From: Tilletiopsis washingtonensis
Taxonomy: Eukaryota > Basidiomycota > Exobasidiomycetes > Entylomatales
NCBI RefSeq assembly: GCF_003144115.1
Contig: NW_020312003.1
Span: forward strand, 732,267-796,266
Direction of reading: 5' to 3'
Length of the DNA: 64,000 nucleotides
The notes beneath the pieces were generated by a model. It was not told where the DNA came from. It ran no database searches and saw nothing but the letters and a program-made list of their open reading frames with translations. This document shows positions 1 to 64,000 of this stretch, piece after piece. A program made the position numbers and the translations under genes. The first letter of the stretch is position 1, and the number at the start of each line of letters is the position of its first letter.

Positions 1-506
1 GGACCCAGCGAACGCGAACCTCGTCAGCGACGTGTTCCTCATCGTGAGTGTCTCTGTCGCCTGCTCGCTCGTTCGCAGCTGATGCCGTGCGCAGGGCGCG
101 CCGATGACGCCGAGTCCCTCGCGGCTCCGCAAGGCCCGCTCCATCGTGGCTCGCCGCTTCGTGAATGGTGAGGACAGAAGCGCGGCCGTATCTGCTTCCA
201 TGCACTGACGAAAGCGCCTAACAGCGTACTCGAGCAAGGACATGGTCTGCCGCATCGCCTCGTGGCTCGGCAGCGGTATCACGCTCGAGGAGCTGCGCGC
301 AGTGAGTGCTGCAGCGCGGCTGCTGGCTGCCAGACTGACTGAACGCTCGGCAACAGGGCCAGATGCCGCGGGTGATGGGCTCGTGTGCGGTGCTCGGCTG
401 TCCCGGCGTCGAGAACGTCGACCTCTCGTATCCGAGCCACTTTGCGCTCAGCGACGCAGCGGCCGTCGCGGACATGGTTGCGCAGCTGCGCGTCATCACC
501 GACTAG
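1..506 (+). CDS. DUF726-family (TMCO4/Mil1-like) putative lipase, C-terminal end only
   Basis: The gene enters from the left edge and only its last ~98 codons are present. Exons read 2-43, 95-167, 225-301 and 357-506 (TAG), joined by GT-AG introns of 50-57 nt. The spliced peptide contains DVFLIGAPM, then KARSIVARRFVNAYSSKDMV, and near the end GVENVDLSYPSHF. That order (strand into a G-A-P turn, an R-x-x-V-x-R-x-x-N-x-Y-S segment, and a GVENVD tail) is typical of DUF726 proteins, predicted alpha/beta hydrolases that include human TMCO4 and yeast Mil1 (YFL034W), a membrane-associated clathrin-adaptor interactor. The nucleophile elbow and membrane segments would lie upstream of the window, so activity cannot be judged. 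The family call rests on recognised conserved segments. Confidence 0.72.
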
Positions 507-2287
507 AGGCGCATTCACAGTCACCGGGTATAATGGCAGCGCTGTTGCGAAGCGAGCAGCAGGAGGTGTGGACGCGGCTGCCCGGCTTCGCTTCACCCTG
601 CGGCCCGGAAGACCTTCACGTGGAGGCACAGTTCCGCGGGACTGGCGGAAGAACAGCACGCTGATAAGCGTAGCGCCAGGAGGAACCGTCCCGAGGACGC
701 TCGATCGACCTCTTGCAGGATGCGCCTCTTGGGCCCGGTGCGATGCTCCTTCGCATCTTCAGCGCTCAGAACGCCGGCCCGATGCATGATGGTTGCCATC
801 TCCGCCAGCAATGCCTCGCCACGACGGCGAGGACGCCGCGCGCTCGGCGATCCCAGAACGCCGACTGCCTCGCTTCTCGAGTCCATCTCGCATTTACCGC
901 AGCCCTGGGGTTGCGGCAGAGCCCCTCTGTTCGCTAGCTCACGCGCCGTTCGCCGCAAGCGCCTTGCGGCGGTGGGACGAGTGTGGTCAGGGGGTCAAGC
1001 GGAGGCCAGCGGGGCGGACGGCGATGGCGGCTCATCTGCGGTGCCGCAGCTGTACCTCCGGGCTCTTGGGGATCTGCAGAGCGCTCGCTGTAGCGTCGGG
1101 CATTTCGCATGTTCGAGCAAGAAGAGGCTGCATCGATGGCCCTGCCAGCCCGAGGTCGCCTCACGACGATCGCGGCTGGCAACCCACCGCGCGGCCGGGA
1201 GAGGTTTGGGCGCACAGGCGGTAGGCAGGAAGATCCGCTGGAAGAGGCATCATCTCGGACCGCCGAGCCGGCGGCCAAGGCGGCGGAGGCGGAAGTGTGA
1301 CAGATGGTCGCCGCAGGTGAGCCGGACGCCTTAGCGCGGGGTTGATAAGGGCGTCGCGTGGAGGAGCAAGCGCGTCTGCCTTGCAGCGCGACGCTGGAAA
1401 GATCCGCCGACGCTCCTTCGCGCGCGACGCCTCGTATCGCCCGCATTGCGCGCAAGGCATGCGTCGCAGGCCACTGATGACGCAGTGTCCTTCTTCGCAC
1501 ACCCGCAACTCTCAGCACGGCGCTTTCATGCCCCTCGCGCGCACCGTGCGAGCGCAGAAGCGACGCCGCGCCGACTAGCGGGCGATCTCGCGCGCATGGG
1601 CCGTCCACGCGCATCAGCGAGGCGCCATCACGCCGCGCACCGCCCGAGACGCCGCTCAGGGGGTCGGATGCGCCCCTCTGCGCCTTCGAGCATAGCCCGG
1701 CCAGCATGCCCCCTCCGAGTTCCTCGCTCCCCTCGCCGCCGGACCGTAGCACCGTCAAGCATCTCACACGAGCGCCGCTAGCCTCGCTCCCTCGCGCTAG
1801 CTGTCCAGAGTGCTCCCTCAGCGCTCGCCTTATCGTCTCGACGTCGACCTTCGCTGCGACTCCTTCTCGCAGCATCACATCCAGCATTCGGAGCGAGGTG
1901 TGCTAGCGACGCTGCGATTGCCTTAGCTCCTCTTGGCTCTCGGAAGGGAGATACGAGGACGTCCTGAGAGGTTGGGCTGAGATGCGTGCGCGCGAGGGCA
2001 TCACTCTGCTGCGGGCGCTCCGACGCCCGAACATCCGTGATGAGATGTGATGAAGTGTTTGCTGCGATGAGGGTCCGCCGCGACGAGCCGCGACGGCTAC
2101 CACGGCGATAGCCGTCTCGGCAACACGACGTCCAGCTGTGCAAGCAGCTCGAGCAAAAGGTACATAAGGAGGCCCTCAGAGCACCCCAGCCTCGTCTCAT
2201 CACCAAGCCAAGGTTCTCTCCTCGCCGCACATCCTTTCATCCCAACACAAGCCCTCTCCGCCCACCAACTCTTCCCCCAAGCCAAAC
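507..2287. other. Gene-free stretch, 1.8 kb
   Basis: I find no reading frame here with protein-like composition or recognisable motifs on either strand. The open frames present are short, arginine/alanine-rich and typical of chance frames in GC-rich DNA. The last ~130 bases before 2288 become pyrimidine-rich with few purine runs, as expected for the leader of the gene that starts there. Confidence 0.5.
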
Positions 2288-2812
2288 ATGCGCTTCTCTG
2301 CCATCATCTTCGCCTCTGCCCTGGTGGCCCTCGTCGCTGCGGCCCCGCTGCCGTCGCCGGACGACGTCGTGACCACGGTCGGCAAGACGGTCAAGGGCGT
2401 GAGTGGCCGAGCGAGATGCGAGCTTGCAGCCCGTGCTGACCGCGCCTCACGACAGCTCGAGGACGGCCTTGGCGTGACTGCGATCAGCGACGAGGTCGAC
2501 GCTGCCCTCGGCGGCGGTGTCTCGGCGCTCGAGGACCAGCTGGGCGTCACCTACCTTGAGGAGGTGAGTGGCAGCCAGGCTGCAGACGAGGCACACCGCG
2601 CTGACGCTACGGCCCTCCAGACCATCGGCGCTGCCAAGCGTGCCGCGCCCGGTGACATCCAGACCGTCGGCGAGGGCATTGCGAAGATCGAGGAGGGCCT
2701 CGGCGTCACGGCCACCGAGGAGCTGCTCGACGAGCTGAGCGGCGGCGCCATCACCAAGATCGAGGATGCCGTCGGCGTCGACACGCTCGACAAGGCGCTC
2801 GGCCTCGAGTAA
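2288..2812 (+). CDS. Small secreted protein with a repeated LGVT motif
   Basis: Three exons (2288-2398, 2456-2563, 2621-2812) give a 136-residue protein. Residues 1-19 form a clear signal peptide (MRFSAIIFASALVALVAAA). The rest is acidic and built from three or four degenerate copies of a ~13-residue unit of the type (L/I)-E-(D/E)-x-(L/V)-G-V-(T/D), for example ALEDQLGVTYLEE, KIEEGLGVTATEE and KIEDAVGVDTLDK. A Lys-Arg pair at the start of exon 3 could be a Kex2-type cleavage site. There are no cysteines. Both introns are 57 nt, stop-free and a multiple of three, so unspliced RNA would encode 174 residues. I do not recognise the family; secretion is well supported, function is unknown. The repeats and possible Kex2 site recall fungal repeat-containing secreted (repellent-like) proteins, but that is only an analogy. 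Confidence 0.75.
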   Translation: MRFSAIIFASALVALVAAAPLPSPDDVVTTVGKTVKGVSGRARCELAARADRASRQLEDGLGVTAISDEVDAALGGGVSALEDQLGVTYLEEVSGSQAADEAHRADATALQTIGAAKRAAPGDIQTVGEGIAKIEEGLGVTATEELLDELSGGAITKIEDAVGVDTLDKALGLE

Positions 2813-3335
2813 AGGCAGCCGCGTCGCCCCCGCCTTCTCTGCGCCCACGGATCGCTTCCTCTGGCCTGCGCGGCGCTCCTCTTCGCCCGACGCGGCCTTG
2901 TCCCTTTGCTCGCACCCCTGCTACCCCTACTGACTGCTACCGCTATCTGCCGCGAATCTAATGATGCCCACCACGAGTGTAGTTGCAGCGAGGTGCGACG
3001 GCGGACGAGGCGGATGTTGGGTCTGCAGCTGAGCTCCGCACGTCTGCCGCGCCCCGGCATCTCGCGGCGGCAACGGCGGCAGCGGCGGCAGCGGGCGGCG
3101 CATCGCCTGCCATCGGCGACCGATGATGGCGGGCTGCGCGGCTGCGGCTGCGGCTGCGGCTGCGGCTGCGCTGCGGGGCCTCCACGCGCCGCGAGCTCTC
3201 CGCGGCATGGCGCAGACCCCGCACTCCTCCACCGCATCCGAGGACGCCGCTCCAACAGCGAAGGCCGCCGGCTGCAGACAGCATGGCCCATGGCGGGCCC
3301 GCGGCTGCTTCCTTCCTTCTCACTCCATCATCACC
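2813..3335. other. Intergenic/5' leader region with CGG and GCTGCG repeats
   Basis: Between the secreted-protein gene and the HPP gene. It holds imperfect CGG-type repeats (about 3064-3100) and a perfect hexanucleotide repeat (3141-3170). An ATG at 3123 is in frame with the HPP gene 71 codons further on, so part of this stretch could be coding if that upstream start is used. Nothing else is evident. Confidence 0.5.
3141..3170 (+). repeat. Five perfect copies of the hexanucleotide GCTGCG
   Basis: The unit GCTGCG is repeated five times without interruption. In the frame of the HPP gene it would encode poly-alanine if translation began at 3123. It otherwise lies in the 5' leader. Confidence 0.85.
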
Positions 3336-4751
3336 ATGTCCGACACGGCCTCTGTCGCCTCGTCGACGACACGGCGGGCGCGCACCTTCAGCCGCACGCG
3401 CGTCACGCGCGTCACCGCCTCGCCGTCGCCCGCCCCGCGCCAGGGGCGCACGAGCGAGCGCGAGGCCGGCGCACCGCGCACCGCCGCCGAGCGCAGTGCC
3501 TCGCGCGGCTCCTTCCTCGGCCGCTCGCGCACGCCCGTCGGCGCCACTGGCAGTACCAACGCACGCTGGCGCAGCGGCAGCCCGACGCTGCGCGGCACGA
3601 GCGAGAGCGGCGAGCGGCCGCCGCGCAGCAGCAGCAGCGACAGCCGCGCCAGCGAGGCGACAAAGTACGGCAAGGCGCGCCGCTCGCTCAGCCGCGTGCC
3701 CGGCCTGCGCCGCGTGCTCGACGGCGACGAGGGCTCCGAGAGCGGCAGGGCGCCCAGCAAGGACGGCGGCGGCAAGGCGCTCGAGGAGGCACGCACCGAG
3801 GAGAAGCCGCGCCTGCCCTTCGTCGCGCGCCTGCCGCGCGGCATCCACACCTTCTTCGGCTACCGCAGAGACTGCGCCAAGCCGCTGCTGCCGGGTGTGT
3901 CGCTGCTGCATCCGACGGTCGAAGCGTGGATCTGGGCGTGGATCGGCGCGGCCGTGCCGGTGAGTGGTGCGCTGCGACTCGGACGCGACGCCTGCTGACG
4001 CTTGCTCGCAGCTCGGCGCCATCGCAGCGCTCTTCAGCCATGCATACCCCTTCGCAGCCAGCGTGCCGGACCCAACGTCGTGGGCATCGCCCGTGATCGT
4101 CGGCTCCTTCGGCGCCAGCTCGATTCTGCTCTTCGGCGCGCCAGCCAGCCCGCTCGGCCAGCCCTGGGCCTTCGCGGGCGGCCAGATCGTGTCGGCGCTG
4201 GCGGGCGTGTGCGTGACGAAGCTCTTCGCGCTGAACAGCCACTACATCATCGCGGACCCGGACTCGGACGGCTCGCTCGTGTGGGTGTCGGGCGGCATCT
4301 CGACGGCGACGGCGCTCATCGCCATGTTTGCCACAAAGTGAGTCGCGCGCGGTGGCCTCTTCAGCACCAAATGCTGACCTCGCCCGACAGCACCGTGCAC
4401 CCGCCCGGCGGCGCCACTGCTCTGCTTGCCGCCACCAGCACACCCATCGTGCAGCTCGGCTGGCACTACCTGCCCGTCGTGATGATCTCGTCGGCCATCA
4501 TGGTGGCGTGGGCGTGCTTCTGGATGAACCTCGGGCGCGCACGCTACCCGCACAACTGGGTGCCGCCGGAGACGCCCGCGCGCCAGCACAGCGTCTTTGG
4601 CGCCCTCGACTCGTGGCGCCGGCACCGGCGCGAGCGGCGCGAGAAGCGGGAACAGGCGGAAAAGGGCAGCCGCACGACGCAAGATACCCCGTGGACGAAC
4701 GAGTCTGCACCGGAGAGCGCGCCCGAGAAGCCGCAGCGCGGCACGCAATAG
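3336..4751 (+). CDS. HPP-family integral membrane protein
   Basis: Exons 3336-3959, 4012-4337 and 4391-4751 give 435 residues. The first ~165 residues are basic and Ser/Arg-rich, probably disordered and cytosolic. From about residue 180 the protein turns hydrophobic, with four or five membrane spans: around AWIWAWIGAAVPLGAIAALF, SWASPVIVGSFGASSILLF, the GGQIVSALAGV region, ISTATALIAMFA, and the VVMISSAIMVAWACFWM region. The family-defining motif T-V-H-P-P-G-G-A-T-A-L-L-A spans the second intron (about residue 317). The tail is charged. HPP proteins occur in fungi, plants and bacteria; some plant and cyanobacterial members carry nitrite across organelle membranes, but the role in fungi is unsettled. 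The start at 3336 has a good context (ATCACCATG); an in-frame ATG at 3123 would add 71 residues including poly-Ala. It converges with mef1, 130 bp away. Confidence 0.88.
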
Positions 4752-4881
4752 CCCTGGGTGTAATGCATAATGTCATGGCAAGAGTGGTGGTGCAAGTCGT
4801 CCCGCGATCTCTAGTGTGGGGTGGGGTGATGCGAGGCAGGGCATGTGTCGAAGAGGAGCAAACGGGGCGCGCCGGCCGCGC

Positions 4882-7685
4882 TCACTTCTTGGACAGCTGC
4901 TTTTTGTACTCGGCCTCCATGTCACGCTGGATGTTCGTCATGACGGGCTGGTAGTTGCGCAGCTCCATCGAGAACTGCAGAGGGTCACGTCAGCCATGCA
5001 GACGCCACTGGCTGCTGTTCGCCGCTCACCTCGCCCTTGCCCTGCGTCAGGCCGCGCAGCTGGCTCGAGTAGCCGAACATGTCGTTCAGGCTGACCTCGG
5101 CCGTGAGCGTGAACTCGTCCTCCCGCACCTCGGTGTCCTCGATGGTGCCCTTGCGCTAGGGAAGGGCAGCAAGCGTCAGCATTGGTGTCACACATCAGGC
5201 GCTGTTTGGACGCACCTGGTTGAGCGCGCCGATCACTGCGCCCTGGAACTCTGTCGGCGCCACGACCTCGACGGTCATCTTCGGCTCGAGGATGACGGGC
5301 CCGGCCTTGCTGAAGGCCTCGCGGAAGGCGCCGGCCGTGGCGAGGCGGAAGGCCAGCTCGGATGAGTCGACCGAGTGCGCCGCTCCGTCCTCCAGCACGA
5401 AGCGCACGCCCGTGACCGGGTGGCCCGAGAGCATGCCCTTCTCGAGCGCGTCCATGAAGCCCTTCTCGCACGCCGGGAAGTAGCCGTTGGGGATCGAGCC
5501 GCCCATGACGCGGTTCTCGAACGCCACATCCTTGCCCGTCTCCTCGTCCATCGTCATCGGCTCGATGTAGCTGCAGGACCGTCAGCTCGGACACACACGC
5601 GCACACCGCACGCGGCACTCACCCCATGACTCGTCCAAACTGTCCGGCACCGCCCGTCTGCTTCTTGTGCGTGTAGGCAAAGTCTGCGCGCGACGAGATG
5701 GCCTCGCGGAAGGCGACGCGCGGCTTGCCCGTCGTGCACGGCACGTTGTACTCGCGGCGCATGCGCTCGACGTAGATCTCGAGGTGCAGCTCGCCCATGC
5801 CCGAGATGATCGTCTCGCTGCTCTCGCTGTCGACGTGCACGCGGAACGTCGGGTCCTCCTTCTGGAAGCGGTTGAGGGCGCGCGAGAAGTTGGCGCCGCC
5901 GGCGTCCTTGGTCTCGGGCGCCAGCGCCAGCGAGATGACGGGCTCGGGCACGAACATCGACGTCATGCTCAGCGTCGTCGTGCCGTCGGTGAACGTGTCG
6001 CCGGACGAGCAGTCGACGCCGAACATGGCGCAGATCTCACCGGCGCCGACGCTGTCCACGTCCTCCATGTCGTTGCTGTGCATGCGTACCAGGCGCGGCA
6101 CCTTGACCTTCTTTCCTGTCCGCGCATTGAAGAGCATGTTGCCGCGCTTCAGCGTGCCCTGGTACACGCGCAGGTACGTGAGCTGTCCGTAGCGGCCCTC
6201 CTCGAGCTTGAAGGCAAGGCCGACCAGCGGCGCCTCGGACGACGGCGAGAGCGCGACGGGCGGCAGCGACGCGCCCTTGCGTGCTGCCTCGACCGCCTCC
6301 TCGTCGGCACCGGAGTCAGTCGCTGCCTGCGCGGCCTGCTCCTGCGCGCCCTTGATGGCCTTCGTGCTGATGTCCATGGCCGTGGCGGGCACCTCGGCCG
6401 GGTTCGGCAGGTATGCGCACACGCCGTCGAGCATCGCCTGCACGCCCTTGTTCTTCATCGCCGTGCCCATGAACACCGGCGAGAACTTGCACGCGATTGT
6501 GGAGCGGCGGATCGCGCCGGCAAGCTCCGCAATCGTGGGCTCGCGCTCCTCGATGAAGATCTCGGCCATCTCGTCGTCCACGTCGGCCAGCGTCTCGATC
6601 AGCTCCTGGCGCTTCGCCTTGGCGAACTCGAGCACCTCGGCGGGAATGTCGTCGGACTCGCGCACCACGATGCTGCCAAAGTGTCAGAGCGAGACCAGCC
6701 GCAGCCTGTCAGTCGGACTCACCCCATGTCGCCCTCGTTCCAGACACTCTTCCACCGCACGAGGTCCACCACGCCCTCAAAGCCGCCCTCGCTGCCGATG
6801 GGCACCTGCACAGCGGCCGCGGTGCACTTCAGCTTCGAGCGCAGCTGCTCGATGACGCGGAACGGGTTGGCACCGGCGCGGTCCATCTTGTTGATGAAGC
6901 TGATGCGCGGCACCGAGTAGCGGCGCATCTGCCGGTCGACGGTGATCGTCTGCGACTGCACGCCCGACGCGGCGCACAGCACCAGCACGGCGCCGTCGAG
7001 CACACGCAGCGCACGCTCCACCTCGATGGTGAAGTCAACGTGGCCTGCGCAGAAGGACTCAGCATGCAGATGCAGGGCCCGCACTGCACCACCACTCACC
7101 CGGCGTGTCGATGATGTTCATGCGGAACTCCTCCTTGCCCGCCGTCTCGCCGCTGCCGACATCGCCGCTGACGGTGCCCGTCTCGGTGGGCGGCGTGGCC
7201 ATCCAGGAGCAGTACGTCGCGGCGCTCTGGATGGTGATGCCCTTCTCGCGCTCGAGCTCCATGTGGTCCATCTTGGCGCCGACATTGTCGCGCCCGCGCA
7301 CCTCGTGGATCTGGTTGATGCGGCCGGTGTAGAAGAGCACACGCTCCGTCACCGTCGTCTTGCCACTGTCGATGTGCGCGGCAATGCCGATGTTGCGCTG
7401 CCGCGCCATGCGTGCCGCCTCGGGGCCCGAGAGGACAATCGTCGGGTCCGGCACCGACACGCCCGGCGCCAGCGCACCCGAGGCCGAGCCGGCGAAGCGC
7501 ACCAGCGCCGGCGTGGCCGCAGCAGGCAGCCGCAGCGAGCGCCGGCTGGCTCCGCCTCGCCGCGGTGTCGGGCCAGCTGCGATGCACAGGCTGCGCGTGG
7601 CCAGCGGCACGGCGGCGGCGCTGCGGCTCGACGAGGCGTGCAGGCACTGCGTGCCGAGCCGTGAGCGCATCATCGGCGACAGCAT
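4882..7685 (-). CDS. mef1: Mitochondrial translation elongation factor G (EF-G1)
   Basis: Six exons on the minus strand (7100-7685, 6723-7044, 5623-6672, 5216-5570, 5030-5155, 4882-4974) give 843 residues. The enzyme is the GTPase that drives translocation on mitochondrial ribosomes. The first ~90 residues are rich in Arg, Ser and Ala with few acids, as in a mitochondrial presequence. The G domain has AHIDSGKT (G1, about 103-110), the DTPGHVD G3 motif split by intron 1 (about 193-199), and NKMD (G4, about 247-250). Domains II to V follow, with [16 protein letters not shown] in domain IV; the C-terminus ends in a charged helix. Length exceeds yeast Mef1 (about 760) because of the leader and a Thr/Gly-rich insertion before DTPG. 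The start is the first in-frame ATG; 21 codons upstream there is only a TTG. All intron phases close cleanly. Confidence 0.95.
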
Positions 7686-9558
7686 GGTGGGCCAGGTGCG
7701 GGTGTTGCGGGGTGCAGTCAGGGTGCAAGGCCGCTGGCTGGAGGCCAAGAATTCTGACCAGGCAAGCAGCTGCTGCCCGAGTCCCGCCGACGCGGCGCCC
7801 GGTCACGTGCGTTCGAGCGCGCCGTGGCTATTTTTGCTCGCCGCCGCGCTGCATTTTGCCTCGCCTCCCCCTGCCGTCTTGCCGCGCGTGCCGTCTCGGC
7901 CCACCGGCTCGTTCTTGGCTTGCTGTGAGACCTGCCTCGGCGTGGCAGCCCGAGCAGCTGCCCTCGTCAGTCACAGCACAGCTCTGTTGCGCATGGCACT
8001 CGCTGGACTTGCCATCCCTGCCCGAGGCGGGCCCGGTCAGCTCCGCCCGTGCGATCGCGATCTGGAGCAAGGGCCCTCCGGAGTAACAGATGCGCATGCC
8101 TTCCTCGCTTGAGGCGCAGGGAGAGCACGCCTTGTCGACAACACCCAGCGGTACAGATTTGTTATGGACGGCCTCGCCGCTCTGACGTGGGCGCGTCGGG
8201 GCCGAGGGGGCTGCAGCTCGATCTGCGTCCCTGCGCGTCATTGTGCGCCACTCTTCGGAGCCCGCACATGCCTCGGCGGCAGTCCAGCTGCGGTGCCGAG
8301 CCCTCCGCAGGGCCGTCCGCTGCCTCGGAGCCCGCAGAAGCGAGTGCGGGCGAACATAAAATTGGCCGGGCGCGGACATGCCTCTCTTTCAGCGCGGCGT
8401 GGTGTGCTGGAGTGGGCTGCTTTGGGGAACGGCATGCGCCAAGGGCATCCTCGGGGCCGAAGCAAGGCGCCTTCGATCGCAACGTGCGTCGCACGCCGGC
8501 CTCTTGACCTTCCCGCTCGCGTCCGCATGACGGCCGCTGCGGTCTCGCAACGGCCTGCACACACACATCGGGCTGCGCGAGTGCCGCGCGTGGCTGGCGA
8601 TCTCGGAGCCCTGCAGCTGCGAGGCAAAGGCCGACGCTGCACAGCCGACGGCAACCCAGACGAAGGGCACACGGCAAGATGAGGTCGTGCTGGCGGAGAG
8701 CTGCTGGCTGCCCGCGAGGCCTGCCATCGCAAGGGTTTGCGTGCCAGCGCAGCAGCTCGGGTCCTCGCTTGCCTTCACGCTTCGGGCGAGCGCCGCATGC
8801 GCAGCGGCGAGCAGCACTGCAGCAGCGAGGGGCGATTCGCGCAGAGCAGCATCGAGCTCGACGAGGGCTCGCCCTTGCGGCACCGCGCAGCATGGGGTGC
8901 GGTGCCGCCGCCGTGACGTGGACTGCGGCGCGGCCGATGCTCGGGCACCGCTCTCCCCGCCAGCGGCCACGCCCGCCGAGAGAGCGAGGTGGCAGCCGCA
9001 CGTTTAGCGCAGCGCCGGCGAAGGGAAGGCGCCGAAGCGCAGAGGCAGCGGCGCTCCTCGCGGGCCCGCCGTCGCGGCCGCTCTCTGAGTTCTCGCGGAC
9101 GACAGGCGGAACAGCGGCCACTCTGCAGCGCCGCGGCAGAGCGGCGCAGCGACAAAGTGCGGCGCCGCTGCCACTACGCCTGCAGCGGCGCGCCTTTCGA
9201 TGCGCGGCCTGCGCTGCCGTGCCGTCGCGGATCGCGCGCGTTGCGTCTGCCTGCCGCTGCCGGCCTGCCTGCGCCGCCCCGCGCCACGGCGGCGGCGCGT
9301 CCATGCTGCTGCACCTCGCGGCGCGCCCGCAGCCACCCCACCCGTCCGCACACCATCCCCGCCTCGCACTCTGCTGGCGGCCTCCGTCCCTCACACGTCC
9401 ACACACACACCTTGCCGCCTGCGCAGCGACCACACGCTCCCTCACAGCTCTTCTCAGCACGCACACGCCGCCGCGTCGTCCGTCGCCACCCGTCGCCAGC
9501 GCGCTCTTCGCACCCGCGCGCGCGCCGCCTCACGGCCCGCATCTTCCACTCGGCCACC
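7686..9558. other. Gene-free stretch, 1.9 kb, between divergent genes
   Basis: This separates the start of mef1 (minus) from the bZIP gene (plus) and should hold both promoters. No TATA-like site, RNA gene or credible protein frame stands out. The long frames on both strands are Arg/Ala/Cys-rich and lack any motif, which I take as chance frames in GC-rich sequence. The last ~180 bases before 9559 are C-rich with CACACACA runs. Confidence 0.5.
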
Positions 9559-11935
9559 ATGCCGCCGCACATCAAGCCTGCGCCGCGCCCCAGCGGCACG
9601 GGCGCCAGCGCCGGCTCGGCGCAGCACATCATGCCCGCCGGCGTCGTCGGGGCCGCTGCGGGCAGCAGCAGCACGTCTGCAGCCGCAGGCAGCAGCAGCA
9701 CGAAGCGCAAGGCGCCCGCCGCCGAGACGCCCATCAGGCAGAAGCCCAATCCCGCCGCCGCCGCCGAGGGCGAGCAGGCCGGCTCGGGCGCCGAGGACGA
9801 GACCAAGGGCGAGCCCGGCGTGACGAAGCGCACGCTGCAGAACCGTGAGTATGCGGCGATAGCCTCTGCCCGTCCCACCTTCTCATCCCGTGGTCCTCTC
9901 TGCAGGCAAGGCGCAACGAGAGTTCCGCAAGCGGCGAGAGGCACGCGTGCGCGATCTCGAGGAGCGCTGTCGGCGCTTCGACCAGATGGGCCTCGAGGCC
10001 AACGCCGAGCTGCAGCGTGTGGCACGCCGGCTCAAGGACGAGAACGAGGCGCTGCGGGCACTGCTCAACCGCCTCGGCTTCGGCAACATGATCTCGTCTG
10101 CGCTCGAGAGCGTCCGTGCCGACCATGCGCGTGCCGCAAACGAGAGCATGGGCTTCGGCGGCCAGAACGATCAAGTCGCGGATCTCAACATGAACATGAG
10201 CAGCGTGCCGATCATGTCTGCTCCGGCAGCGGCCAAGCGCAACTCCAGCGCATCTACCAAGGCCTCCAAGACCGGCACCACCAAGAGCGAGCAGTCCAAG
10301 TCGAACGGCAGCGACGACGAGTCGTCCGAGGAGGACGAGATGGACGACTCGCTGGCCTCGACCAGTCACTCCACGGTGGGCCGTCAGCTCGGGCCGGGCG
10401 ACCTCATGGCCGCGAACATGCAGGACATCAAGATGTACCAGCCGCCGACGAACGTCGCCAGCAAGCAGCGGCAGACGTACGACTGGCAGGGCGCTCCCGT
10501 CTTTGCTCAGCCGCAGCAGGACGACCGGCGAACCGACCGTGCAGCCTCGACGAGCAGCGGCGACAGCTCGGCGCAGCGCGCCGACAACGGCAAGAGCCCA
10601 TCGCTCCTCTCGCTGCGTGCGCTTCCGGCACCGGGTGCGCGTCAGTCTGCCCAGACGCAGCCTGGCGGCACCATGCCCACGCTGTCGCACGGCTCTGGCA
10701 ACGCGTCCGGCGCCGGCATGGGCGGCAGCGCGATGCTCAACTTCAACGCGAACCGTCCGTTCAGCGGCGCATCGATGGCCGGCGGCGCGTCGGGCAGCAG
10801 CGGGCCGAGCTTCTACCCGTATCCGCAGCGCACGCACCAGAACGACGCCCTCCTCAACCCGAACCCCATCCCCTTCGCCTTCAGCCTGTCCAGCGAGCCG
10901 CCGTCGGACCAGAGCTGGTGGGAGGCGATGGGCGGCGGCATGCTCACGCCCGGCCAGGACCCGAACAGCCTCGACGAGAAGGCGCAGGCCGTCGCTGCGG
11001 CGCAGGCCGGCATCAACGGCAGCGCACAGGGCCCCAACGGGCCTCAGAGCCCGTTCGACCTCTCTGCCTTCCTCACCGGCGGTCTCACGCCGACCGGCAA
11101 CTACTCGTCGCAGAACTTCGAGTCGAGCGGCATGCCCAACAGCCAAGACACGCCGCTCTCGTCGACGATGATGGCGCCCTCGCGCAGCGCGAGCGAGAAG
11201 AAGCTGGGCAAGGGCAACAACATGGCGCCGCCGATGCCGCCGACGGAGCACGCACAGATGTTCCTGCGCCTGCTCGAGCGCAAGGTCGCCGCGCGTGACC
11301 CGAGCCCGTACGCCTCGCTCGGCTTCCAGCCGCCGAGCCTCTACGGCAACGACACGCCGCTGCAGTTCCTGCCGCCGGGCCAGAGCGCCAGCCCGGGCAA
11401 CTGGCGCATCGGCCAGAACGACGAGAGCGCAGCACGCGCCGGCTGGCAGGCGGCGACGGCGGGCATGCAGCAGCAAAAGTCGCCGTCGTCGCTGACGCCG
11501 AGCGGCGTGTACTCGCGCCTGGCGCAGCACCCCGCCTTCCTCACGACCAACGAGCGTGAGCTCGAGGAGCTCGTCGACGCCATCGACTCGCACGCCAGCA
11601 GCCGCTCGCCGGGCGCCAGCAGCAGCGCCAGCAGCAGCCCGAGCGGCTCGAACGTGCCTGCTCGCCAGGCCGGCCAGCAGTCGCAGCACCAGCAGGAGCG
11701 GACATACTACGGCCAGCAGCAACAGCAGCAGCAAGGGCGCTCGCCGCTCAACCTCGCGCGCGCCATCTCTGCTCGCCGCCAGAGCGTCAGCGGGCGCTCG
11801 AGCCCGGCCACGGGTGCCGGCGGTGCCGCCTCTGTCGAGCTCGACGAGAGTGCCGTCGACCACCTGATGCACATGCTCGACTCCAAGACGCCGGGCATGG
11901 CGCACCGCGGCGCCCAGGCGCTGCAGGCCTCCTAG
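9559..11935 (+). CDS. Fungal bZIP transcription factor (Yap-like basic region)
   Basis: Exons 9559-9844 and 9906-11935 give 771 residues. The bZIP domain straddles the intron at about 90-155: basic region KRTLQNRKAQREFRKRRE, then a zipper with LEERCRRFDQM and repeated leucines ending LKDENEALRALLNRL. The N-R-K-A-Q-R-x-F-R signature is that of fungal AP-1/Yap-type regulators, which bind TTAC-containing half-sites. An acidic Ser-rich patch follows (about 225-245). The rest is low-complexity Ser/Gly/Gln/Pro sequence with a run of seven glutamines near residue 700, consistent with an activation region. Only one cysteine is visible in the whole protein, so the redox-sensing Cys-rich domains of Yap1/Pap1 are missing. 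It is a nuclear sequence-specific regulator; targets are unknown. The start codon has context GCCACCATG. Confidence 0.86.
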
Positions 11936-12719
11936 CCGGCCGCGCATCCCATCCACCTCTCTCTGTTCCCGCTGCACCACTACATACATCTCCCGTCCCA
12001 TACGCTCACCCCACATACTCTCTAGCATCGCATCCACGCCTCGTTCTCAGTTGTACGTTCCTACACCCCCTTCGCATCGGCCCCGTTCTGCGACGCGCCC
12101 TCTCTCCGGGCTGCCTCCTCTCTTCACCACCTGCGCCGATCTCGCACCTGCGGGCGTGCCCCTTCGCGGCCGCCGCCTCGGTCTGTTCGCGCGCCTACTC
12201 GCGCCTCCCTGTTCGTACTTCACCCGTCATGTACCGCGATCTCGCCCCGTGAATATCATCCCGATGCATCTCAGCCAAGTTGACGTGTGATTTCTGCGCG
12301 CTGAAGTGTGCTCTGCGTCTGGAGCACCAACTGCTGGCGGTGAGCCGGGAGCGGCGGCGTCTGCCTCTCAGCCACGTGCGGCGTGCATGTGGAGGTCGCC
12401 GCGTAACGTTACGCCTCGCCGGCATCGACGGCGTCACCGCCGGACGACGATGCAGCAGCGGCGCGGGCGCCGTCAGCTCAGCTCACCGTGCAGCGAGATG
12501 CTCACCACGCAGCAGCAAGATGCGGCCGGGATCGCCCGTGCACGGACGCCGTTGACGGCGGCGGACGATGAGCGGCTCCGTCCGGCCGCCGCTCGGCTCC
12601 CCCAGGCACATTGCACTTGCGAGGAAGGATGTCGTGTGCCATATAACACCGCTCCGCACCGGCACATTCACTCGCCCCCCATCCATCACAACCACCACAC
12701 ACCTCACACACATACAACC
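11936..12719. other. Intergenic: 3' flank of bZIP gene and promoter of alcohol dehydrogenase gene
   Basis: No coding signal is seen. The first ~200 bases are C/T-rich and likely the 3' untranslated region of the bZIP gene. The distal end carries a TATA-like element (12641-12647) and a C/A-rich leader with CACACA repeats just before the ATG at 12720. Confidence 0.5.
12641..12647 (+). promoter_or_regulatory. Candidate TATA box of the alcohol dehydrogenase gene
   Basis: The sequence ATATAAC lies 73 bp upstream of the start codon at 12720, the expected range for a fungal TATA element with a short leader. It is one of very few AT-rich hexamers in this GC-rich promoter. This is inferred from position and sequence only. 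Confidence 0.45.
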
Positions 12720-13961
12720 ATGTCTTCCTCCGAGTCATTCAAGGGCTGGTGCGCCCTGGGCCCCGACGCCGTCGAGGGCAAGCTTGTCTGGCAGGACGTC
12801 CCGTGCGTGGTCTGTCTTGCCTGCTACCGGTGCTGCGGCTCACTGCTTCTCTCGCAGGGCCAAGAAGTTCACCGAGACGGACCTTGAGCTTGACGTGCTG
12901 GCGTGCGGCATCTGCGCGTGAGTGGCATGCAGAGCTCGGCCGCACCGCCGTGGCTGACCGCCTCGCAGCTCGGACATCCACACGATGCGCTCCGGCTGGG
13001 GCCCGACCGAGTACCCGACCGTCGTGGGCCACGAGATCGTCGGCAAGATCACAAAGGTCGGCAGCGACGTCAAGGACGGCTACAAGGTCGGCGACATTGT
13101 CGGCATCGGCGCGCAGTGCGACTCGTGCGAGCAGTGCGAGCAGTGCAAGAAGGAGAGCAACTCGTACTGCGACGGCATGGTCGGCACGTACAGCGGCAAG
13201 TGTGAGTAGCCATGCAGAGACGAGGGCGCAGTGATGGCAGCTGACGCAGTGCTGCAGTCAAGGACGGCTCCGGTCGCTCGATGGGCGGCTACGCCAGCAA
13301 GTGGCGCGGCCCGGCCACGCTCGCCATCCCGATCCCCGACGGCCTCGACCTCTCCGTCGCCGCGCCGCTGCTCTGCGGCGGCGCCACGGCCTACTCGCCG
13401 CTGCGCGACTACGGCTGCGGCCAGGAGAACGGCAAGCGCGTGGCCATCGTCGGCGTCGGCGGCATTGGCGCCTTCGGCCTCAACTGGGCCAAGGCGCTCG
13501 GTGCCGACGAGATCGTGGCCATCTCGACGACGGCGTCGAAGAAGGACCTCGCCATGCAGCTCGGCGCCACGGACTTCCTGGCGATGAAGGACGACCCCGA
13601 GGGCCACAAGAAGTACCGCCGCCACTTCGACATCATCCTCAACACGGCTGCCGACGAGAACATGGACTTTGACAAGTTCGTCTTCATGCTGCGCCCGCGC
13701 GGCCACCTCATCAACATTGCCGTGCCCGAGAAGCCGTGCAAGCCCGTGCCCATCGGCGCGCTGCTCTTCAGCGGCGCCAACATCGGCGGCTCGGCCATCG
13801 CCGGCCGCGCACAGCTGCGCGAGATGCTCGACCTCGCCGTGTCGGCCAAGCCCAACTTCATGATTGAGAAGCGCAAGATGAGCGAGGCCAACGAGGCCGT
13901 CAAGGACATGGTCGCCGGCAAGCCGCGCTTCCGCTACACGCTCATGGCCGAGGGCCAGTAG
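12720..13961 (+). CDS. Zinc-dependent NADP alcohol dehydrogenase (cinnamyl-alcohol dehydrogenase/ADH6 type)
   Basis: Exons 12720-12802, 12858-12917, 12969-13201 and 13258-13961 give 359 residues, the usual family length. Medium-chain dehydrogenases of the CAD/Adh6 group reduce aldehydes (including cinnamaldehydes and fusel aldehydes) with NADPH in the cytosol. The catalytic zinc ligands are visible: Cys in CGICASDIH and His/Glu in GHEIVG. The structural zinc cysteines are in CDSCEQCEQCKKESNSYC. The Rossmann glycine motif is GVGGIGAFG. Intron phases agree at all three junctions, including the split GIC-A-SDIH codon. Substrate cannot be fixed from sequence. It lies some 24 kb from the phenylalanine ammonia-lyase gene, so a link to cinnamate metabolism is only a thought. 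Confidence 0.92.
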
Positions 13962-14586
13962 GCGTGCCGTCCCGCTCTTGTCTAGACTACCCGATCACAG
14001 CCTAATCATGCATTCATTTCACGTTTGAAGCTGCAGCTGCAACAAATGAGAGAGAAGAGCTGGACGTACTCATGGGTGGTCGTTAGAGGAGATCTGACGG
14101 TGACCAAAGCCATGCCTCGTGCGCGGCGGGAAGGTGGGGAGCTCCTGCGCCGCGAAGGGGCTCTGGTGTCAGGGGGTTGCCGTGCCGGAGCTGGCCGCGT
14201 GGCGCCTCTCAAGAAAGCTCTTCGTTCCTCGCCATGTCCAGACGCAGCACGCCACCACTCTTCCCCAGGAGCAAGGCACAAGGCCAAGGCCTGCTTTGCC
14301 CCAAGTGCGCTCGAAGCGGCATCGGGCAGCGCCGCTAGCGCACTCTCCGAGCCGCTCGTGTGCCCCTGGGCTTTGCCGCGGCCCTGAGGCCGAGGGTGGC
14401 GCAAGGAAGGACCCGAGGCAGGCAGACCCACACGGACAAGGCCGTCCCCTGACGGAGACGCCTGTGCGCTCCGGTCCGGCTCGGGCCGCGGCCCCACATT
14501 CGATTGCGCCCTAGCGACCTCTTCGTGGTCAAAAGACGCCCGCCGTCGATGCCCCGGCTTCCTTCCGCACCTCTCCATTCTGCATC
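13962..14586. other. Intergenic, nothing recognised
   Basis: The first ~100 bases after the dehydrogenase stop are AT-richer (TGCATTCATTTCA) and probably its 3' end. The remainder shows no coding potential, TATA box or RNA gene. Confidence 0.45.
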
Positions 14587-16861
14587 ATGCGTCTCGACAC
14601 CCTTCTCATCGCCCTGTGCTCGCTTCCTGCCGTGCTCGGCGCGACGACGGCTGCACAGCCGAGCGTGCAGCTGGACCAGGGCTTCGTGCGCGGCAAGCGC
14701 GACATCGTCGACGGCGTCAAGCTGGACAAGTTTCTTGGCGTGCCGTACGTTCTCTTCCGCTGCGAGTCATCGCCTTGCTCATGCCACGCCCACAGATTTG
14801 CCCAGGCGCCCGTTGGCAACCTGCGCTTTGCCCGCCCCAAGGCACTTGCGGCGGACAAGCACGTCGTCATCGAAGCAACGCAGTCGGGCCCCGCATGCCT
14901 GCAGACCGGCAACGCGACCATGTCGGAAGGTACGCGCCCTTCTGTTCCGCCTGCCATTCCTCTGCTAACCTGTGCAGACTGCCTGAGCCTCGACATCGTG
15001 CGTCCAGCCGGCGTGCCGTGGGGTGTTCGCCTGCCCGTCGTGCAGTGGATCTACGGCGGCGCCTTCCAGACCGGCAGCACGGCGATGTACAACCTGGACG
15101 CCTTCGTAGCGGCCTCGGTCAAGCTGGGACACCCTGTCATCGCCGTCAATGCCAACTACGTGAGTTGTCTGGCCGGCAGTGTTCACGATCCTGCCGTCGA
15201 CTGACGCAGCAACACAGCGCCTCGGTGGCTTTGGCTTCATGGGCGGCGAGGACTTCGTCGATGCCGTGCAGCAGGACCCCGAGGCGACGACCCTCAATGC
15301 CGGCACGTGGGACCAGCGCTTCGCATTGCAGTGGACGCAGGCGAATCTCGCAAAGTTCGGCGGCGATGTGCACAAGGTGAGCTTGGTCACTGCCTGCATC
15401 TCACTCAGCTGCTCATGACTCTGCGCAGGTCCTGCTGCTCGGCCAGTCAGCCGGTGCGATCAGCATTGGCCTGCACCTGCAGGCGAACGGCGGCCGCGAC
15501 GAGGGCCTCTTCTCTGCCGCGCTCATGCTTTCCGGGACGGCTGGCGGCACGGCCATGTCACCTTCGCATCCACGAGTGACGGCGACGTACGCTAATGTCA
15601 CGGCGGCCGTCGGATGTCCAACCTCGGGCGCGATTAGCCTGTCGTGCCTGCGCAGTGTCGACGCTGCAAAGCTGAGTGCCGCGATCAACGTCATCCAAGG
15701 CAGCTTCGCCGTGGCGCCTCTGTCTGGCGCCCTTGCGTGGGGCCCAGGCATCGATGGCTTCTTCATGCCCGACCGCGGCACGGTAACGATCAACGCGGGC
15801 CGCATCATCGACGTGCCGATTGCCGCAGGTGCGTTGCGGCTCCGAGGTGTGCGGGTGGTGTCTTCGGTACCCGCACTGACGCTGCTGCGCGAACGCAGGC
15901 ACCTGCCAAGATGAAGGACCGACGCTCGTTGCGCCCAGTGCGCTGTCAAACAGCGCGTCATTCGAAGCGTGGTTCACCAGTGCGTCTTTGACTTGCGCGA
16001 CAGCGTCTGGACGTACTGACAATCGAGTCCTCCGCAGGCCTGGCAGTGGTGCAGAACACGACGGCGCGCGAGACCGTGCTGCAGCGCCTCTTCGAGCTGT
16101 ACCCCGATGTGCCGGCGCTTGGTTCGCCGTACTCGAACGCGCCGGTCGGCGTGAACGGCTCGATTTCTCAGGCTTCCGCCACGCCAGATAGCCGTCTCTT
16201 CCCACCGCTCGCTACGTCCAACTTCAAGCGTGGCGCCAGCATTTTCGGTGAGTAGATCCGCGGCCCTACCGAACCGGGCAGACGCTCATGTGAGCTGCAG
16301 GCGACTTCACCTTCAATGGCGCGCGCCGCTTCTTCCTCTCGACCCTCGCCCGCTCGTCGACGCACAAGAGCCCAATCTGGGCTTACGTCTTCCGCCAGAG
16401 CAATCCCGGACTGGCTGCCTACCTCGGCACGCCGCACGGCGCCGAGTGCGTGACATTGCTTCGCCTCGTACTTTGCGGCGCTGACCCTGCCTTGACAGTC
16501 TGCCGTACATCCTCGGTGGCCTGGTGCGCGGCCGTCCCGCCGATGCAGTCGGCATCCACGCTCCGCTCCAGGAGGATATGCAGCGACTCGCCGTTGGATT
16601 CGCCCACTTCCACGACCCGCGCGCGCTGTTGCGCGGTGCGAGCCGCGAGTGGCCCACGTACTTGCAGGGCAGCGCAGGCGAGCAGGGCACGCTCAAGCAG
16701 TGGAAGGGCGACAAGTGCGTAGCATCAAGAAGCTTTCGTTGCTGCGCCGTCGATGTCTGACCCTCCTCTTCTCTAGTGTCACGCTCGTGGCGGACGACTT
16801 CCGCAAGGAGCAGCTCGCGTACTTCTACGAGAAGGACACGGCCGGGGTGCTGGCGTTCTAG
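14587..16861 (+). CDS. Secreted type-B carboxylesterase/lipase
   Basis: Ten exons: 14587-14744, 14796-14929, 14978-15159, 15218-15376, 15429-15828, 15899-15979, 16038-16247, 16301-16445, 16499-16714 and 16777-16861. They give 589 residues, within the range of fungal lipases such as Candida rugosa LIP. A signal peptide (MRLDTLLIALCSLPAVLGA) implies secretion. The catalytic set is visible: Ser about 218 in the elbow GQSAGA, Glu about 350 in CQDEGPTL, His about 487 in TPHGADLPY. The oxyanion-hole region is WIYGGAFQTG, and EDCLSLDIVRP and NYRLGGFGF are further family marks. It would hydrolyse esters of carboxylic acids or glycerides outside the cell. The last intron uses a TAG acceptor. Family features support every junction, so the model is firm; substrate is open. 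Confidence 0.92.
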
Positions 16862-17097
16862 CGAGCTGAGAAGCGCCGTCAACGGGCGATCCGTGACGCC
16901 GCGACTGCACTGATGATGTCGAAAGCCGGCCGCTTGATGCGCTCCCGTCTTGCTCTTGAACGCGCATGCCACTCGGAAGAGAAGGCGCAATGCAATGCAC
17001 CCACATCTGTCTCACAAGCGGTGCTGAGCTCGTACAAACTACCAAAGCGTGTCATGTCGCTGTGAGAGCACCGTCGGGACGGCCAGTGAAGACGGGA

Positions 17098-17665
17098 CTA
17101 GTCGAAGTTGCCCGGCGCAATGCCCATGTCCAGGCCGCGGCTCGCGTAGCGGCGCGATATGGCCTCGCACTCGGGGTCCGCCTTGCCGTGCTCCAGCTCC
17201 AGCGTCAGCGTAAGCGGCAGCGGCAGCGGCGTGGCGCTCGTAGCTGGCCGTAAGAGCACGCTCTTGGAGTGCTGCGAGCGCGGCAGTGCGGCTCGCGGGT
17301 CGCCGGACGCCAGCTGCTCGTCGGCTGCGACGAGCGGCCAAGTGCCGTCGCGGTGCCACTGCGCTTTGAGCGTGCGGACCTGGAGCAATCTTGTGAGCTA
17401 GGGGTCAATGTATGCGCATCAGATCAGCACGCACCACGATGCCGAGCGGGATCGGGACCGGCGAGCGGCCTGTGCCGGCGAGAGCGTGTGCGAGCGGCGC
17501 AATGGCCGGCCACGAGGCAGCGAGCTCCTCGGGTGCGTCAGGCTGCGCGTAGAGCTGCGCAAGGCCGTCGAGCGTCTGCTTGAGATTCGGCCGCGGCTTC
17601 GACGATGGGGCGGCAGCAGCGCTGGTGGCCTTTGACGGCTTCGAGGGCTTGCACTGAGACGCCAT
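17098..17665 (-). CDS. Hypothetical protein, 170 residues
   Basis: Two exons on the minus strand (17435-17665 and 17098-17379). I prefer a 55-nt intron ending in CCAG; a nearer TAG acceptor would add six residues. The protein begins with a Lys/Ser/Ala/Pro-rich stretch, then a helical part (LKQTLDGLAQLYAQPDAPEE), a hydrophobic strand (PIPLGIVV), a basic-aromatic segment (RTLKAQWHRDGTWPLV) and a strand-like PLPLPLTLTLELEH before a charged tail. There is no signal peptide or membrane span. I do not recognise the family. The start is an ATG 326 bp from the divergent PYM start, so both may share a promoter. Stop-free length and clean splicing support a gene, but without homology it is less certain than its neighbours. 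Confidence 0.55.
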
Positions 17666-17991
17666 CGGCCTCGCTCTGCGTCAGGCGCGCGTGAAGCTCG
17701 AGGCTCCCGGCGCGCGCCCGACCGGCCGGCAAGACGGCTGATGCACGGCTGCGACCGGCTGAGGCGAGCAGCAATGCGACAGGGCTCTCGGCGATCTCAG
17801 GCTGCGAAGCCGCTCTGGTGCCTGCTGCTTGCGGCTATGCGCTTGTGCGCCGTTGTGGTGGTCAAGAAGAAGGCACGAATGCGCGGCTGATGAGGCCCAA
17901 AATTGCCCCGCCGCGTCTTGCATTCCCGCCTCCACACCCTCGCCGCTCGCACTCAGACTTGCTCCTTCTCCTCGCTCCTTCTTAGCCCGGC
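17666..17991. other. Divergent promoter region
   Basis: This 326-bp interval separates the start of the hypothetical gene (minus) and PYM (plus). It is C/T-rich on the PYM side. No TATA-like or other recognised motif is seen. Confidence 0.4.
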
Positions 17992-18694
17992 ATGTCGCAA
18001 CGCAGCCTGCCCCAGATCCACCCGACGCAGAGCGTCAGCGGCATCGTCTCCGACGCCGGACAGCGCGTCATCCCGTCCACGCTGCGCCCCGACGGCAGGT
18101 GCGTCGACTCTGCGGGGCTGCCGTGCTCTTCTGGGCACTGACACGGTCTGCCGCAGCGAACGGCCTGCACGGCGAGTGCGGCCAGGCTTCACGCCCGCCG
18201 AGGACGTGGGGCGCTTCCAGACACGGCGAGCTCGGGAGATCGAGGCGCTCGAGGGGCGTGGACCGCCGGGAAGCGCGCCGCGTGGGCCGCCGGGCAGCGC
18301 GCCCAAGCCGGCGCCAGCAGCGGCGGCACCGAAGAAGACACGGCGGCGCGGCAAGGGTAAGGGCGCGGCCAAGGACGGCGAGGAGGATGAAGAGGAGGTG
18401 CCGGATGCGTGGGACGAGGCCGCTCCGGCTGCACCGGCAAGGAAGAGCGAGGCGTCCACCGGCGCCGCTGCCACCGCGGCACCCGCCAGCGCCGACGCAG
18501 CCGCACCGGCAGCCGCAGCAGACGCAGAGAATCCGGCCAAGCGGGCGCGCGCCCTCGCCAAGAAGCTCCGTGCCGCGCAGGCGCTGGCAGAGCGGGCGGA
18601 GAAGGGCGAGGCACTGCTGCCGGAGCAGCGCGAGAAGGTCGATGCGATGGACGCGCTGCAGCGGGAGCTGGACGGGCTGGGGCTGGGCGCCTAG
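17992..18694 (+). CDS. PYM homologue (partner of Y14-Mago; exon-junction-complex disassembly factor)
   Basis: Exons 17992-18098 and 18157-18694 give 214 residues. PYM binds the Mago-Y14 core of the exon junction complex with its N-terminus and removes it from translated mRNAs at the ribosome. The N-terminal Mago-binding signature is clear: GIVSDAGQRVIPSTLRPDGS, split by the intron, then RPARRVRPGFTPAEDVGRF. The middle is Ala/Pro-rich with a basic RRRGKGKG patch and an acidic EEDEEE patch. The C-terminal charged helix (KKLRAAQALAERAEKGEALL, then QREKVDAMDALQRELDGL) matches the conserved PYM tail. A working exon junction complex fits the very intron-dense genes around it. It converges with the GPI-anchored gene 342 bp downstream. 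Confidence 0.9.
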
Positions 18695-19036
18695 GGCGCA
18701 GAGGGACATCAATCTTTATGTGCTATCCGTGAGTCTGCGGTGTGCGTGCGATTGGACGAGGCGTGTGATGAGAGGCGAAAGGGCAAGTCGTCCGGCGGCG
18801 GGACGGAGAGAGCAGCCGCCTGCCAGCGCATGGCGTCCCGCTCGAAAGGTTCCAGCAACGCAGGCCGGGCCAGTGATCGCAGCAGAGACGCATCAATTAG
18901 CAGCGTCAGGTGAGGGCGTCAAACAGGCGTGCTAGAGTGGAAAGGGAGTCGTGAGACGTGATGGGCTGGAGCAGCCCACCACAAACAGTGCTTTTCTCGA
19001 GCGAGGCGAAGGAGGGGCAGCAATGCGTGCACACGT
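18695..19036. other. Convergent intergenic region
   Basis: 3' flanks of PYM and of the GPI-anchored protein gene meet here. A short AT-richer patch (ATCAATCTTTATG near 18708) lies just after PYM and may help 3'-end formation. Nothing else is recognised. Confidence 0.4.
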
Positions 19037-20805
19037 CTACAGCAGCATGGCGCCCATCATGGCGGCCGCAGCACACGCGCCGAGCGCCAGACCGGCAGCC
19101 GGCACTGCGCCAGCGGCGGCGCCGCCGGTGCTGCCCGAGGAGCCCGAGGAGGTGGCTGCGGGCCTGCTGCTCGAGCCGGAGCTTCCGCCGCGCGACGAGG
19201 ACGAGGCGCCGGTGGTCTGCTGTGCGGCCGCCTGTTATTGCTCTGTCAGCAGCCGTGCGAGCGACACTCGCGGCACCTCTGCTCACCTGGTTCCAGGTGT
19301 ACGTGACGCCGCTGGGCGCCGGGCTCTGCTTCGCCACGCAGTTGCTGCTGCTCGGCGCCTGCCGGTACGCCGAGGGCAGCGGAGTGGTGCTATCGCCCTG
19401 GCGGAAGGTGCTGCCGTTGGGCAGCACCGAGAGCGGCGTCGTGTCCGTCACCTCGCAGTCGTCGAACTGCGAGAGGTGCCGCGTCAGTCTGGGACAAGCG
19501 GCGATAGGTGTCAGGCGTGCTCACGCCAGCGTCCTCGTCTGCAATCAAAGAGAGTCAGCTCCATGTCGAGGCCAAGAAGAGCGCAAGCGACTCACAGTTG
19601 CTGGGCTGCGTGTACTGCGTTCACGAAGGATCTGTTAGCGCATTGCTCGCGACTCAGTGCAGACTTTACGCACGAGCATGCCCATGAGGTCGTAGGTGTG
19701 GTCTGAAGGCCGTGTCAGCTCGGCAGATCAGCTTCGCTCCTGCGCGAGTGCTCACCACACAGGGCGCCGCTGAGAGTCGGGAGTCAGCATCGCGCCAAGA
19801 GCGCAGTGGACGTGCAAGGCTCACTGTGTGTTCTCGTCCGTGCAGGCACGCAGCGCAAAGGTGTACTTGCCCGGGATGTCGCAGCCGCCGAGGAACTGCC
19901 GCAGCCTGTCAGCCCTGCTCTTCGTGCTTCGCACACGCCAAGATCGAGTCGGGAAGCCCCTTGCCGGCTCAGCTGTCCTGCGCCATACAACCACCTCCTT
20001 CCCTGCTGATCGCGCTCGCGCCCGATTGCCTCGGTCCCAGGCTCGATCTCCTCCGCCACTGCGCGCGTCATTCTCCCTCTGTTGACTTCGCTTGCCACTC
20101 CACCTCTGACCGCCCGACTCACCTGCTGGTAGTCCACCGCGCCCGTCACGGCCGCGCCGACGGGGTTGCCGACGCCCTGCGCGCCGTAGCTGTCGTACTC
20201 GCCGCCACAGTCGGGGCTGGCGCCGCTGCCGAGGTTCATCACGGCGGGGTTGTACTGGCCGATGATCTGCTTGTAGCCGGCGGCCTTCTTGAAGTGCGCC
20301 GAGACGATGAAGCCTGCAGCGCCAAGGCGCGCGCGTCAGCCGTGGCCGTGGGCAAGGCGAGAGATGCGCACGCACCGTCGGGCATGGGCCGCGTGCCGTT
20401 CATTGGGTTGATGCAGTACGCCACGGCATCGGCCTCGGCATCGACGAGGTTCTGCGTCGTCGGGTCCGGCGGCATGAGGAGGCAGAAGCTGCGGCACACA
20501 CGCAGTCAGCATACATTGCGGCTGCACGCGCGCTGCTCGCCACGCACTCGTTTGCCGAGTTGATGTAGAGCTGGCGGCCCGTGCCGTCGAGCGCCGGCTT
20601 GGGCGACGCGGCCGTGGCAGCGGGCGCCCAGCTGCCCGTCGCGGCAGTGGCGGAGAGCACGGGCGCTGAGGGCCCGCCTGGGTGATAGGCAGAGCGTCAG
20701 TGCGAGCGTGGCGAGAGAGCAGCAGCAGGCACGGCACGCACTGCCGCCGACGAGCTGGGCGTGCGCCTGCGAGGCGAGCAGGAGCGAGGCGAGGAGCGCG
20801 AACAT
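19037..20805 (-). CDS. GPI-anchored secreted protein, basidiomycete secreted family (paralogue of 51944-53273)
   Basis: Eleven exons on the minus strand: 20742-20805, 20548-20677, 20376-20488, 20123-20313, 19825-19895, 19756-19769, 19674-19702, 19596-19614, 19525-19538, 19287-19466 and 19037-19231. They give 339 residues. A signal peptide (MFALLASLLLASQAHA) opens the protein. The core matches a widespread but unnamed basidiomycete secreted family: NDFCLLMPP, DAVAYCINP, MPDGFIVSAHF, CGGEYDSYGAQGVGNPVG, YTFALRAC, HTYDLMGM and FDDCE. The end is Ser/Gly-rich followed by a small-residue hydrophobic tail finishing MMGAMLL, typical of GPI attachment. Exons of 14, 29, 19 and 14 nt were placed because they restore frame and the family motifs; each has GT-AG ends. 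Intron 4 is unusually long (227 nt). A cell-wall or surface role is likely; biochemical function is unknown. Confidence 0.8.
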
Positions 20806-21393
20806 GGTGTGAGGTGGTGGCGAGAAGGGAGTTGGGCCACGCCGAGCTCTACGTAGGCTTGCGCTCTCCGCAGCTCTGCGAGAGAGGCACATGCACGCCG
20901 CAAGCAACACGCCGGCGGCGTGCACCCTGAGCGGCCGCGCCGCCCCTGACAGTGATGCCGTGCCTTGCCGCCGTGCCGCCCGCCGGCCCGCGCTTGCCTC
21001 TTGCCGCCACGCGCGCCGCATCTCCGCGTCCGCTGCCGGCGTGCCGCGCGTGCATCTCGCATCTCGCGCCTTGGCCTTGGAGATCCTCGGCTGCCGGCCG
21101 GCACACGTGACGGCAGCACCAGCACTCCACCAGCTCTCAGTGGCGACCACCTGTAAAGCAAGCTGACTCGAGACGGGCACACACTGACGCAGCATCACAC
21201 AGCACACGCATCGAGCATGCGTCGAGAGGGTATGGTATTCCAGGCGCGGCAAGGCCGAGGCGCGGAACTCGGCCTCGCGCGCGCCGGCGCACTGGTCAGG
21301 GGTGGAGGGCGCACGGCTCGTCGATATGCATAAGGAGAGATGCGGAACGGCGTAGCAAGCAGGCGGGCAGAGGACGGAGGTGTGAAGCTGCGC
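20806..21393. other. Intergenic: promoter of GPI-anchored gene and 3' flank of LOR gene
   Basis: 588 bp between two minus-strand genes. No TATA-like motif, RNA gene or protein-like frame was recognised. Confidence 0.4.
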
Positions 21394-22529
21394 TCAGTTC
21401 GTCTCGTTGGCCTTCTCGTCGAGGCAGATGGCAACGGCCACCATGAGCGCGGCATCGACGCCCGGCGCGACGTTCTGCGGTGGAGGTCTGCGTCAGCTGC
21501 TGGTGCGACGACGGCATGTGTCCAGCAAGGCTTCGCAGCGATGCACCCGGTGGTACACAGGCTTAGCCAGCGGTTTTAGCAAGGTGCAGGCCGCCGCACA
21601 CGGGTGTCGGCTCGCTAGCGTCGCTCGCCAAGACCAGAGCTTTCCTTCACGAGCGTTCCGGCGCAGCAGAGGCGCTCGCTCCGCCTGACACGTGCAAAGC
21701 GACTCACGAGAATGTACGTCTGCTTGTCAAAGAGTACCTGGCCGGCGTTCGCAAAGCTGCGCCCGATCGACGCGACAGGCACGCCCTCCTTTGTGGTGAT
21801 CGTGGCGTTGCGGTCGAAGCTGAGGTGGAGAGGCGTCAGCGCAAGGCCTTTGTAAGGCAGTTGGCGAGGGCACGCACAAGTCGCCCTTGAGCACGAGCCT
21901 GAGAGGGATGGTAAGCACAAGCAGGAGCGCACGCACTCGGCACGACTCACTCAGTCTCGCCGCCGCCGCCGGCCACGTTCTTGAACTGCAGGCGAGTGAG
22001 TCTCAGTACAGACCTCGCAGCGCTCTCCACCAGCACACACCTTGATCTCGAGCTTAGTGCCGAGCGACATGCGGCTCGAGACAGTGAAAAGCACCTCGTC
22101 GTTGGCGCCGATGCCCTGGTACGTCGTGTGGATGGCAATGTGCTTCTTGCGCACCTGGAAGAGCTTGGTGCCCGAAGCGTCGAGCACGTCCTTCCGCCCG
22201 CTCAGGCTCAGCGCCTTGCCGTCGACCTTGAAGATCGTCTGGTTCGTCATGGCGTCCTGCGAGGCAAGGGTGAGCGGCTGCGGCAGCACAAGGCGTCTGA
22301 CGTGCACGCACCTTGATGGAAAAGTCGTCGCCGGTCAGCGAGACTTTATGCTCGCGGATCTGATGCAGCAGCGTGAGTGCCAGAGCAGTGGCCCGCCATG
22401 CGTCCGACGCACCTTGAGCGCCATCTGCTGCTGGTGCTGGCAGAAGGCCGGCAGCACGCCGATGGGGTGCGGCACGGGCGCGAGCGGCGCGGCGACCGAG
22501 GGCTGCGTGAGGCTGGAGAAGAGGCCCAT
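21394..22529 (-). CDS. LURP-one-related (LOR/DUF567, Tubby-C-like) protein
   Basis: Seven exons on the minus strand (22413-22529, 22312-22359, 22041-22256, 21951-21985, 21878-21898, 21708-21819, 21394-21474) give 209 residues, the normal size for this family. LOR proteins fold into a single beta-barrel around a central helix, like the Tubby C-terminal domain and phospholipid scramblases; some bind membrane lipids. Visible family features are strand pairs IREHKVSLTGDDFSIKDAM, IFKVDGKALSLSGRKDVLDA, LFQVRKKHIAIHTTYQG, FFDRNATITTKEGVPVASIG and, at the end, the hydrophobic helix VDAALMVAVAICLDE preceded by VAPG. The helix pattern 'PGVD.AL..A....LDE' is typical. Exon 5 is only 21 nt. The last intron is long (233 nt). 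Likely cytosolic or membrane-associated; function unproven. Confidence 0.88.
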
Positions 22530-23498
22530 GTTGTGTGAGAGGCGTGTGTGTGTTGTTGTGGGTGGCTGTGGTGGTGAGAGGTGAGGCGTGGCGTGGCGAG
22601 GTGGATGCAAGAAGAGCTCTCTATATGAGGCCCGCCAGCGCCGCCGCTCTCCACACTTTGACGCAGCTGCACGATGCGCTAGCGCCGGCGCACCGCCACA
22701 CTGACATGGCCCGCGCGCAGCAAGCGGCGGTCACCGCGTGGGTGCCGCCTCCACAGCCGCCAGATCTCGAGGCGCAGCACGGCGTCGGCGCCGACAGCAA
22801 GGCTAGACTCTGCTGCGCCCTCTTGGCGGTGCAAGACCACATGCTGCGCGCCGCACAAGCGCATGGCGCAGCATCGAGGTCGCAGCTCGAGCTGAGGGCG
22901 TCCCGCAGCACTCGCGGCGGCGGCGGCGCGGGATGCATCCGCTCGCGCTCGTTTGCTGCTTCCATCGCGCGGCCGGCTCGTCACCGAAGGCAGGGCAGCA
23001 TGGGCCTTACGCCTCGGACTGTTCGCCGCTGTTTGATCTGCACAAGCCGGGCGGGCCGTCGAGGTCGGCAAGCTGCTGAATGGCCGGCCATCGTGGCGCG
23101 TGGGAGCGTATGACGCAAAGGCGGCCGCGGCGGGCCCGTGTCGGCATGGCGCATGCACAGCCACAGCCACACCTGTCCGTCCTGGCCCCGCACCATGGCT
23201 CTCCTCTCGCCACGTGCGCTTCCCTCACACAACTGCGCCTGACATCGGCAACGCTCACACATCAGTCGAGGTCAGCGCGTGGCATTTCGACGCGCGCGTT
23301 GGGGCGAGCAGGGACAGTAGGAAGCGAGAGTAATGAGAACGAGAGCGTGGTATCGGCGCCGGCGTCGGCCCTTGCTCTTGCGAGCGCGGGTCCGACGGGC
23401 GGCAGGGGTTCACTGGTCGAACGTCGCTATTCAGGCTGCGATGGCGACCTGGTCAGCGCTGGCTCCTGCTGCGGTCTTGAGACGAGGGCGACGGCACA
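22530..23498. other. Intergenic, promoter of LOR gene and 3' flank of SLM gene
   Basis: About 970 bp with the TATA-like site near the LOR start and otherwise no recognised feature. If the alternative last intron of the SLM gene is used, its stop would lie at 23431-23433 inside this interval. Confidence 0.4.
22621..22627 (-). promoter_or_regulatory. Candidate TATA box of the LOR gene
   Basis: Read on the minus strand the site is CATATAG, about 92 bp upstream of the LOR start codon at 22529. It stands out as AT-rich in a GC-rich promoter. Positional inference only. Confidence 0.4.
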
Positions 23499-25370
23499 TC
23501 ACGGCTGCATCGCCAGCGACGGCACGGGCGCATGGTCCCCCAGCACGGCCGATCCCGAGCGCAGCTCACCTGCGGGCTCACTGGCGCCAGCGGCGGCAGC
23601 AGGCGTGTCGGCCGCCTTCTCCTTGCCTCGTGCGTCCTGCGACGGCTCGCCGGCCTGGCCGGCCTCGCCCTTCTTCTCGACGGCGTAGCCTGGCAGATGC
23701 GCGTCAGTACTGTGCGTGTGTAATGGCCTCACTTGCGCTGCTCACCGTTGGCGCCAATCTCAACGCCCGCCTTCTCGGCGCCGGCACCCGAGTACGCCGG
23801 CGTCTCCTCGTTGCCGCTCGTGATGGCCGGCGCAGCGCCGGCCGAGGCGTTGTGCTGGGCGTTGGTGGCGGCCTGGTCCTGCGCCTCCTCGTACTCATCG
23901 TCCTCCTCGACGCTGCTGCCGTCCTCCTCGTCCTCCTCGTCCTCGGGCTCGGAGCGGTAGCCGGCGGCGCGCACGGCGGCGGGCACGGGGCCCGTGCGGT
24001 CCATGACGGCCGACGACGTCAGGTACACCTTGCTGAGCTGCTTGATGTCGTTCCACCACTCGTGCACCTCCTCCTCGCTGCGCGCGCGGAACGTGTAGCT
24101 GTGCTCACGCGCGAGCGGCAGCTTCGAGAGGCCGGGCATGTTCTTGGCCGCCGCCTCGATGTGGAACTTGGTGCCGCGGATCGGGCCGAGCGTGCAGTTG
24201 GGCAGGAAGAGCGAGAGCTCGGGGTTGGGGTGCGTTGTGGCGTCGCTGCTGCCGTGCTCGTGCAGGTAGCCCGAGGGCGTGAGCACGTAGAAGCTCTCCT
24301 TGTACGTCTTGGTGAAGCGCTTCTTGCGCTCGAGGATGCCCTGGTGCACGGGAATCACCGATGGGTCCTCCTTGCCCGGATAGTCGATCGTCTCGGGGTT
24401 GCGCAGCGGCGTGTCGGGGTCGAGCAGGTGGTCGCTGCGCGCGGCAAACGCGATCCACTCGGCGTTGGGCTGCAGGCTGCGCATCTGCACGCCGAGGCCG
24501 AGCCACGTGTCCTGCACCTGCGCCGACATGCGGCCGCTCCACTCGTCGAACGTCTGCCAGGCGCTCTGGATGCTGCGCACGATGCCCTCCTCAAAGTGCG
24601 CCGAGTTCTGCTGCATGATGATGATGCTCTTCTGCAGCGCGTTCTCCTCGTTGACCTGCTTCTGCAGCTGGCGGAAGACGGCGTTGTTGGCGCTGTACGG
24701 GTCCTCCTTGGCCGTGACGCTCATGGGCGTGTTCTTGAGCAGCGTGATGCTGCGCGCCAGGTCGCTGATCATCTTCGTCGACATCTCGCGCTCCTTGGCG
24801 ACGCTGTTGGCCAGCTTGCCCGTGTCCTGCTGCACGTTCTTGACGTGCGCCTTGATCTCGCTGCGCAGCTTCTGCAGGTGCTGCACGATGCTGCCCTCGA
24901 CGGTCTTGGCGAGGTTGGCGTGGTGGTCGGCAATGACGCGCGTCTTGTCGCGGATGCCGTAGTAGATGTCCTGGATGCCCTCCTCGCCGAGGAACTGCGA
25001 GCCCTCCTTGAACGGCACCTGGATCACGCCGCCGAGCTTGGTGAGCTCCTTGGCCGTGTTGTACTCGATGTCGGCGATTCCCTCGAAGTAGGCGATGAGC
25101 TGCTTGGTGATGTGCTTCCAGCCTGGGCGCGGGTGTCAGCTCGCTGCGAGAAGGGCTGACGGTGTGCCGCATGCCTGGTGCTGCGCCGCTACTCCACACT
25201 GCACAGTGCCGCTGCCACTCACCCGTGAAGCGCTCGATGAGAATGTCCGACGGGCGCAGCTCGTGCGGGCCCGTGTTCTTCTTGATGAGCGACGCATTGC
25301 GGCTGGCGACGGTGCTCTTGCGGCTGAGGCTCGAGGCGCGCGAGATGGAGTGTGCGTCGTACTGCGACAT
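23499..25370 (-). CDS. SLM1/SLM2-type PH-domain protein (TORC2 effector)
   Basis: Exons on the minus strand 25223-25370, 23746-25122 and 23499-23689 give 571 residues. Slm proteins bind PI(4,5)P2 at the plasma membrane, sit at eisosome/MCT domains and pass stress signals to TORC2. The first part is an F-BAR-like helical region: ERFTGWKHITKQLIAYFEGI, ELTKLGGVIQVPFKEGSQFL, then a long coiled coil (about 80-290). The PH domain spans about 302-414, beginning VHQGILERKKRFTKTYKESF and ending EVHEWWNDIKQLS, the characteristic WW pair. An acidic Asp/Glu stretch and an Ala/Pro/Glu-rich tail follow. The model ends at the first in-frame stop; a GTGAGC donor eight codons into that tail's end region with a CTGAC branch and CAG acceptor allows a slightly different C-terminus (stop at 23431). 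Confidence 0.9.
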
Positions 25371-26415
25371 GGCGGGTACGTGCGGGGTGGTGGGTGAAGG
25401 GTGCGGGATGGAGGCGTGCGCGGGCGGGAGAGTGCGTGCGCAGGGGATGGATGTGGTGCAGAGGCAGGAGCGGTGGCTGCGAGGCGTGGCCTGATGAGCA
25501 GCAGCGCTGGCGGCGGTGGGGCGTGCGCTGCGCAAGGGCAGCGAGCGCGGCGCCGCTCCTCGGTGCGGTGACACAACGGCAGCAAGCTCCGCCGCCAGCG
25601 CAGAGCGGCAGGCACGCAAGCGGCCACCCTCGCTGCGGCCCAGCCTCGCCCGCGAGGAGCTCCACCGCCGCAGCCGGATGCCGAGAGCCTGCGCCCAGCC
25701 GCCGCCTCTGCCTGCCTGCGTGGATAGCGCGCATGCCGCGCACCTCGCCGCGGCACGCCGCCAGCGTCGGTGCCGTGCGCGCTGCACTCTGGCGTCATTA
25801 GTCTCGCCGCGCGGGGATCGCCCTCCGTGCCGGCGTGCCTCTCGTCTGCTGCCGCTGTCGCCGCACCCCCGATCAGCTGCATGGCGGCGGCCCGTGTGCG
25901 CACGGCTCACCCCTCCCGACGAGGCCCACGTGCTGCGGCATCATCCTCCGCAGCGAGGCCGACGAGCTCGCCGCCGCCCGCCGCCGAGCACGCAGGAGGG
26001 CAGGTGTGGCTGCCGCGCCGAGATCGTCGGAACGCTGACGTTCGGCGGAGCAACAGGCGCTGCACAGCCGCAGCCGCAGCAGCCGGCATGGTCCAGCCCG
26101 CGACGCGCGACAGCACCTCGGCGTCTAAAGCGGCACGCGCCAGAAGGGGCACGCATGCAAGCTGCACCCCTGGTGACGGCCTCGCCGCCGGAGCGTTCGT
26201 CTTTCTCCGTGCGTCTGGACGTCCGGACGGCAGCTCAGTCGCGGCCCAGGCGAGCTGACGGTGCCGCCTTGCGCCGACGAGCGCTATTTGTGGTCATGCT
26301 GTGCGACAAGGGCAACCGCAGCGGCGGCACAGGCTCCTGCTCAGCTCGCATCGGCAGCCGCCCGATGTTCTCAGCTCTCATGAATATCATTAGGGTGCAC
26401 CTCTCTCTCTCTCGT
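25371..26415. other. Intergenic, about 1 kb
   Basis: Holds the promoter of the SLM gene and the 3' flank of TOF1. A short CT dinucleotide run (26399-26413) and ATGAATATCATTA (about 26380-26392) near the TOF1 stop are the only compositional marks. No coding signal. Confidence 0.45.
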
Positions 26416-29400
26416 CTACTCGTCGTCAGAGTCCAGCACGGCCGCACGGCGGCGCTTGGCCAGCTGCGCCGTGGGTGCGCTCTCCTCCTGCGCCGATGCC
26501 TCGTCGTCGGACTCAAGCATGGCCGGGCGCTTGACCTGCGTGGCGCTGCGCACAGCCGGAGATGGCGAGTCGGCACGCAGCTCGGCGTCGCTCATCGCCG
26601 CATCCTCCTCGTCCGAGTCCATGCCGCCGAAGAACAGGCCGCCGCTGGGGCGCAGCTTGCGCGTCTTTGCCGGCGCCGGCGAGTCGCGCGCCGGCGAGCT
26701 CGTCGGCGGTGTGCTGCCTGCCCTGCTGGGCGTCGAGCGTGCAGGCGAGACGTGCGTGCCGTCCATGCGAGCCAGCGCTGTCGGACGCGGACGAGCTGGT
26801 CCACGAGCCCGGCGCCGCGTCGAGGCAGACGAGCCAGAGTCGCTGTCCGAGATGGCGGCGGCGCGAGAAGCGTTGGCCTCGGCAGCGAGTGCGGCGTTGG
26901 CGCGAGCATCGAGGATGGCCTGCGCCTGCGCCATCTCCTCGTCGCTGTCCTCGATGAAGTCGCCTGCCGTCCACGTCGGGCCCGCCTTCTTCTTGCGCGG
27001 CCGAGGCGCGGCATTGCCAGGCTTGCGCTTGCGCGACTTGCGCAGCTCGGCCGCAGCCTCCTTGCGCGAGCGGGCGGCGTTCTGCGCCTCTGTGCCGTCG
27101 TCGTTGTCCGAGACGACGCCGCTGCCGTACGTGTCGTAGCCCGAAGGATCCTCCTCATCCGCGTCCCTCTCGGCGGCCGTCTTCTTCGCGCGGGGCTTTG
27201 GCACCACACGCACGAACGAGCGCAGCTCAGCGCCTTCCGTGTCGTACGGCGAGCGCATGAACTCCTCGATGTAGGCGACCTCGGCGTCGAGGTGCGCCGG
27301 AGGGACCTCTGCAGGGACGATCCAGCGCATCTTGTCTTCGCCAGCTGTGAGAGGTGTCAGAGCGAGCTGCAGAACACTCGCACTTCGCGACTCACTGCTC
27401 TCGCTCTCCAGGCCGACGAGGCGGCAGAGCATCTTGAGCTCGGACAGCATGCAGCCGTCGTTCGCCACCTCGGCGTTCGGATACGACATGATGAACGAGG
27501 TGAACTTGGCGACGGCCGCGTCAGACGGCAGGTGGTTCGAGTCGAGCGCGGACTGCGGCGCGCGCCGGCGGTCGAGGTCGTCCCAGTCGTCGCGCTCCTC
27601 GGAGCGGGCACGCGCGGCGGCACCGTCCGTGCTGAGCACGATCTCGGTGCGCTCGGCGCTGGCGAGCTCCAGCGCCTCCTTGACCCACATGATGTCGCGC
27701 ACCTTGCCGAGCTTGGCGAGCAGGCCGACGGCAATGCCGACGTCGCCCACGTGGCCGCGCGTCGGCGACACGTGGATCTCGCGCGGCATCTTCTTGGCCT
27801 TGAGCTCGCGCGTGCGGCCCTTGCCCATGGCGTACTTTGTCTGCTGCTCAGGCGTGAGCTTCTCGTAGCGCTTGAGGATGTACTCGATGAGCTTCTTCGC
27901 GTCGCGCGCAGTTGTCGGCGCCGTCGCCTCCATTGCAGGCACCATCGGGCTCGACAGCAGCGCCTTCAAGGTCTGGCGCACGTCGTGCGGGAAGAAGAGG
28001 TCGTGCCGGCCGGCCTTGACCGCAATGCGATGCATGATGCCCACGACGCTGGCGAGCTGCTCGGCGGGCGTAGAGTAGTCACGCCAGCGCGCCAGGTAGT
28101 TAAGGCTTGCATCGGCCACCTCGGGCTTGCACAGCTCGTTCTGGAAGCGAGCAAACTCGAAGCGGCGTTCTTGATACGTCGCCTCGGCGCGCTCGTTGGC
28201 GTCCTGCTGCATCTCGGCCAGGTCCGCCTCGTCTGCGCCGCCGCGAGCCTTGGCGCGCTTCACCCGAGCGCGGGCGCGGATGAAGAGGTGTTCCTTGTTC
28301 GACGAGTAGCGCTCGAGCATGCGCGGCATCGTGTGCGCAAAGCTGATCACCGCCTCAAGGCACGAGAAGCTCTGGCTCTTGTAGCTGCGCGCGATGCGCT
28401 GGCACATGTCCAGCGTGTTCTTCTCGTAGTAGAGCTGCGCCTGCAAACCCTCGGCGACGTCTTGCTGCGTCGCATCGCCGCTGTGCGCCATCGAGTCGAC
28501 GAGCCGCAGAAGCACCGTCCAGAGCTGCACCGCTGTCACGTACTCGAGCCACTCGCGGGCCTCGAGTGCGAACTCGGAGCGGATCGTAGCCATCTTGAAG
28601 GCCCAGGGCTCGAGCCAGAAGCCGACGAGCGCGAAGGTCCAGTCGTTCTTGGCAGTGGCTTCGGGCTGTGCGTCCGGCACTGCTGGGGCTGCCGATGCCG
28701 CCGCCGCACCGTCCACAGCAGAGGCGCCCTGCTCCGGCGGGTCAATCGCGCGTCCCTTGCCCTTGTCCAAGCGGCGAGCCTCCGCTGCCTTGGCCTGCTC
28801 CTGCTGAGCCTTGCGCGCAGCTGCCACCTGCTGCGCAGAGGCGGCGCGATGCAGCAGGAAGAAGTCGAGGAAGAAGACGGCGAGCTGCATGATGCGCACG
28901 CGCGCCTCGTCAACGTTGCCGACCTTGGCGTTCTCCTTGCGCACGTCGTGAAGGACAGAGCGCGTGAGGGCTACAAAGCACGCGAGTCAGCAGCTGCCCG
29001 TCTGATCGATCACGCATCACTCACGCTCGAAGCCCACTCTGAGGAACTCTGCCGCCCAGCGCGTGAGCACCGCGCGTGCCTCCTTGGTCCAGTCCGTCTT
29101 CAGTCTCGCCGCGCCCTTCTCTCTGACCGCCTTGCGGCGAGAGGGGCGGCGCTTCTGCTTAGCGGCAGCCTCCTCGGTGAGCTGCTCAGACGTCTTGCGC
29201 AGCGACGCCTGCGTGCGCGAGACGCGTCGCCGGCCGTCGGTGCCCGTGAAGGTGAGCGCCGTGCCGAAGCGCGAGTGCCGCGTCGGGCCGTTCTGCATCA
29301 GCGCGGCGCGGCGCTGGCTGGCCTCGGCATTGAGCGAGGACGCAAGAGCGGACGCAGACGCGGGGCGAGGCTGCAGCGCGATGTGAGCTGCGTCGCAGCG

Positions 29401-30603
29401 AGGCGCGGCTGGCGGCTGACTCACCTTGCGCTGGACGGCAGCGGGCGCAGCACCGGACACTTGCGGCTCCGGGGCCGCAGGCGTCTGGTCGGCGCTCGGC
29501 ACGAGCAGCACGGCCTTTGTGCCCGAGAAGATCTGGTAGATGCACTCGGCGGTGACCGCGTTCCACGGCTCGAGCTCGCGCGTTTCCGAGCTCGAGGCGA
29601 GCATGAGGAGGGTGTCGAGGATGTGCGCCTTGTCGAGCGCCACGACGAGGTCGCTCTGTAGGCGCGACGCCGCAATCGTTTCGTTGCTGCTCAGCGACGA
29701 TGCAAGCGGGTCCTTGATGGCGAGCAGGTTGCGGAAGAGGTGCAGACACATGCTGATGGTGCCCGTGTCGCGCTCCGTGCGCAGCGGCCGCGGCTTTGAC
29801 AGCGAGGGCAGCAGGATGTGCAGCATGACCGTCTGCAGCACATCGTGCTCCGAGCCGTGCGTCTCGCCCGAGCGCGCGCGCAGGATGGCTGCCTTGTATG
29901 AAATCAGCGCACGCTCGAGGATAGTGAGCTTGGCGAGGCGCTCCAGCTGCGCCTTGTCCTCGTTTTGCTCCACCGCGGCGCGCAGCTCGGCGATCGCGTC
30001 GATCGGCCAGGTAAGAGAGGTGATGAGGTCGGCTGAAGAAGGAGGTGTGAGAGTCGCTCAGCTAGACGTCTTGCTGCTACTCACTGCAGGCGAGCGCAAT
30101 CTTCGTGCCGCGCTCTCCGAGGCCAACGGCCTTGAGCAGCAGAGGCACGAGGCCCTTCTCCAGCACGTTGACCTCGGCGTAGATGCGAGGGATAAGGCGC
30201 GACGCATCGTCCTCGTCTTGCCGCCAGAGCGTACGCAGATCACGCAGGCAGCCTGTCAAGGAGATGAGTGACTGAGCAAGGCGACCCGCCTAGCGCTCGA
30301 CTCACGCAGCACGTCGTCGCCGATGGAGTAGTGCGCCTCCACCACGCCGTCCACCAGCACATCCTCCAGGCCGCCGAGCGCCGAGACAATGTCCACGACG
30401 GTGGCGCGCAGGATGCGGTAGTCCTCGTCTGTGACATCTGCCGGCACGTCGTCCTCGGCGCCGGACGCCTGGCTGCCCTCGTCGTCGCTGTCGGCGCCCA
30501 GGCGCCCGAAGCGGTGCCCGCCGCGCCGCTCGTCGCGCGAGTCGTCCGACGAGAGGCCGATGTCGTCCTGCTCGAAGAGCTCGAGCTCTTCGGAGTCGGA
30601 CAT
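26416..30603 (-). CDS. tof1: TOF1/Swi1 (Timeless) replication fork protection protein
   Basis: Minus-strand exons 30306-30603, 30085-30252, 29425-30032, 29025-29370, 27396-28970 and 26416-27344 give about 1307 residues. With Csm3/Swi3 it forms the fork protection complex that couples helicase and polymerase and relays the S-phase checkpoint. The N-terminal Timeless core is visible: acidic start, VVDIVSALGGLEDVL, RCLRDLRTLWRQDEDDASR, CTDLITSLTWPIDAIAEL, ISMCLHLFRNLLAIKDP. The second helical block has FEPLTRSVLHDV and AVFFLDFFLLHRA. The C-terminal third is basic/acidic and disordered with several nuclear-localisation-like clusters and ends in DSDDE. Two introns (29371-29424, 54 nt; 27345-27395, 51 nt) are stop-free multiples of three; the second has a CTGAC branch site and I consider it real, the first likely. 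It is divergent from SMC2. Confidence 0.92.
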
Positions 30604-31175
30604 GCCGGCAGAGGCACAGTTGTAGAGAGATAGGGTTCCGCAGTCAAGTGAGTATTTCGCTGGGTCGGGTCGGATGGGTAGCGCGGAGGGAGTGGGGTGG
30701 AGTGGGCGGGAGAGAAGCTCGCGGCGGCGCGCGCCTCTCTACGCGTCGCGTCCGCCGCGCCTCGCCGCCGGCGCGTACGTGCTTAGGCGGAGGCGTGTCG
30801 GTCACGTGCACCAGACCAGTGCGGACGCCAGACCGCCCATCTCTGGCTCACGCCTGACCACGAATGCGAGCGCGAGCAGCAATGTGTGGTGAGGTCCTAC
30901 ATCTGCATAGCTCTCGCGCTGCTCATGCTCGACTTTGGCAGAGGCGGCCGGTCGACGGCGCCCCTCTGCCCATGCCGCGGCAGGCGCGTTTCGGTGTTGG
31001 TCTGGCGCGCGGCGGCGGCGCGCGACAGACAGGCGGCCTGCCCTCGCCTCCTGGCTGCGCGCGCGGCGGCGAGTCCAACACACGGCCACGGCGCCGAGCT
31101 CCACCACCTGCCTCTCACCCTCATCCCTGCTCGCCCTCCCGCTCCGCCGCGCCCCGTGCGCGCCCCGCCGCCGCC
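30604..31175. other. Shared divergent promoter of tof1 and smc2
   Basis: 572 bp between the start codons of two chromosome-maintenance genes. It contains an ACGCGT hexamer (30741-30746) and a second CGCG-core site within GCGCGTTT (30984-30991). No TATA-like element was seen on either side. Confidence 0.5.
30741..30746. promoter_or_regulatory. Candidate MCB (MluI cell-cycle box)
   Basis: The palindrome ACGCGT is the core bound by MBF (Mbp1/Swi6 or Cdc10/Res) in yeasts and drives G1/S genes. It lies 138 bp from the tof1 start and 430 bp from the smc2 start. In GC-rich DNA this hexamer also arises by chance, so position in an S-phase promoter is the main support. Confidence 0.35.
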
Positions 31176-34100
31176 ATGCGCATCGAGGAGCTCATCATCG
31201 ATGGCTTCAAGAGGTGCGTGCTGCGCGCAGACGGCCCGCTGTCTCCACACTGACACTCGGCGCAGCTACCCGGTCCGCACGCACGTGTCCGGCTTCGACC
31301 CGAGCTTCAACGCCATCACCGGCCTCAACGGCAGCGGCAAGAGCAACATTCTCGACTCGATCTGCTTTGTGCTCGGCATCACGAACCTCAGCGCAGTGCG
31401 TGTGCTGGCGCTGGTTGGAGGTGGCACCTGCTGACCCCGCTCGACAGGTGCGCGCGACGAACCTGCAGGACCTCATCTACAAGCGCGGCCAGGCCGGCGT
31501 CACCAAGGCGTCGGTGACGATCGTGTTCGACAACAGCGACCGCGCCAAGTCGCCCGTCTCGTTTGAGAACTATGCGCAGATCACCGTCACGCGCCAGATC
31601 GCCATGGGCGGCCTGAGCAAGTACCTCATCAACGGCCACAAGGCCACACAGCAGGCCGTGCAGAACATGTTCCAGTCCGTGCAGCTCAACATCAACAACC
31701 CCAACTTTCTCATCATGCAGGGCCGCATCACAAAGGTGCTCAACATGAAGCCGCCCGAGATCCTGAGCATGATGGAGGAGGCTGCGGGCACGCGCATGTT
31801 TGAGGACCGCAAGGAGAAGGCCATCAAGACGATGCAGAAAAAGGACCAGAAGGTCAAGGAGATCTCCGCGGTGAGTCGGTGTGCCAGAAATGCGTGGACG
31901 GGCAGGGGCTGAGGGCGCGTGCGCAGCTGCTTGAGGAGGAGATCACGCCGAAGCTCGACAAGCTGCGCGAGGAGAAGCGCTCGTTCCTCGAGTACCAGCG
32001 CGCCACGTCCGAGCTCGAGCGCCTCACGCGCCTGGCCAAGGCGCACGAGTGGCAGACGCTGCACGCGCGCTACGACGAGAAGCGCGCCGCGCTCAAGGCG
32101 CGCAAGGGCGAGATGCGGGCGCAGGAGGAGGGCGCCGAGGCGCTCAAGCGCCAGATCGCCGGCATCGACAAGGAGCTGGCGCAGATCGAGAGGCGCCGCG
32201 ACCAGGAGCTGGCCAAGGGCGGCAAGCTGCAGGCGCTCGTCGAGAAGTCGAAGCAGATGGCACACGACGTCGTCAAGGAGCAGTCGCACGTCGACTTCAA
32301 GGTCACGTCGCTCGACGAGGAGAGCAAGAAGGTGCTCGCAGACGACGAGTCGCTGGCCGCGCTGCGGGCGGCGCGCGACGAGAAGCAGCAGGAGCTTGCA
32401 GAGCTGTCGACCTCGTTCGGCGCGCTCAAGGCAACGTACGACGAGGAGGTCGCGCAGCTGAACCGCCAAGACGAGCTGCTGCAGACGCTGCAGACGGGCA
32501 TGGGCTCGAAGGCCTCGGGCTCGGACGGCGCGCAGCAGGGCGGCTTCATGGGCCAGCTGGCCGAGGTGCGCGCGCAGGAGGCCGCGCTGGGCACCGAGGT
32601 GGAGCAGGCCAAGCTGCGGATCACTCATGCGCAGAAGGAGTGCAAGACCAAAGAGCCGCTGGCGAAGAAGGCCGAGCGCGAGAGCGCTGGCCTCGTCAAG
32701 GAGCTTGCTGCCTCGCGCGCAGCCGCCGCCGCGCTCGAGGCCAAGGTCAGCAGCACGGGCTGGGACGAGCAGAAGGAGAAGGAGCTGCTCGCCGCCAGGG
32801 CATCGCTCAGCTCCAAGGTGTCGCAGCTGTACGAGAGCCGCGACCGCATCAAGTCGCGCCTTGCCGGCATGGACTTTTCCTACTCCGACCCCGAGCCGAA
32901 CTTCGACCGGTCCAGCGTCAAGGGCCTCATCGCGAGCCTCGTGAGCCTTGACGAGGACAAGCACAAGTACGCCACCGCGCTCGAGATCTGCGCCGGTGGG
33001 CGGCTATACAACGTCGTGGTGGACAACGAGGCCGTCGGCTCGAAGCTGCTGGCCAACGGCCGGCTAAAGAAGCGCGTGACGCTCATCCCGCTCAACAAGA
33101 TCAGCGCCACCGTCGCGGCGGCCCAGCGCATCGGCGCTGCTGAGAAGATTGCGCCGGGCAAGGTCAACCTGGCGCTGACGCTCATCGGCTACGAGGACGA
33201 GGTCTCGGCGGCGATGGCGTACGTGTTCGGCAACACGCTTATCTGCTCTGACTCGGAGACGGCCAAGCGTGTTACGTTTGACAACGCCGTCAAGATGAAG
33301 AGCGTGACGCTCGACGGCGACGTGTACGACCCGCAGGGCACGTTGTCGGGCGGCAGCAAGCCGAGCACTGGCGGCGTGCTCGTCAAGATGCAGGAGCTCA
33401 ACAACGTCGAGCGCGAGCTGGCCAGCGCGCGCAAGGAGCTCGCCAGCGTCGAGGCGCAGATGAAGGCTGCCAACGAGCAGATGGCGGCCTTCTCCAAGCT
33501 GCGGCGAGAGCTTGACCTCAAGCGACACGAGGTGACGCTGGTCGAGGCGCAGGTGCAGGGCAGCAACGCCACGCGGGTGAGTAGTGCCGAAGGAGGGACG
33601 TGGGTGGCTGGCTGACGAGGCACGCGTAGATCATCGCCGAGGTCGAGGCGCACCGTGCCACGATCACCGAGCTCACAGCCACGATTGCCGACTGCAAAGA
33701 GCGGCAAAAGGCAGCGTCCGCCGAGGCGAAGCGGCTCGAGAAGGAGATGGCCGAGTTCGAGAACAACAAGGACTCGAAGCTCGAGCAGCTCAAGGCCGAC
33801 GTCAAGAAGCGACGGGCTGCAGTGCAGAAGAGTAGCACGACGATAAAGACCCGGCAGAACGAGGTGCGGACGCTGGAGCTCGAGCTCGAGCAGTACGCGG
33901 CCGAAGTGCTGGCGGCCGAGAGCACGCTTGCCGAGAGCCGGGCGCAGGAGAAGAAGAGCCGCGCCGAGCTGGCCGAGATGCAGCGGGCGATGAAGAAGCT
34001 GCAGGTGAGTGAGCCCTTCTCACCTGTCTTGAGACGCTCTGCTCACACACATCCGCAGGCCGATGCGGACGCGCTCGAGACGAAGCTCAGCGCCGAGCGC

Positions 34101-35302
34101 AGCATGCTGACGGCGTACGACGAGGAGCTCGACAGTCTGCGCGAGGCAGTCAAGACGAAGCGGCAGGAGATCGCCGACTCGGAGCTGGCGGTCAAGCAGC
34201 TGGTGCACGACGCCGACAAGCTGCAGCAGGAGGTGGCGGCCGTCGAGAAGGGCGTCAAGCAGCTCGAGGCGCAGTTTGAGTGGATCCTCGACGAGAGCAG
34301 GTGGGTGTCGCGTGTGTGATGCGGCGCAGCTCGGCGCTGACGCATGCCGCTGCAGCTACTTCGGGCAGGAGGGCACGGCGTACGACTTTGCCAAGCACAA
34401 CATGAACGAGGTGCGGCGCTCGTGCAAGAAGCTCGAGGAGCAGCAGAGCGGCATGAAGAAGAAGGTCAACCCCAAGGTGCTCAACATGATCGACAGGTGA
34501 GTGTGCCGCCTCGCTGCTCCGCCCGTCGTCCTGACACGTCTGCAGCGTCGAGAAGAAGGAGACCGAGCTCAAGACGATGATGTCGACGGTGCTCAAGGAC
34601 AAGGGCAAGATCGAGGACACGATTGCCGAGCTGGACCGCTACAAGAAGGACGCGCTGCAGACGACGTGGGAGAAGGTCAACGGCGACTTTGGCGCCATCT
34701 TCAACGAGCTGCTGCCCGGCAACTACGCCAAGCTGCAGCCGCCCGAGGGGCAGGAGATCACGCAGGGCCTCGAGGTCAAGGTGCGCCTCGGCAGCGTGTG
34801 GAAGGCCAGTCTGACGGAGCTCAGTGGTGGCCAACGGTGAGTTGCTGCGACTGACGTGGCTCGAGCCTTTCGCTGACATGCCTGCACCAGCTCGCTCATC
34901 GCGCTCAGCCTCATCATGTCGCTGCTGCAGTTCAAGCCGGCGCCGATGTACATCCTCGACGAGATCGACGCCGCGCTCGACCTCTCGCACACGCAGCACA
35001 TCGGCCAGCTGTTCAAGAGCCGCTTCCATGGCTCGCAGTTCATCGTCGTCTCGCTCAAGGAGGGCCTCTTCACCAATGCCAACGTGCTCTTCCGTGCGCG
35101 CTTCCGCGACGGCACGAGGTGAGTCGTGTGACGAAGCGTGTCAGAGAGCAGTCGCTGACCCACGCACAGTATCGTCGAGCGGACCGGACAGCGGCACATC
35201 GCAGGCTCCGGCGACAAGGAGAACGCTGCTTCGACTGGCCCGGCGCGCAAGGGTCTCTCGAAGGCGTCCGCCGCCGGCCGGAGCCGGACCGTCGCTGCCT
35301 GA
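31176..35302 (+). CDS. smc2: Condensin subunit SMC2
   Basis: Ten exons: 31176-31213, 31266-31395, 31448-31870, 31927-33576, 33630-34004, 34059-34300, 34356-34496, 34546-34836, 34891-35118 and 35170-35302. They give 1216 residues, normal for SMC2. With SMC4 and non-SMC subunits it forms condensin, the ATP-driven loop extruder that compacts mitotic chromosomes. The opening [15 protein letters not shown] and the Walker [10 protein letters not shown] (about 32-40) are SMC2-specific in style; [20 protein letters not shown] is also diagnostic. Long coiled coils flank a hinge (about 520-680) with [18 protein letters not shown] and the GGSKPS segment. The C-terminal head has signature LSGGQR (about 1092-1097, split by intron 8) and Walker [12 protein letters not shown] (D about 1120, E 1121). 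The tail beyond the head is short and basic. Divergent from tof1. Confidence 0.97.
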
Positions 35303-35552
35303 CCTCGTCCCCTTTCCGCTCTCAGTGCTCACGCTCGCCTCTGTTGTACTCTACTGACTGTAACACTATGCTCTGGATCACACAAATGCGCGCGAGGAGG
35401 CGCACAGCGCCATCAACTGGGTTGCTCCGAGAGTGTGGCGCGACGACAGGTCCGTCGGCGGGGCGAGGCGGAAAGGAACCTGGGAGAAGGGGGCGTGGGG
35501 CCGGAGCGCGTGTCCTCGTCAAGAGGGACAGGGGCTGGCGCATCGGGCCAGC

Positions 35553-36492
35553 TCAATCGCGGCCGTTCTCGACGCTGGCGAACGCAGATCAGTGGTGGCC
35601 CTCCCGAGACATCGCAGACGGGACTCACACGAAGGTCTCGAAGTCGTCCGACTGCGAGGTCGAGAGGATCGCGGCGGTGTCTGCAAGGGCGTGATTGAGC
35701 GGGAGTCAAGGCTTTGCAAGCACGGCACGTACCGCGGCGGCCATAATCGCCAGCGCGAGGGTGACCGTACCACGAGCCGTCGTTGTCGAGGTAGCGCACG
35801 GTCTGATGGCGGGTCAGCGTTAGACGTGAGCAATGCCTCAGCGGCACCCACCTGGTAGACCTCTGTCCGAGCAACGCCCGAAGGTGGCGTCAGCAGCCTG
35901 CTCACTGTGGCCTTTCTCCCGGCGCTGCGTATCCACTCACCATCGCCCGCATGAGCGACGCCCGTGCCCCAGCAGCCGCCGTTGTTCTGGCAGCCATTGA
36001 GCTGGCAGGTGGTGATGGCGCGCTGCGTGGCGCGCCAGCACTGGTCCACGCGGCCCGAGGCGTCGGAGCCAAAGAAGACGCCGCGGCCGCTGCAGAAGGG
36101 GGCACAGAGTGAGCATGAGCGAGGTGCAAGCTTCCAGTCGGCCCTTACGGGCAGTCGGCATTCGTCACTGCACCAGGCGATGTCAGCGACACGGCGCGCA
36201 GCCATGAGCAGCGCACGCACCAAAGGCATTCTTGCGCTTGCCGGCGTAGAAGCCGAAGTGCTGCGGCTGCGAGCAGACACGCGAGCGGATGTCCCAGAGC
36301 TGGCCGTGATGTGAGCATACGATGTACAGCACGATGCGGCGTCCAGCACTCCAGACTCACGCGGTCCCACGAGTTGGAGCAGTCGTCGCCCGTGCCGGGG
36401 TTGCGGTTGTGGCAGTCGGTGTCGATGGCGCGCACGCAGGCGCTGCTGCTCAGCAGCAGCGTGAGGAGGAGAGCAAGGAGCGTGGAGTGCAT
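35553..36492 (-). CDS. Small cysteine-rich secreted protein
   Basis: Eight exons on the minus strand (36361-36492, 36221-36299, 36149-36167, 35941-36089, 35852-35862, 35733-35802, 35629-35680, 35553-35574) give 177 residues. The signal peptide is MHSTLLALLLTLLLSSSACVRA. The mature part has about eight to nine cysteines, including DTDCHN, GDDCSNSW, SRVCSQPQHFGFY, NADCPGRG, VDQCWRATQ and CQLNGCQNNGGCWG, which suggests several disulphides. A Tyr/Gly-rich stretch (LDNDGSWYGHPRAGDYGRR) and an acidic tail follow. No membrane span or GPI signal. I do not recognise a named family. Exon 5 is 11 nt and exon 3 is 19 nt. The last intron (54 nt, with a CACTGAT branch) is stop-containing only if unspliced; without it translation would end at 35625. 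It converges with smc2 (250 bp). A secreted, effector-like role is possible but unproven. Confidence 0.75.
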
Positions 36493-37633
36493 TGTGTGCA
36501 AGTGGGTGTGGGTGCGACGGTGCGGCGTGTGGGCGGAGAGGGCGCGGGAGAGGCTGACTCGGCGGAGAAGGACGTGGAGCGGAAGCAGGCGGTGCGAGTG
36601 GCCTCGCCTTCTTGCAGCCTCGCCAACGCCTCCGCCGCTCTTTTCGCCTTGACGCTGGCGAGGCTGTCGAGCAGATGCGGCAGCGTGTTGACACGGCTCG
36701 ATCGGGACGCGTTGTCAGGACGACGGGGCGCAGCACGCCCCGTGTGCGCTGCAACCTGCGCAGCTGCGCCTGCCCGATCTGGACGCTGACGCCCGCGCCC
36801 TTCTCAGCATGCAGCGTGGCTCGCCCTTTGCGCGCCGAGCCAAGTGCGCCGCAGCAGCTTCGTGCGTGCGTGAGTTACATTGCCAGCACACCTCTCGTCA
36901 CTTCGAAGGGAGCGATGTCAGTGCTGGCAGAAGGGAGCAGGCCCGATGGCAGGCGTGCGTTCCCGATCCGCCTGCAGGTGGCGCTCACGTGCGCGCATGG
37001 CGGCGTGACAGCCGGGCGGGTCCGTGGGAGCAGCGCGCAAGGAAGTCGCGGCGGCGCCGGACGGCGGACCGCGGCGCGCCGCCGCCACCGCCGCGCCGGA
37101 TGTGCGGCACGCTCAGACCACATCGCGGACGACCCTCCGTGCCGGCATGCGATGGCAAGATCGGCATGCTGTGCCCCGCTTCTCCCTGTCCAGATCCGCG
37201 GCGCCGAGGCCGCATCAAGCTCGTGCTGCTCTTGGCCCGCCGCTGCCGTCGCGCGCGGCGGGGCCCCTCATCGTGAGCGAGCCCTCCGCTGCGGGCCGCC
37301 CGATGCGAGCGTCAGGGGTCAGCATGCCATGCCGGTTCCACCACAAGCGCATGCTGTGCTGCGCATCGCTTGCCGGTGTGGGGCGCTCGCTCAGGCATAA
37401 GAAGCGCTGCCCGCCGCTGCTCGCTCCCTCTCGTTCCCCAAGCATCCCGCAGCTCGCTCATCGACTCTGCCAAGCTCCTCTCACCTCGCCGCAGCATCTG
37501 GCGCAGCCCGCATCGGCCCCTGACGTCCTTATCCGTCGCGCCACAGCACCCCTCACGCAGGCCATCAGTCTCAGCGCCTCTTCCGCGCTCTTCTTCTGAT
37601 CGAATCGCCAAAGCTTGTTCAGCATCTAGCAGA
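36493..37633. other. Divergent intergenic region, 1.1 kb
   Basis: It should contain the promoters of the cysteine-rich secreted protein (minus) and phenylalanine ammonia-lyase (plus). No TATA-like element or protein-like frame stands out. The 200 bp before 37634 are C/T-rich. Confidence 0.45.
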
Positions 37634-40498
37634 ATGGTGCCGGCTCTCACCGCCTCGGCGGCGCCCAGCGCGGCCTTCGCTGCTCCGCTCCCGACCACCA
37701 CCAAGTCGCCGCTGCTGCTCAGCACCCTCGGCAGCATGGACCCCGCCCCGACGCGCGTCGACCTGCGCAACTTCACCCTCGCCACCTGGCATGCCGTGCA
37801 GGCCAAGCGTGCCCTGCAGCAGGACGGCGCCGCCAACAGCAAGGCCGGCAGCGCCGCGCCGCTCGTCGACGGCGCCACGCTGAGCGTCGGTGATGTCGTG
37901 GCCGTGTCGCGGTGAGTGCAGCAGGTGCATGATGCTTGTCATCGTCCTGACGCTCTCGCCGCAGCTACGCCGCCACGCCCGAGCTCGACAACTCGCCCGA
38001 GGTGCGCCGCCGCGTGCAGGCGAGCATCGACGTGCTGGACCGCATGCTCAAGTCTGGCGAGTCCGTCTATGGCGTCGCCACTGGCTTCGGTGCGTGTCCG
38101 CTCGCTGTTCTGGCGCATACACGCCGCTCACTTTGCTCCCAGGCGGCAGTGCCGACACACGCACGACGCAGTTCGCCGCGCTGCAGATCTCGCTCGTGTC
38201 GGGCCTGCAGATCGGCATCCTGCCCGTGCCCGGCCACGTCGACGCCAGCGGCGCGCTGCCGCTCTCCGACGAGCCGCTCTCGCAGCCCGAGGCGTGGGTG
38301 CGCGGCGCGATGGTGGTGCGCCTCAACAGCCTCGTGCGCGGCCACTCGGGCGTGCGCTTCGTCGTGCTCGAGACGTGAGTCTGTGATGGGACGTCGTGCA
38401 ATGCTGCCATCTAACACACTGGCTGCAGCATGCACAAGATGCTCAAGTACAACATCACGCCCGTCGTGCCGCTGCGCTCCAGCATCTCGGCCTCGGGCGA
38501 CCTCTCGCCGCTGTCCTACATCGCCGGCGCCATGGCGGGCATGCCGGGCGTGTACGTGTGGGTCGACGGCCCGGACGGCCGCCGCATGAAGATGTCGTCG
38601 CCCGAGGCGCTGGCCAAGTTTCACATCGAGCCGCTCTCGTACGAGCCCAAGGAGGGCCTCGGCCTCGTCAACGGCACGGCGTACAGCGCTGCTGTCGGCG
38701 CACTCGTCATGCACGAGTCGAACATGCTGGCGCTCCTTACCCAGCTGACCACGGCGCTGGCTGTCGAGGCAGATCTGGCGAGCGACGGCAGGTGAGCATA
38801 GTGATGCATCACACCTCGGCTCTCTTGCTGACTCCGCTGCAGCTTCGCCGCCTTCATCCACAACGAGGCACGCCCGCACCCGGGCCAGATCGAGGCCGGC
38901 GCCACGGTGCTGGCGATGCTGCGCGGCAGCAAGCTGGCGACGCACGTGGAGAACGAGGTGCACGCCGACGACGACGGCGTGCTGCGGCAGGACCGCTACC
39001 CGCTGCGCTGCAGTCCGCAGTGGATGGGCCCGCTGCTCGAGGACCTGCTGGCCGCCAGCCGCTCGATTACGATTGAGCTCAACTCGACGACGGACAACCC
39101 GCTCTGCGACGCACGCACGGGACACATTGCGCACCAGGGCAACTTCATGGCCAGCGCAGGTGAGTCTTGCTGACGCCCTGACGGCTTGCCGCTCGCTGAC
39201 TCTGCCGCGCACAGTCACCTCGGCGATGGAGAAGACGCGCCTCGCTCTCGCGCTGCTCGGCAAGATGACCTTCCAGCAGATGACCGAGGTGGGTCTCGAT
39301 CTATGCACTGCCGTCGACCTTGTGCTCACATCCTCCGCCAGCTCATCAACCCGGCGATGAACCGCGGCCTGCCGGCGAACCTCGCGGCGACGGACGTGTC
39401 GCTCGACTACTTCGGCAAGAGCTGCGACATCGCCATGGCTGCCGTCACGTCGGAGCTGCAGTACCTCGCCTCGCCAGTCTCGACGCACGTGCAGGCTGCC
39501 GAGATGGGCAACCAGGTGAGTGTCCCAATGCTGTCGGCCACAGCCGCATGCTCACCGCGCCCTGCCAGGCAATCAACTCGATGGCCCTCGTCAGCGCGCG
39601 CTACACGGTCAAGGCGATCGAGACGTTCAGCCAGCTGCTCTCCTGGACACTCTACCTGCTCTGCCAGGCCGTCGACCTGCGCGCCATGCAGCGCCAGACG
39701 GGCGAGCTGGTGCGCGTGCAGCTCAAGGACAGCCTCGCCAGCTTCTTCGGCAAGTGGCTCGACGAGGCCGAGCAGGCGCTGCTCGCCAAGCGCGTCTTTG
39801 CGCGCATCAGCCGCCGCTTCGACGAGACGGGCGCACTGGTGCTGCAGAGCCGCATGCACGAGTCGTACCTGCAGGGCGCCGACGAGGTGAGTGCACGATG
39901 CGGCTCAGCATGGGTCACGCTGGACTGACGCCTGGGCGCCGCAGCTGTCGACTTACTTTGCGGAGCTTCCGTCGAGCGCCGGCAACGGCGAGGTGCTGCG
40001 CACCATCATGGGTGAGCACCAGCGAAAGACCACGTCGTCTCTTGCCGTCACTGATGCCTCGCACCTGCCAGCCTGGCGCAAGCACAGCGTGGCCGAGATG
40101 TGCGAGCGGCACCACGCGCTCACGGCCGAGTTCCTCGCCGACGCCAACGGCACGCCCGCCACGCCGTACCTGGCGCCGACGACGGGCGTCATGTACACGT
40201 ATGTGCGCCAGACGCTCGGCGTGCCGCTGGCGGGGCGCGAGCACTTTGCCGGCTTCAAGGGCGCCGCGGGCCAGCTGGGCGAGAACAACGGCGCACAGGT
40301 GGTGAGCTGGCAGTGCAGGGCTAGCCTGGCGCAGCAGCTGATGCTTCGCCCCGCCGCAGTCGAAGATCTACCGCGCCATCCGCAGCGGCGAGGTGAGCCT
40401 TGACCGATGGTCCATTGTCGCAGCATTTGCTCACGCGCCCCTCGCAGCTCTACACGGTGCTCGTCGACATTGCCAGCACGCTGCCGCAGCACGCCTAG
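37634..40498 (+). CDS. PAL: Phenylalanine ammonia-lyase
   Basis: Twelve exons: 37634-37911, 37965-38089, 38143-38374, 38429-38791, 38843-39159, 39215-39288, 39342-39515, 39569-39886, 39945-40011, 40072-40301, 40360-40392 and 40448-40498. They give 753 residues. The enzyme removes ammonia from phenylalanine (sometimes tyrosine) to give trans-cinnamate; basidiomycete yeasts use it to feed on phenylalanine. The Ala-Ser-Gly triad that cyclises to the MIO cofactor is in [17 protein letters not shown] (about 233-235). Other family marks are [17 protein letters not shown] (catalytic Tyr loop), [31 protein letters not shown], and [13 protein letters not shown]. Length and the C-terminal shielding domain fit fungal PAL, not bacterial HAL. 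An induced enzyme elsewhere; no regulatory site could be recognised here. Confidence 0.97.
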
Positions 40499-40935
40499 AC
40501 GGCAGCCCGCGCCTCGCTTTGCTTTCCCCCCTGTCACACCCGTTCACGACCACGCACGACCCTTGCCGCCTGATGCCATGCTTTGTCGCACTGCTGCTGT
40601 GTGATGGGCTGGTCGTGGAGAGGTGTCGTTGACGCAGAGGCGGGACGTCGCCCGGCGTGGCAGGCGGCATGATGGCGTGCGCGCGGCGGAACAGGCGCCG
40701 AGGGGCCGAGACGTGGCAGCGCCGCATGCAACGCCGCACGGGCAGCAAGGAGCAGGAGGAGGCCGGCCGAGCGCCGAGGCGCGAAGCTTCTCCCCGCGCC
40801 GCGCCGCGCGCGCCTTGGCTGCGCTGGCGCCGTGCGGTGCCTCGGCTGCAGCGCTGCACCCGCGTGTGGCTGCCATGCACAGGCACCGCACGGCGTCGGC
40901 CGCCTTCCCTTCTCTCTCCATCCCCTCACTTCGCC
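40499..40935. other. Intergenic between PAL and BFR1
   Basis: 437 bp in tandem orientation, holding the PAL 3' flank and the BFR1 promoter. The last ~50 bases before the start are C/T-rich (CTTCTCTCTCC). No other feature. Confidence 0.4.
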
Positions 40936-43081
40936 ATGTCCGCCGCCGCTCCCAAGCGCACCAACGGTGCCTCTGCCTCTGCCTCTGCCGGCGCAAACGG
41001 CGCCGCCGCGCCGGCCGATGCCGCCGCGGCGCCGGCGGCCAGCGGCGCAGGCGTCGAGATTGCGAAGCTCGCCGGCGGCAAGCCCGACGCCGCCGACAAC
41101 ACGGCCAAGCTCGACGCGCTCAAGAAGGAGATTGACTCGACGCACGAGGAGATCGTGAGTTGCGGCGAGGTATAGGGAGCAGCGGAGTGCGAGACGCGGG
41201 AGCGCGAGCTGGGCAGCGGGCGTGAGGCTGGGCAAGAAGACGAGCGAGCATTGGCACTGGTACTTTGGCATGCCGCAGCTGCCATGCGCCCGTGTGCTGA
41301 GGCGCGTGCTGGCGAGTCGCTCTCTCGTGGCCGCTTCAGTGACAGCCAGAGATGGGCGAGAGCTCAGCGAGGCGCTGAAGAAGCCGCTCTTGGCGGCGCA
41401 TACATCTCTCCTCTTGGGCTGCTTCCGCAGCCTCCCTGCTCACACACGCTCGCAGAACAACCTGCGCTCCATCCTCTCCGGCTCGGGCCCGTCGAAGGAC
41501 ACGCCCGAGGGCAAGCGGCGCGCCGAGCTGCGTGCCGAGCTCGACGAGATCCGCGGCGCCCAGGCCGGCGGCAAGGGCGCGCGCGGCAAGATCTTCGACG
41601 AGATCAAGAATGTGCAGGAGGGCATGCGCCAGAAGGTGAGTGTGCTGGGAGCGATGGAGCGAGGCAAAGTGATGGAATGATGGAGTGACAGAGACAGCGA
41701 GAGCGATGGAGCGAGACCATTGGGAATGCTACCGCGGGTGCGGGCAGCTCACACCTAGCGTGTCCGGCCTGGGTCGCCGGGCGTGCGTGCCTCGAATCCC
41801 AGCTGACCCCCTCTCCAGCTCGACACGCTGAAGACGGCCAAGAGCAAGGCCAACTACAAGTCGACGGCCGAGGTCGACGCGCAGATCCAGCGCCTCGAGG
41901 CCTCGGTCGACGGCGGCAAGATGAAGCTCGTCGACGAGAAGCGGGCGCTGTCGGAGATCTCGCAGCTGCGCAAGAGCCGCAAGGCCGTCGAGGCCTTCGG
42001 CGCGCAGCAGGACTCCATCGACGCCGACAAGGCGCGCATCGACGAGCTCAAGGCGTCGCTCGACGACCCGGCGAGCAAGGCGCAGAGCAAGCGCTACGAC
42101 GAGGTGCGCGAGGCGCTCGACGCGCTGCAGAAGGAGGCCGACAAGGCCTACGGCTCGCGCTCCAAGCTGCTCGACCAGCGCACGGCGCTCAGCAAGAAGC
42201 TCGACGAGCTGTACGCGGCGCGCAAGGAGCGCCAGGCCGCGTTCCGCACCGCCAACGACGTCTACTACGCCAAGGTCACCAAGGACCGCGAGGCGCGCCA
42301 CGCCGCCGCCAAGGAGGAGCAGCGCAAGTACGAGGAGGGCAAGAGGAAGGAGCACGAGGCACAGATGCGCGAGGACGCGGCGCTGCCGGCCTTCGCCAAG
42401 GAGATTGAGGACTGCGAGGTGCTCATCAACGTGAGTGCATGCGTGTGGGGACGTCGCTGCTGCGCTGACGGCCCGCTTCCCCATAGTACTTCAGCGGCAA
42501 CTCGTCGGTCTCTGCGCCGCGCTCCGCAGAGGCAAAGGCGGCCGTGTCGGGCGCCAAGGCGCTCGAGGTGCGCCAGGTCGAGGCAGACGCGTCGCTGGGC
42601 CGCGTGGTGAAGAAGAAGGGCGAGTCGGAGGAGGACGCGTACTTCCTCGGCGGCGGCGGCAAAAAGGGCAAGAAGGGCGGCGCCAAGAAGAAGGGCACGC
42701 CGCTGGCGCTCGGCCAGGCACCCGACGAGGCCGAGGTCGCCGCTGCTGCGCCGGCCACGAGTGCCAATGCGCCGCTCAACGTGCCGCTCGGCACGCTCAG
42801 CGCACTGCTGGCCCTCAGCATCCCGCCGCCGACGAGCTCGGGCGACGTGCCGCGCGTCGTGGACAACCTCAAGCTGAAGCGCGAGTACTTTGTCAGCAAC
42901 CAGGCGCAGCAGACGCGCGCCAATATCGAGAAGGTCGAGAAGGGTACGTTGACGCGGCGGCACAGAGCGCGAGGCGCTGCGCTGACGCACGCGCCATCAC
43001 ACAGCACTGGCCAAGTCGAGCATCTCGGACGAGGCATCGACGGAGGCGCCGGCCGCTGCCGAGGCCAAGGCCGACGCATGA
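40936..43081 (+). CDS. bfr1: BFR1-like nuclear segregation/mRNP protein
   Basis: Exons 40936-41154, 41456-41635, 41819-42430, 42487-42943 and 43005-43081 give 514 residues. Bfr1 associates with polysomes and the KH protein Scp160 at the ER and affects ploidy, secretion and P-body formation. The protein starts with an Ala/Gly-rich tail, then a nearly continuous charged coiled coil (about 55-300) with family-like segments: AKSKANYKSTAEVDAQIQRL, DEKRALSEISQLRKSRKAVE, and RYDEVREALDALQKE. The LINYFSGN junction, a KGKKGGAKKKG basic patch and a compact C-terminal helix region (LKLKREYFVSNQAQQTR) follow. The first two introns (301 and 183 nt) are far longer than others in the window. The start is the first ATG after a C/T-rich leader, and the Ala-rich N-terminus is variable in the family. 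Confidence 0.88.
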
Positions 43082-43289
43082 GCCTCTCTCTGCTCTCCTC
43101 TGCTCGTTGTAGCCTCGGCATCTCTAGAGACGCAAGTCACGCGCAGGCTTGGGCTGGTGGACCCGGATCGGGGCCACACAAAATCAACACCTTGATTATC
43201 GGCCAGGCCCGTGGGGTGATGGTGTGAGGTGGTGCGCGCGGGGCTGCCCGCTTGCGCAGTGAGGAGTCGATGCTGGTGCGCTCCGGGTG

Positions 43290-45907
43290 CTATGGCCGCG
43301 CCTTGCGCGCGGCGCGCCGGCTCTCGAACTCGTGCCACTCGCCTTCGACACTCGCGAGCAGGCTGCGGAGGCCCAACAGCGTCAGTCTTGGATAGTAGCG
43401 ACAGACAAAGTCGTGAAGCGACGCACCCTGCAGGTCGTTGAGCGCGGGGCCGCTCAGTGGTGAAGTACGGCATCTGCAGCGCCTCGGCTGCCGATGCTCG
43501 GCGAGCGGGATCGAAGCGCAGCAGCGCAAACGCAACGGCCAGCGCTGCGGGCGGCATGGACCTGAACGAGCGGCCAGCGTCAGCAAGTACGGGCAACTCA
43601 GACGAGCGATGCGGCTCACTTCTCGAAAGCGAGCTTGAAGCGCTCCTCTGCAGTCTGCGCAGCCAATCCGTCGGATGCTGCAGCGGGCCTCACGAGGTCG
43701 TACCATGGCAGCTTCTCCGCGTCGGGCCATTCGTCGGCGGGAACGAGCGGGCCCAGCACATCGTAGATCACTGCCACTTGGTGGATCTCGTCGTTGCCCT
43801 GGAAGGCCGGACGGCGCGTGAACAGCTCGAGGAAGATGCATCTGCTCGGCGCAGATCAGCATGCTGCGCAGTGAGGCAACGACGCTGGCACTCACCCGGC
43901 GCCCCACATGTCGACCTCCGGCCCGTACTGCGTCGCGCCAAAGAGCAGCTCGAGAGGCTTGTACCACAGGGTGACGACGCGGTTCGTATAGTCGCCCTTG
44001 CGGCGTTTGGCATACATGCGCGCCAGGCCAAAATCGGCGAGCTTGAGCACGCCGGCGTTGGAGAGCAGGATGTTGCTGCCCTTGAGATCGCGGTGCAGCA
44101 CTGAGCGGCGGTGCAGGTAGGCCAGGCCCGAGAAGAGCTGTGCTGAGAGCGACTTGAGATGCGCAGGTGTGAAGGTGATGCTGGGATGCGCCAGCACGCC
44201 GTTGAGATCGTGCTCCATGTACTCGAAGACCATATAGACCGAGTCTGCGCTCTGCATCAGCACATGCAGAATCTGCTGCTCGCACGGGCGCGACTCACTC
44301 TTCGACACCATCATCTCCCACAGGCGCACCACATTCTCGTGTCTCAGGCCCTGCAGCAGCTTGATCTCGCGCATCGCCGTGACGGGAAAGCCGTCCTTCT
44401 CCGCCTCCATGCGGATCTTCTTGAGCGCCACGAGGGCGCCGCTCTTCTCGGCGCGCGCCTTGAACACCTGCCCGTACGTGCCCTCGCCGACCTGCGCGAT
44501 GCGCTCGTAGCCCTCGCCAGGCGCGGCGCGCGGCATGGGAGCCAGAGAGACGGGCGAGGGCGAGCGCGTCGCGGAGCGCGCTGGCGAGGCGGTCGGAGAG
44601 GGTGAGCGTCGCGCGACTTCGGGCGCACGCGGAGGTGTCGTCGGCCTGCCAGTCGCCGCTGCAAGCGCAGCTTCCATCGCCTTTTGCATCGCGGCGCTCG
44701 GGCCCGGCACGGCAGCAGCGGCAGAAGGCTCGTCTCGCACGACCTTCTGCTTCTCGAAAGAGCTGCTTGCTTCTTCTCGAGATGGCTCTGGGTCGCGTGC
44801 CTCGCGTGCTGCTCCTAGCAGCTCCTCTTCGCCCTTGCTCGGACTGCGGCTCTGGCTCTTGGCACCCGGGCGAATCACAGTCCAGCCTTTGCGTGTCGCG
44901 CCGCCAGCGCCGTCTCTCTGGCTCGCAGACTCTGGCCGTGCTGGCTCCGTGACAGACGCAGCCGGCTTCTCCTCCCGCACAGAAGGCGGGTTCGGGCTCT
45001 TGCGCGCCAGCAGTCGGCTGGACGCCTCTAGCGCGCTGGGCCCGAGCGGCGCCGACAGCGGCCCGCTTGGCGCGTGAGGCGCGAGTGGTGCGAGAGGTGC
45101 GAGCGGAGCCAACGGCGCCAGCGAGGAGGCGGTGGAACGCGGACCGCTTGGCGTGCCTTGCGCGGCCGCTGATGTCGATGCAGCCGGCGGAGGTAGTGGC
45201 GAAGCTGCCCTGCGCTTGACGTCGCGCGAGACCGTCGGGCTCTCGTCCCTCTCTCTCTTTGCCCGCGCTTCGCCGTTGCCGTTCGTGCTGGCGCCTGTAG
45301 GCATCTGCGGCGTATGTGACGGCTCGCTGGGGCTCTGTGGCGAGGGCGAGCCATATGATAGGCTTTGCGCCACCTGCCGCGCTGGCACAGCAAGAGCCTG
45401 CGTGGGACGCGCAGGCCGCGAGAGGACGGAGAGGGCAGAGCTGCGTGCGCTCAAGGTCAGCGAGGGCGGCAATCTTGCGCGAGAGACAACCACGCACCGC
45501 ACTGGAGGCTTGGCTTCTGCCTTCGCTTCGCTCTCCTCTGCCGCGCGTGGTGGGCGCACCCGCTCACGCTCGCGCTCTCGGTCTCGGGAGCGGTCGCGTG
45601 ATCGATCTCGCGATCTGTCTCGTGATCGGTCGCGCTCGCGCTCCCTGTCTCGCTCGCGGTCGCGCTCCCGTTCTCGCTCCCTATCTCTCTCCCGCTCTCT
45701 CCGCTCGCGCTCCCTGCTCTCGTCGCGCCGCCGGTCGGCCTCCTCTCGCGGCGGCGGCACCTCTGCGCGCCCGCGGCCGCGCTCGTGCGACGGCGCGACG
45801 GGCGAGACGTTGCGCTCGCCGCGCGGCGGCGGCACCTCGCGCTCGCCACGCGGCGGCGGCACGTAGCTGCGCTCCCGCTCCCGCTCGTAGCCGGCCCGCT
45901 CGCCCCA

Positions 45908-45943
<36 letters not shown>

Positions 45944-46225
45944 TCTTGGCGCCCAGCGGCCGCGCTGCACCCAGCCGCCTCTGCCGCGCGGCGCCTCGTG
46001 CCCACCTCTGCGGCCCCAGCCCTGCTGCTGGTGCGGCGCTTGCGCGGCAAAGCGCGAAGGCCCGGCGTGTGCGTCGGCGGGCATGCGTGACGCTGCCGGC
46101 CCTGTGGGAATGCGCGGCCGTGTGGGCGAGGCGCTGCGGCGCGACGGCCCCGCGGCGGGCGCCGGCTGCGAGGGCCCGGCGAGGTGCGGCGGCGGCGCGC
46201 GCTGCCGGTCGGGCGGATAGGGCAT
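43290..46225 (-). CDS. CTD kinase catalytic subunit (Ctk1/Lsk1, CDK12-like)
   Basis: Minus-strand exons 45498-46225, 43896-45440, 43620-43841, 43427-43561 and 43290-43362 give 900 residues. The enzyme phosphorylates Ser2 of the RNA polymerase II tail and links elongation to RNA processing. The first ~550 residues are disordered: a 12-glycine run, then about 50 residues of Arg-Glu/Arg-Asp/Arg-Ser repeats like the RS region of CDK12, and an Ala-Pro-Leu repeat. The kinase domain (about 554-860) has GEGTYGQVFKA, VALKKI, PVTAMREIKLL in the PITAIRE position, HRDLKGSN, LADFGLAR and VVTLWYKPLELLFG, then IFLELFTRRPAFQG. The C-terminus carries EGEWHEFESRR, usual for this subfamily. Exon 1 ends at a 57-nt stop-free intron (45441-45497) with a CTGAC branch. 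Converges with bfr1, 208 bp apart. Confidence 0.92.
45570..45725. repeat. Arg-Glu/Arg-Ser coding repeat in the CTD-kinase gene
   Basis: A degenerate six- to twelve-base repeat in the N-terminal part of the kinase gene encodes alternating Arg with Glu, Asp or Ser (minus strand). It is a low-complexity coding repeat and not a mobile element. Confidence 0.8.
45908..45943. repeat. (GCC)12 trinucleotide repeat coding Gly12
   Basis: Twelve perfect GCC triplets on the plus strand, read as GGC on the coding (minus) strand, give the 12-glycine run in the CTD-kinase N-terminus. A perfect repeat of this length is likely to vary in length between strains. Confidence 0.9.
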
Positions 46226-46480
46226 GGTGCCGCGCGCAGAGGGTGCGCTGCTTGGCCCGCGTGCTGAGACTGGCTGGTGGTGTGGGTGGTGGTGGGGGAG
46301 AGGATGTGCCCGAAGCAAGGAGCTGGCCGCGTCTGTGCGCCGCTCGCGGCCGCTGTGGAGCAGCGCGTGCGGCTGACGTAAGCCCAAAAAAGCGCTGACC
46401 ACTTGACGATGCTGCGACTCGAGGCCGACATGCTCGCCCGGCCTGCTTCCTGCCCACCTGCACCCCAGCGACAGCCCGCC

Positions 46481-49400
46481 ATGTCGCTGCCTCTCTCACG
46501 GCACATCCTGCGCAGCGGCCCACGCACGCCTGCCGCCGCACTGCGCGCCGCGCTGCACACGGCGCCGCCCAGCTGCCGCAGCGCGCCCGGCCCCTCGGCC
46601 GCCTCCACCAGCGCTGCCGCGCACCACTTCGTCTCCTCTGAGCCGCCTCCGCGCCGCGAGCGCACTCTTGGCCGCGCGCCGCTGCCAGAGAAGGATGCCA
46701 TGACGCAGCAGCGCTCGCGCAGAGACGCGCGCGCCGCAAAGGGCGCCGCCGCCGCCCTCGAGCGCCGCATCCTCTCCAACAGCACGCGCCAGGGACGCCC
46801 CGTGCCGGGCGATGCCGTCGAGCTGCGCATGTGAGTGTGCGGCAGGAGGCATGCACGACGGGCGCCGCCACGCTGTGCTGGCAGGCTCGCTGCGATGGGC
46901 GCCACAGCTTTGCGCCGGCAGCCTCGCTGCTGCGTGCTGATCTTGTCCTGGCCCGCAGTCCGACGAGCTGCCTCGGCATCGTCCTGCCCATGCCCAGCAG
47001 CTCGGTCCCAGGAGCCACGCGCACGGGCACCGAGCTGTGCGTGCTGCTGCCGTGGGGCAGCATCGTCATTTTCATTGAGAACGACGTCATGCTGCGGCTG
47101 CCCAACCTCATCGGGCCCGAGCTCGCCGCGCTCGCGGCGCCGGCCGACATGGCGCACATTGTGTCCACCGAGGGCATCGACCCGACGGAGGACGCGTCGC
47201 CGAAGCGCAACGAGCAGGAGCCATTCGATGCGGCACGCTTCGGCGCGCGCAGCGCTGCCTGTGCGGCACTGCGGGCGCTGACACGCATGAGCGAGACGGA
47301 GATGCTGCGCCTGCGCCCGGCGTTCCGCGAGGTGTGTCTCAGCAAGGAGGGCGTGGCGCTCATCGAGGAGGAGGGCACGGCGTACATGCCCAGCGTCGCC
47401 TACACGATCCTGCAGCGCACCATGCAGGCCGAGGGCCACTGCTTCGCCGACGTCGCCTCGGCGCGCGTCGCGCAGCCTGTGCTGCTGGCCGTGCACCGCA
47501 TGCTCATGGACACGCCGAGCCGCTTCGTCGCCGACGACATTGCGCACCGCTCGTCGCACCGCTTCAGCCTGCGCTCGGACCGCGAGCGCGAGGCCATCGA
47601 GACGGTCGACGAGTGGGTGCGCGCGCCAAAGGGCAGCACCGAGTGGCGCAACCTGGAAGGCTTCGGCCAGCGCGCCAAGGAGGTGCTCGCCTGGCGCGCC
47701 AAGCTGGGCGGCGAGACAATGCCGGCCGACGAGCCCGAGCGAGTGGAGCTGGAGGCCGAGGCCGGGCCCGGCGTGCAGTGGCGCCAGACGGACCACGTCA
47801 TTCTGCGCTTTCTCCGCAGCACGCTCTCGACGCGCCGCTCGCTGCAGGGCTACGAGTACCTCTCCATCGCCATGGACGTGCTGAAGCGCGCGGGCGCCGA
47901 TGTCACCGTCCAGCCCGTGGCGCACCGTCTGCAGCACCCGGAGCGCAGCTTCACGGATGTGCCGCGCGACCTCGTGCCGTACGGCCGCGACACGGGCGAC
48001 GCAGGCATCGACCACCAGGGCGCGCTCGTCGTGCGCTTCCTGCAGGCCGTCGGCGAGATGCCGCCGTGGGAGGACCACGCCCTGCTTCAGGTCGGCGTCG
48101 ACTTCACAACGAACGAGCGCGACGCGCCGAGCGAGACGCCGCAGCCGACGCCCCGGCCCAAGCTGGCGCTGCACGAGGCGGAGATGGAGCGCTTCGACTT
48201 TGAGCAGCTGCCTGTGCACGTCATCGACGATCCCACGGCGCACGAGCTCGACGACGGCATCTCCATCGAGCGTGTGGCCGGCAAGGACGAGATCTGGATC
48301 CACGTGCACGTTGCCGATCCGACGTCAATCATGGACCCCGCCGACGATCTGGCGCGGCGGGCGCGGCGGCAGCACAACACGCTCTACCTGCCCGAGGGGC
48401 GCTGGCCGCTGCTGCCGGACGAGATGCTGCAGGCCGGCCGGCTGTCGCTGGGCTCCAAGAGCGAGACGGAGGAGCAGCGCGAGGAGCGGCAGAAGCACGG
48501 CCTGTGCGCGCTCACGTTCAGTGCGCGTGTGGATGCGCAGGGCAAGGTGCAGGAGTACTGCGTGCGGCCGAGCATCGTGCACAATGTGCAGATCACGACG
48601 TACGACGAGGTCAGCGCAGCGCTCGAGGTCGACGGCACCTCGGACCTGCACGTCCTGCAGCGCTTCGCCCGCGCGATGCTGCACCAGCGCGTGGCCAACT
48701 CGAGCATCGCCTCTAACATGCCCGGGCCGAACTTTACGCTCTCGCCCGTGCCGCTGCCGGGCGCGCCCGCAACGCCGTCGACGCAGACGCTCTTCCGCGG
48801 CTTTCCCAAGATCGACATTGGCATGCTGTCGCTCGAGCCGCCGGCGTGGTCGAAGGCGCAGGACCTCGTCTCCGAGTGCATGCTGCTCGCCGGCCGCGTC
48901 GCCGGCGCCTGCGCCGCAGACCGCGGCGTGCCCCTCGTGTACCGCTCGCAAGAGGCGCCCGAGGCCGCCGCGGCGGCCAAGCTGCGCGGCCTGCGCGACG
49001 AGGACGGCAACATGTCGTGGCTGACGCTGCTGCGCTCGGGCGTGCGTCTGGCGCCGGGCAACGCCTCGCACGCGCCGGCGCCGCACTTTGCGCTCGGCAT
49101 CTCGCCGGCGCTCGACGACGCCGCCGCGCACGGCGGCTATGCGCGCAGCACGTCGCCGCTGCGCCGCTACCCGGACATTGTGGCGCACTGGCAGCTCAAG
49201 GCGAGCCTGGCGGGGCGCACGGCGCCGTGGAGCCAGGAGCGCCTCGAGGCCGACATGCCGCGCATGGCACGCATGGACGCCTGGTCGCGCAGCCTCGAGC
49301 GGCGCGTGCGCTACTTCTGGATGGCGCTGGGCCTGCGGCGCCTGCTCGATGCGCCGCCCGGCTCGCTGACGCCCGAGGAGCAGGCGCTCCTCGGGCCGCT

Positions 49401-49623
49401 CGACGCCGTCGTGGCGCTGCCCGACGTGCGCATCAACCCGTCGCGCCTCGACGCACGCGTGCGCGTCTTTGTGCCGCAGCTCGGCATCAACGCCGAGTGC
49501 GGCTGGCACCGCTCCATCGCCGCCGCCGAGCTGGGTGCGCCGCTCAAGGTGCGCCTGCACGACGTCGTGCGCGCGGGCGTGCGCTCGAGCGTGATCGTGG
49601 TGCCGGAGCACTGGAATGCATAG
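46481..49623 (+). CDS. Mitochondrial RNase II-family 3'-5' exoribonuclease (DSS1/Cyt-4-like)
   Basis: Exons 46481-46830 and 46959-49623 give 1004 residues. DSS1 is the nuclease of the mitochondrial degradosome and works with the Suv3 helicase in RNA turnover. I chose ATG 46481 because MSLPLSRHILRSGPRTPAAAL is a good mitochondrial presequence; an in-frame ATG at 46409 would add 24 residues. The RNB domain is complete: IDDPTAHELDDGISIE (about 538-553, the metal-binding Asp cluster), WIHVHVADPTS, RQHNTLYLPEG, and YARSTSPLRRYPDIVAHWQL (about 843-862, with the RNA-binding Arg). The large region before RNB is poorly conserved, as in Dss1/Cyt-4. The intron (128 nt) is longer than usual. Its start is 255 bp from the divergent CTD-kinase start. 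Confidence 0.92.
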
Positions 49624-49633
49624 ATGCCACCGG

Positions 49634-50061
49634 TCAACCCCAGAGTGCAAGAAGAGGGCTGAGCGCAGAGGCCCGATGAGCAACCTGAGCCGCTGCGGAT
49701 CCACGCAACTGCATCGTCTCCACTCCATTTCGATCCATGATGACGCTGTGATGCTCAAGGGGGAACGTGATTGGGCCCCAGTGGAGTTGCACCATCTGGA
49801 TGTACGCCGGCGGGACCGCGCCCGCGTCCTCGAGAGCCGCCGCAGCCAGCTTGCAACTCTCGACGTCCGCCGTCACGCAGCGTTTGGGCTTGTGACGCTG
49901 GTTGAGCGTGAAGTTCTTCTTGTCAGCAAGCAAGATGTAGAGTGCCTTGCCTTGCTGATGATGGCGTTGACGTCGCCATCCTCGAGGATGAACGCGATGG
50001 CAAATTGCTTGTCCTCGGCCTCGGTCCAGTGAGGGCGAGTCGGAGGCACGCCGTCGACCAT
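49634..50061 (-). CDS. Doubtful small gene, about 124 residues
   Basis: On the minus strand an ATG at 50061 opens MVDGVPPTRPHWTEAEDKQF, followed by AIAFILEDGDVNAIISK. The same frame then turns low-quality, while a second frame continues with RHKPKRCVTADVESCKLAAA and ALEDAGAVPPAYIQMVQLHW to a stop at 49634. A 53-nt intron with a GC donor and CAG acceptor (49890s-49940s) would join the two in phase and has a CTGAC element inside. Composition (mixed acidic, aromatic and aliphatic residues) is more protein-like than chance frames nearby. I recognise no family. It could equally be a decayed gene or a chance pairing of frames; the atypical GC donor lowers confidence. Confidence 0.33.
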
Positions 50062-51943
50062 CTCACGCTGTCCGCGTATGCGTCTTTCGTGTGGCGCTTG
50101 ACGCTGGCGCCATGGACGGCTGCGCTAGACTGACAGGGCAAGATGGCAGCGTGAGGAGCACGCCAGAAGGGCGCGCAGCTCGGAGGCTTAGCGCCTCGTG
50201 AGGCGTTCACGCGCTATCTCGGGCCGCTGTCCATGGGGTCCTCCTCGCGCTCCTGCCGCTGACAGTGGTCCAGAGTGCGCAGCATCAGCGGCCTCGACGA
50301 CCTGCTTGTGAGTCATGCTTTTGAAGCGACGCTGCATCGGCTGTCTGCCTGCTGTCGGCTGACAAGCAGCGTGGTCCACGAGGGACGGTGCACACCCCAC
50401 GACCTGTGCTGCACGCTGCAGGCTGGCGCTCCCTGCTCCGCCCCGCTGGGCTCCGCACGGCATCCCTCGGGCGCCGAGCCGGCATCGAACGCTCGATCAA
50501 CTGCCAGGGCAGGCTGCTTGCTGCTGTTCTGCGCCCGAGTCTTGCGCAGAGGGCGCTCGCCCCCTCATCTCCGCCCACACACGCGCGCGCGCGGTCCGAG
50601 CTGTCCGAGCGGCGCACCTGCGATGCGAGATCGCCGTGCGGCAGCGGGCAGGCAGCAGGTGCAGCAGCAGGCATCTACATGTCGGGGAGCCCTGCGCAGC
50701 GGACGTCCAGAGCGTCGTCCGCACGGCACGCCGGCATCTCACAAAGGGCCGCTGCGCGCTCGCCGCGGACAAGGGCCGACGAGCGTGCATTGCGGGAGGA
50801 TCGACGTGCTGCTGATGCGATGCTGCTGCGAGCTGCTTTGTTTGGCGTGCGCATTGCTTCTGGCGCGGCGGAACAACGGGCGGGAGCGACCTCGAGAAGG
50901 GGCAGGGACCCTCGTTCTGCGCCGGGGTCGCGACGCCCCGCGCTGCGCTCGTGTGCCTCGCTTTGTCCCTGGACGCGCTGCCGCCGTAGCGCCCGGCGGG
51001 CAGCAGCGGCAGCGAAGCGGCGGCCGGGCGGCGTGCGGCGCTGCGCTGCAAGATCGCTCGAGCGGCTCTCTGCACCTGCCGCTGCGCGCTGCGGGCGTGC
51101 TGCCTGTTCAGGCAGTAAGAGTTTGCCGCTCAGGGGCCCTGTGCAGGACCCATGTGGCATGCCGGCACTGCGCCTGCGCCCCGCCGTGTTGCTCTCGCCG
51201 GCCTGTCCAAGCCTCGATTTAGACGAGGCTCTGCGGAAGTGCCCGGCCGCCATGCGCGCCGCATGGCCATCACGCGCCGCCGGCCTGCTGCCGAGCAGAG
51301 TGGCTTGCAGCGCTGCAGCGCAGCCGCAGGGCGAGCGCATGGACAGAGAAGAGACGCTCCAGCCGCTGCGGCACCGCACCTCTGCGCTCTGCGCTGCACG
51401 CACATGCACGCGAGGCATGCGCCGTCCCGCGTGTTCTGTCAGAGCGCGCGGCGCAGCGGGCAGCGCGGCGGTGTTGTTGCGCTCGCTTCGAGGGTCGGTG
51501 CCGCGCGGGCGGCAGCTTGCAGGACAGAGGGGCTACGCTGAGGGGGCCGCGCGCGGGCGAGAGTGCCCTGCTGCCCTGGACGCCGCACCTGCGCTGGCCT
51601 GCCGCCTGCCGCTCGACCCGCCGGTGCCGGCGCGAGAAGCCGCACGCCAGCAGGTGCAACGGCCTCGGCCCGCACGGCGGCTGTGTTGGTCCTGCGCTGG
51701 CGGGCAGGCGGGCAGCACAGCGGCAAAGCACCCTCTCGCCGCGCACGCCCGCGCCCGCCCAGCCCAGCCAACACGCCCACGCCCAGCGCTCGCCGCGCCG
51801 ATCCCTCAAAGCACGCCCGGCGCCGCGCTCCTCTCCCTCTCCGCACCAGCTCCCTCCACCCCCTCCAGCCCGGCCCTTTCCCGTTCGATTCCAACTACAC
51901 GTGGCCCGACGCCAATCACCCACCCACACTCTCTCTCTCAATC
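50062..51943. other. Gene-free stretch, 1.9 kb
   Basis: Long open frames occur here on both strands but are Arg/Ala/Cys/Ser-rich, overlap each other in several frames and show no motif, as expected by chance at this GC content. The last ~150 bases before 51944 are C/T-rich and end in a CT dinucleotide run (leader of the next gene). No RNA gene or mobile element was seen. Confidence 0.45.
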
Positions 51944-53273
51944 ATGTTCAAGCTGCAGGCCCTCGTGACGGTCGCCCTCGTGGCGCTCGCCGGCGTCGAG
52001 GCGCAGAAGAAGCCGACGTTCAGCGTCAACAACCTGCCCGACAAGTGGGAGAAGGGCCAGATCGGCACCAACCAGTGCAAGCAGTTTGGCGCGTCGAGCC
52101 AGAAGTCCAAGTGCCAGAACGTCTTTGTCAACTCGGTGTCGGGTGAGTGGCAGCAGAGGGCAAGCACGGCAGAGCATCGCTGACCCCCTGCCGCAGACTG
52201 TGCGTAGCCGCCATTGCGCCTCTGCTGCGCCTCGCACGTGGTTTGTGACTGACACGCGCCGCAGTCTGCCTGTGGGGCCCCCGCAAGCAGGGCACCGTCG
52301 GCGCGCAGGAGGAGTTCATGTACTCGTGGTGCACCAAGAGCGGCTACGGCACGCGCCTCATTCCCAACGGCACGCTCAAGAAGGCCCACTTCCTCAAGAC
52401 GCCCGACTTTGTGCAGGTCACCGGCTTCGGCGACTTTACCAGCATGAAGATCGACGCCGGCGACGAGGGCGGCGAGCTCGACCCGCACGGGTGAGGCGTC
52501 GCGACAGCAGCATGGGGGAGGAGCGTCGGCTGACGGTCCCATCCAGTGCCACCGGCGCCGGCAACCCGCCCGGCGGCCTCGTCTTCACGCGCTCTGCCAA
52601 GGGCCGTGAGGGCCAGTGGGTGTGAGTAGCTGCTCGGCGTCGTCGGCGTCGACGCGTCGTCGTGTCGTGCACCGTGGCCGCGCCTGACGCGCCTCTCTCC
52701 GCCCACAGCCAGAGCAAGGAGTGGTCGTCGTTCATGTCGGCCACCGAGTTCTCCATCCGTGCCTGCACCGGCGGCCCCAACGCCACCAAGCTGTGCCCGC
52801 ACATCTACGACGTGTGAGTAGAGAGCCCTGAGCCCCTGCCGCTCACTCTCGCTCACACACACACTCCATCAGCATGGGTGCCCAGTGGAACCACGCGGTG
52901 AATTTCGGCGCATCGCAGTCGTCACAACCTCGCTGACGCCGTCCTTTCCTCTCTAGGGCAACTACGGCAACGGCTTCGACGACTGCGACGGCAACTCTGG
53001 CCCCTTCCCGGGCGAGCGCGTGCGCAAGAACGGCTCTACGAGCACCTTCCACCAGGGTACGTACGCCATGCCGCGGGTGCACCCCGAGTCCGCACGCTGA
53101 CGCCGCCCTCGTCGTCCGCAGGTGACAAGAAGACGCCCTCGGCCGCGCCCGCCGGCGCGTCGTCGAACTGCAAGCCGCGCGCCTCGCCCACGGGCGGCGC
53201 CGCCAAGCAGCTGCCCTACCGCCGCAGCGTCAGCGCCCGCGGCGCCGAGGAGATCCTCGAGGACGAGGAGTAA
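51944..53273 (+). CDS. Secreted protein of the same basidiomycete family as 19037-20805, no GPI signal
   Basis: Eight exons: 51944-52142, 52197-52199 (3 nt), 52265-52490, 52547-52621, 52709-52813, 52873-52897, 52957-53056 and 53122-53273. They give 294 residues. A signal peptide (MFKLQALVTVALVALAGVEA) opens the protein. Family motifs in order are DFCLWGPRKQG, SWCTKSGYGTRLIPNG, KKAHFLKTPDF, GGELDPHGATGAGNPPGG, FSIRACTGG, HIYDVMG and GFDDCDGNSGPFPG, then SSNCKP. They align with the GPI-anchored paralogue at 19-20.8 kb. The C-terminus is acidic (EEILEDEE) with no hydrophobic tail, so this member should be released. Exon 2 is placed because it restores Asp-Phe before Cys; skipping it also keeps frame. 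Function is unknown; such proteins are abundant in basidiomycete secretomes. Confidence 0.82.
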
Positions 53274-54308
53274 GCGCGAGCTTTTCTCTACGCTCTTCCT
53301 CCCCTCTCCTCCGTCCGGCTCGCTCCATTCACGGCAACACTCGTCGCCGTGACTCGCGCATCCCACTTCGCCTCTCCTCACGCCGCACCCACTCTCCACC
53401 CACCTCACAGGTTCTTCACGCACACTGCACACGACTGGCTTCTCTATTTGCCCCCTTCTTCACTTACATCTTCACGCCCACTCCTCTGTCGTGGCGCTAC
53501 TCATCTGAATCCCTTCCTCTGGACATGCAGCGCTGCACTCTCCCGCGCGCACGCATCGTGTTAGACGAATGATGATCTCTTTTCTCGCGCGTCGCTGTGT
53601 GCCGTGTGGAGTGTGGACGCTGCTGCTGCTGCGCTCTCGACGTGTGCGGACGTCGACTGATCTCGAGATGGACGAGGAAAGAGCAGCGTCGAGCGCAGCG
53701 TGGATGAGCTGCGCGCTCGTTCGACGCGAAGCCATGCGCAGAGGCCCGCTACTGGCGCCGAGCAAGCCTCGGTGCCTCCGCTGCGGCTTGGGAGTGTTGT
53801 CCATCTCGTCCGTGCCGATCGGGCCGCGAGAACTTGCCGGCCGTGCTCGAGCCAGCATCCAAGACAGGATGGCGGCTGCCGGTGCGTACTGGACTTGCCG
53901 CACCACGGAGCTCACGCGCGATCTCCCAAGCTCACTGACACGGTCAGCCGCAAGCTACCAAGCCATCGCGAGGCTCGCTGCAATGAGACTGGCTGCCTCT
54001 GCATTTTGAGCTGAGCTGCTGCCCTCCTTCCATCGCTACGGGCCTGCAGCTGGACAGAGGCTCTGTGGGAGGCAGCGCCGCGAGTGCCGGCCGAGAGGCG
54101 CGCGGCACGGAGCGTCCCACGCTCGGCCGCCGCGGCGCGCCAGCCAGCGCAGCGCCGTGCAGGAGACAAGGAGCGGAGATGCGCTGCGCTGCGGCGGGAG
54201 AAGCAGAGGCGCCCTAGCCTCTCGCACTCGCACTCGCACTCGCCGCACACCACAGCCGCTCGCACGGCCGGCTGCATCTCCCACACCCCGCGCAGCAGCC
54301 ACACCCTC
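53274..54308. other. Intergenic, about 1 kb
   Basis: The first ~300 bases are C/T-rich, probably the 3' untranslated region of the secreted-protein gene. The rest has no protein-like frame. A short CACTCG hexamer repeat precedes the next gene. Confidence 0.45.
54225..54243 (+). repeat. Short CACTCG hexamer repeat in a 5' leader
   Basis: About three tandem copies of CACTCG lie 65-85 bp upstream of the start codon at 54309. Too short to infer more than local slippage. Confidence 0.6.
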
Positions 54309-57300
54309 ATGGCCTCGCCGCTCTCTGCCACGCCCGGCGGCGTGCCGGGCGGCTGGGCGCCCTCGGCTGCCGCGGCCGCGACGACCTCACCCCCACGCCG
54401 CCCGCCGTCGTCGCTGGCCGAGCAGCTCTCGCCCGGCGAGTCGCTCGAGCAGCGCCGCAGCATGCAGCAGCAGCCGCGCAGCCGCGCCGGCACGCCCAGC
54501 CTCGTCTTCGGGCCCATCGGCGCACACCGCGCCGCCGCCGCCCGGCAGCGCTCCAGCTCGCCAGCCAGCGGCGCGCCCGGCAGCGGCAGCGGCGACAGCG
54601 AGCTCGCAGCAGGCAGCAGCGGCGGCGGCGGCGCACGGCACTCGTCCGGCCTGCACTCGAGCTCGCCGAGCTATGCCAGCGCTCGATCGCACCTCGGCGA
54701 CGCACCGCAGGCCGCCGGCACGCCGCGCCTCGTCGTCGACACGACATCGCCCGTGCCGGCGCACGCGACGCCGCGCACCGGCGACGAGGCGCGCGCCATG
54801 TTTGCCGAGCCCGAGGCCGACGAGGAGGGCCTCGACACGCGCTCCGCCAGCATGGTCGGGCAGCTCGTCGACGATGAAGAGGAGGCCGAACAGCAGCAGC
54901 CCGTGCGTCGTCCAGCGTCTGGTGCGTCGATGCGCGGGCAAGAAGGCAGCAGCCCGCGGGTGGACGGCAACGGGGCGGCATACCCGTTCCCAGGCGGTGC
55001 GTCGTATGCGCCGCCGCTGCGCTCGCCGTCGCTCGGCACGGCGCAGAGTCCGTTCCTCTCGCTGCCGGGCGGCGCAGCGGGCCTCGCGGGCGGCCTGCTC
55101 TCGCCGACAGCAGCCACCTTCGGCCTCGGCGGCAGCGGCGCGAGCTCGACGGGCGCGACAGCTGCGACGGCCGGCTCAAGCACGCCGACATTCTCGCCCT
55201 TTGGCAGCCCGCCGCGCGAGCGGCCGCTCACGCCAGGCAGCATGCATTCGGGCGTCGGCGGGCACCACAATGGAGGGGGCATCCCGCGCTCTGCCTCGGG
55301 CCTCAGCAGTGCGGCGCGCAACTCCAACACGCAGCGTGCTCCCAGCGTCGACGGTGCGTCGGGCTTTGGCTCGGAGCGCGGCGCACATGCGCCCTCGTCT
55401 GCCGCCGACGCCTCGCTGCGCGCCTCGCCGCTCTTCAACGACGTGCTGGAGCGGCTACTGCGGCTCGAGGTCGGGCTCAAGGACGTCAACCGGCACATCG
55501 GCGGGCTGAGCCGCAACGTCAGCCTGCTGCTCGACCGCACCAAGCATCTCGGCGGCGCCCAGCGCGGCGGCCTGCCGGCAGACGTGCACAATGCGGCGCA
55601 CGGCTCGGCGCAGGTGCAAGAAGAGGTGCGCGCGCTCAGTGCCCAGCTCAACACGCTCGCCGGCAGCGTGGCGCAGCTCTTCACGTCGCAAGGCGGCGCG
55701 CCGCCGCCGATGCCGCAGCAGCGCACGCCGTCTGGCATGAACGGCACGCCGCACGTCGGCGCCATGCAGCAGCAGCTGGCGGGCCTCGGCCTCGGTGCAC
55801 CGCCCAGCGGCACGCCGCAGCTCGGCGGCAACATCCTCACGCCGCAGCTCGGCACGTTTCCGGGCACGCCCAACCTCGGCGGCCGCACAGGCGCGCTGAA
55901 CCCCTACGAGCGCTCGGCAAGTCCGCGCACAGGCTCTGGCGGCTTTGCGCACCCGCCGCTGGACCGTGGCCTCAGCCCGCGGCCAGGTGCCAGCCCTGCG
56001 CCGAGCCAGAACCGCCTCAGCTGGGGCGCCGGCGCACCGCAACAGGCGCAGCAGAGCCTCACCGGCGTGGCCAAGGAGCACCTGGCGCCCGACGCGCGCC
56101 GCTGGGCCGCCATGAACGCCGCTGCTGCCGGAGGCAACTTCTCGCCGGCACTGGGCGGGCCCAACCGCCGCGAGAGCTCGGGCACGCCGCACATGCGCAC
56201 CGGCACGCCAGAAGTCGACTCGACGGGCCGCTTCGCCGGCGCCGGACCGGCGATGAGCGGCGGCGCGATGGGCCCGCCGGACCCGAGCGTCGTCGTGACG
56301 AAATGGGAGCACCTGAACCTGCACGGCGACCTGCTGCGGTCGATCCTCAAGTACGGCCTCGGCCCGCCGAACAAGATCCAGCAGCGCGCGCTGCCGTTCC
56401 TGCTGCGCGGCAGCGATATCATCGCGCAGGCGCCGCCGACGCAGGAGCGCATCGCCAGCTATGTCATTCCGGCGCTGCAGCAGATCCTCAACGTGCTGCG
56501 CGGCGAGCCCGTGCCGCCGGGCGGCGCGATGCGCGGGCCCATTGTGCTCATCATCAGCACGACGGTGGACCAGGCGACGCAGGCGCAGCGCATGTCGCTC
56601 GGCCTCGGCGCGGCGCTGGGCGTGCGCGTGCACATCGCTGCGGCTGGAAGTATCGACGTGGGCCAGGAGGCGGCCAACCTCGTGCAGTCGCAGCCGCACC
56701 TCGTCGTCGGCACGCCGCAGAAGATGAACGACCTCTTCACGTACCTCGCCAATCGCGGTGCGATTTCGCTGTCCGACGTGCGCCTCGTCATTCTCGACGA
56801 GGCGGACCAGCTGATTGCGCGCAACCTGGCCGACTACGTCTCGACGCTGCTGCGTCTCCTGCCGCAGCCTCGCGGCAATGCCTCGCGCGAGCCGCTCCTC
56901 TCGCCGGGCCTGCCGCAGAGCTCGGGCCCCGGGCGGCCCTTCAGTCCGTTCGACGGCGACAAGCCCGCGACGCTGGACCGCCAGACGGCCATCTTCAGCA
57001 ACACGGTGCCGCAGGACGTGCTCAACTTTGCCCAGTCGATCCACCTGCGCGAGAGCGTGCGCGTGCTGGTGCGGCGCGAGGGCGGCGGCGGCGCACTGCA
57101 GGCCACGACGACGTACGGCGCGGCCGGCGCAAGCGGCTTCTCTTCGTCACCAAGCATTGGCTCCGGCACGATGGGCCTCGGCAACAGCCACGGCAGCCAG
57201 ACGCCGCAGCTCGGGCAGCTGCAGCATCACGCGCAGCAGCAGCAGCACACGCCGCAGCTCGGCTCGTACGGCAGTGCTCCGCCCGGCACGCCGTCCAACG

Positions 57301-58179
57301 CACTGGGCGCTGCGCCGGGCAACAGCAACACCAACCCGCTGGCCGACCCGATGCTGGCGCCTCTGCGCGGCCTGAGGCAGTACTACCTGTATGTGGCCGT
57401 CTCGACGGGCCCGGCCGCCGGCCCGCCGATGGGCTACGGCGGGCCCAGCGCGCATGCCAACGAGATGAAGCTGTAAGTGCTGCGCCGGCGTCACCTTGCG
57501 CTCAGCTCACCAGGCCCCGCAGCGATGTCATCACGGACCTGCTCGAGGACATCGACTTCAACCAGGCCGTCGTGTACGTGGCGTCGGCTGCGGCGCTCGA
57601 GGCCGTCACGTACAAGCTGGCGAGCAAGGGCGTCGAGGCGATAAGTCTCGTGAGTGACATTTCGTGCTTGGCCGCCGCGCCCGCACTGACACGCGCCGCA
57701 GTCCAAGGAGATGGCCTCGACGACGCGGCAGCAGGTGCTCTCCGCCTTCCGCAGCGCGTACGGCGGCGTCTCGGCGTACCAGCAGGCGAGCCACGCCGTC
57801 GTCGGCGGGCCCGGCGGCGCCAGTGCCGGGCGCAGCGGCGGGCGCAAGGCGCTCGTGGTGCACGACCTGGCGCTGCAGGCGCGCGACGTGCACCAGGTGC
57901 CGCTCGTCGTCTTCTACGACCTGCCGCGCTCGGTGGAGGAGTACAAGGAGAAGATTGCCTGTGCGGCCGCCACCTCGGGCGCCGGACGTCCCAGCGTCTG
58001 CATCAACGTCGTCACGGGCTCCGGCGGCCCGCGCGGCGACATTGAGATGCTGCGCTCGCTCGAGCTGCACCTGGGATGCAAGATGGGTGCGTAGCGTGTC
58101 TCTGCGTCGACGACATGCGCTGACCTGAACGCCGCCAGCCGAACTGCCAATGCACCTAGGCCAGATTCTCAACTTCTAA
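54309..58179 (+). CDS. eIF4A-like DEAD-box protein with lost ATPase motifs (probable pseudo-helicase)
   Basis: Exons 54309-57472, 57523-57649, 57702-58086 and 58139-58179 give 1238 residues. Residues 1-655 are disordered Ser/Gly/Pro sequence with one predicted helical patch (LLRLEVGLKDVNRHIGGLSR). From about 660 the protein follows eIF4A: Q-region KWEHLNLHGDLLRSILKYGL then IQQRALPFLLRGSDIIAQA. The ATP-binding loop that should read SGTGKT is instead PPTQERIA. VVGTPQKM and the DEAD box (VILDEADQL, about 827) remain; SAT is FSNT. The second lobe keeps QARDVHQVPLVVFYDLPRS but HRxGRxGR is replaced by KIACAAATS. The end SVCINVVTG to ELPMHLGQIL matches the eIF4A C-terminus. Loss of both ATP motifs argues against helicase activity; a scaffold or RNA-binding role is inferred. 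It is not a decayed copy: the frame is intact over 3.7 kb. Confidence 0.82.
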
Positions 58180-59039
58180 TCGTCATGGCCGCGTCCCTCT
58201 CTCTCACAAGCATCCTTCTCTCTCTCTCACACGTCTCGCTTCTCGACTCTCCCACGCCGCAGCATCCAAGCCCACCTCGTAGCATATCATGTCCCGGCTT
58301 CCTGTCCGAGTTTCTATGCCGGTCGCTCTCACTCTCAACGCAAGCGCGAGTCTCTTGCCCCTTCCACCCCGCAATCCATTCTGTCTCACCCGTCTCGAGA
58401 CGCTTGTGTGTGCGCAGGCCGGAGCACGGCCACCGAGAGGAGCCCCTGAGGGGCAAACAGAAAGTGCACAGCCTCAACCTCACCACGGCCTGAGCCCGCT
58501 GGCCCCGCCCACCAGCCTGGCCGTCAACTCTCGCCGCTGCGTGCTCTGCTCTGGGCCCCGTCCTCTTCTTGCCCACCCATGCATGGCTCAGCGCAGCCGT
58601 CGGCAGCGTGGCCGGTCGGAGGCAGCGGCGCACTTGGCGTGGCTGCAGCGCATGCAGATGCTGCCCGCTCCGCCGCTGCCTCCACCGCTGCGCCGGCGCG
58701 TCATGCGTGCGCCGGCGTGGGACGGCCGCGGAGCCGTGCCGCGCCAGCCCGTTGTATTCACGCTTTGGCGGAGCACGGGGCAGCGGCGCCGGTTGCTGTA
58801 GTGCACGACTACAACTGGCCAGCCACCGCTCCTGCCTGGCGTCGGCGCGGCGCCGCCAGCGAAGGAGCGCGCCGCCTCCTCTGGGCCAACGTGCGGGCCG
58901 GGCCGCGAATCTTGGCCCCCTTCGCCGTCAGCCTCCCGGCCACATCCATCGCCGCGTGACCCTCCGCGCAGCCTCTGCACGCCGCGCAGCATCCGCACCG
59001 CGCATCCTCCTCGCCTCAGCCCTTCTCCTCGCAGCGCCC
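58180..59039. other. Intergenic, 860 bp
   Basis: The first ~150 bases are CT-repeat-rich (58195-58235), likely the 3' untranslated region of the upstream gene. The rest holds the promoter of the amino-acid transporter and shows no coding or RNA-gene signal. Confidence 0.45.
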
Positions 59040-61456
59040 ATGTCGCACGACGCGCCGTCCGGCGGCCGGCCCGCCGCGCCGCGCCGTGCCAGCTCGAACC
59101 AGCAGCAGGACTCGCCGTACGGCCGCTCGCCGGTGGTGCAGCAGATCCCGCCGCGCGTCGCCTCGCCCACGCCCGGCGGCAGCGGCGACGCCGTCGGCGA
59201 TGTGACGCGCTCGCCGCGCGCACAGCTCGCGCCGCTGCCGCTGCGCCGTACGCCGAGCGAGCACAGCGGCAGCCGCCCGCACAGCACGGCCATCAGCGAG
59301 GACGAGCATGCGCTCGACACGGCCGACGAGCCGCACGACCTCGACAGCCTGCCGATCAGCGATGCGCAGAAGGGCCGCATTGTCGAGATGCAGTGAGTGC
59401 AGAGTGGCGAGGTAGCTGCCTCTGGTGCATCGCGTCGCCCGCCTCCTGGCTGACACCTCCACAGCCTGGCGCGGCCCAACGAGTCCGGCTTCCCGCGCAC
59501 GGACAGCGTCACGGACGGCGTCGCCTCGTCGGCCGCGTCGATGACCGGCGACGAGGGCGGTCCGGGCGGTGCGGGCCCGTCGGTGCACTTCCCGGGCTCC
59601 AACCCCGCGTCAGCGTCCGCCTTTGACGAGGACGCCGACGAGTACTTTGGCCCGGCCGCGATGCAGGGCGGCGCCATCACCGACGACGTGTACCGCTGGG
59701 CGCACAACAACAAGCGCAAGATGAGCCGCCGCACGCGCAGCGAAAGCCTGCACCTGCCGCGCACCAGCACCATCGACCCCGAGCTCGACACGACGGCCAT
59801 CAAGGAGCCAGGCGGCTTCCGGTGCGTGTGCAGAACGAGGCTGATGCATGCGGCGCTGCTGACACCTTCTCGTGCAGCCGCTTCTTTGTGCTGAACCAGG
59901 CCGAGGGCCAGGGCCGGCCACGCCCGCGCGCGATGCGCTCCTTCATCGACTTCCTCGCGCTGTACGGCCACTACGGTGGTGAGGACCTGGAGGACATCGA
60001 GGAGTCCGACGATGAGGAGGACGACGAGGAGCTGGCGGCGGAGAGCGAGGGCCCTGTGGCAGGCAGCAGTCGCGACGCGACGGAGCGCACGGCGCTGCTG
60101 CGGCAAGAGAGCCAGCGGCGGAAGCTGCAGCGCTCGCGCAGCAGCCGCCTGCGCCCAGCCACCGGCGAGCACAACCGGCCGCGCGGCGAGGCGACGGTGC
60201 TCGAGGCCGTCATGATGCTGCTCAAGTCGTTTGTGGGCACGGGCATTCTCTTCCTCGGCAAGGCCTTCATGAACGGCGGCCTGCTCTTCTCGACGCTCGT
60301 GCTGTGCGGCGTGGCGATGATCTCGCTCGTGTCCTTTCTGCTGCTCGTCAAGGCCAACCTGCAGCACCCGGCGTCGTTTGGCGACATGGGCGGCATCCTC
60401 TACGGCCCGAAGATGCGCCTCGCCATTCTCACGTCGATCGTCTTTTCGCAGATCGGCTTCGTCGCCGCGTACACAGTCTTTGTGGCGCAGAACCTGCAGG
60501 CCTTCATCCTCGCCGTCACACACTGCCGCACGCTCGTGCCGACCGTGTATCTCATTCTCGCGCAGGCCGCCGTCTTCCTGCCGCTGAGCCTTGTGCGCCG
60601 CATTGCCAAGCTCAGTTCGACGGCGCTCATCGCCGACGTGTTCATCCTCTTCGGCATCGTCTACCTCTTCAAGTACGAGATCACGACGCTGCTCGACAAG
60701 GGCGTCGCCGACGTCGTGCTCTTCAACTCGTCGACCTTCTCGCTCTTCATCGGCACGGCAGTCTTCACGTTCGAGGGCGTCGGCCTCGTCATTCCGATCA
60801 CCGAGTCGATGAAGGAGCCGCAGCGCTTCCCCAAGGCGCTCACGGGCGTCATGATTGGCGTGATGCTGCTCTTCACGACGTCGGGCGCGCTCTCGTACAT
60901 GGCCTTCGGCAGCAAGGTGCAGACCGTCGTCATTACGAACCTGCCGCAGAACAGCAAGTTTGTGCAGGCGATGCAGTTCCTCTACTCGATTGCCATTCTG
61001 CTCTCGACGCCGCTGCAGCTCTTCCCGGCCGTGACGATTCTGGAGCGCGGCATCTTCACCAAGAGCGGCAAGTACAAGTGAGTAGCGCGAGGAGAGCTGG
61101 TCCTGGCGCCGTGCTGACATCTCTGCCACAGCTGGAAGATCAAGGTGCTCAAGAATGCCTTCCGCTGCTCGACGGTGCTCGTGTGCACGCTGGCCGCCTG
61201 GGCCGGCTCGGCGTCGCTGGACGTCTTCGTGTCGTTCGTGGGCAGCGTCTTCTGCTGTCCGCTCTGCTTCATCTACCCGCCGCTGCTGCACCTGCGCGCC
61301 CGCGGCTGTGCCGTGTCGCGCAAGGCGCGCATCCTCGACTACTCGATTCTCGCGTTCGGCATCGCCAGCACGCTCTTCGCCGGCAGCCAGACGATTGTCG
61401 CGCTCATCAACCCCTCGGCGCCGCCGGACGCGCCCGTCTGTCGCCCGCCCAAGTAG
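59040..61456 (+). CDS. Vacuolar amino-acid transporter (AVT3/AVT4 type, AAAP superfamily)
   Basis: Exons 59040-59392, 59465-59821, 59878-61077 and 61132-61456 give 744 residues. Avt3-type proteins export neutral amino acids from the vacuole to the cytosol. The first ~380 residues are hydrophilic and cytosolic, with an acidic run (EESDDEEDDEE) and many Ser/Arg. About ten to eleven membrane spans follow. The first carries the family motif LLKSFVGTGILFLGKAFMNG, and later parts include FTFEGVGLVIPITESMKEP (the typical E-G-x-G-x-x-x-P) and SIAILLSTPLQLFPA. The GKYNWKIKVLKN loop, split by the last intron, is also typical. The long N-terminus and single extended loop fit fungal AVT3/4, not the shorter AVT1 group. 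It converges with the next gene, 148 bp apart. Confidence 0.92.
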
Positions 61457-61604
61457 AGCGCTCAAAAGACGTGTGCGCGGGCGAGTAGGCGCGCCCTCTT
61501 CTCTCTCCCTTGCGTGTAGCGTCCTGCAAGCCTAATCTCACGAACGGGTATTCATTCAAATGACGTGGAGGTATCGAATGTGAAGGGTGACATCGTTGGG
61601 GGGG

Positions 61605-64000
61605 CTAGCCGCGCCGCCAGGGCTCGGCAGCGCCGTGCAGGTACGCCGCGTCGCCGTGGCCGGACCGCGAGTAGGCGCGCGAGTCGTGCGACGTCGACGA
61701 CGTGGCGTATGAGGGCTCAGGAGCGCGGCGAGGCATGTGGCGCGTCGGCGGCTGGTAGTCGTGAACAGGCGACACGGCCCGGCGGCGTTTCTGCGGAGGC
61801 GCCGGTCGGCCACGCGACGCGTCGAGCTCGTCGACGAGCTCCGAGTCCGGCGAGTCGCCGCGTCGACGGCGTGCTGAGTGGCTGGGCGCGAGGCGATTGT
61901 CGCGACGTGCCGACAAGTCGTCGTACTCTGCCGCGCTGCCGCCGCTGTCCGAGTAGGAGTACGAGCGGACATCGCCGGCATGCGGCCGCTGCTGCGGGCG
62001 AGGTGCGGCGTACTCGTCGGCGCGCCGGCGTGGCGGAACAGGCGGAGGAGCGTCGTAGGCTCGACGGCTGCCCGATGCGCGAGGCGCAGGGCGATAGTCG
62101 TACGTCTCCTCGTCCTCCTCCTCCACAAGCCGCTGGCGCGTGACGATGTCGCGGGCGCGCAGCGCCGCATTCTCGTCGCGCAGGCGCTCCATCTCGGCGC
62201 GCAGCATGCGGTTCTCGGCCTGCAGGCGCAGCAGCTCCTCGTGCTGCGCCTCCTCGCGCTTGCGCTGCTTGGCATCGTCGACGGCGGGACGCGGCGGCGC
62301 CACGCGCTCCGGAACGCGGATGCCGTTGGAGTCCAAGGCCGCGCGCATGTCCTCGCGCTCTGCCAGACGGCGTTCGCGCGCACGCGCCGCCGAGATGCGG
62401 TTGCGCTCGCGGCGCCGCCGGGCGCGCTCCTCGACCGAAAGCGGAGGGCGTCCACGGGCCGGACGAGCGGCACCAGCGGCGGGCGAGGCAGAGGCAGAGC
62501 CGTCGCGCTGCTCGTCCTCGGACTCGGATGGCGCGGTGGCGCGCGAGACGAGCGTCGCCCACGCTGCGTCGCTCAGCTCGCGCGAGGCATCGGGATCGAC
62601 CGTCGGCGCCGGTGCCCGACGACGGCTGTGCGACTCGGAGCCGGACGGCTCGGCATGCGGCAGCGCCTGCGGTGGAGAGCTAGCGGGACCTGCAGGTGTG
62701 CCGCGATGCGGCACTGCAGATGAGCCAGACGCGCCGAGCTGCTGCACCCGCGCCTCCTGTCCGAGCGAGCCGAACTGGGCCAGCATGTCCTGACCCTGCG
62801 CATCGGGGCCCGGCAGCTCGTCGCCGCCACCCAACACGGCGTTGGCGTACGCGGCGCGAACTGGGTCCCAGTCCGGATCCTCTTCGTCATCATCGGCGAA
62901 CGGAAAGTCGGCGAAGGAGAAGAGCGGAACGCCAGATTGCGCCTCACCCACTGCGCCTCCAGACTGCTCGGGCAGCGGCGCGGGCAGCGAGAGCGTGGGA
63001 TTGTACGGCGCCGCTGCAGGCGCCGACGAGGGCCACTTTGCATTGGCAGACGAGATGCTGGCGTGGTGCAGGTCGTGCTGCCGCTGCCGCTGCTCGAGCA
63101 GCGTCTGCAGCACGAGCACGAGGTCCGCCGAGGAGATGGGCTTGTCCGACTCGCCGCGGATTGTCGTGACGAGGTCGCGCAGGAGCGGCTGGTGCGGCGT
63201 CAATGCGTGACGGGCGGCGGAGAAGGAGGCGTGACTCACCTGCATCCAGTCCGGCGCAGCCTCGACGACGAAGCCGCCGCCGGGCGACGCCGCCTGCTGG
63301 ACGGGCGTCGACGGCGCCGCAAGAGTGGCGCTACTGCTGCCCGATGTACCGCCGCTCATGACATTGCCCGCGGCCGTGGCGCGCCGCGTGCGGCTTGTGC
63401 CGGCGCCGCTGCTCTCCGGCGCGGCCGCGGCCGCAGGAATGCAGCCAAGGAGCGACGTGAGCAGGCCGATGGCGCCCTCGATGTCCGCCACGCCGGGCGT
63501 GTGCGCCACTGTGCCGCCCGGTGTGGCGCCGGCGGGCGTGCGGCCCGCAAAGGCCGAGGCCGGCGAGGGCGCACCGAGGCCGGGCACGCTGCCGGGCGGA
63601 CGTGACGGCTGCAAGGCGGCGGCAGACGAGGCGCCGAAGAGGTCGAGCATGCTGGCGTTGAGGTCGAAGCCGCCGGCCGCCCAGGAGAAGTCTTCCGGCT
63701 CGCCCTCCGAGCCGTCGTCGTCGTCATCATCCAGTGGCGACGACGTGGGCTCGTCGTCGTCATCGTCCTCTTCCTCTTCTTCCTCCTCGCCCTCCTCTTC
63801 CTCCTCGGCGGGCACGCTCGGCGCATCCGGCTGCGGCGCGGCGCGACGAGCGAGTGATGGGCTGGCCTGGCGCGGCGGCGGCCCGGCCTGCAGAGCGGTG
63901 CTATGTCTCAGCGGCGGTGCGGCAAAGGAGCGCTCGACGATGCGCTGCAGCGTGCCGGGCGACTGGTCGCTGCCGAGCAGGTCGGCGAAGGAGGGCGACG
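61605..64000 (-). CDS. Acidic bZIP-like transcription factor, 5' end outside the window
   Basis: The frame is open from the right edge (64000) to a TAG at 61605, interrupted by a 51-nt stop-free intron (63189-63239). About 780 residues are present; no start codon lies in the window. Features in order: a Ser/Pro-rich start, a long Glu/Asp run, FSWAAGGFDLNASMLDLFG (acidic-hydrophobic, activation-domain-like), a helical part LLRDLVTTIRGESDKP to ADLVLVLQTLLEQRQR, another acidic patch DDDEEDPDWDP, then a basic region ARRRRERNRISAARARERR. That fits the bZIP N-x-x-(A/S)-A-x-x-x-R core. A leucine-zipper-like coil (LLRLQAENRMLRAEMERLRD, ENAAL) follows only after a ~40-residue gap with prolines. The tail is Arg/Ser/Tyr-rich. 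Likely a nuclear regulator; the bZIP call is tentative because of the gap. Confidence 0.72.
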   Translation of the reverse strand, partial: SPSFADLLGSDQSPGTLQRIVERSFAAPPLRHSTALQAGPPPRQASPSLARRAAPQPDAPSVPAEEEEEGEEEEEEEDDDDDEPTSSPLDDDDDDGSEGEPEDFSWAAGGFDLNASMLDLFGASSAAALQPSRPPGSVPGLGAPSPASAFAGRTPAGATPGGTVAHTPGVADIEGAIGLLTSLLGCIPAAAAAPESSGAGTSRTRRATAAGNVMSGGTSGSSSATLAAPSTPVQQAASPGGGFVVEAAPDWMQVSHASFSAARHALTPHQPLLRDLVTTIRGESDKPISSADLVLVLQTLLEQRQRQHDLHHASISSANAKWPSSAPAAAPYNPTLSLPAPLPEQSGGAVGEAQSGVPLFSFADFPFADDDEEDPDWDPVRAAYANAVLGGGDELPGPDAQGQDMLAQFGSLGQEARVQQLGASGSSAVPHRGTPAGPASSPPQALPHAEPSGSESHSRRRAPAPTVDPDASRELSDAAWATLVSRATAPSESEDEQRDGSASASPAAGAARPARGRPPLSVEERARRRRERNRISAARARERRLAEREDMRAALDSNGIRVPERVAPPRPAVDDAKQRKREEAQHEELLRLQAENRMLRAEMERLRDENAALRARDIVTRQRLVEEEDEETYDYRPAPRASGSRRAYDAPPPVPPRRRADEYAAPRPQQRPHAGDVRSYSYSDSGGSAAEYDDLSARRDNRLAPSHSARRRRGDSPDSELVDELDASRGRPAPPQKRRRAVSPVHDYQPPTRHMPRRAPEPSYATSSTSHDSRAYSRSGHGDAAYLHGAAEPWRRG
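63700..63810. repeat. Glu/Asp-coding low-complexity tract
   Basis: Runs of CTC/TTC and GTC/ATC triplets on the plus strand encode Glu and Asp runs in the bZIP-like gene (minus strand). It is a coding low-complexity repeat. Confidence 0.8.

Follow-up and report, generated by a model that had tools for sequence, protein, structure and literature searches.

The window, by which we mean the whole 64,000-nucleotide stretch analyzed here (part of contig C6 in the 18.7-Mb genome of Tilletiopsis washingtonensis), contains a gene whose product resembles a DEAD-box helicase in overall build and departs from it at the motifs for ATP binding and hydrolysis. How should such a protein be understood: as a broken copy, as an enzyme with an unusual active site, or as a conserved protein that no longer depends on catalysis? 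Our analysis identifies it as a pseudohelicase, a two-lobed protein with the eIF4A-group fold that, as predicted from its sequence and from structural models, is no longer able to run the ATP cycle. That it is dead and conserved we regard as nearly certain, while its proposed part as a MIF4G-binding scaffold is put forward tentatively, at somewhat less than probable strength; the reading as a whole, a dead and conserved pseudohelicase acting as a MIF4G-linked protein scaffold, is one that we hold with belief and doubt about equally balanced.

Gene structure and predicted fold

The gene occupies positions 54309-58179 on the plus strand, and its four exons splice into a frame of 1238 residues with zero internal stops, in agreement with a preliminary description of this DNA that had claimed an intact protein of that length. 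Exon 1 (54309..57472, +) remains open up to a GT donor and encodes residues 1-1054 together with two bases of codon 1055, thus covering the disordered N-terminus, RecA-like domain 1, and the beginning of domain 2. The start of RecA-like domain 2 continues in exon 2 (57523..57649, +) after a GT-AG intron (57473-57522), with the frame likewise continued in relatives, and the former motifs V and VI of the same domain lie in exon 3 (57702..58086, +), which follows a second GT-AG intron (57650-57701). Exon 4 (58139..58179, +), preceded by a third GT-AG intron (58087-58138), encodes the C-terminal tail AELPMHLGQILNF and the stop; this tail aligns with the C-terminus of eIF4A, and the eIF4A-I alignment extends to its C-terminal end. 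The introns measure 50, 52, and 52 bases, and their junctions are backed by relatives aligning across the core, among which the Ceraceosorus bombacis protein is 68% identical along the whole of residues 655-1238. Within residues 655-1055, the G+C fractions of 0.70, 0.50, and 0.92 at the three codon positions match the expectation for a coding frame.

At E-values up to 0.001, the sole Pfam matches in the window protein were DEAD, at residues 688-904 (61.1 bits; cut-off 26), and a weak Helicase_C at residues 1054-1115 (23.9 bits; cut-off 23.5), for which no single stretch passes alone. A profile search against the PDB returned human eIF4A-I at 209 bits, followed by eIF4A-III (177), yeast eIF4A (170), and Dhh1 (105). 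In a predicted model of a relative, 191 of 495 residues had a pLDDT of at least 90 and the first fold matches were eIF4A chains, and a Foldseek search with the modelled domain 1 of the window protein itself ranked an eIF4A DEAD domain first. Pfam, the models, and the fold matches together identify two RecA-like domains in tandem that resemble DEAD-box proteins in sequence.

Relatives and their distribution

Relatives were gathered in three protein searches; from the best 120 of 311, 688, and 553 matches, respectively, we obtained 288 distinct sequences. Some of these are near-identical strains or fragments, and clustering at 80% core identity reduces the set to 75 clusters. Among the matches listed, every relative bearing an organism name belongs to the Basidiomycota, with the exception of one fern label; many of the remaining sequences are metagenome proteins without an organism name. 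The named groups represent three subphyla: Ustilaginomycotina; Agaricomycotina, with Agaricomycetes, Calocera, and Mrakia; and Pucciniomycotina, with Sporobolomyces, Rhodotorula, Microbotryum, and Atractiella. Calocera belongs to the Dacrymycetes and Mrakia to the Tremellomycetes. The best-scoring relative is that of Ceraceosorus bombacis, of the order Ceraceosorales in the Ustilaginomycotina. The fern-labelled protein (P0008, Adiantum nelumboides) shares 64% identity with the core of the window protein and probably represents fungal contamination of the fern assembly.

Loss and retention of catalytic motifs

We aligned the 288 relatives with the window protein in 289 rows, 287 of which fully cover motif I, and numbered the residues after human eIF4A1, with part of PMC6262856 used for the numbering check. 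The strings PPTQERIA, TPQKM, DEAD, and KIACAAATS, which had been read earlier from this DNA, were all found where they had been placed. In the replaced Walker A, PPTQERIA (residues 709-716; 56433..56456, +), G81, K82, and T83 have become E, R, and I in all 287 rows, that of the window among them, and GK[ST] is absent at motif I from every covering row (287/287, that is, the window and 286 of the 288 relatives collected). Redundancy in the dataset does not alter this picture: motif I is covered in 74 of the 75 clusters, and ER stands in place of G-K in every one of these 74. The former motif VI reads KIACAAATS (residues 1181-1189; 57951..57977, +), and a whole-protein string search placed HRxGR there in 0 of 288 relatives; the one HRxGR string recovered, in P0163, is located in a linker. 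At the equivalent of R362, P or C occurs in 221 of 233 aligned rows and R in none of the 233. At motif III, SNTVP (residues 897-901; 56997..57011, +) aligns with the SAT of eIF4A, A214 being replaced by N in 253 of 288 rows and by C in 35. The Pucciniomycotina carry a form of their own, with PAIQERIQ or PSIQERIQ for PPTQERIA, DECD for DEVD, and SCT for SNT, and several of them retain HRI at motif VI and lack GR.

The preliminary description had set its claim against the possible existence of orthologues that keep SGTGKT and HRxGR. We found none: GKT is absent from all 286 relatives that cover motif I, HRxGR from motif VI in all 288, and no relative among those collected combines the two motifs. 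Nothing was found in favor of gene decay or of an error in the assembly or gene model, and both are practically out of the question; the identical replacement recurs in 286 relatives, drawn from numerous genomes and metagenomes, which rules out a lone broken gene.

Other catalytic residues have stayed in place. D182, E183, and D185 of DExD are retained in 289 of 289 rows, S213 in 288 of 288 and T215 in 287 of 288 (S-x-T), and the Q of the Q-motif in 281 of 283. It is puzzling that these residues should be nearly invariant though not one covering member keeps the phosphate loop. Motif II (residues 830-833; 56796..56807, +) does read DEAD in the window copy, as had been noted, but this is a rare form: of 289 rows, 4 have A as the third residue, 250 have V, and 31 have C, so that most relatives read DEVD or DECD. 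Retention of DExD, SxT, and the Q could be taken to mean that nucleotide binding or hydrolysis persists through an unconventional site. Against the change of the G81, K82, and T83 equivalents to E, R, and I in every covering row, and with the R362 equivalent gone from the aligned rows, we consider such activity very improbable.

The pattern across orthologues, a conserved helicase fold with its catalytic motifs lost, places the family among the predicted pseudohelicases on the evidence of alignments and models. The proposal of a fungal pseudo-helicase kept under selection gains support from relatives with the same loss, selection being judged from protein conservation. Since the loss is common to Ustilaginomycotina, Agaricomycotina, and Pucciniomycotina, it most likely dates to the common ancestor of these three subphyla.

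Phylogenetic position and genomic context

We constructed a tree from 20 family members, human eIF4A1, and 11 DEAD-box proteins of the window's own genome. The family formed a single clade (support 100/100) at the end of a long branch (0.98), within which the Pucciniomycotina (96.2/98), the Agaricomycotina (99.6/100), and the Ustilaginomycotina (100/100) were each recovered as clades, the pattern expected under vertical descent. In the best tree, the family lies beside eIF4A and Fal1 and inside neither. The AU test retained both a sister relationship to eIF4A plus Fal1 (p = 0.94) and one to Dhh1 (p = 0.104); placement as sister to eIF4A alone (p = 0.016) or to Fal1 alone (p = 0.0016) was rejected, with the caveat that long-branch attraction may push the family outward. 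The label eIF4A-like is hence broadly right, while a grouping with eIF4A alone, in its narrower sense, does not hold. Nor is the gene an orthologue of eIF4A, given this rejection, with its long-branch caveat, and the separate, intact eIF4A (SGTGKT, DEAD, HRIGRGGR) that the same genome encodes.

A Fal1-like gene is also present elsewhere in the genome (Fal1/eIF4A-III-like, C10:416300-419000); in merged exon pieces it apparently reads DESD at motif II and keeps GTGKT and HRIGR. No second copy of the window gene was found in the genome, where, among the best candidates scored, other matches to domain 1 were at most 40% identical; the first of these was a Dbp2-like protein (30%, 56.9 bits), ahead of eIF4A, which matched at 33% and 50.0 bits outside its first exon. 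Ten neighboring frames in the window were compared with Pfam, three giving domain matches and seven none, with no clear functional link to the gene. The three contain a protein kinase domain (43892-46402, -), an RNB ribonuclease domain (46831-49623, +), and an amino-acid transporter domain (59822-61081, +).

Conservation across the two domains

Across the family, mean entropy in domain 1 is 0.35 bits for motif I, a value perhaps somewhat too low since the relatives were found by shared words, and 0.27 for motif Ia, where the domain as a whole averages 1.08. The corresponding values for motifs IV, V, and VI of domain 2 are 2.03, 2.27, and 1.94 bits, compared with a domain mean of 1.46. Contiguous stretches of the same length are equally conserved in 7% of cases in domain 1 for motif I and in 5% for Ia; these two motifs are thus among the most conserved parts of the domain, not uniquely so. 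The low entropy of motifs I and Ia and the high entropy of motifs IV-VI indicate that the former phosphate pocket has been fixed in a new form and that the catalytic residues of domain 2 wander. Positions conserved in more than 90% of the family and yet unlike eIF4A1 are similarly concentrated, with 37 of 42 in domain 1.

This concentration, together with the nearly invariant Q, D-E-x-D, and S-x-T and the uniformly ERI phosphate loop, would also suit an explanation in which the domain 1 cleft is itself the working site: a peptide from a partner, or a ligand resembling adenosine, would bind there with no phosphate chemistry involved, and the protein would act as an adaptor or sensor and not as a scaffold bound to MIF4G. 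The conserved residues may, however, do no more than hold the fold, and the motif that closes the pocket in eIF4A, motif VI, drifts; we consider this explanation unlikely, though worth weighing. Unlikelier still, and offered as speculation, is an early-Basidiomycota rebuilding, not loss, of the ATP site, in which the fixed QERI segment and the kept Q, DExD, and SxT would form a new pocket tying a MIF4G hub to another factor. The protein would then be a phylum-wide pseudo-eIF4A, and translation or mRNA turnover in basidiomycetes would, were this true, come under an additional level of control that needs no ATP.

The MIF4G-facing helix and a possible scaffold function

Domain 2 contains a counterpart of the helix with which eIF4A contacts eIF4G, E-M-K-L-D-V-I-T-D-L-L-E (residues 1052-1063; 57462..57547, +), which is split by intron 1 and in which D1060 and E1063 correspond to D265 and E268. 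Over the 257-268 helix, weighted identity to eIF4A1 is 61%, a level matched by 3% of domain 2 stretches of equal length; plain mean identity to eIF4A1 over 376 aligned positions is 31.5%. The eIF4A1 residues reported to contact eIF4G, in the portion of PMC7470955 available to us, are R45, D265, E268, D296, and T298. In the family, the R45 equivalent is R in 218 of 240 rows and that of D265 is D in 286 of 288. At the place of E268, 278 of 288 rows have an acidic residue (E 124, D 154), and the D296 and T298 equivalents are replaced. With three of the five contacts mostly kept and two replaced, a putative role in binding an eIF4G-like partner has support at the level of sequence. MIF4G domain matches occur at four places in the genome, and because competition between eIF4A2 and DDX6 for CNOT1 has been reported (PMC6736043, seen in part), eIF4G is not the sole candidate partner.

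A different role, that of an ATP-independent RNA-binding clamp shielding or marking mRNA, has in its favor motif Ib, which by alignment to eIF4A reads TPQKM (residues 802-806; 56712..56726, +), with an invariant T-P and with K for R161 in 277 of 289 rows, and an RRM match in the N-terminal half of two relatives. Motifs Ia, IV, and V face RNA, and it is these that have changed: the Arg of motif Ia (R110) is V in 288 of 289 rows, motif IV is replaced, and the R-G of motif V is lost in most rows of the 289-row alignment. These alterations make clamping less likely and weaken the RNA-binding role proposed earlier; DEAD-box clamps moreover require ATP for closure, and the RRM fusions are possibly gene-model joins. 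We judge the clamp improbable.

The loss of the ATP site and the retention of most of the MIF4G-facing helix are together consistent with a protein scaffold, as far as can be read from the alignment. Under our preferred reading, the pseudohelicase would work through protein-protein contact: the domain 2 helix would dock on eIF4G or another MIF4G protein of the CWC22 or CNOT1 type, the remodelled and strongly constrained domain 1 cleft would hold a second partner or lock the lobes, and the long disordered N-terminus would recruit additional factors. The net effect would be an ATP-independent scaffold or brake acting on mRNA translation or turnover.

Comparison with known proteins

The family shares with eIF4A (Tif1/2, DDX2) and eIF4A-III (Fal1, DDX48) the two-RecA fold, the best PDB sequence matches, the Q of the Q-motif, the C-terminal tail, and most of the eIF4G-contact helix. 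It differs from both as a pseudohelicase without Walker A, SAT, ARGID, or HRxGR and in having a long N-terminus and inserts. Utp25/Def, a pseudohelicase of the SSU processome, is comparable, according to the sections of PMC9539457 available to us, in its DEAD-box-like fold without working motifs, its disordered N-terminus, and its evolutionary retention. By the same description, however, Utp25 has no DEAD sequence and functions in ribosome assembly (PMC9539457), whereas the present family keeps DExD, is eIF4A-like, and among the matches listed belongs to the Basidiomycota.

A 2025 survey of Ustilago maydis helicases describes UMAG_05873 and UMAG_00835 as basidiomycete-specific, uncharacterized DEAD-box proteins with several canonical motifs in the helicase core (data not shown there), and reports STRING-predicted links of UMAG_05873 to translation proteins; the parts of it covered here do not mention a lost ATP site (PMC12511879). 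These two proteins resemble the window gene in forming a basidiomycete-only clade (PMC12511879, in part), and the translation links of UMAG_05873 find a parallel in relatives of the window protein annotated 'related to TIF2'. One of the two is probably the orthologue of the window gene; going by description, not sequence, we infer that it is UMAG_05873.

Pseudohelicases are known as a kind, Utp25 being an example (PMC9539457, in part), and few seem to have been described under that name: in the portions of open-licence full text covered, the word appeared for Utp25, PriA, and DciA, the term being used once for the last. We found no earlier description of the basidiomycete family as dead, or of its lost ATP site, in the parts of the open-licence literature searched. 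A dead eIF4A-group protein fixed across three basidiomycete subphyla would constitute a natural experiment on what the fold can do without ATP. It would also make a candidate translation or mRNA factor, specific to basidiomycetes and shared by mushrooms, smuts, and red yeasts. For members of the family, the automatic names 'RNA helicase', 'translation initiation factor 4A', and 'P-loop containing nucleoside triphosphate hydrolase' are misleading.

The N-terminal region

The 655-residue N-terminus is long and disordered, as had been stated, but disorder does not describe it throughout, as a 16-row alignment revealed short, moderately conserved segments. One stretch (residues 371-406; 55419..55526, +) comprises blocks 371-389 and 400-406, in which the commonest residue accounts for mean row fractions of 0.58 and 0.51, and to our eye it has coiled-coil character; another (residues 443-459; 55635..55685, +) has a mean of 0.60. 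Loose patterns derived from 55419-55526 and 55635-55685 matched, as raw counts uncorrected for chance, 101 and 100, respectively, of 188 relatives with a long N-terminus. The two relatives with an RRM domain match in their N-terminal half are P0080 (Amanita phalloides) and P0283 (Arthromyces matolae), each representing either a true fusion or a gene model joined to its neighbor.
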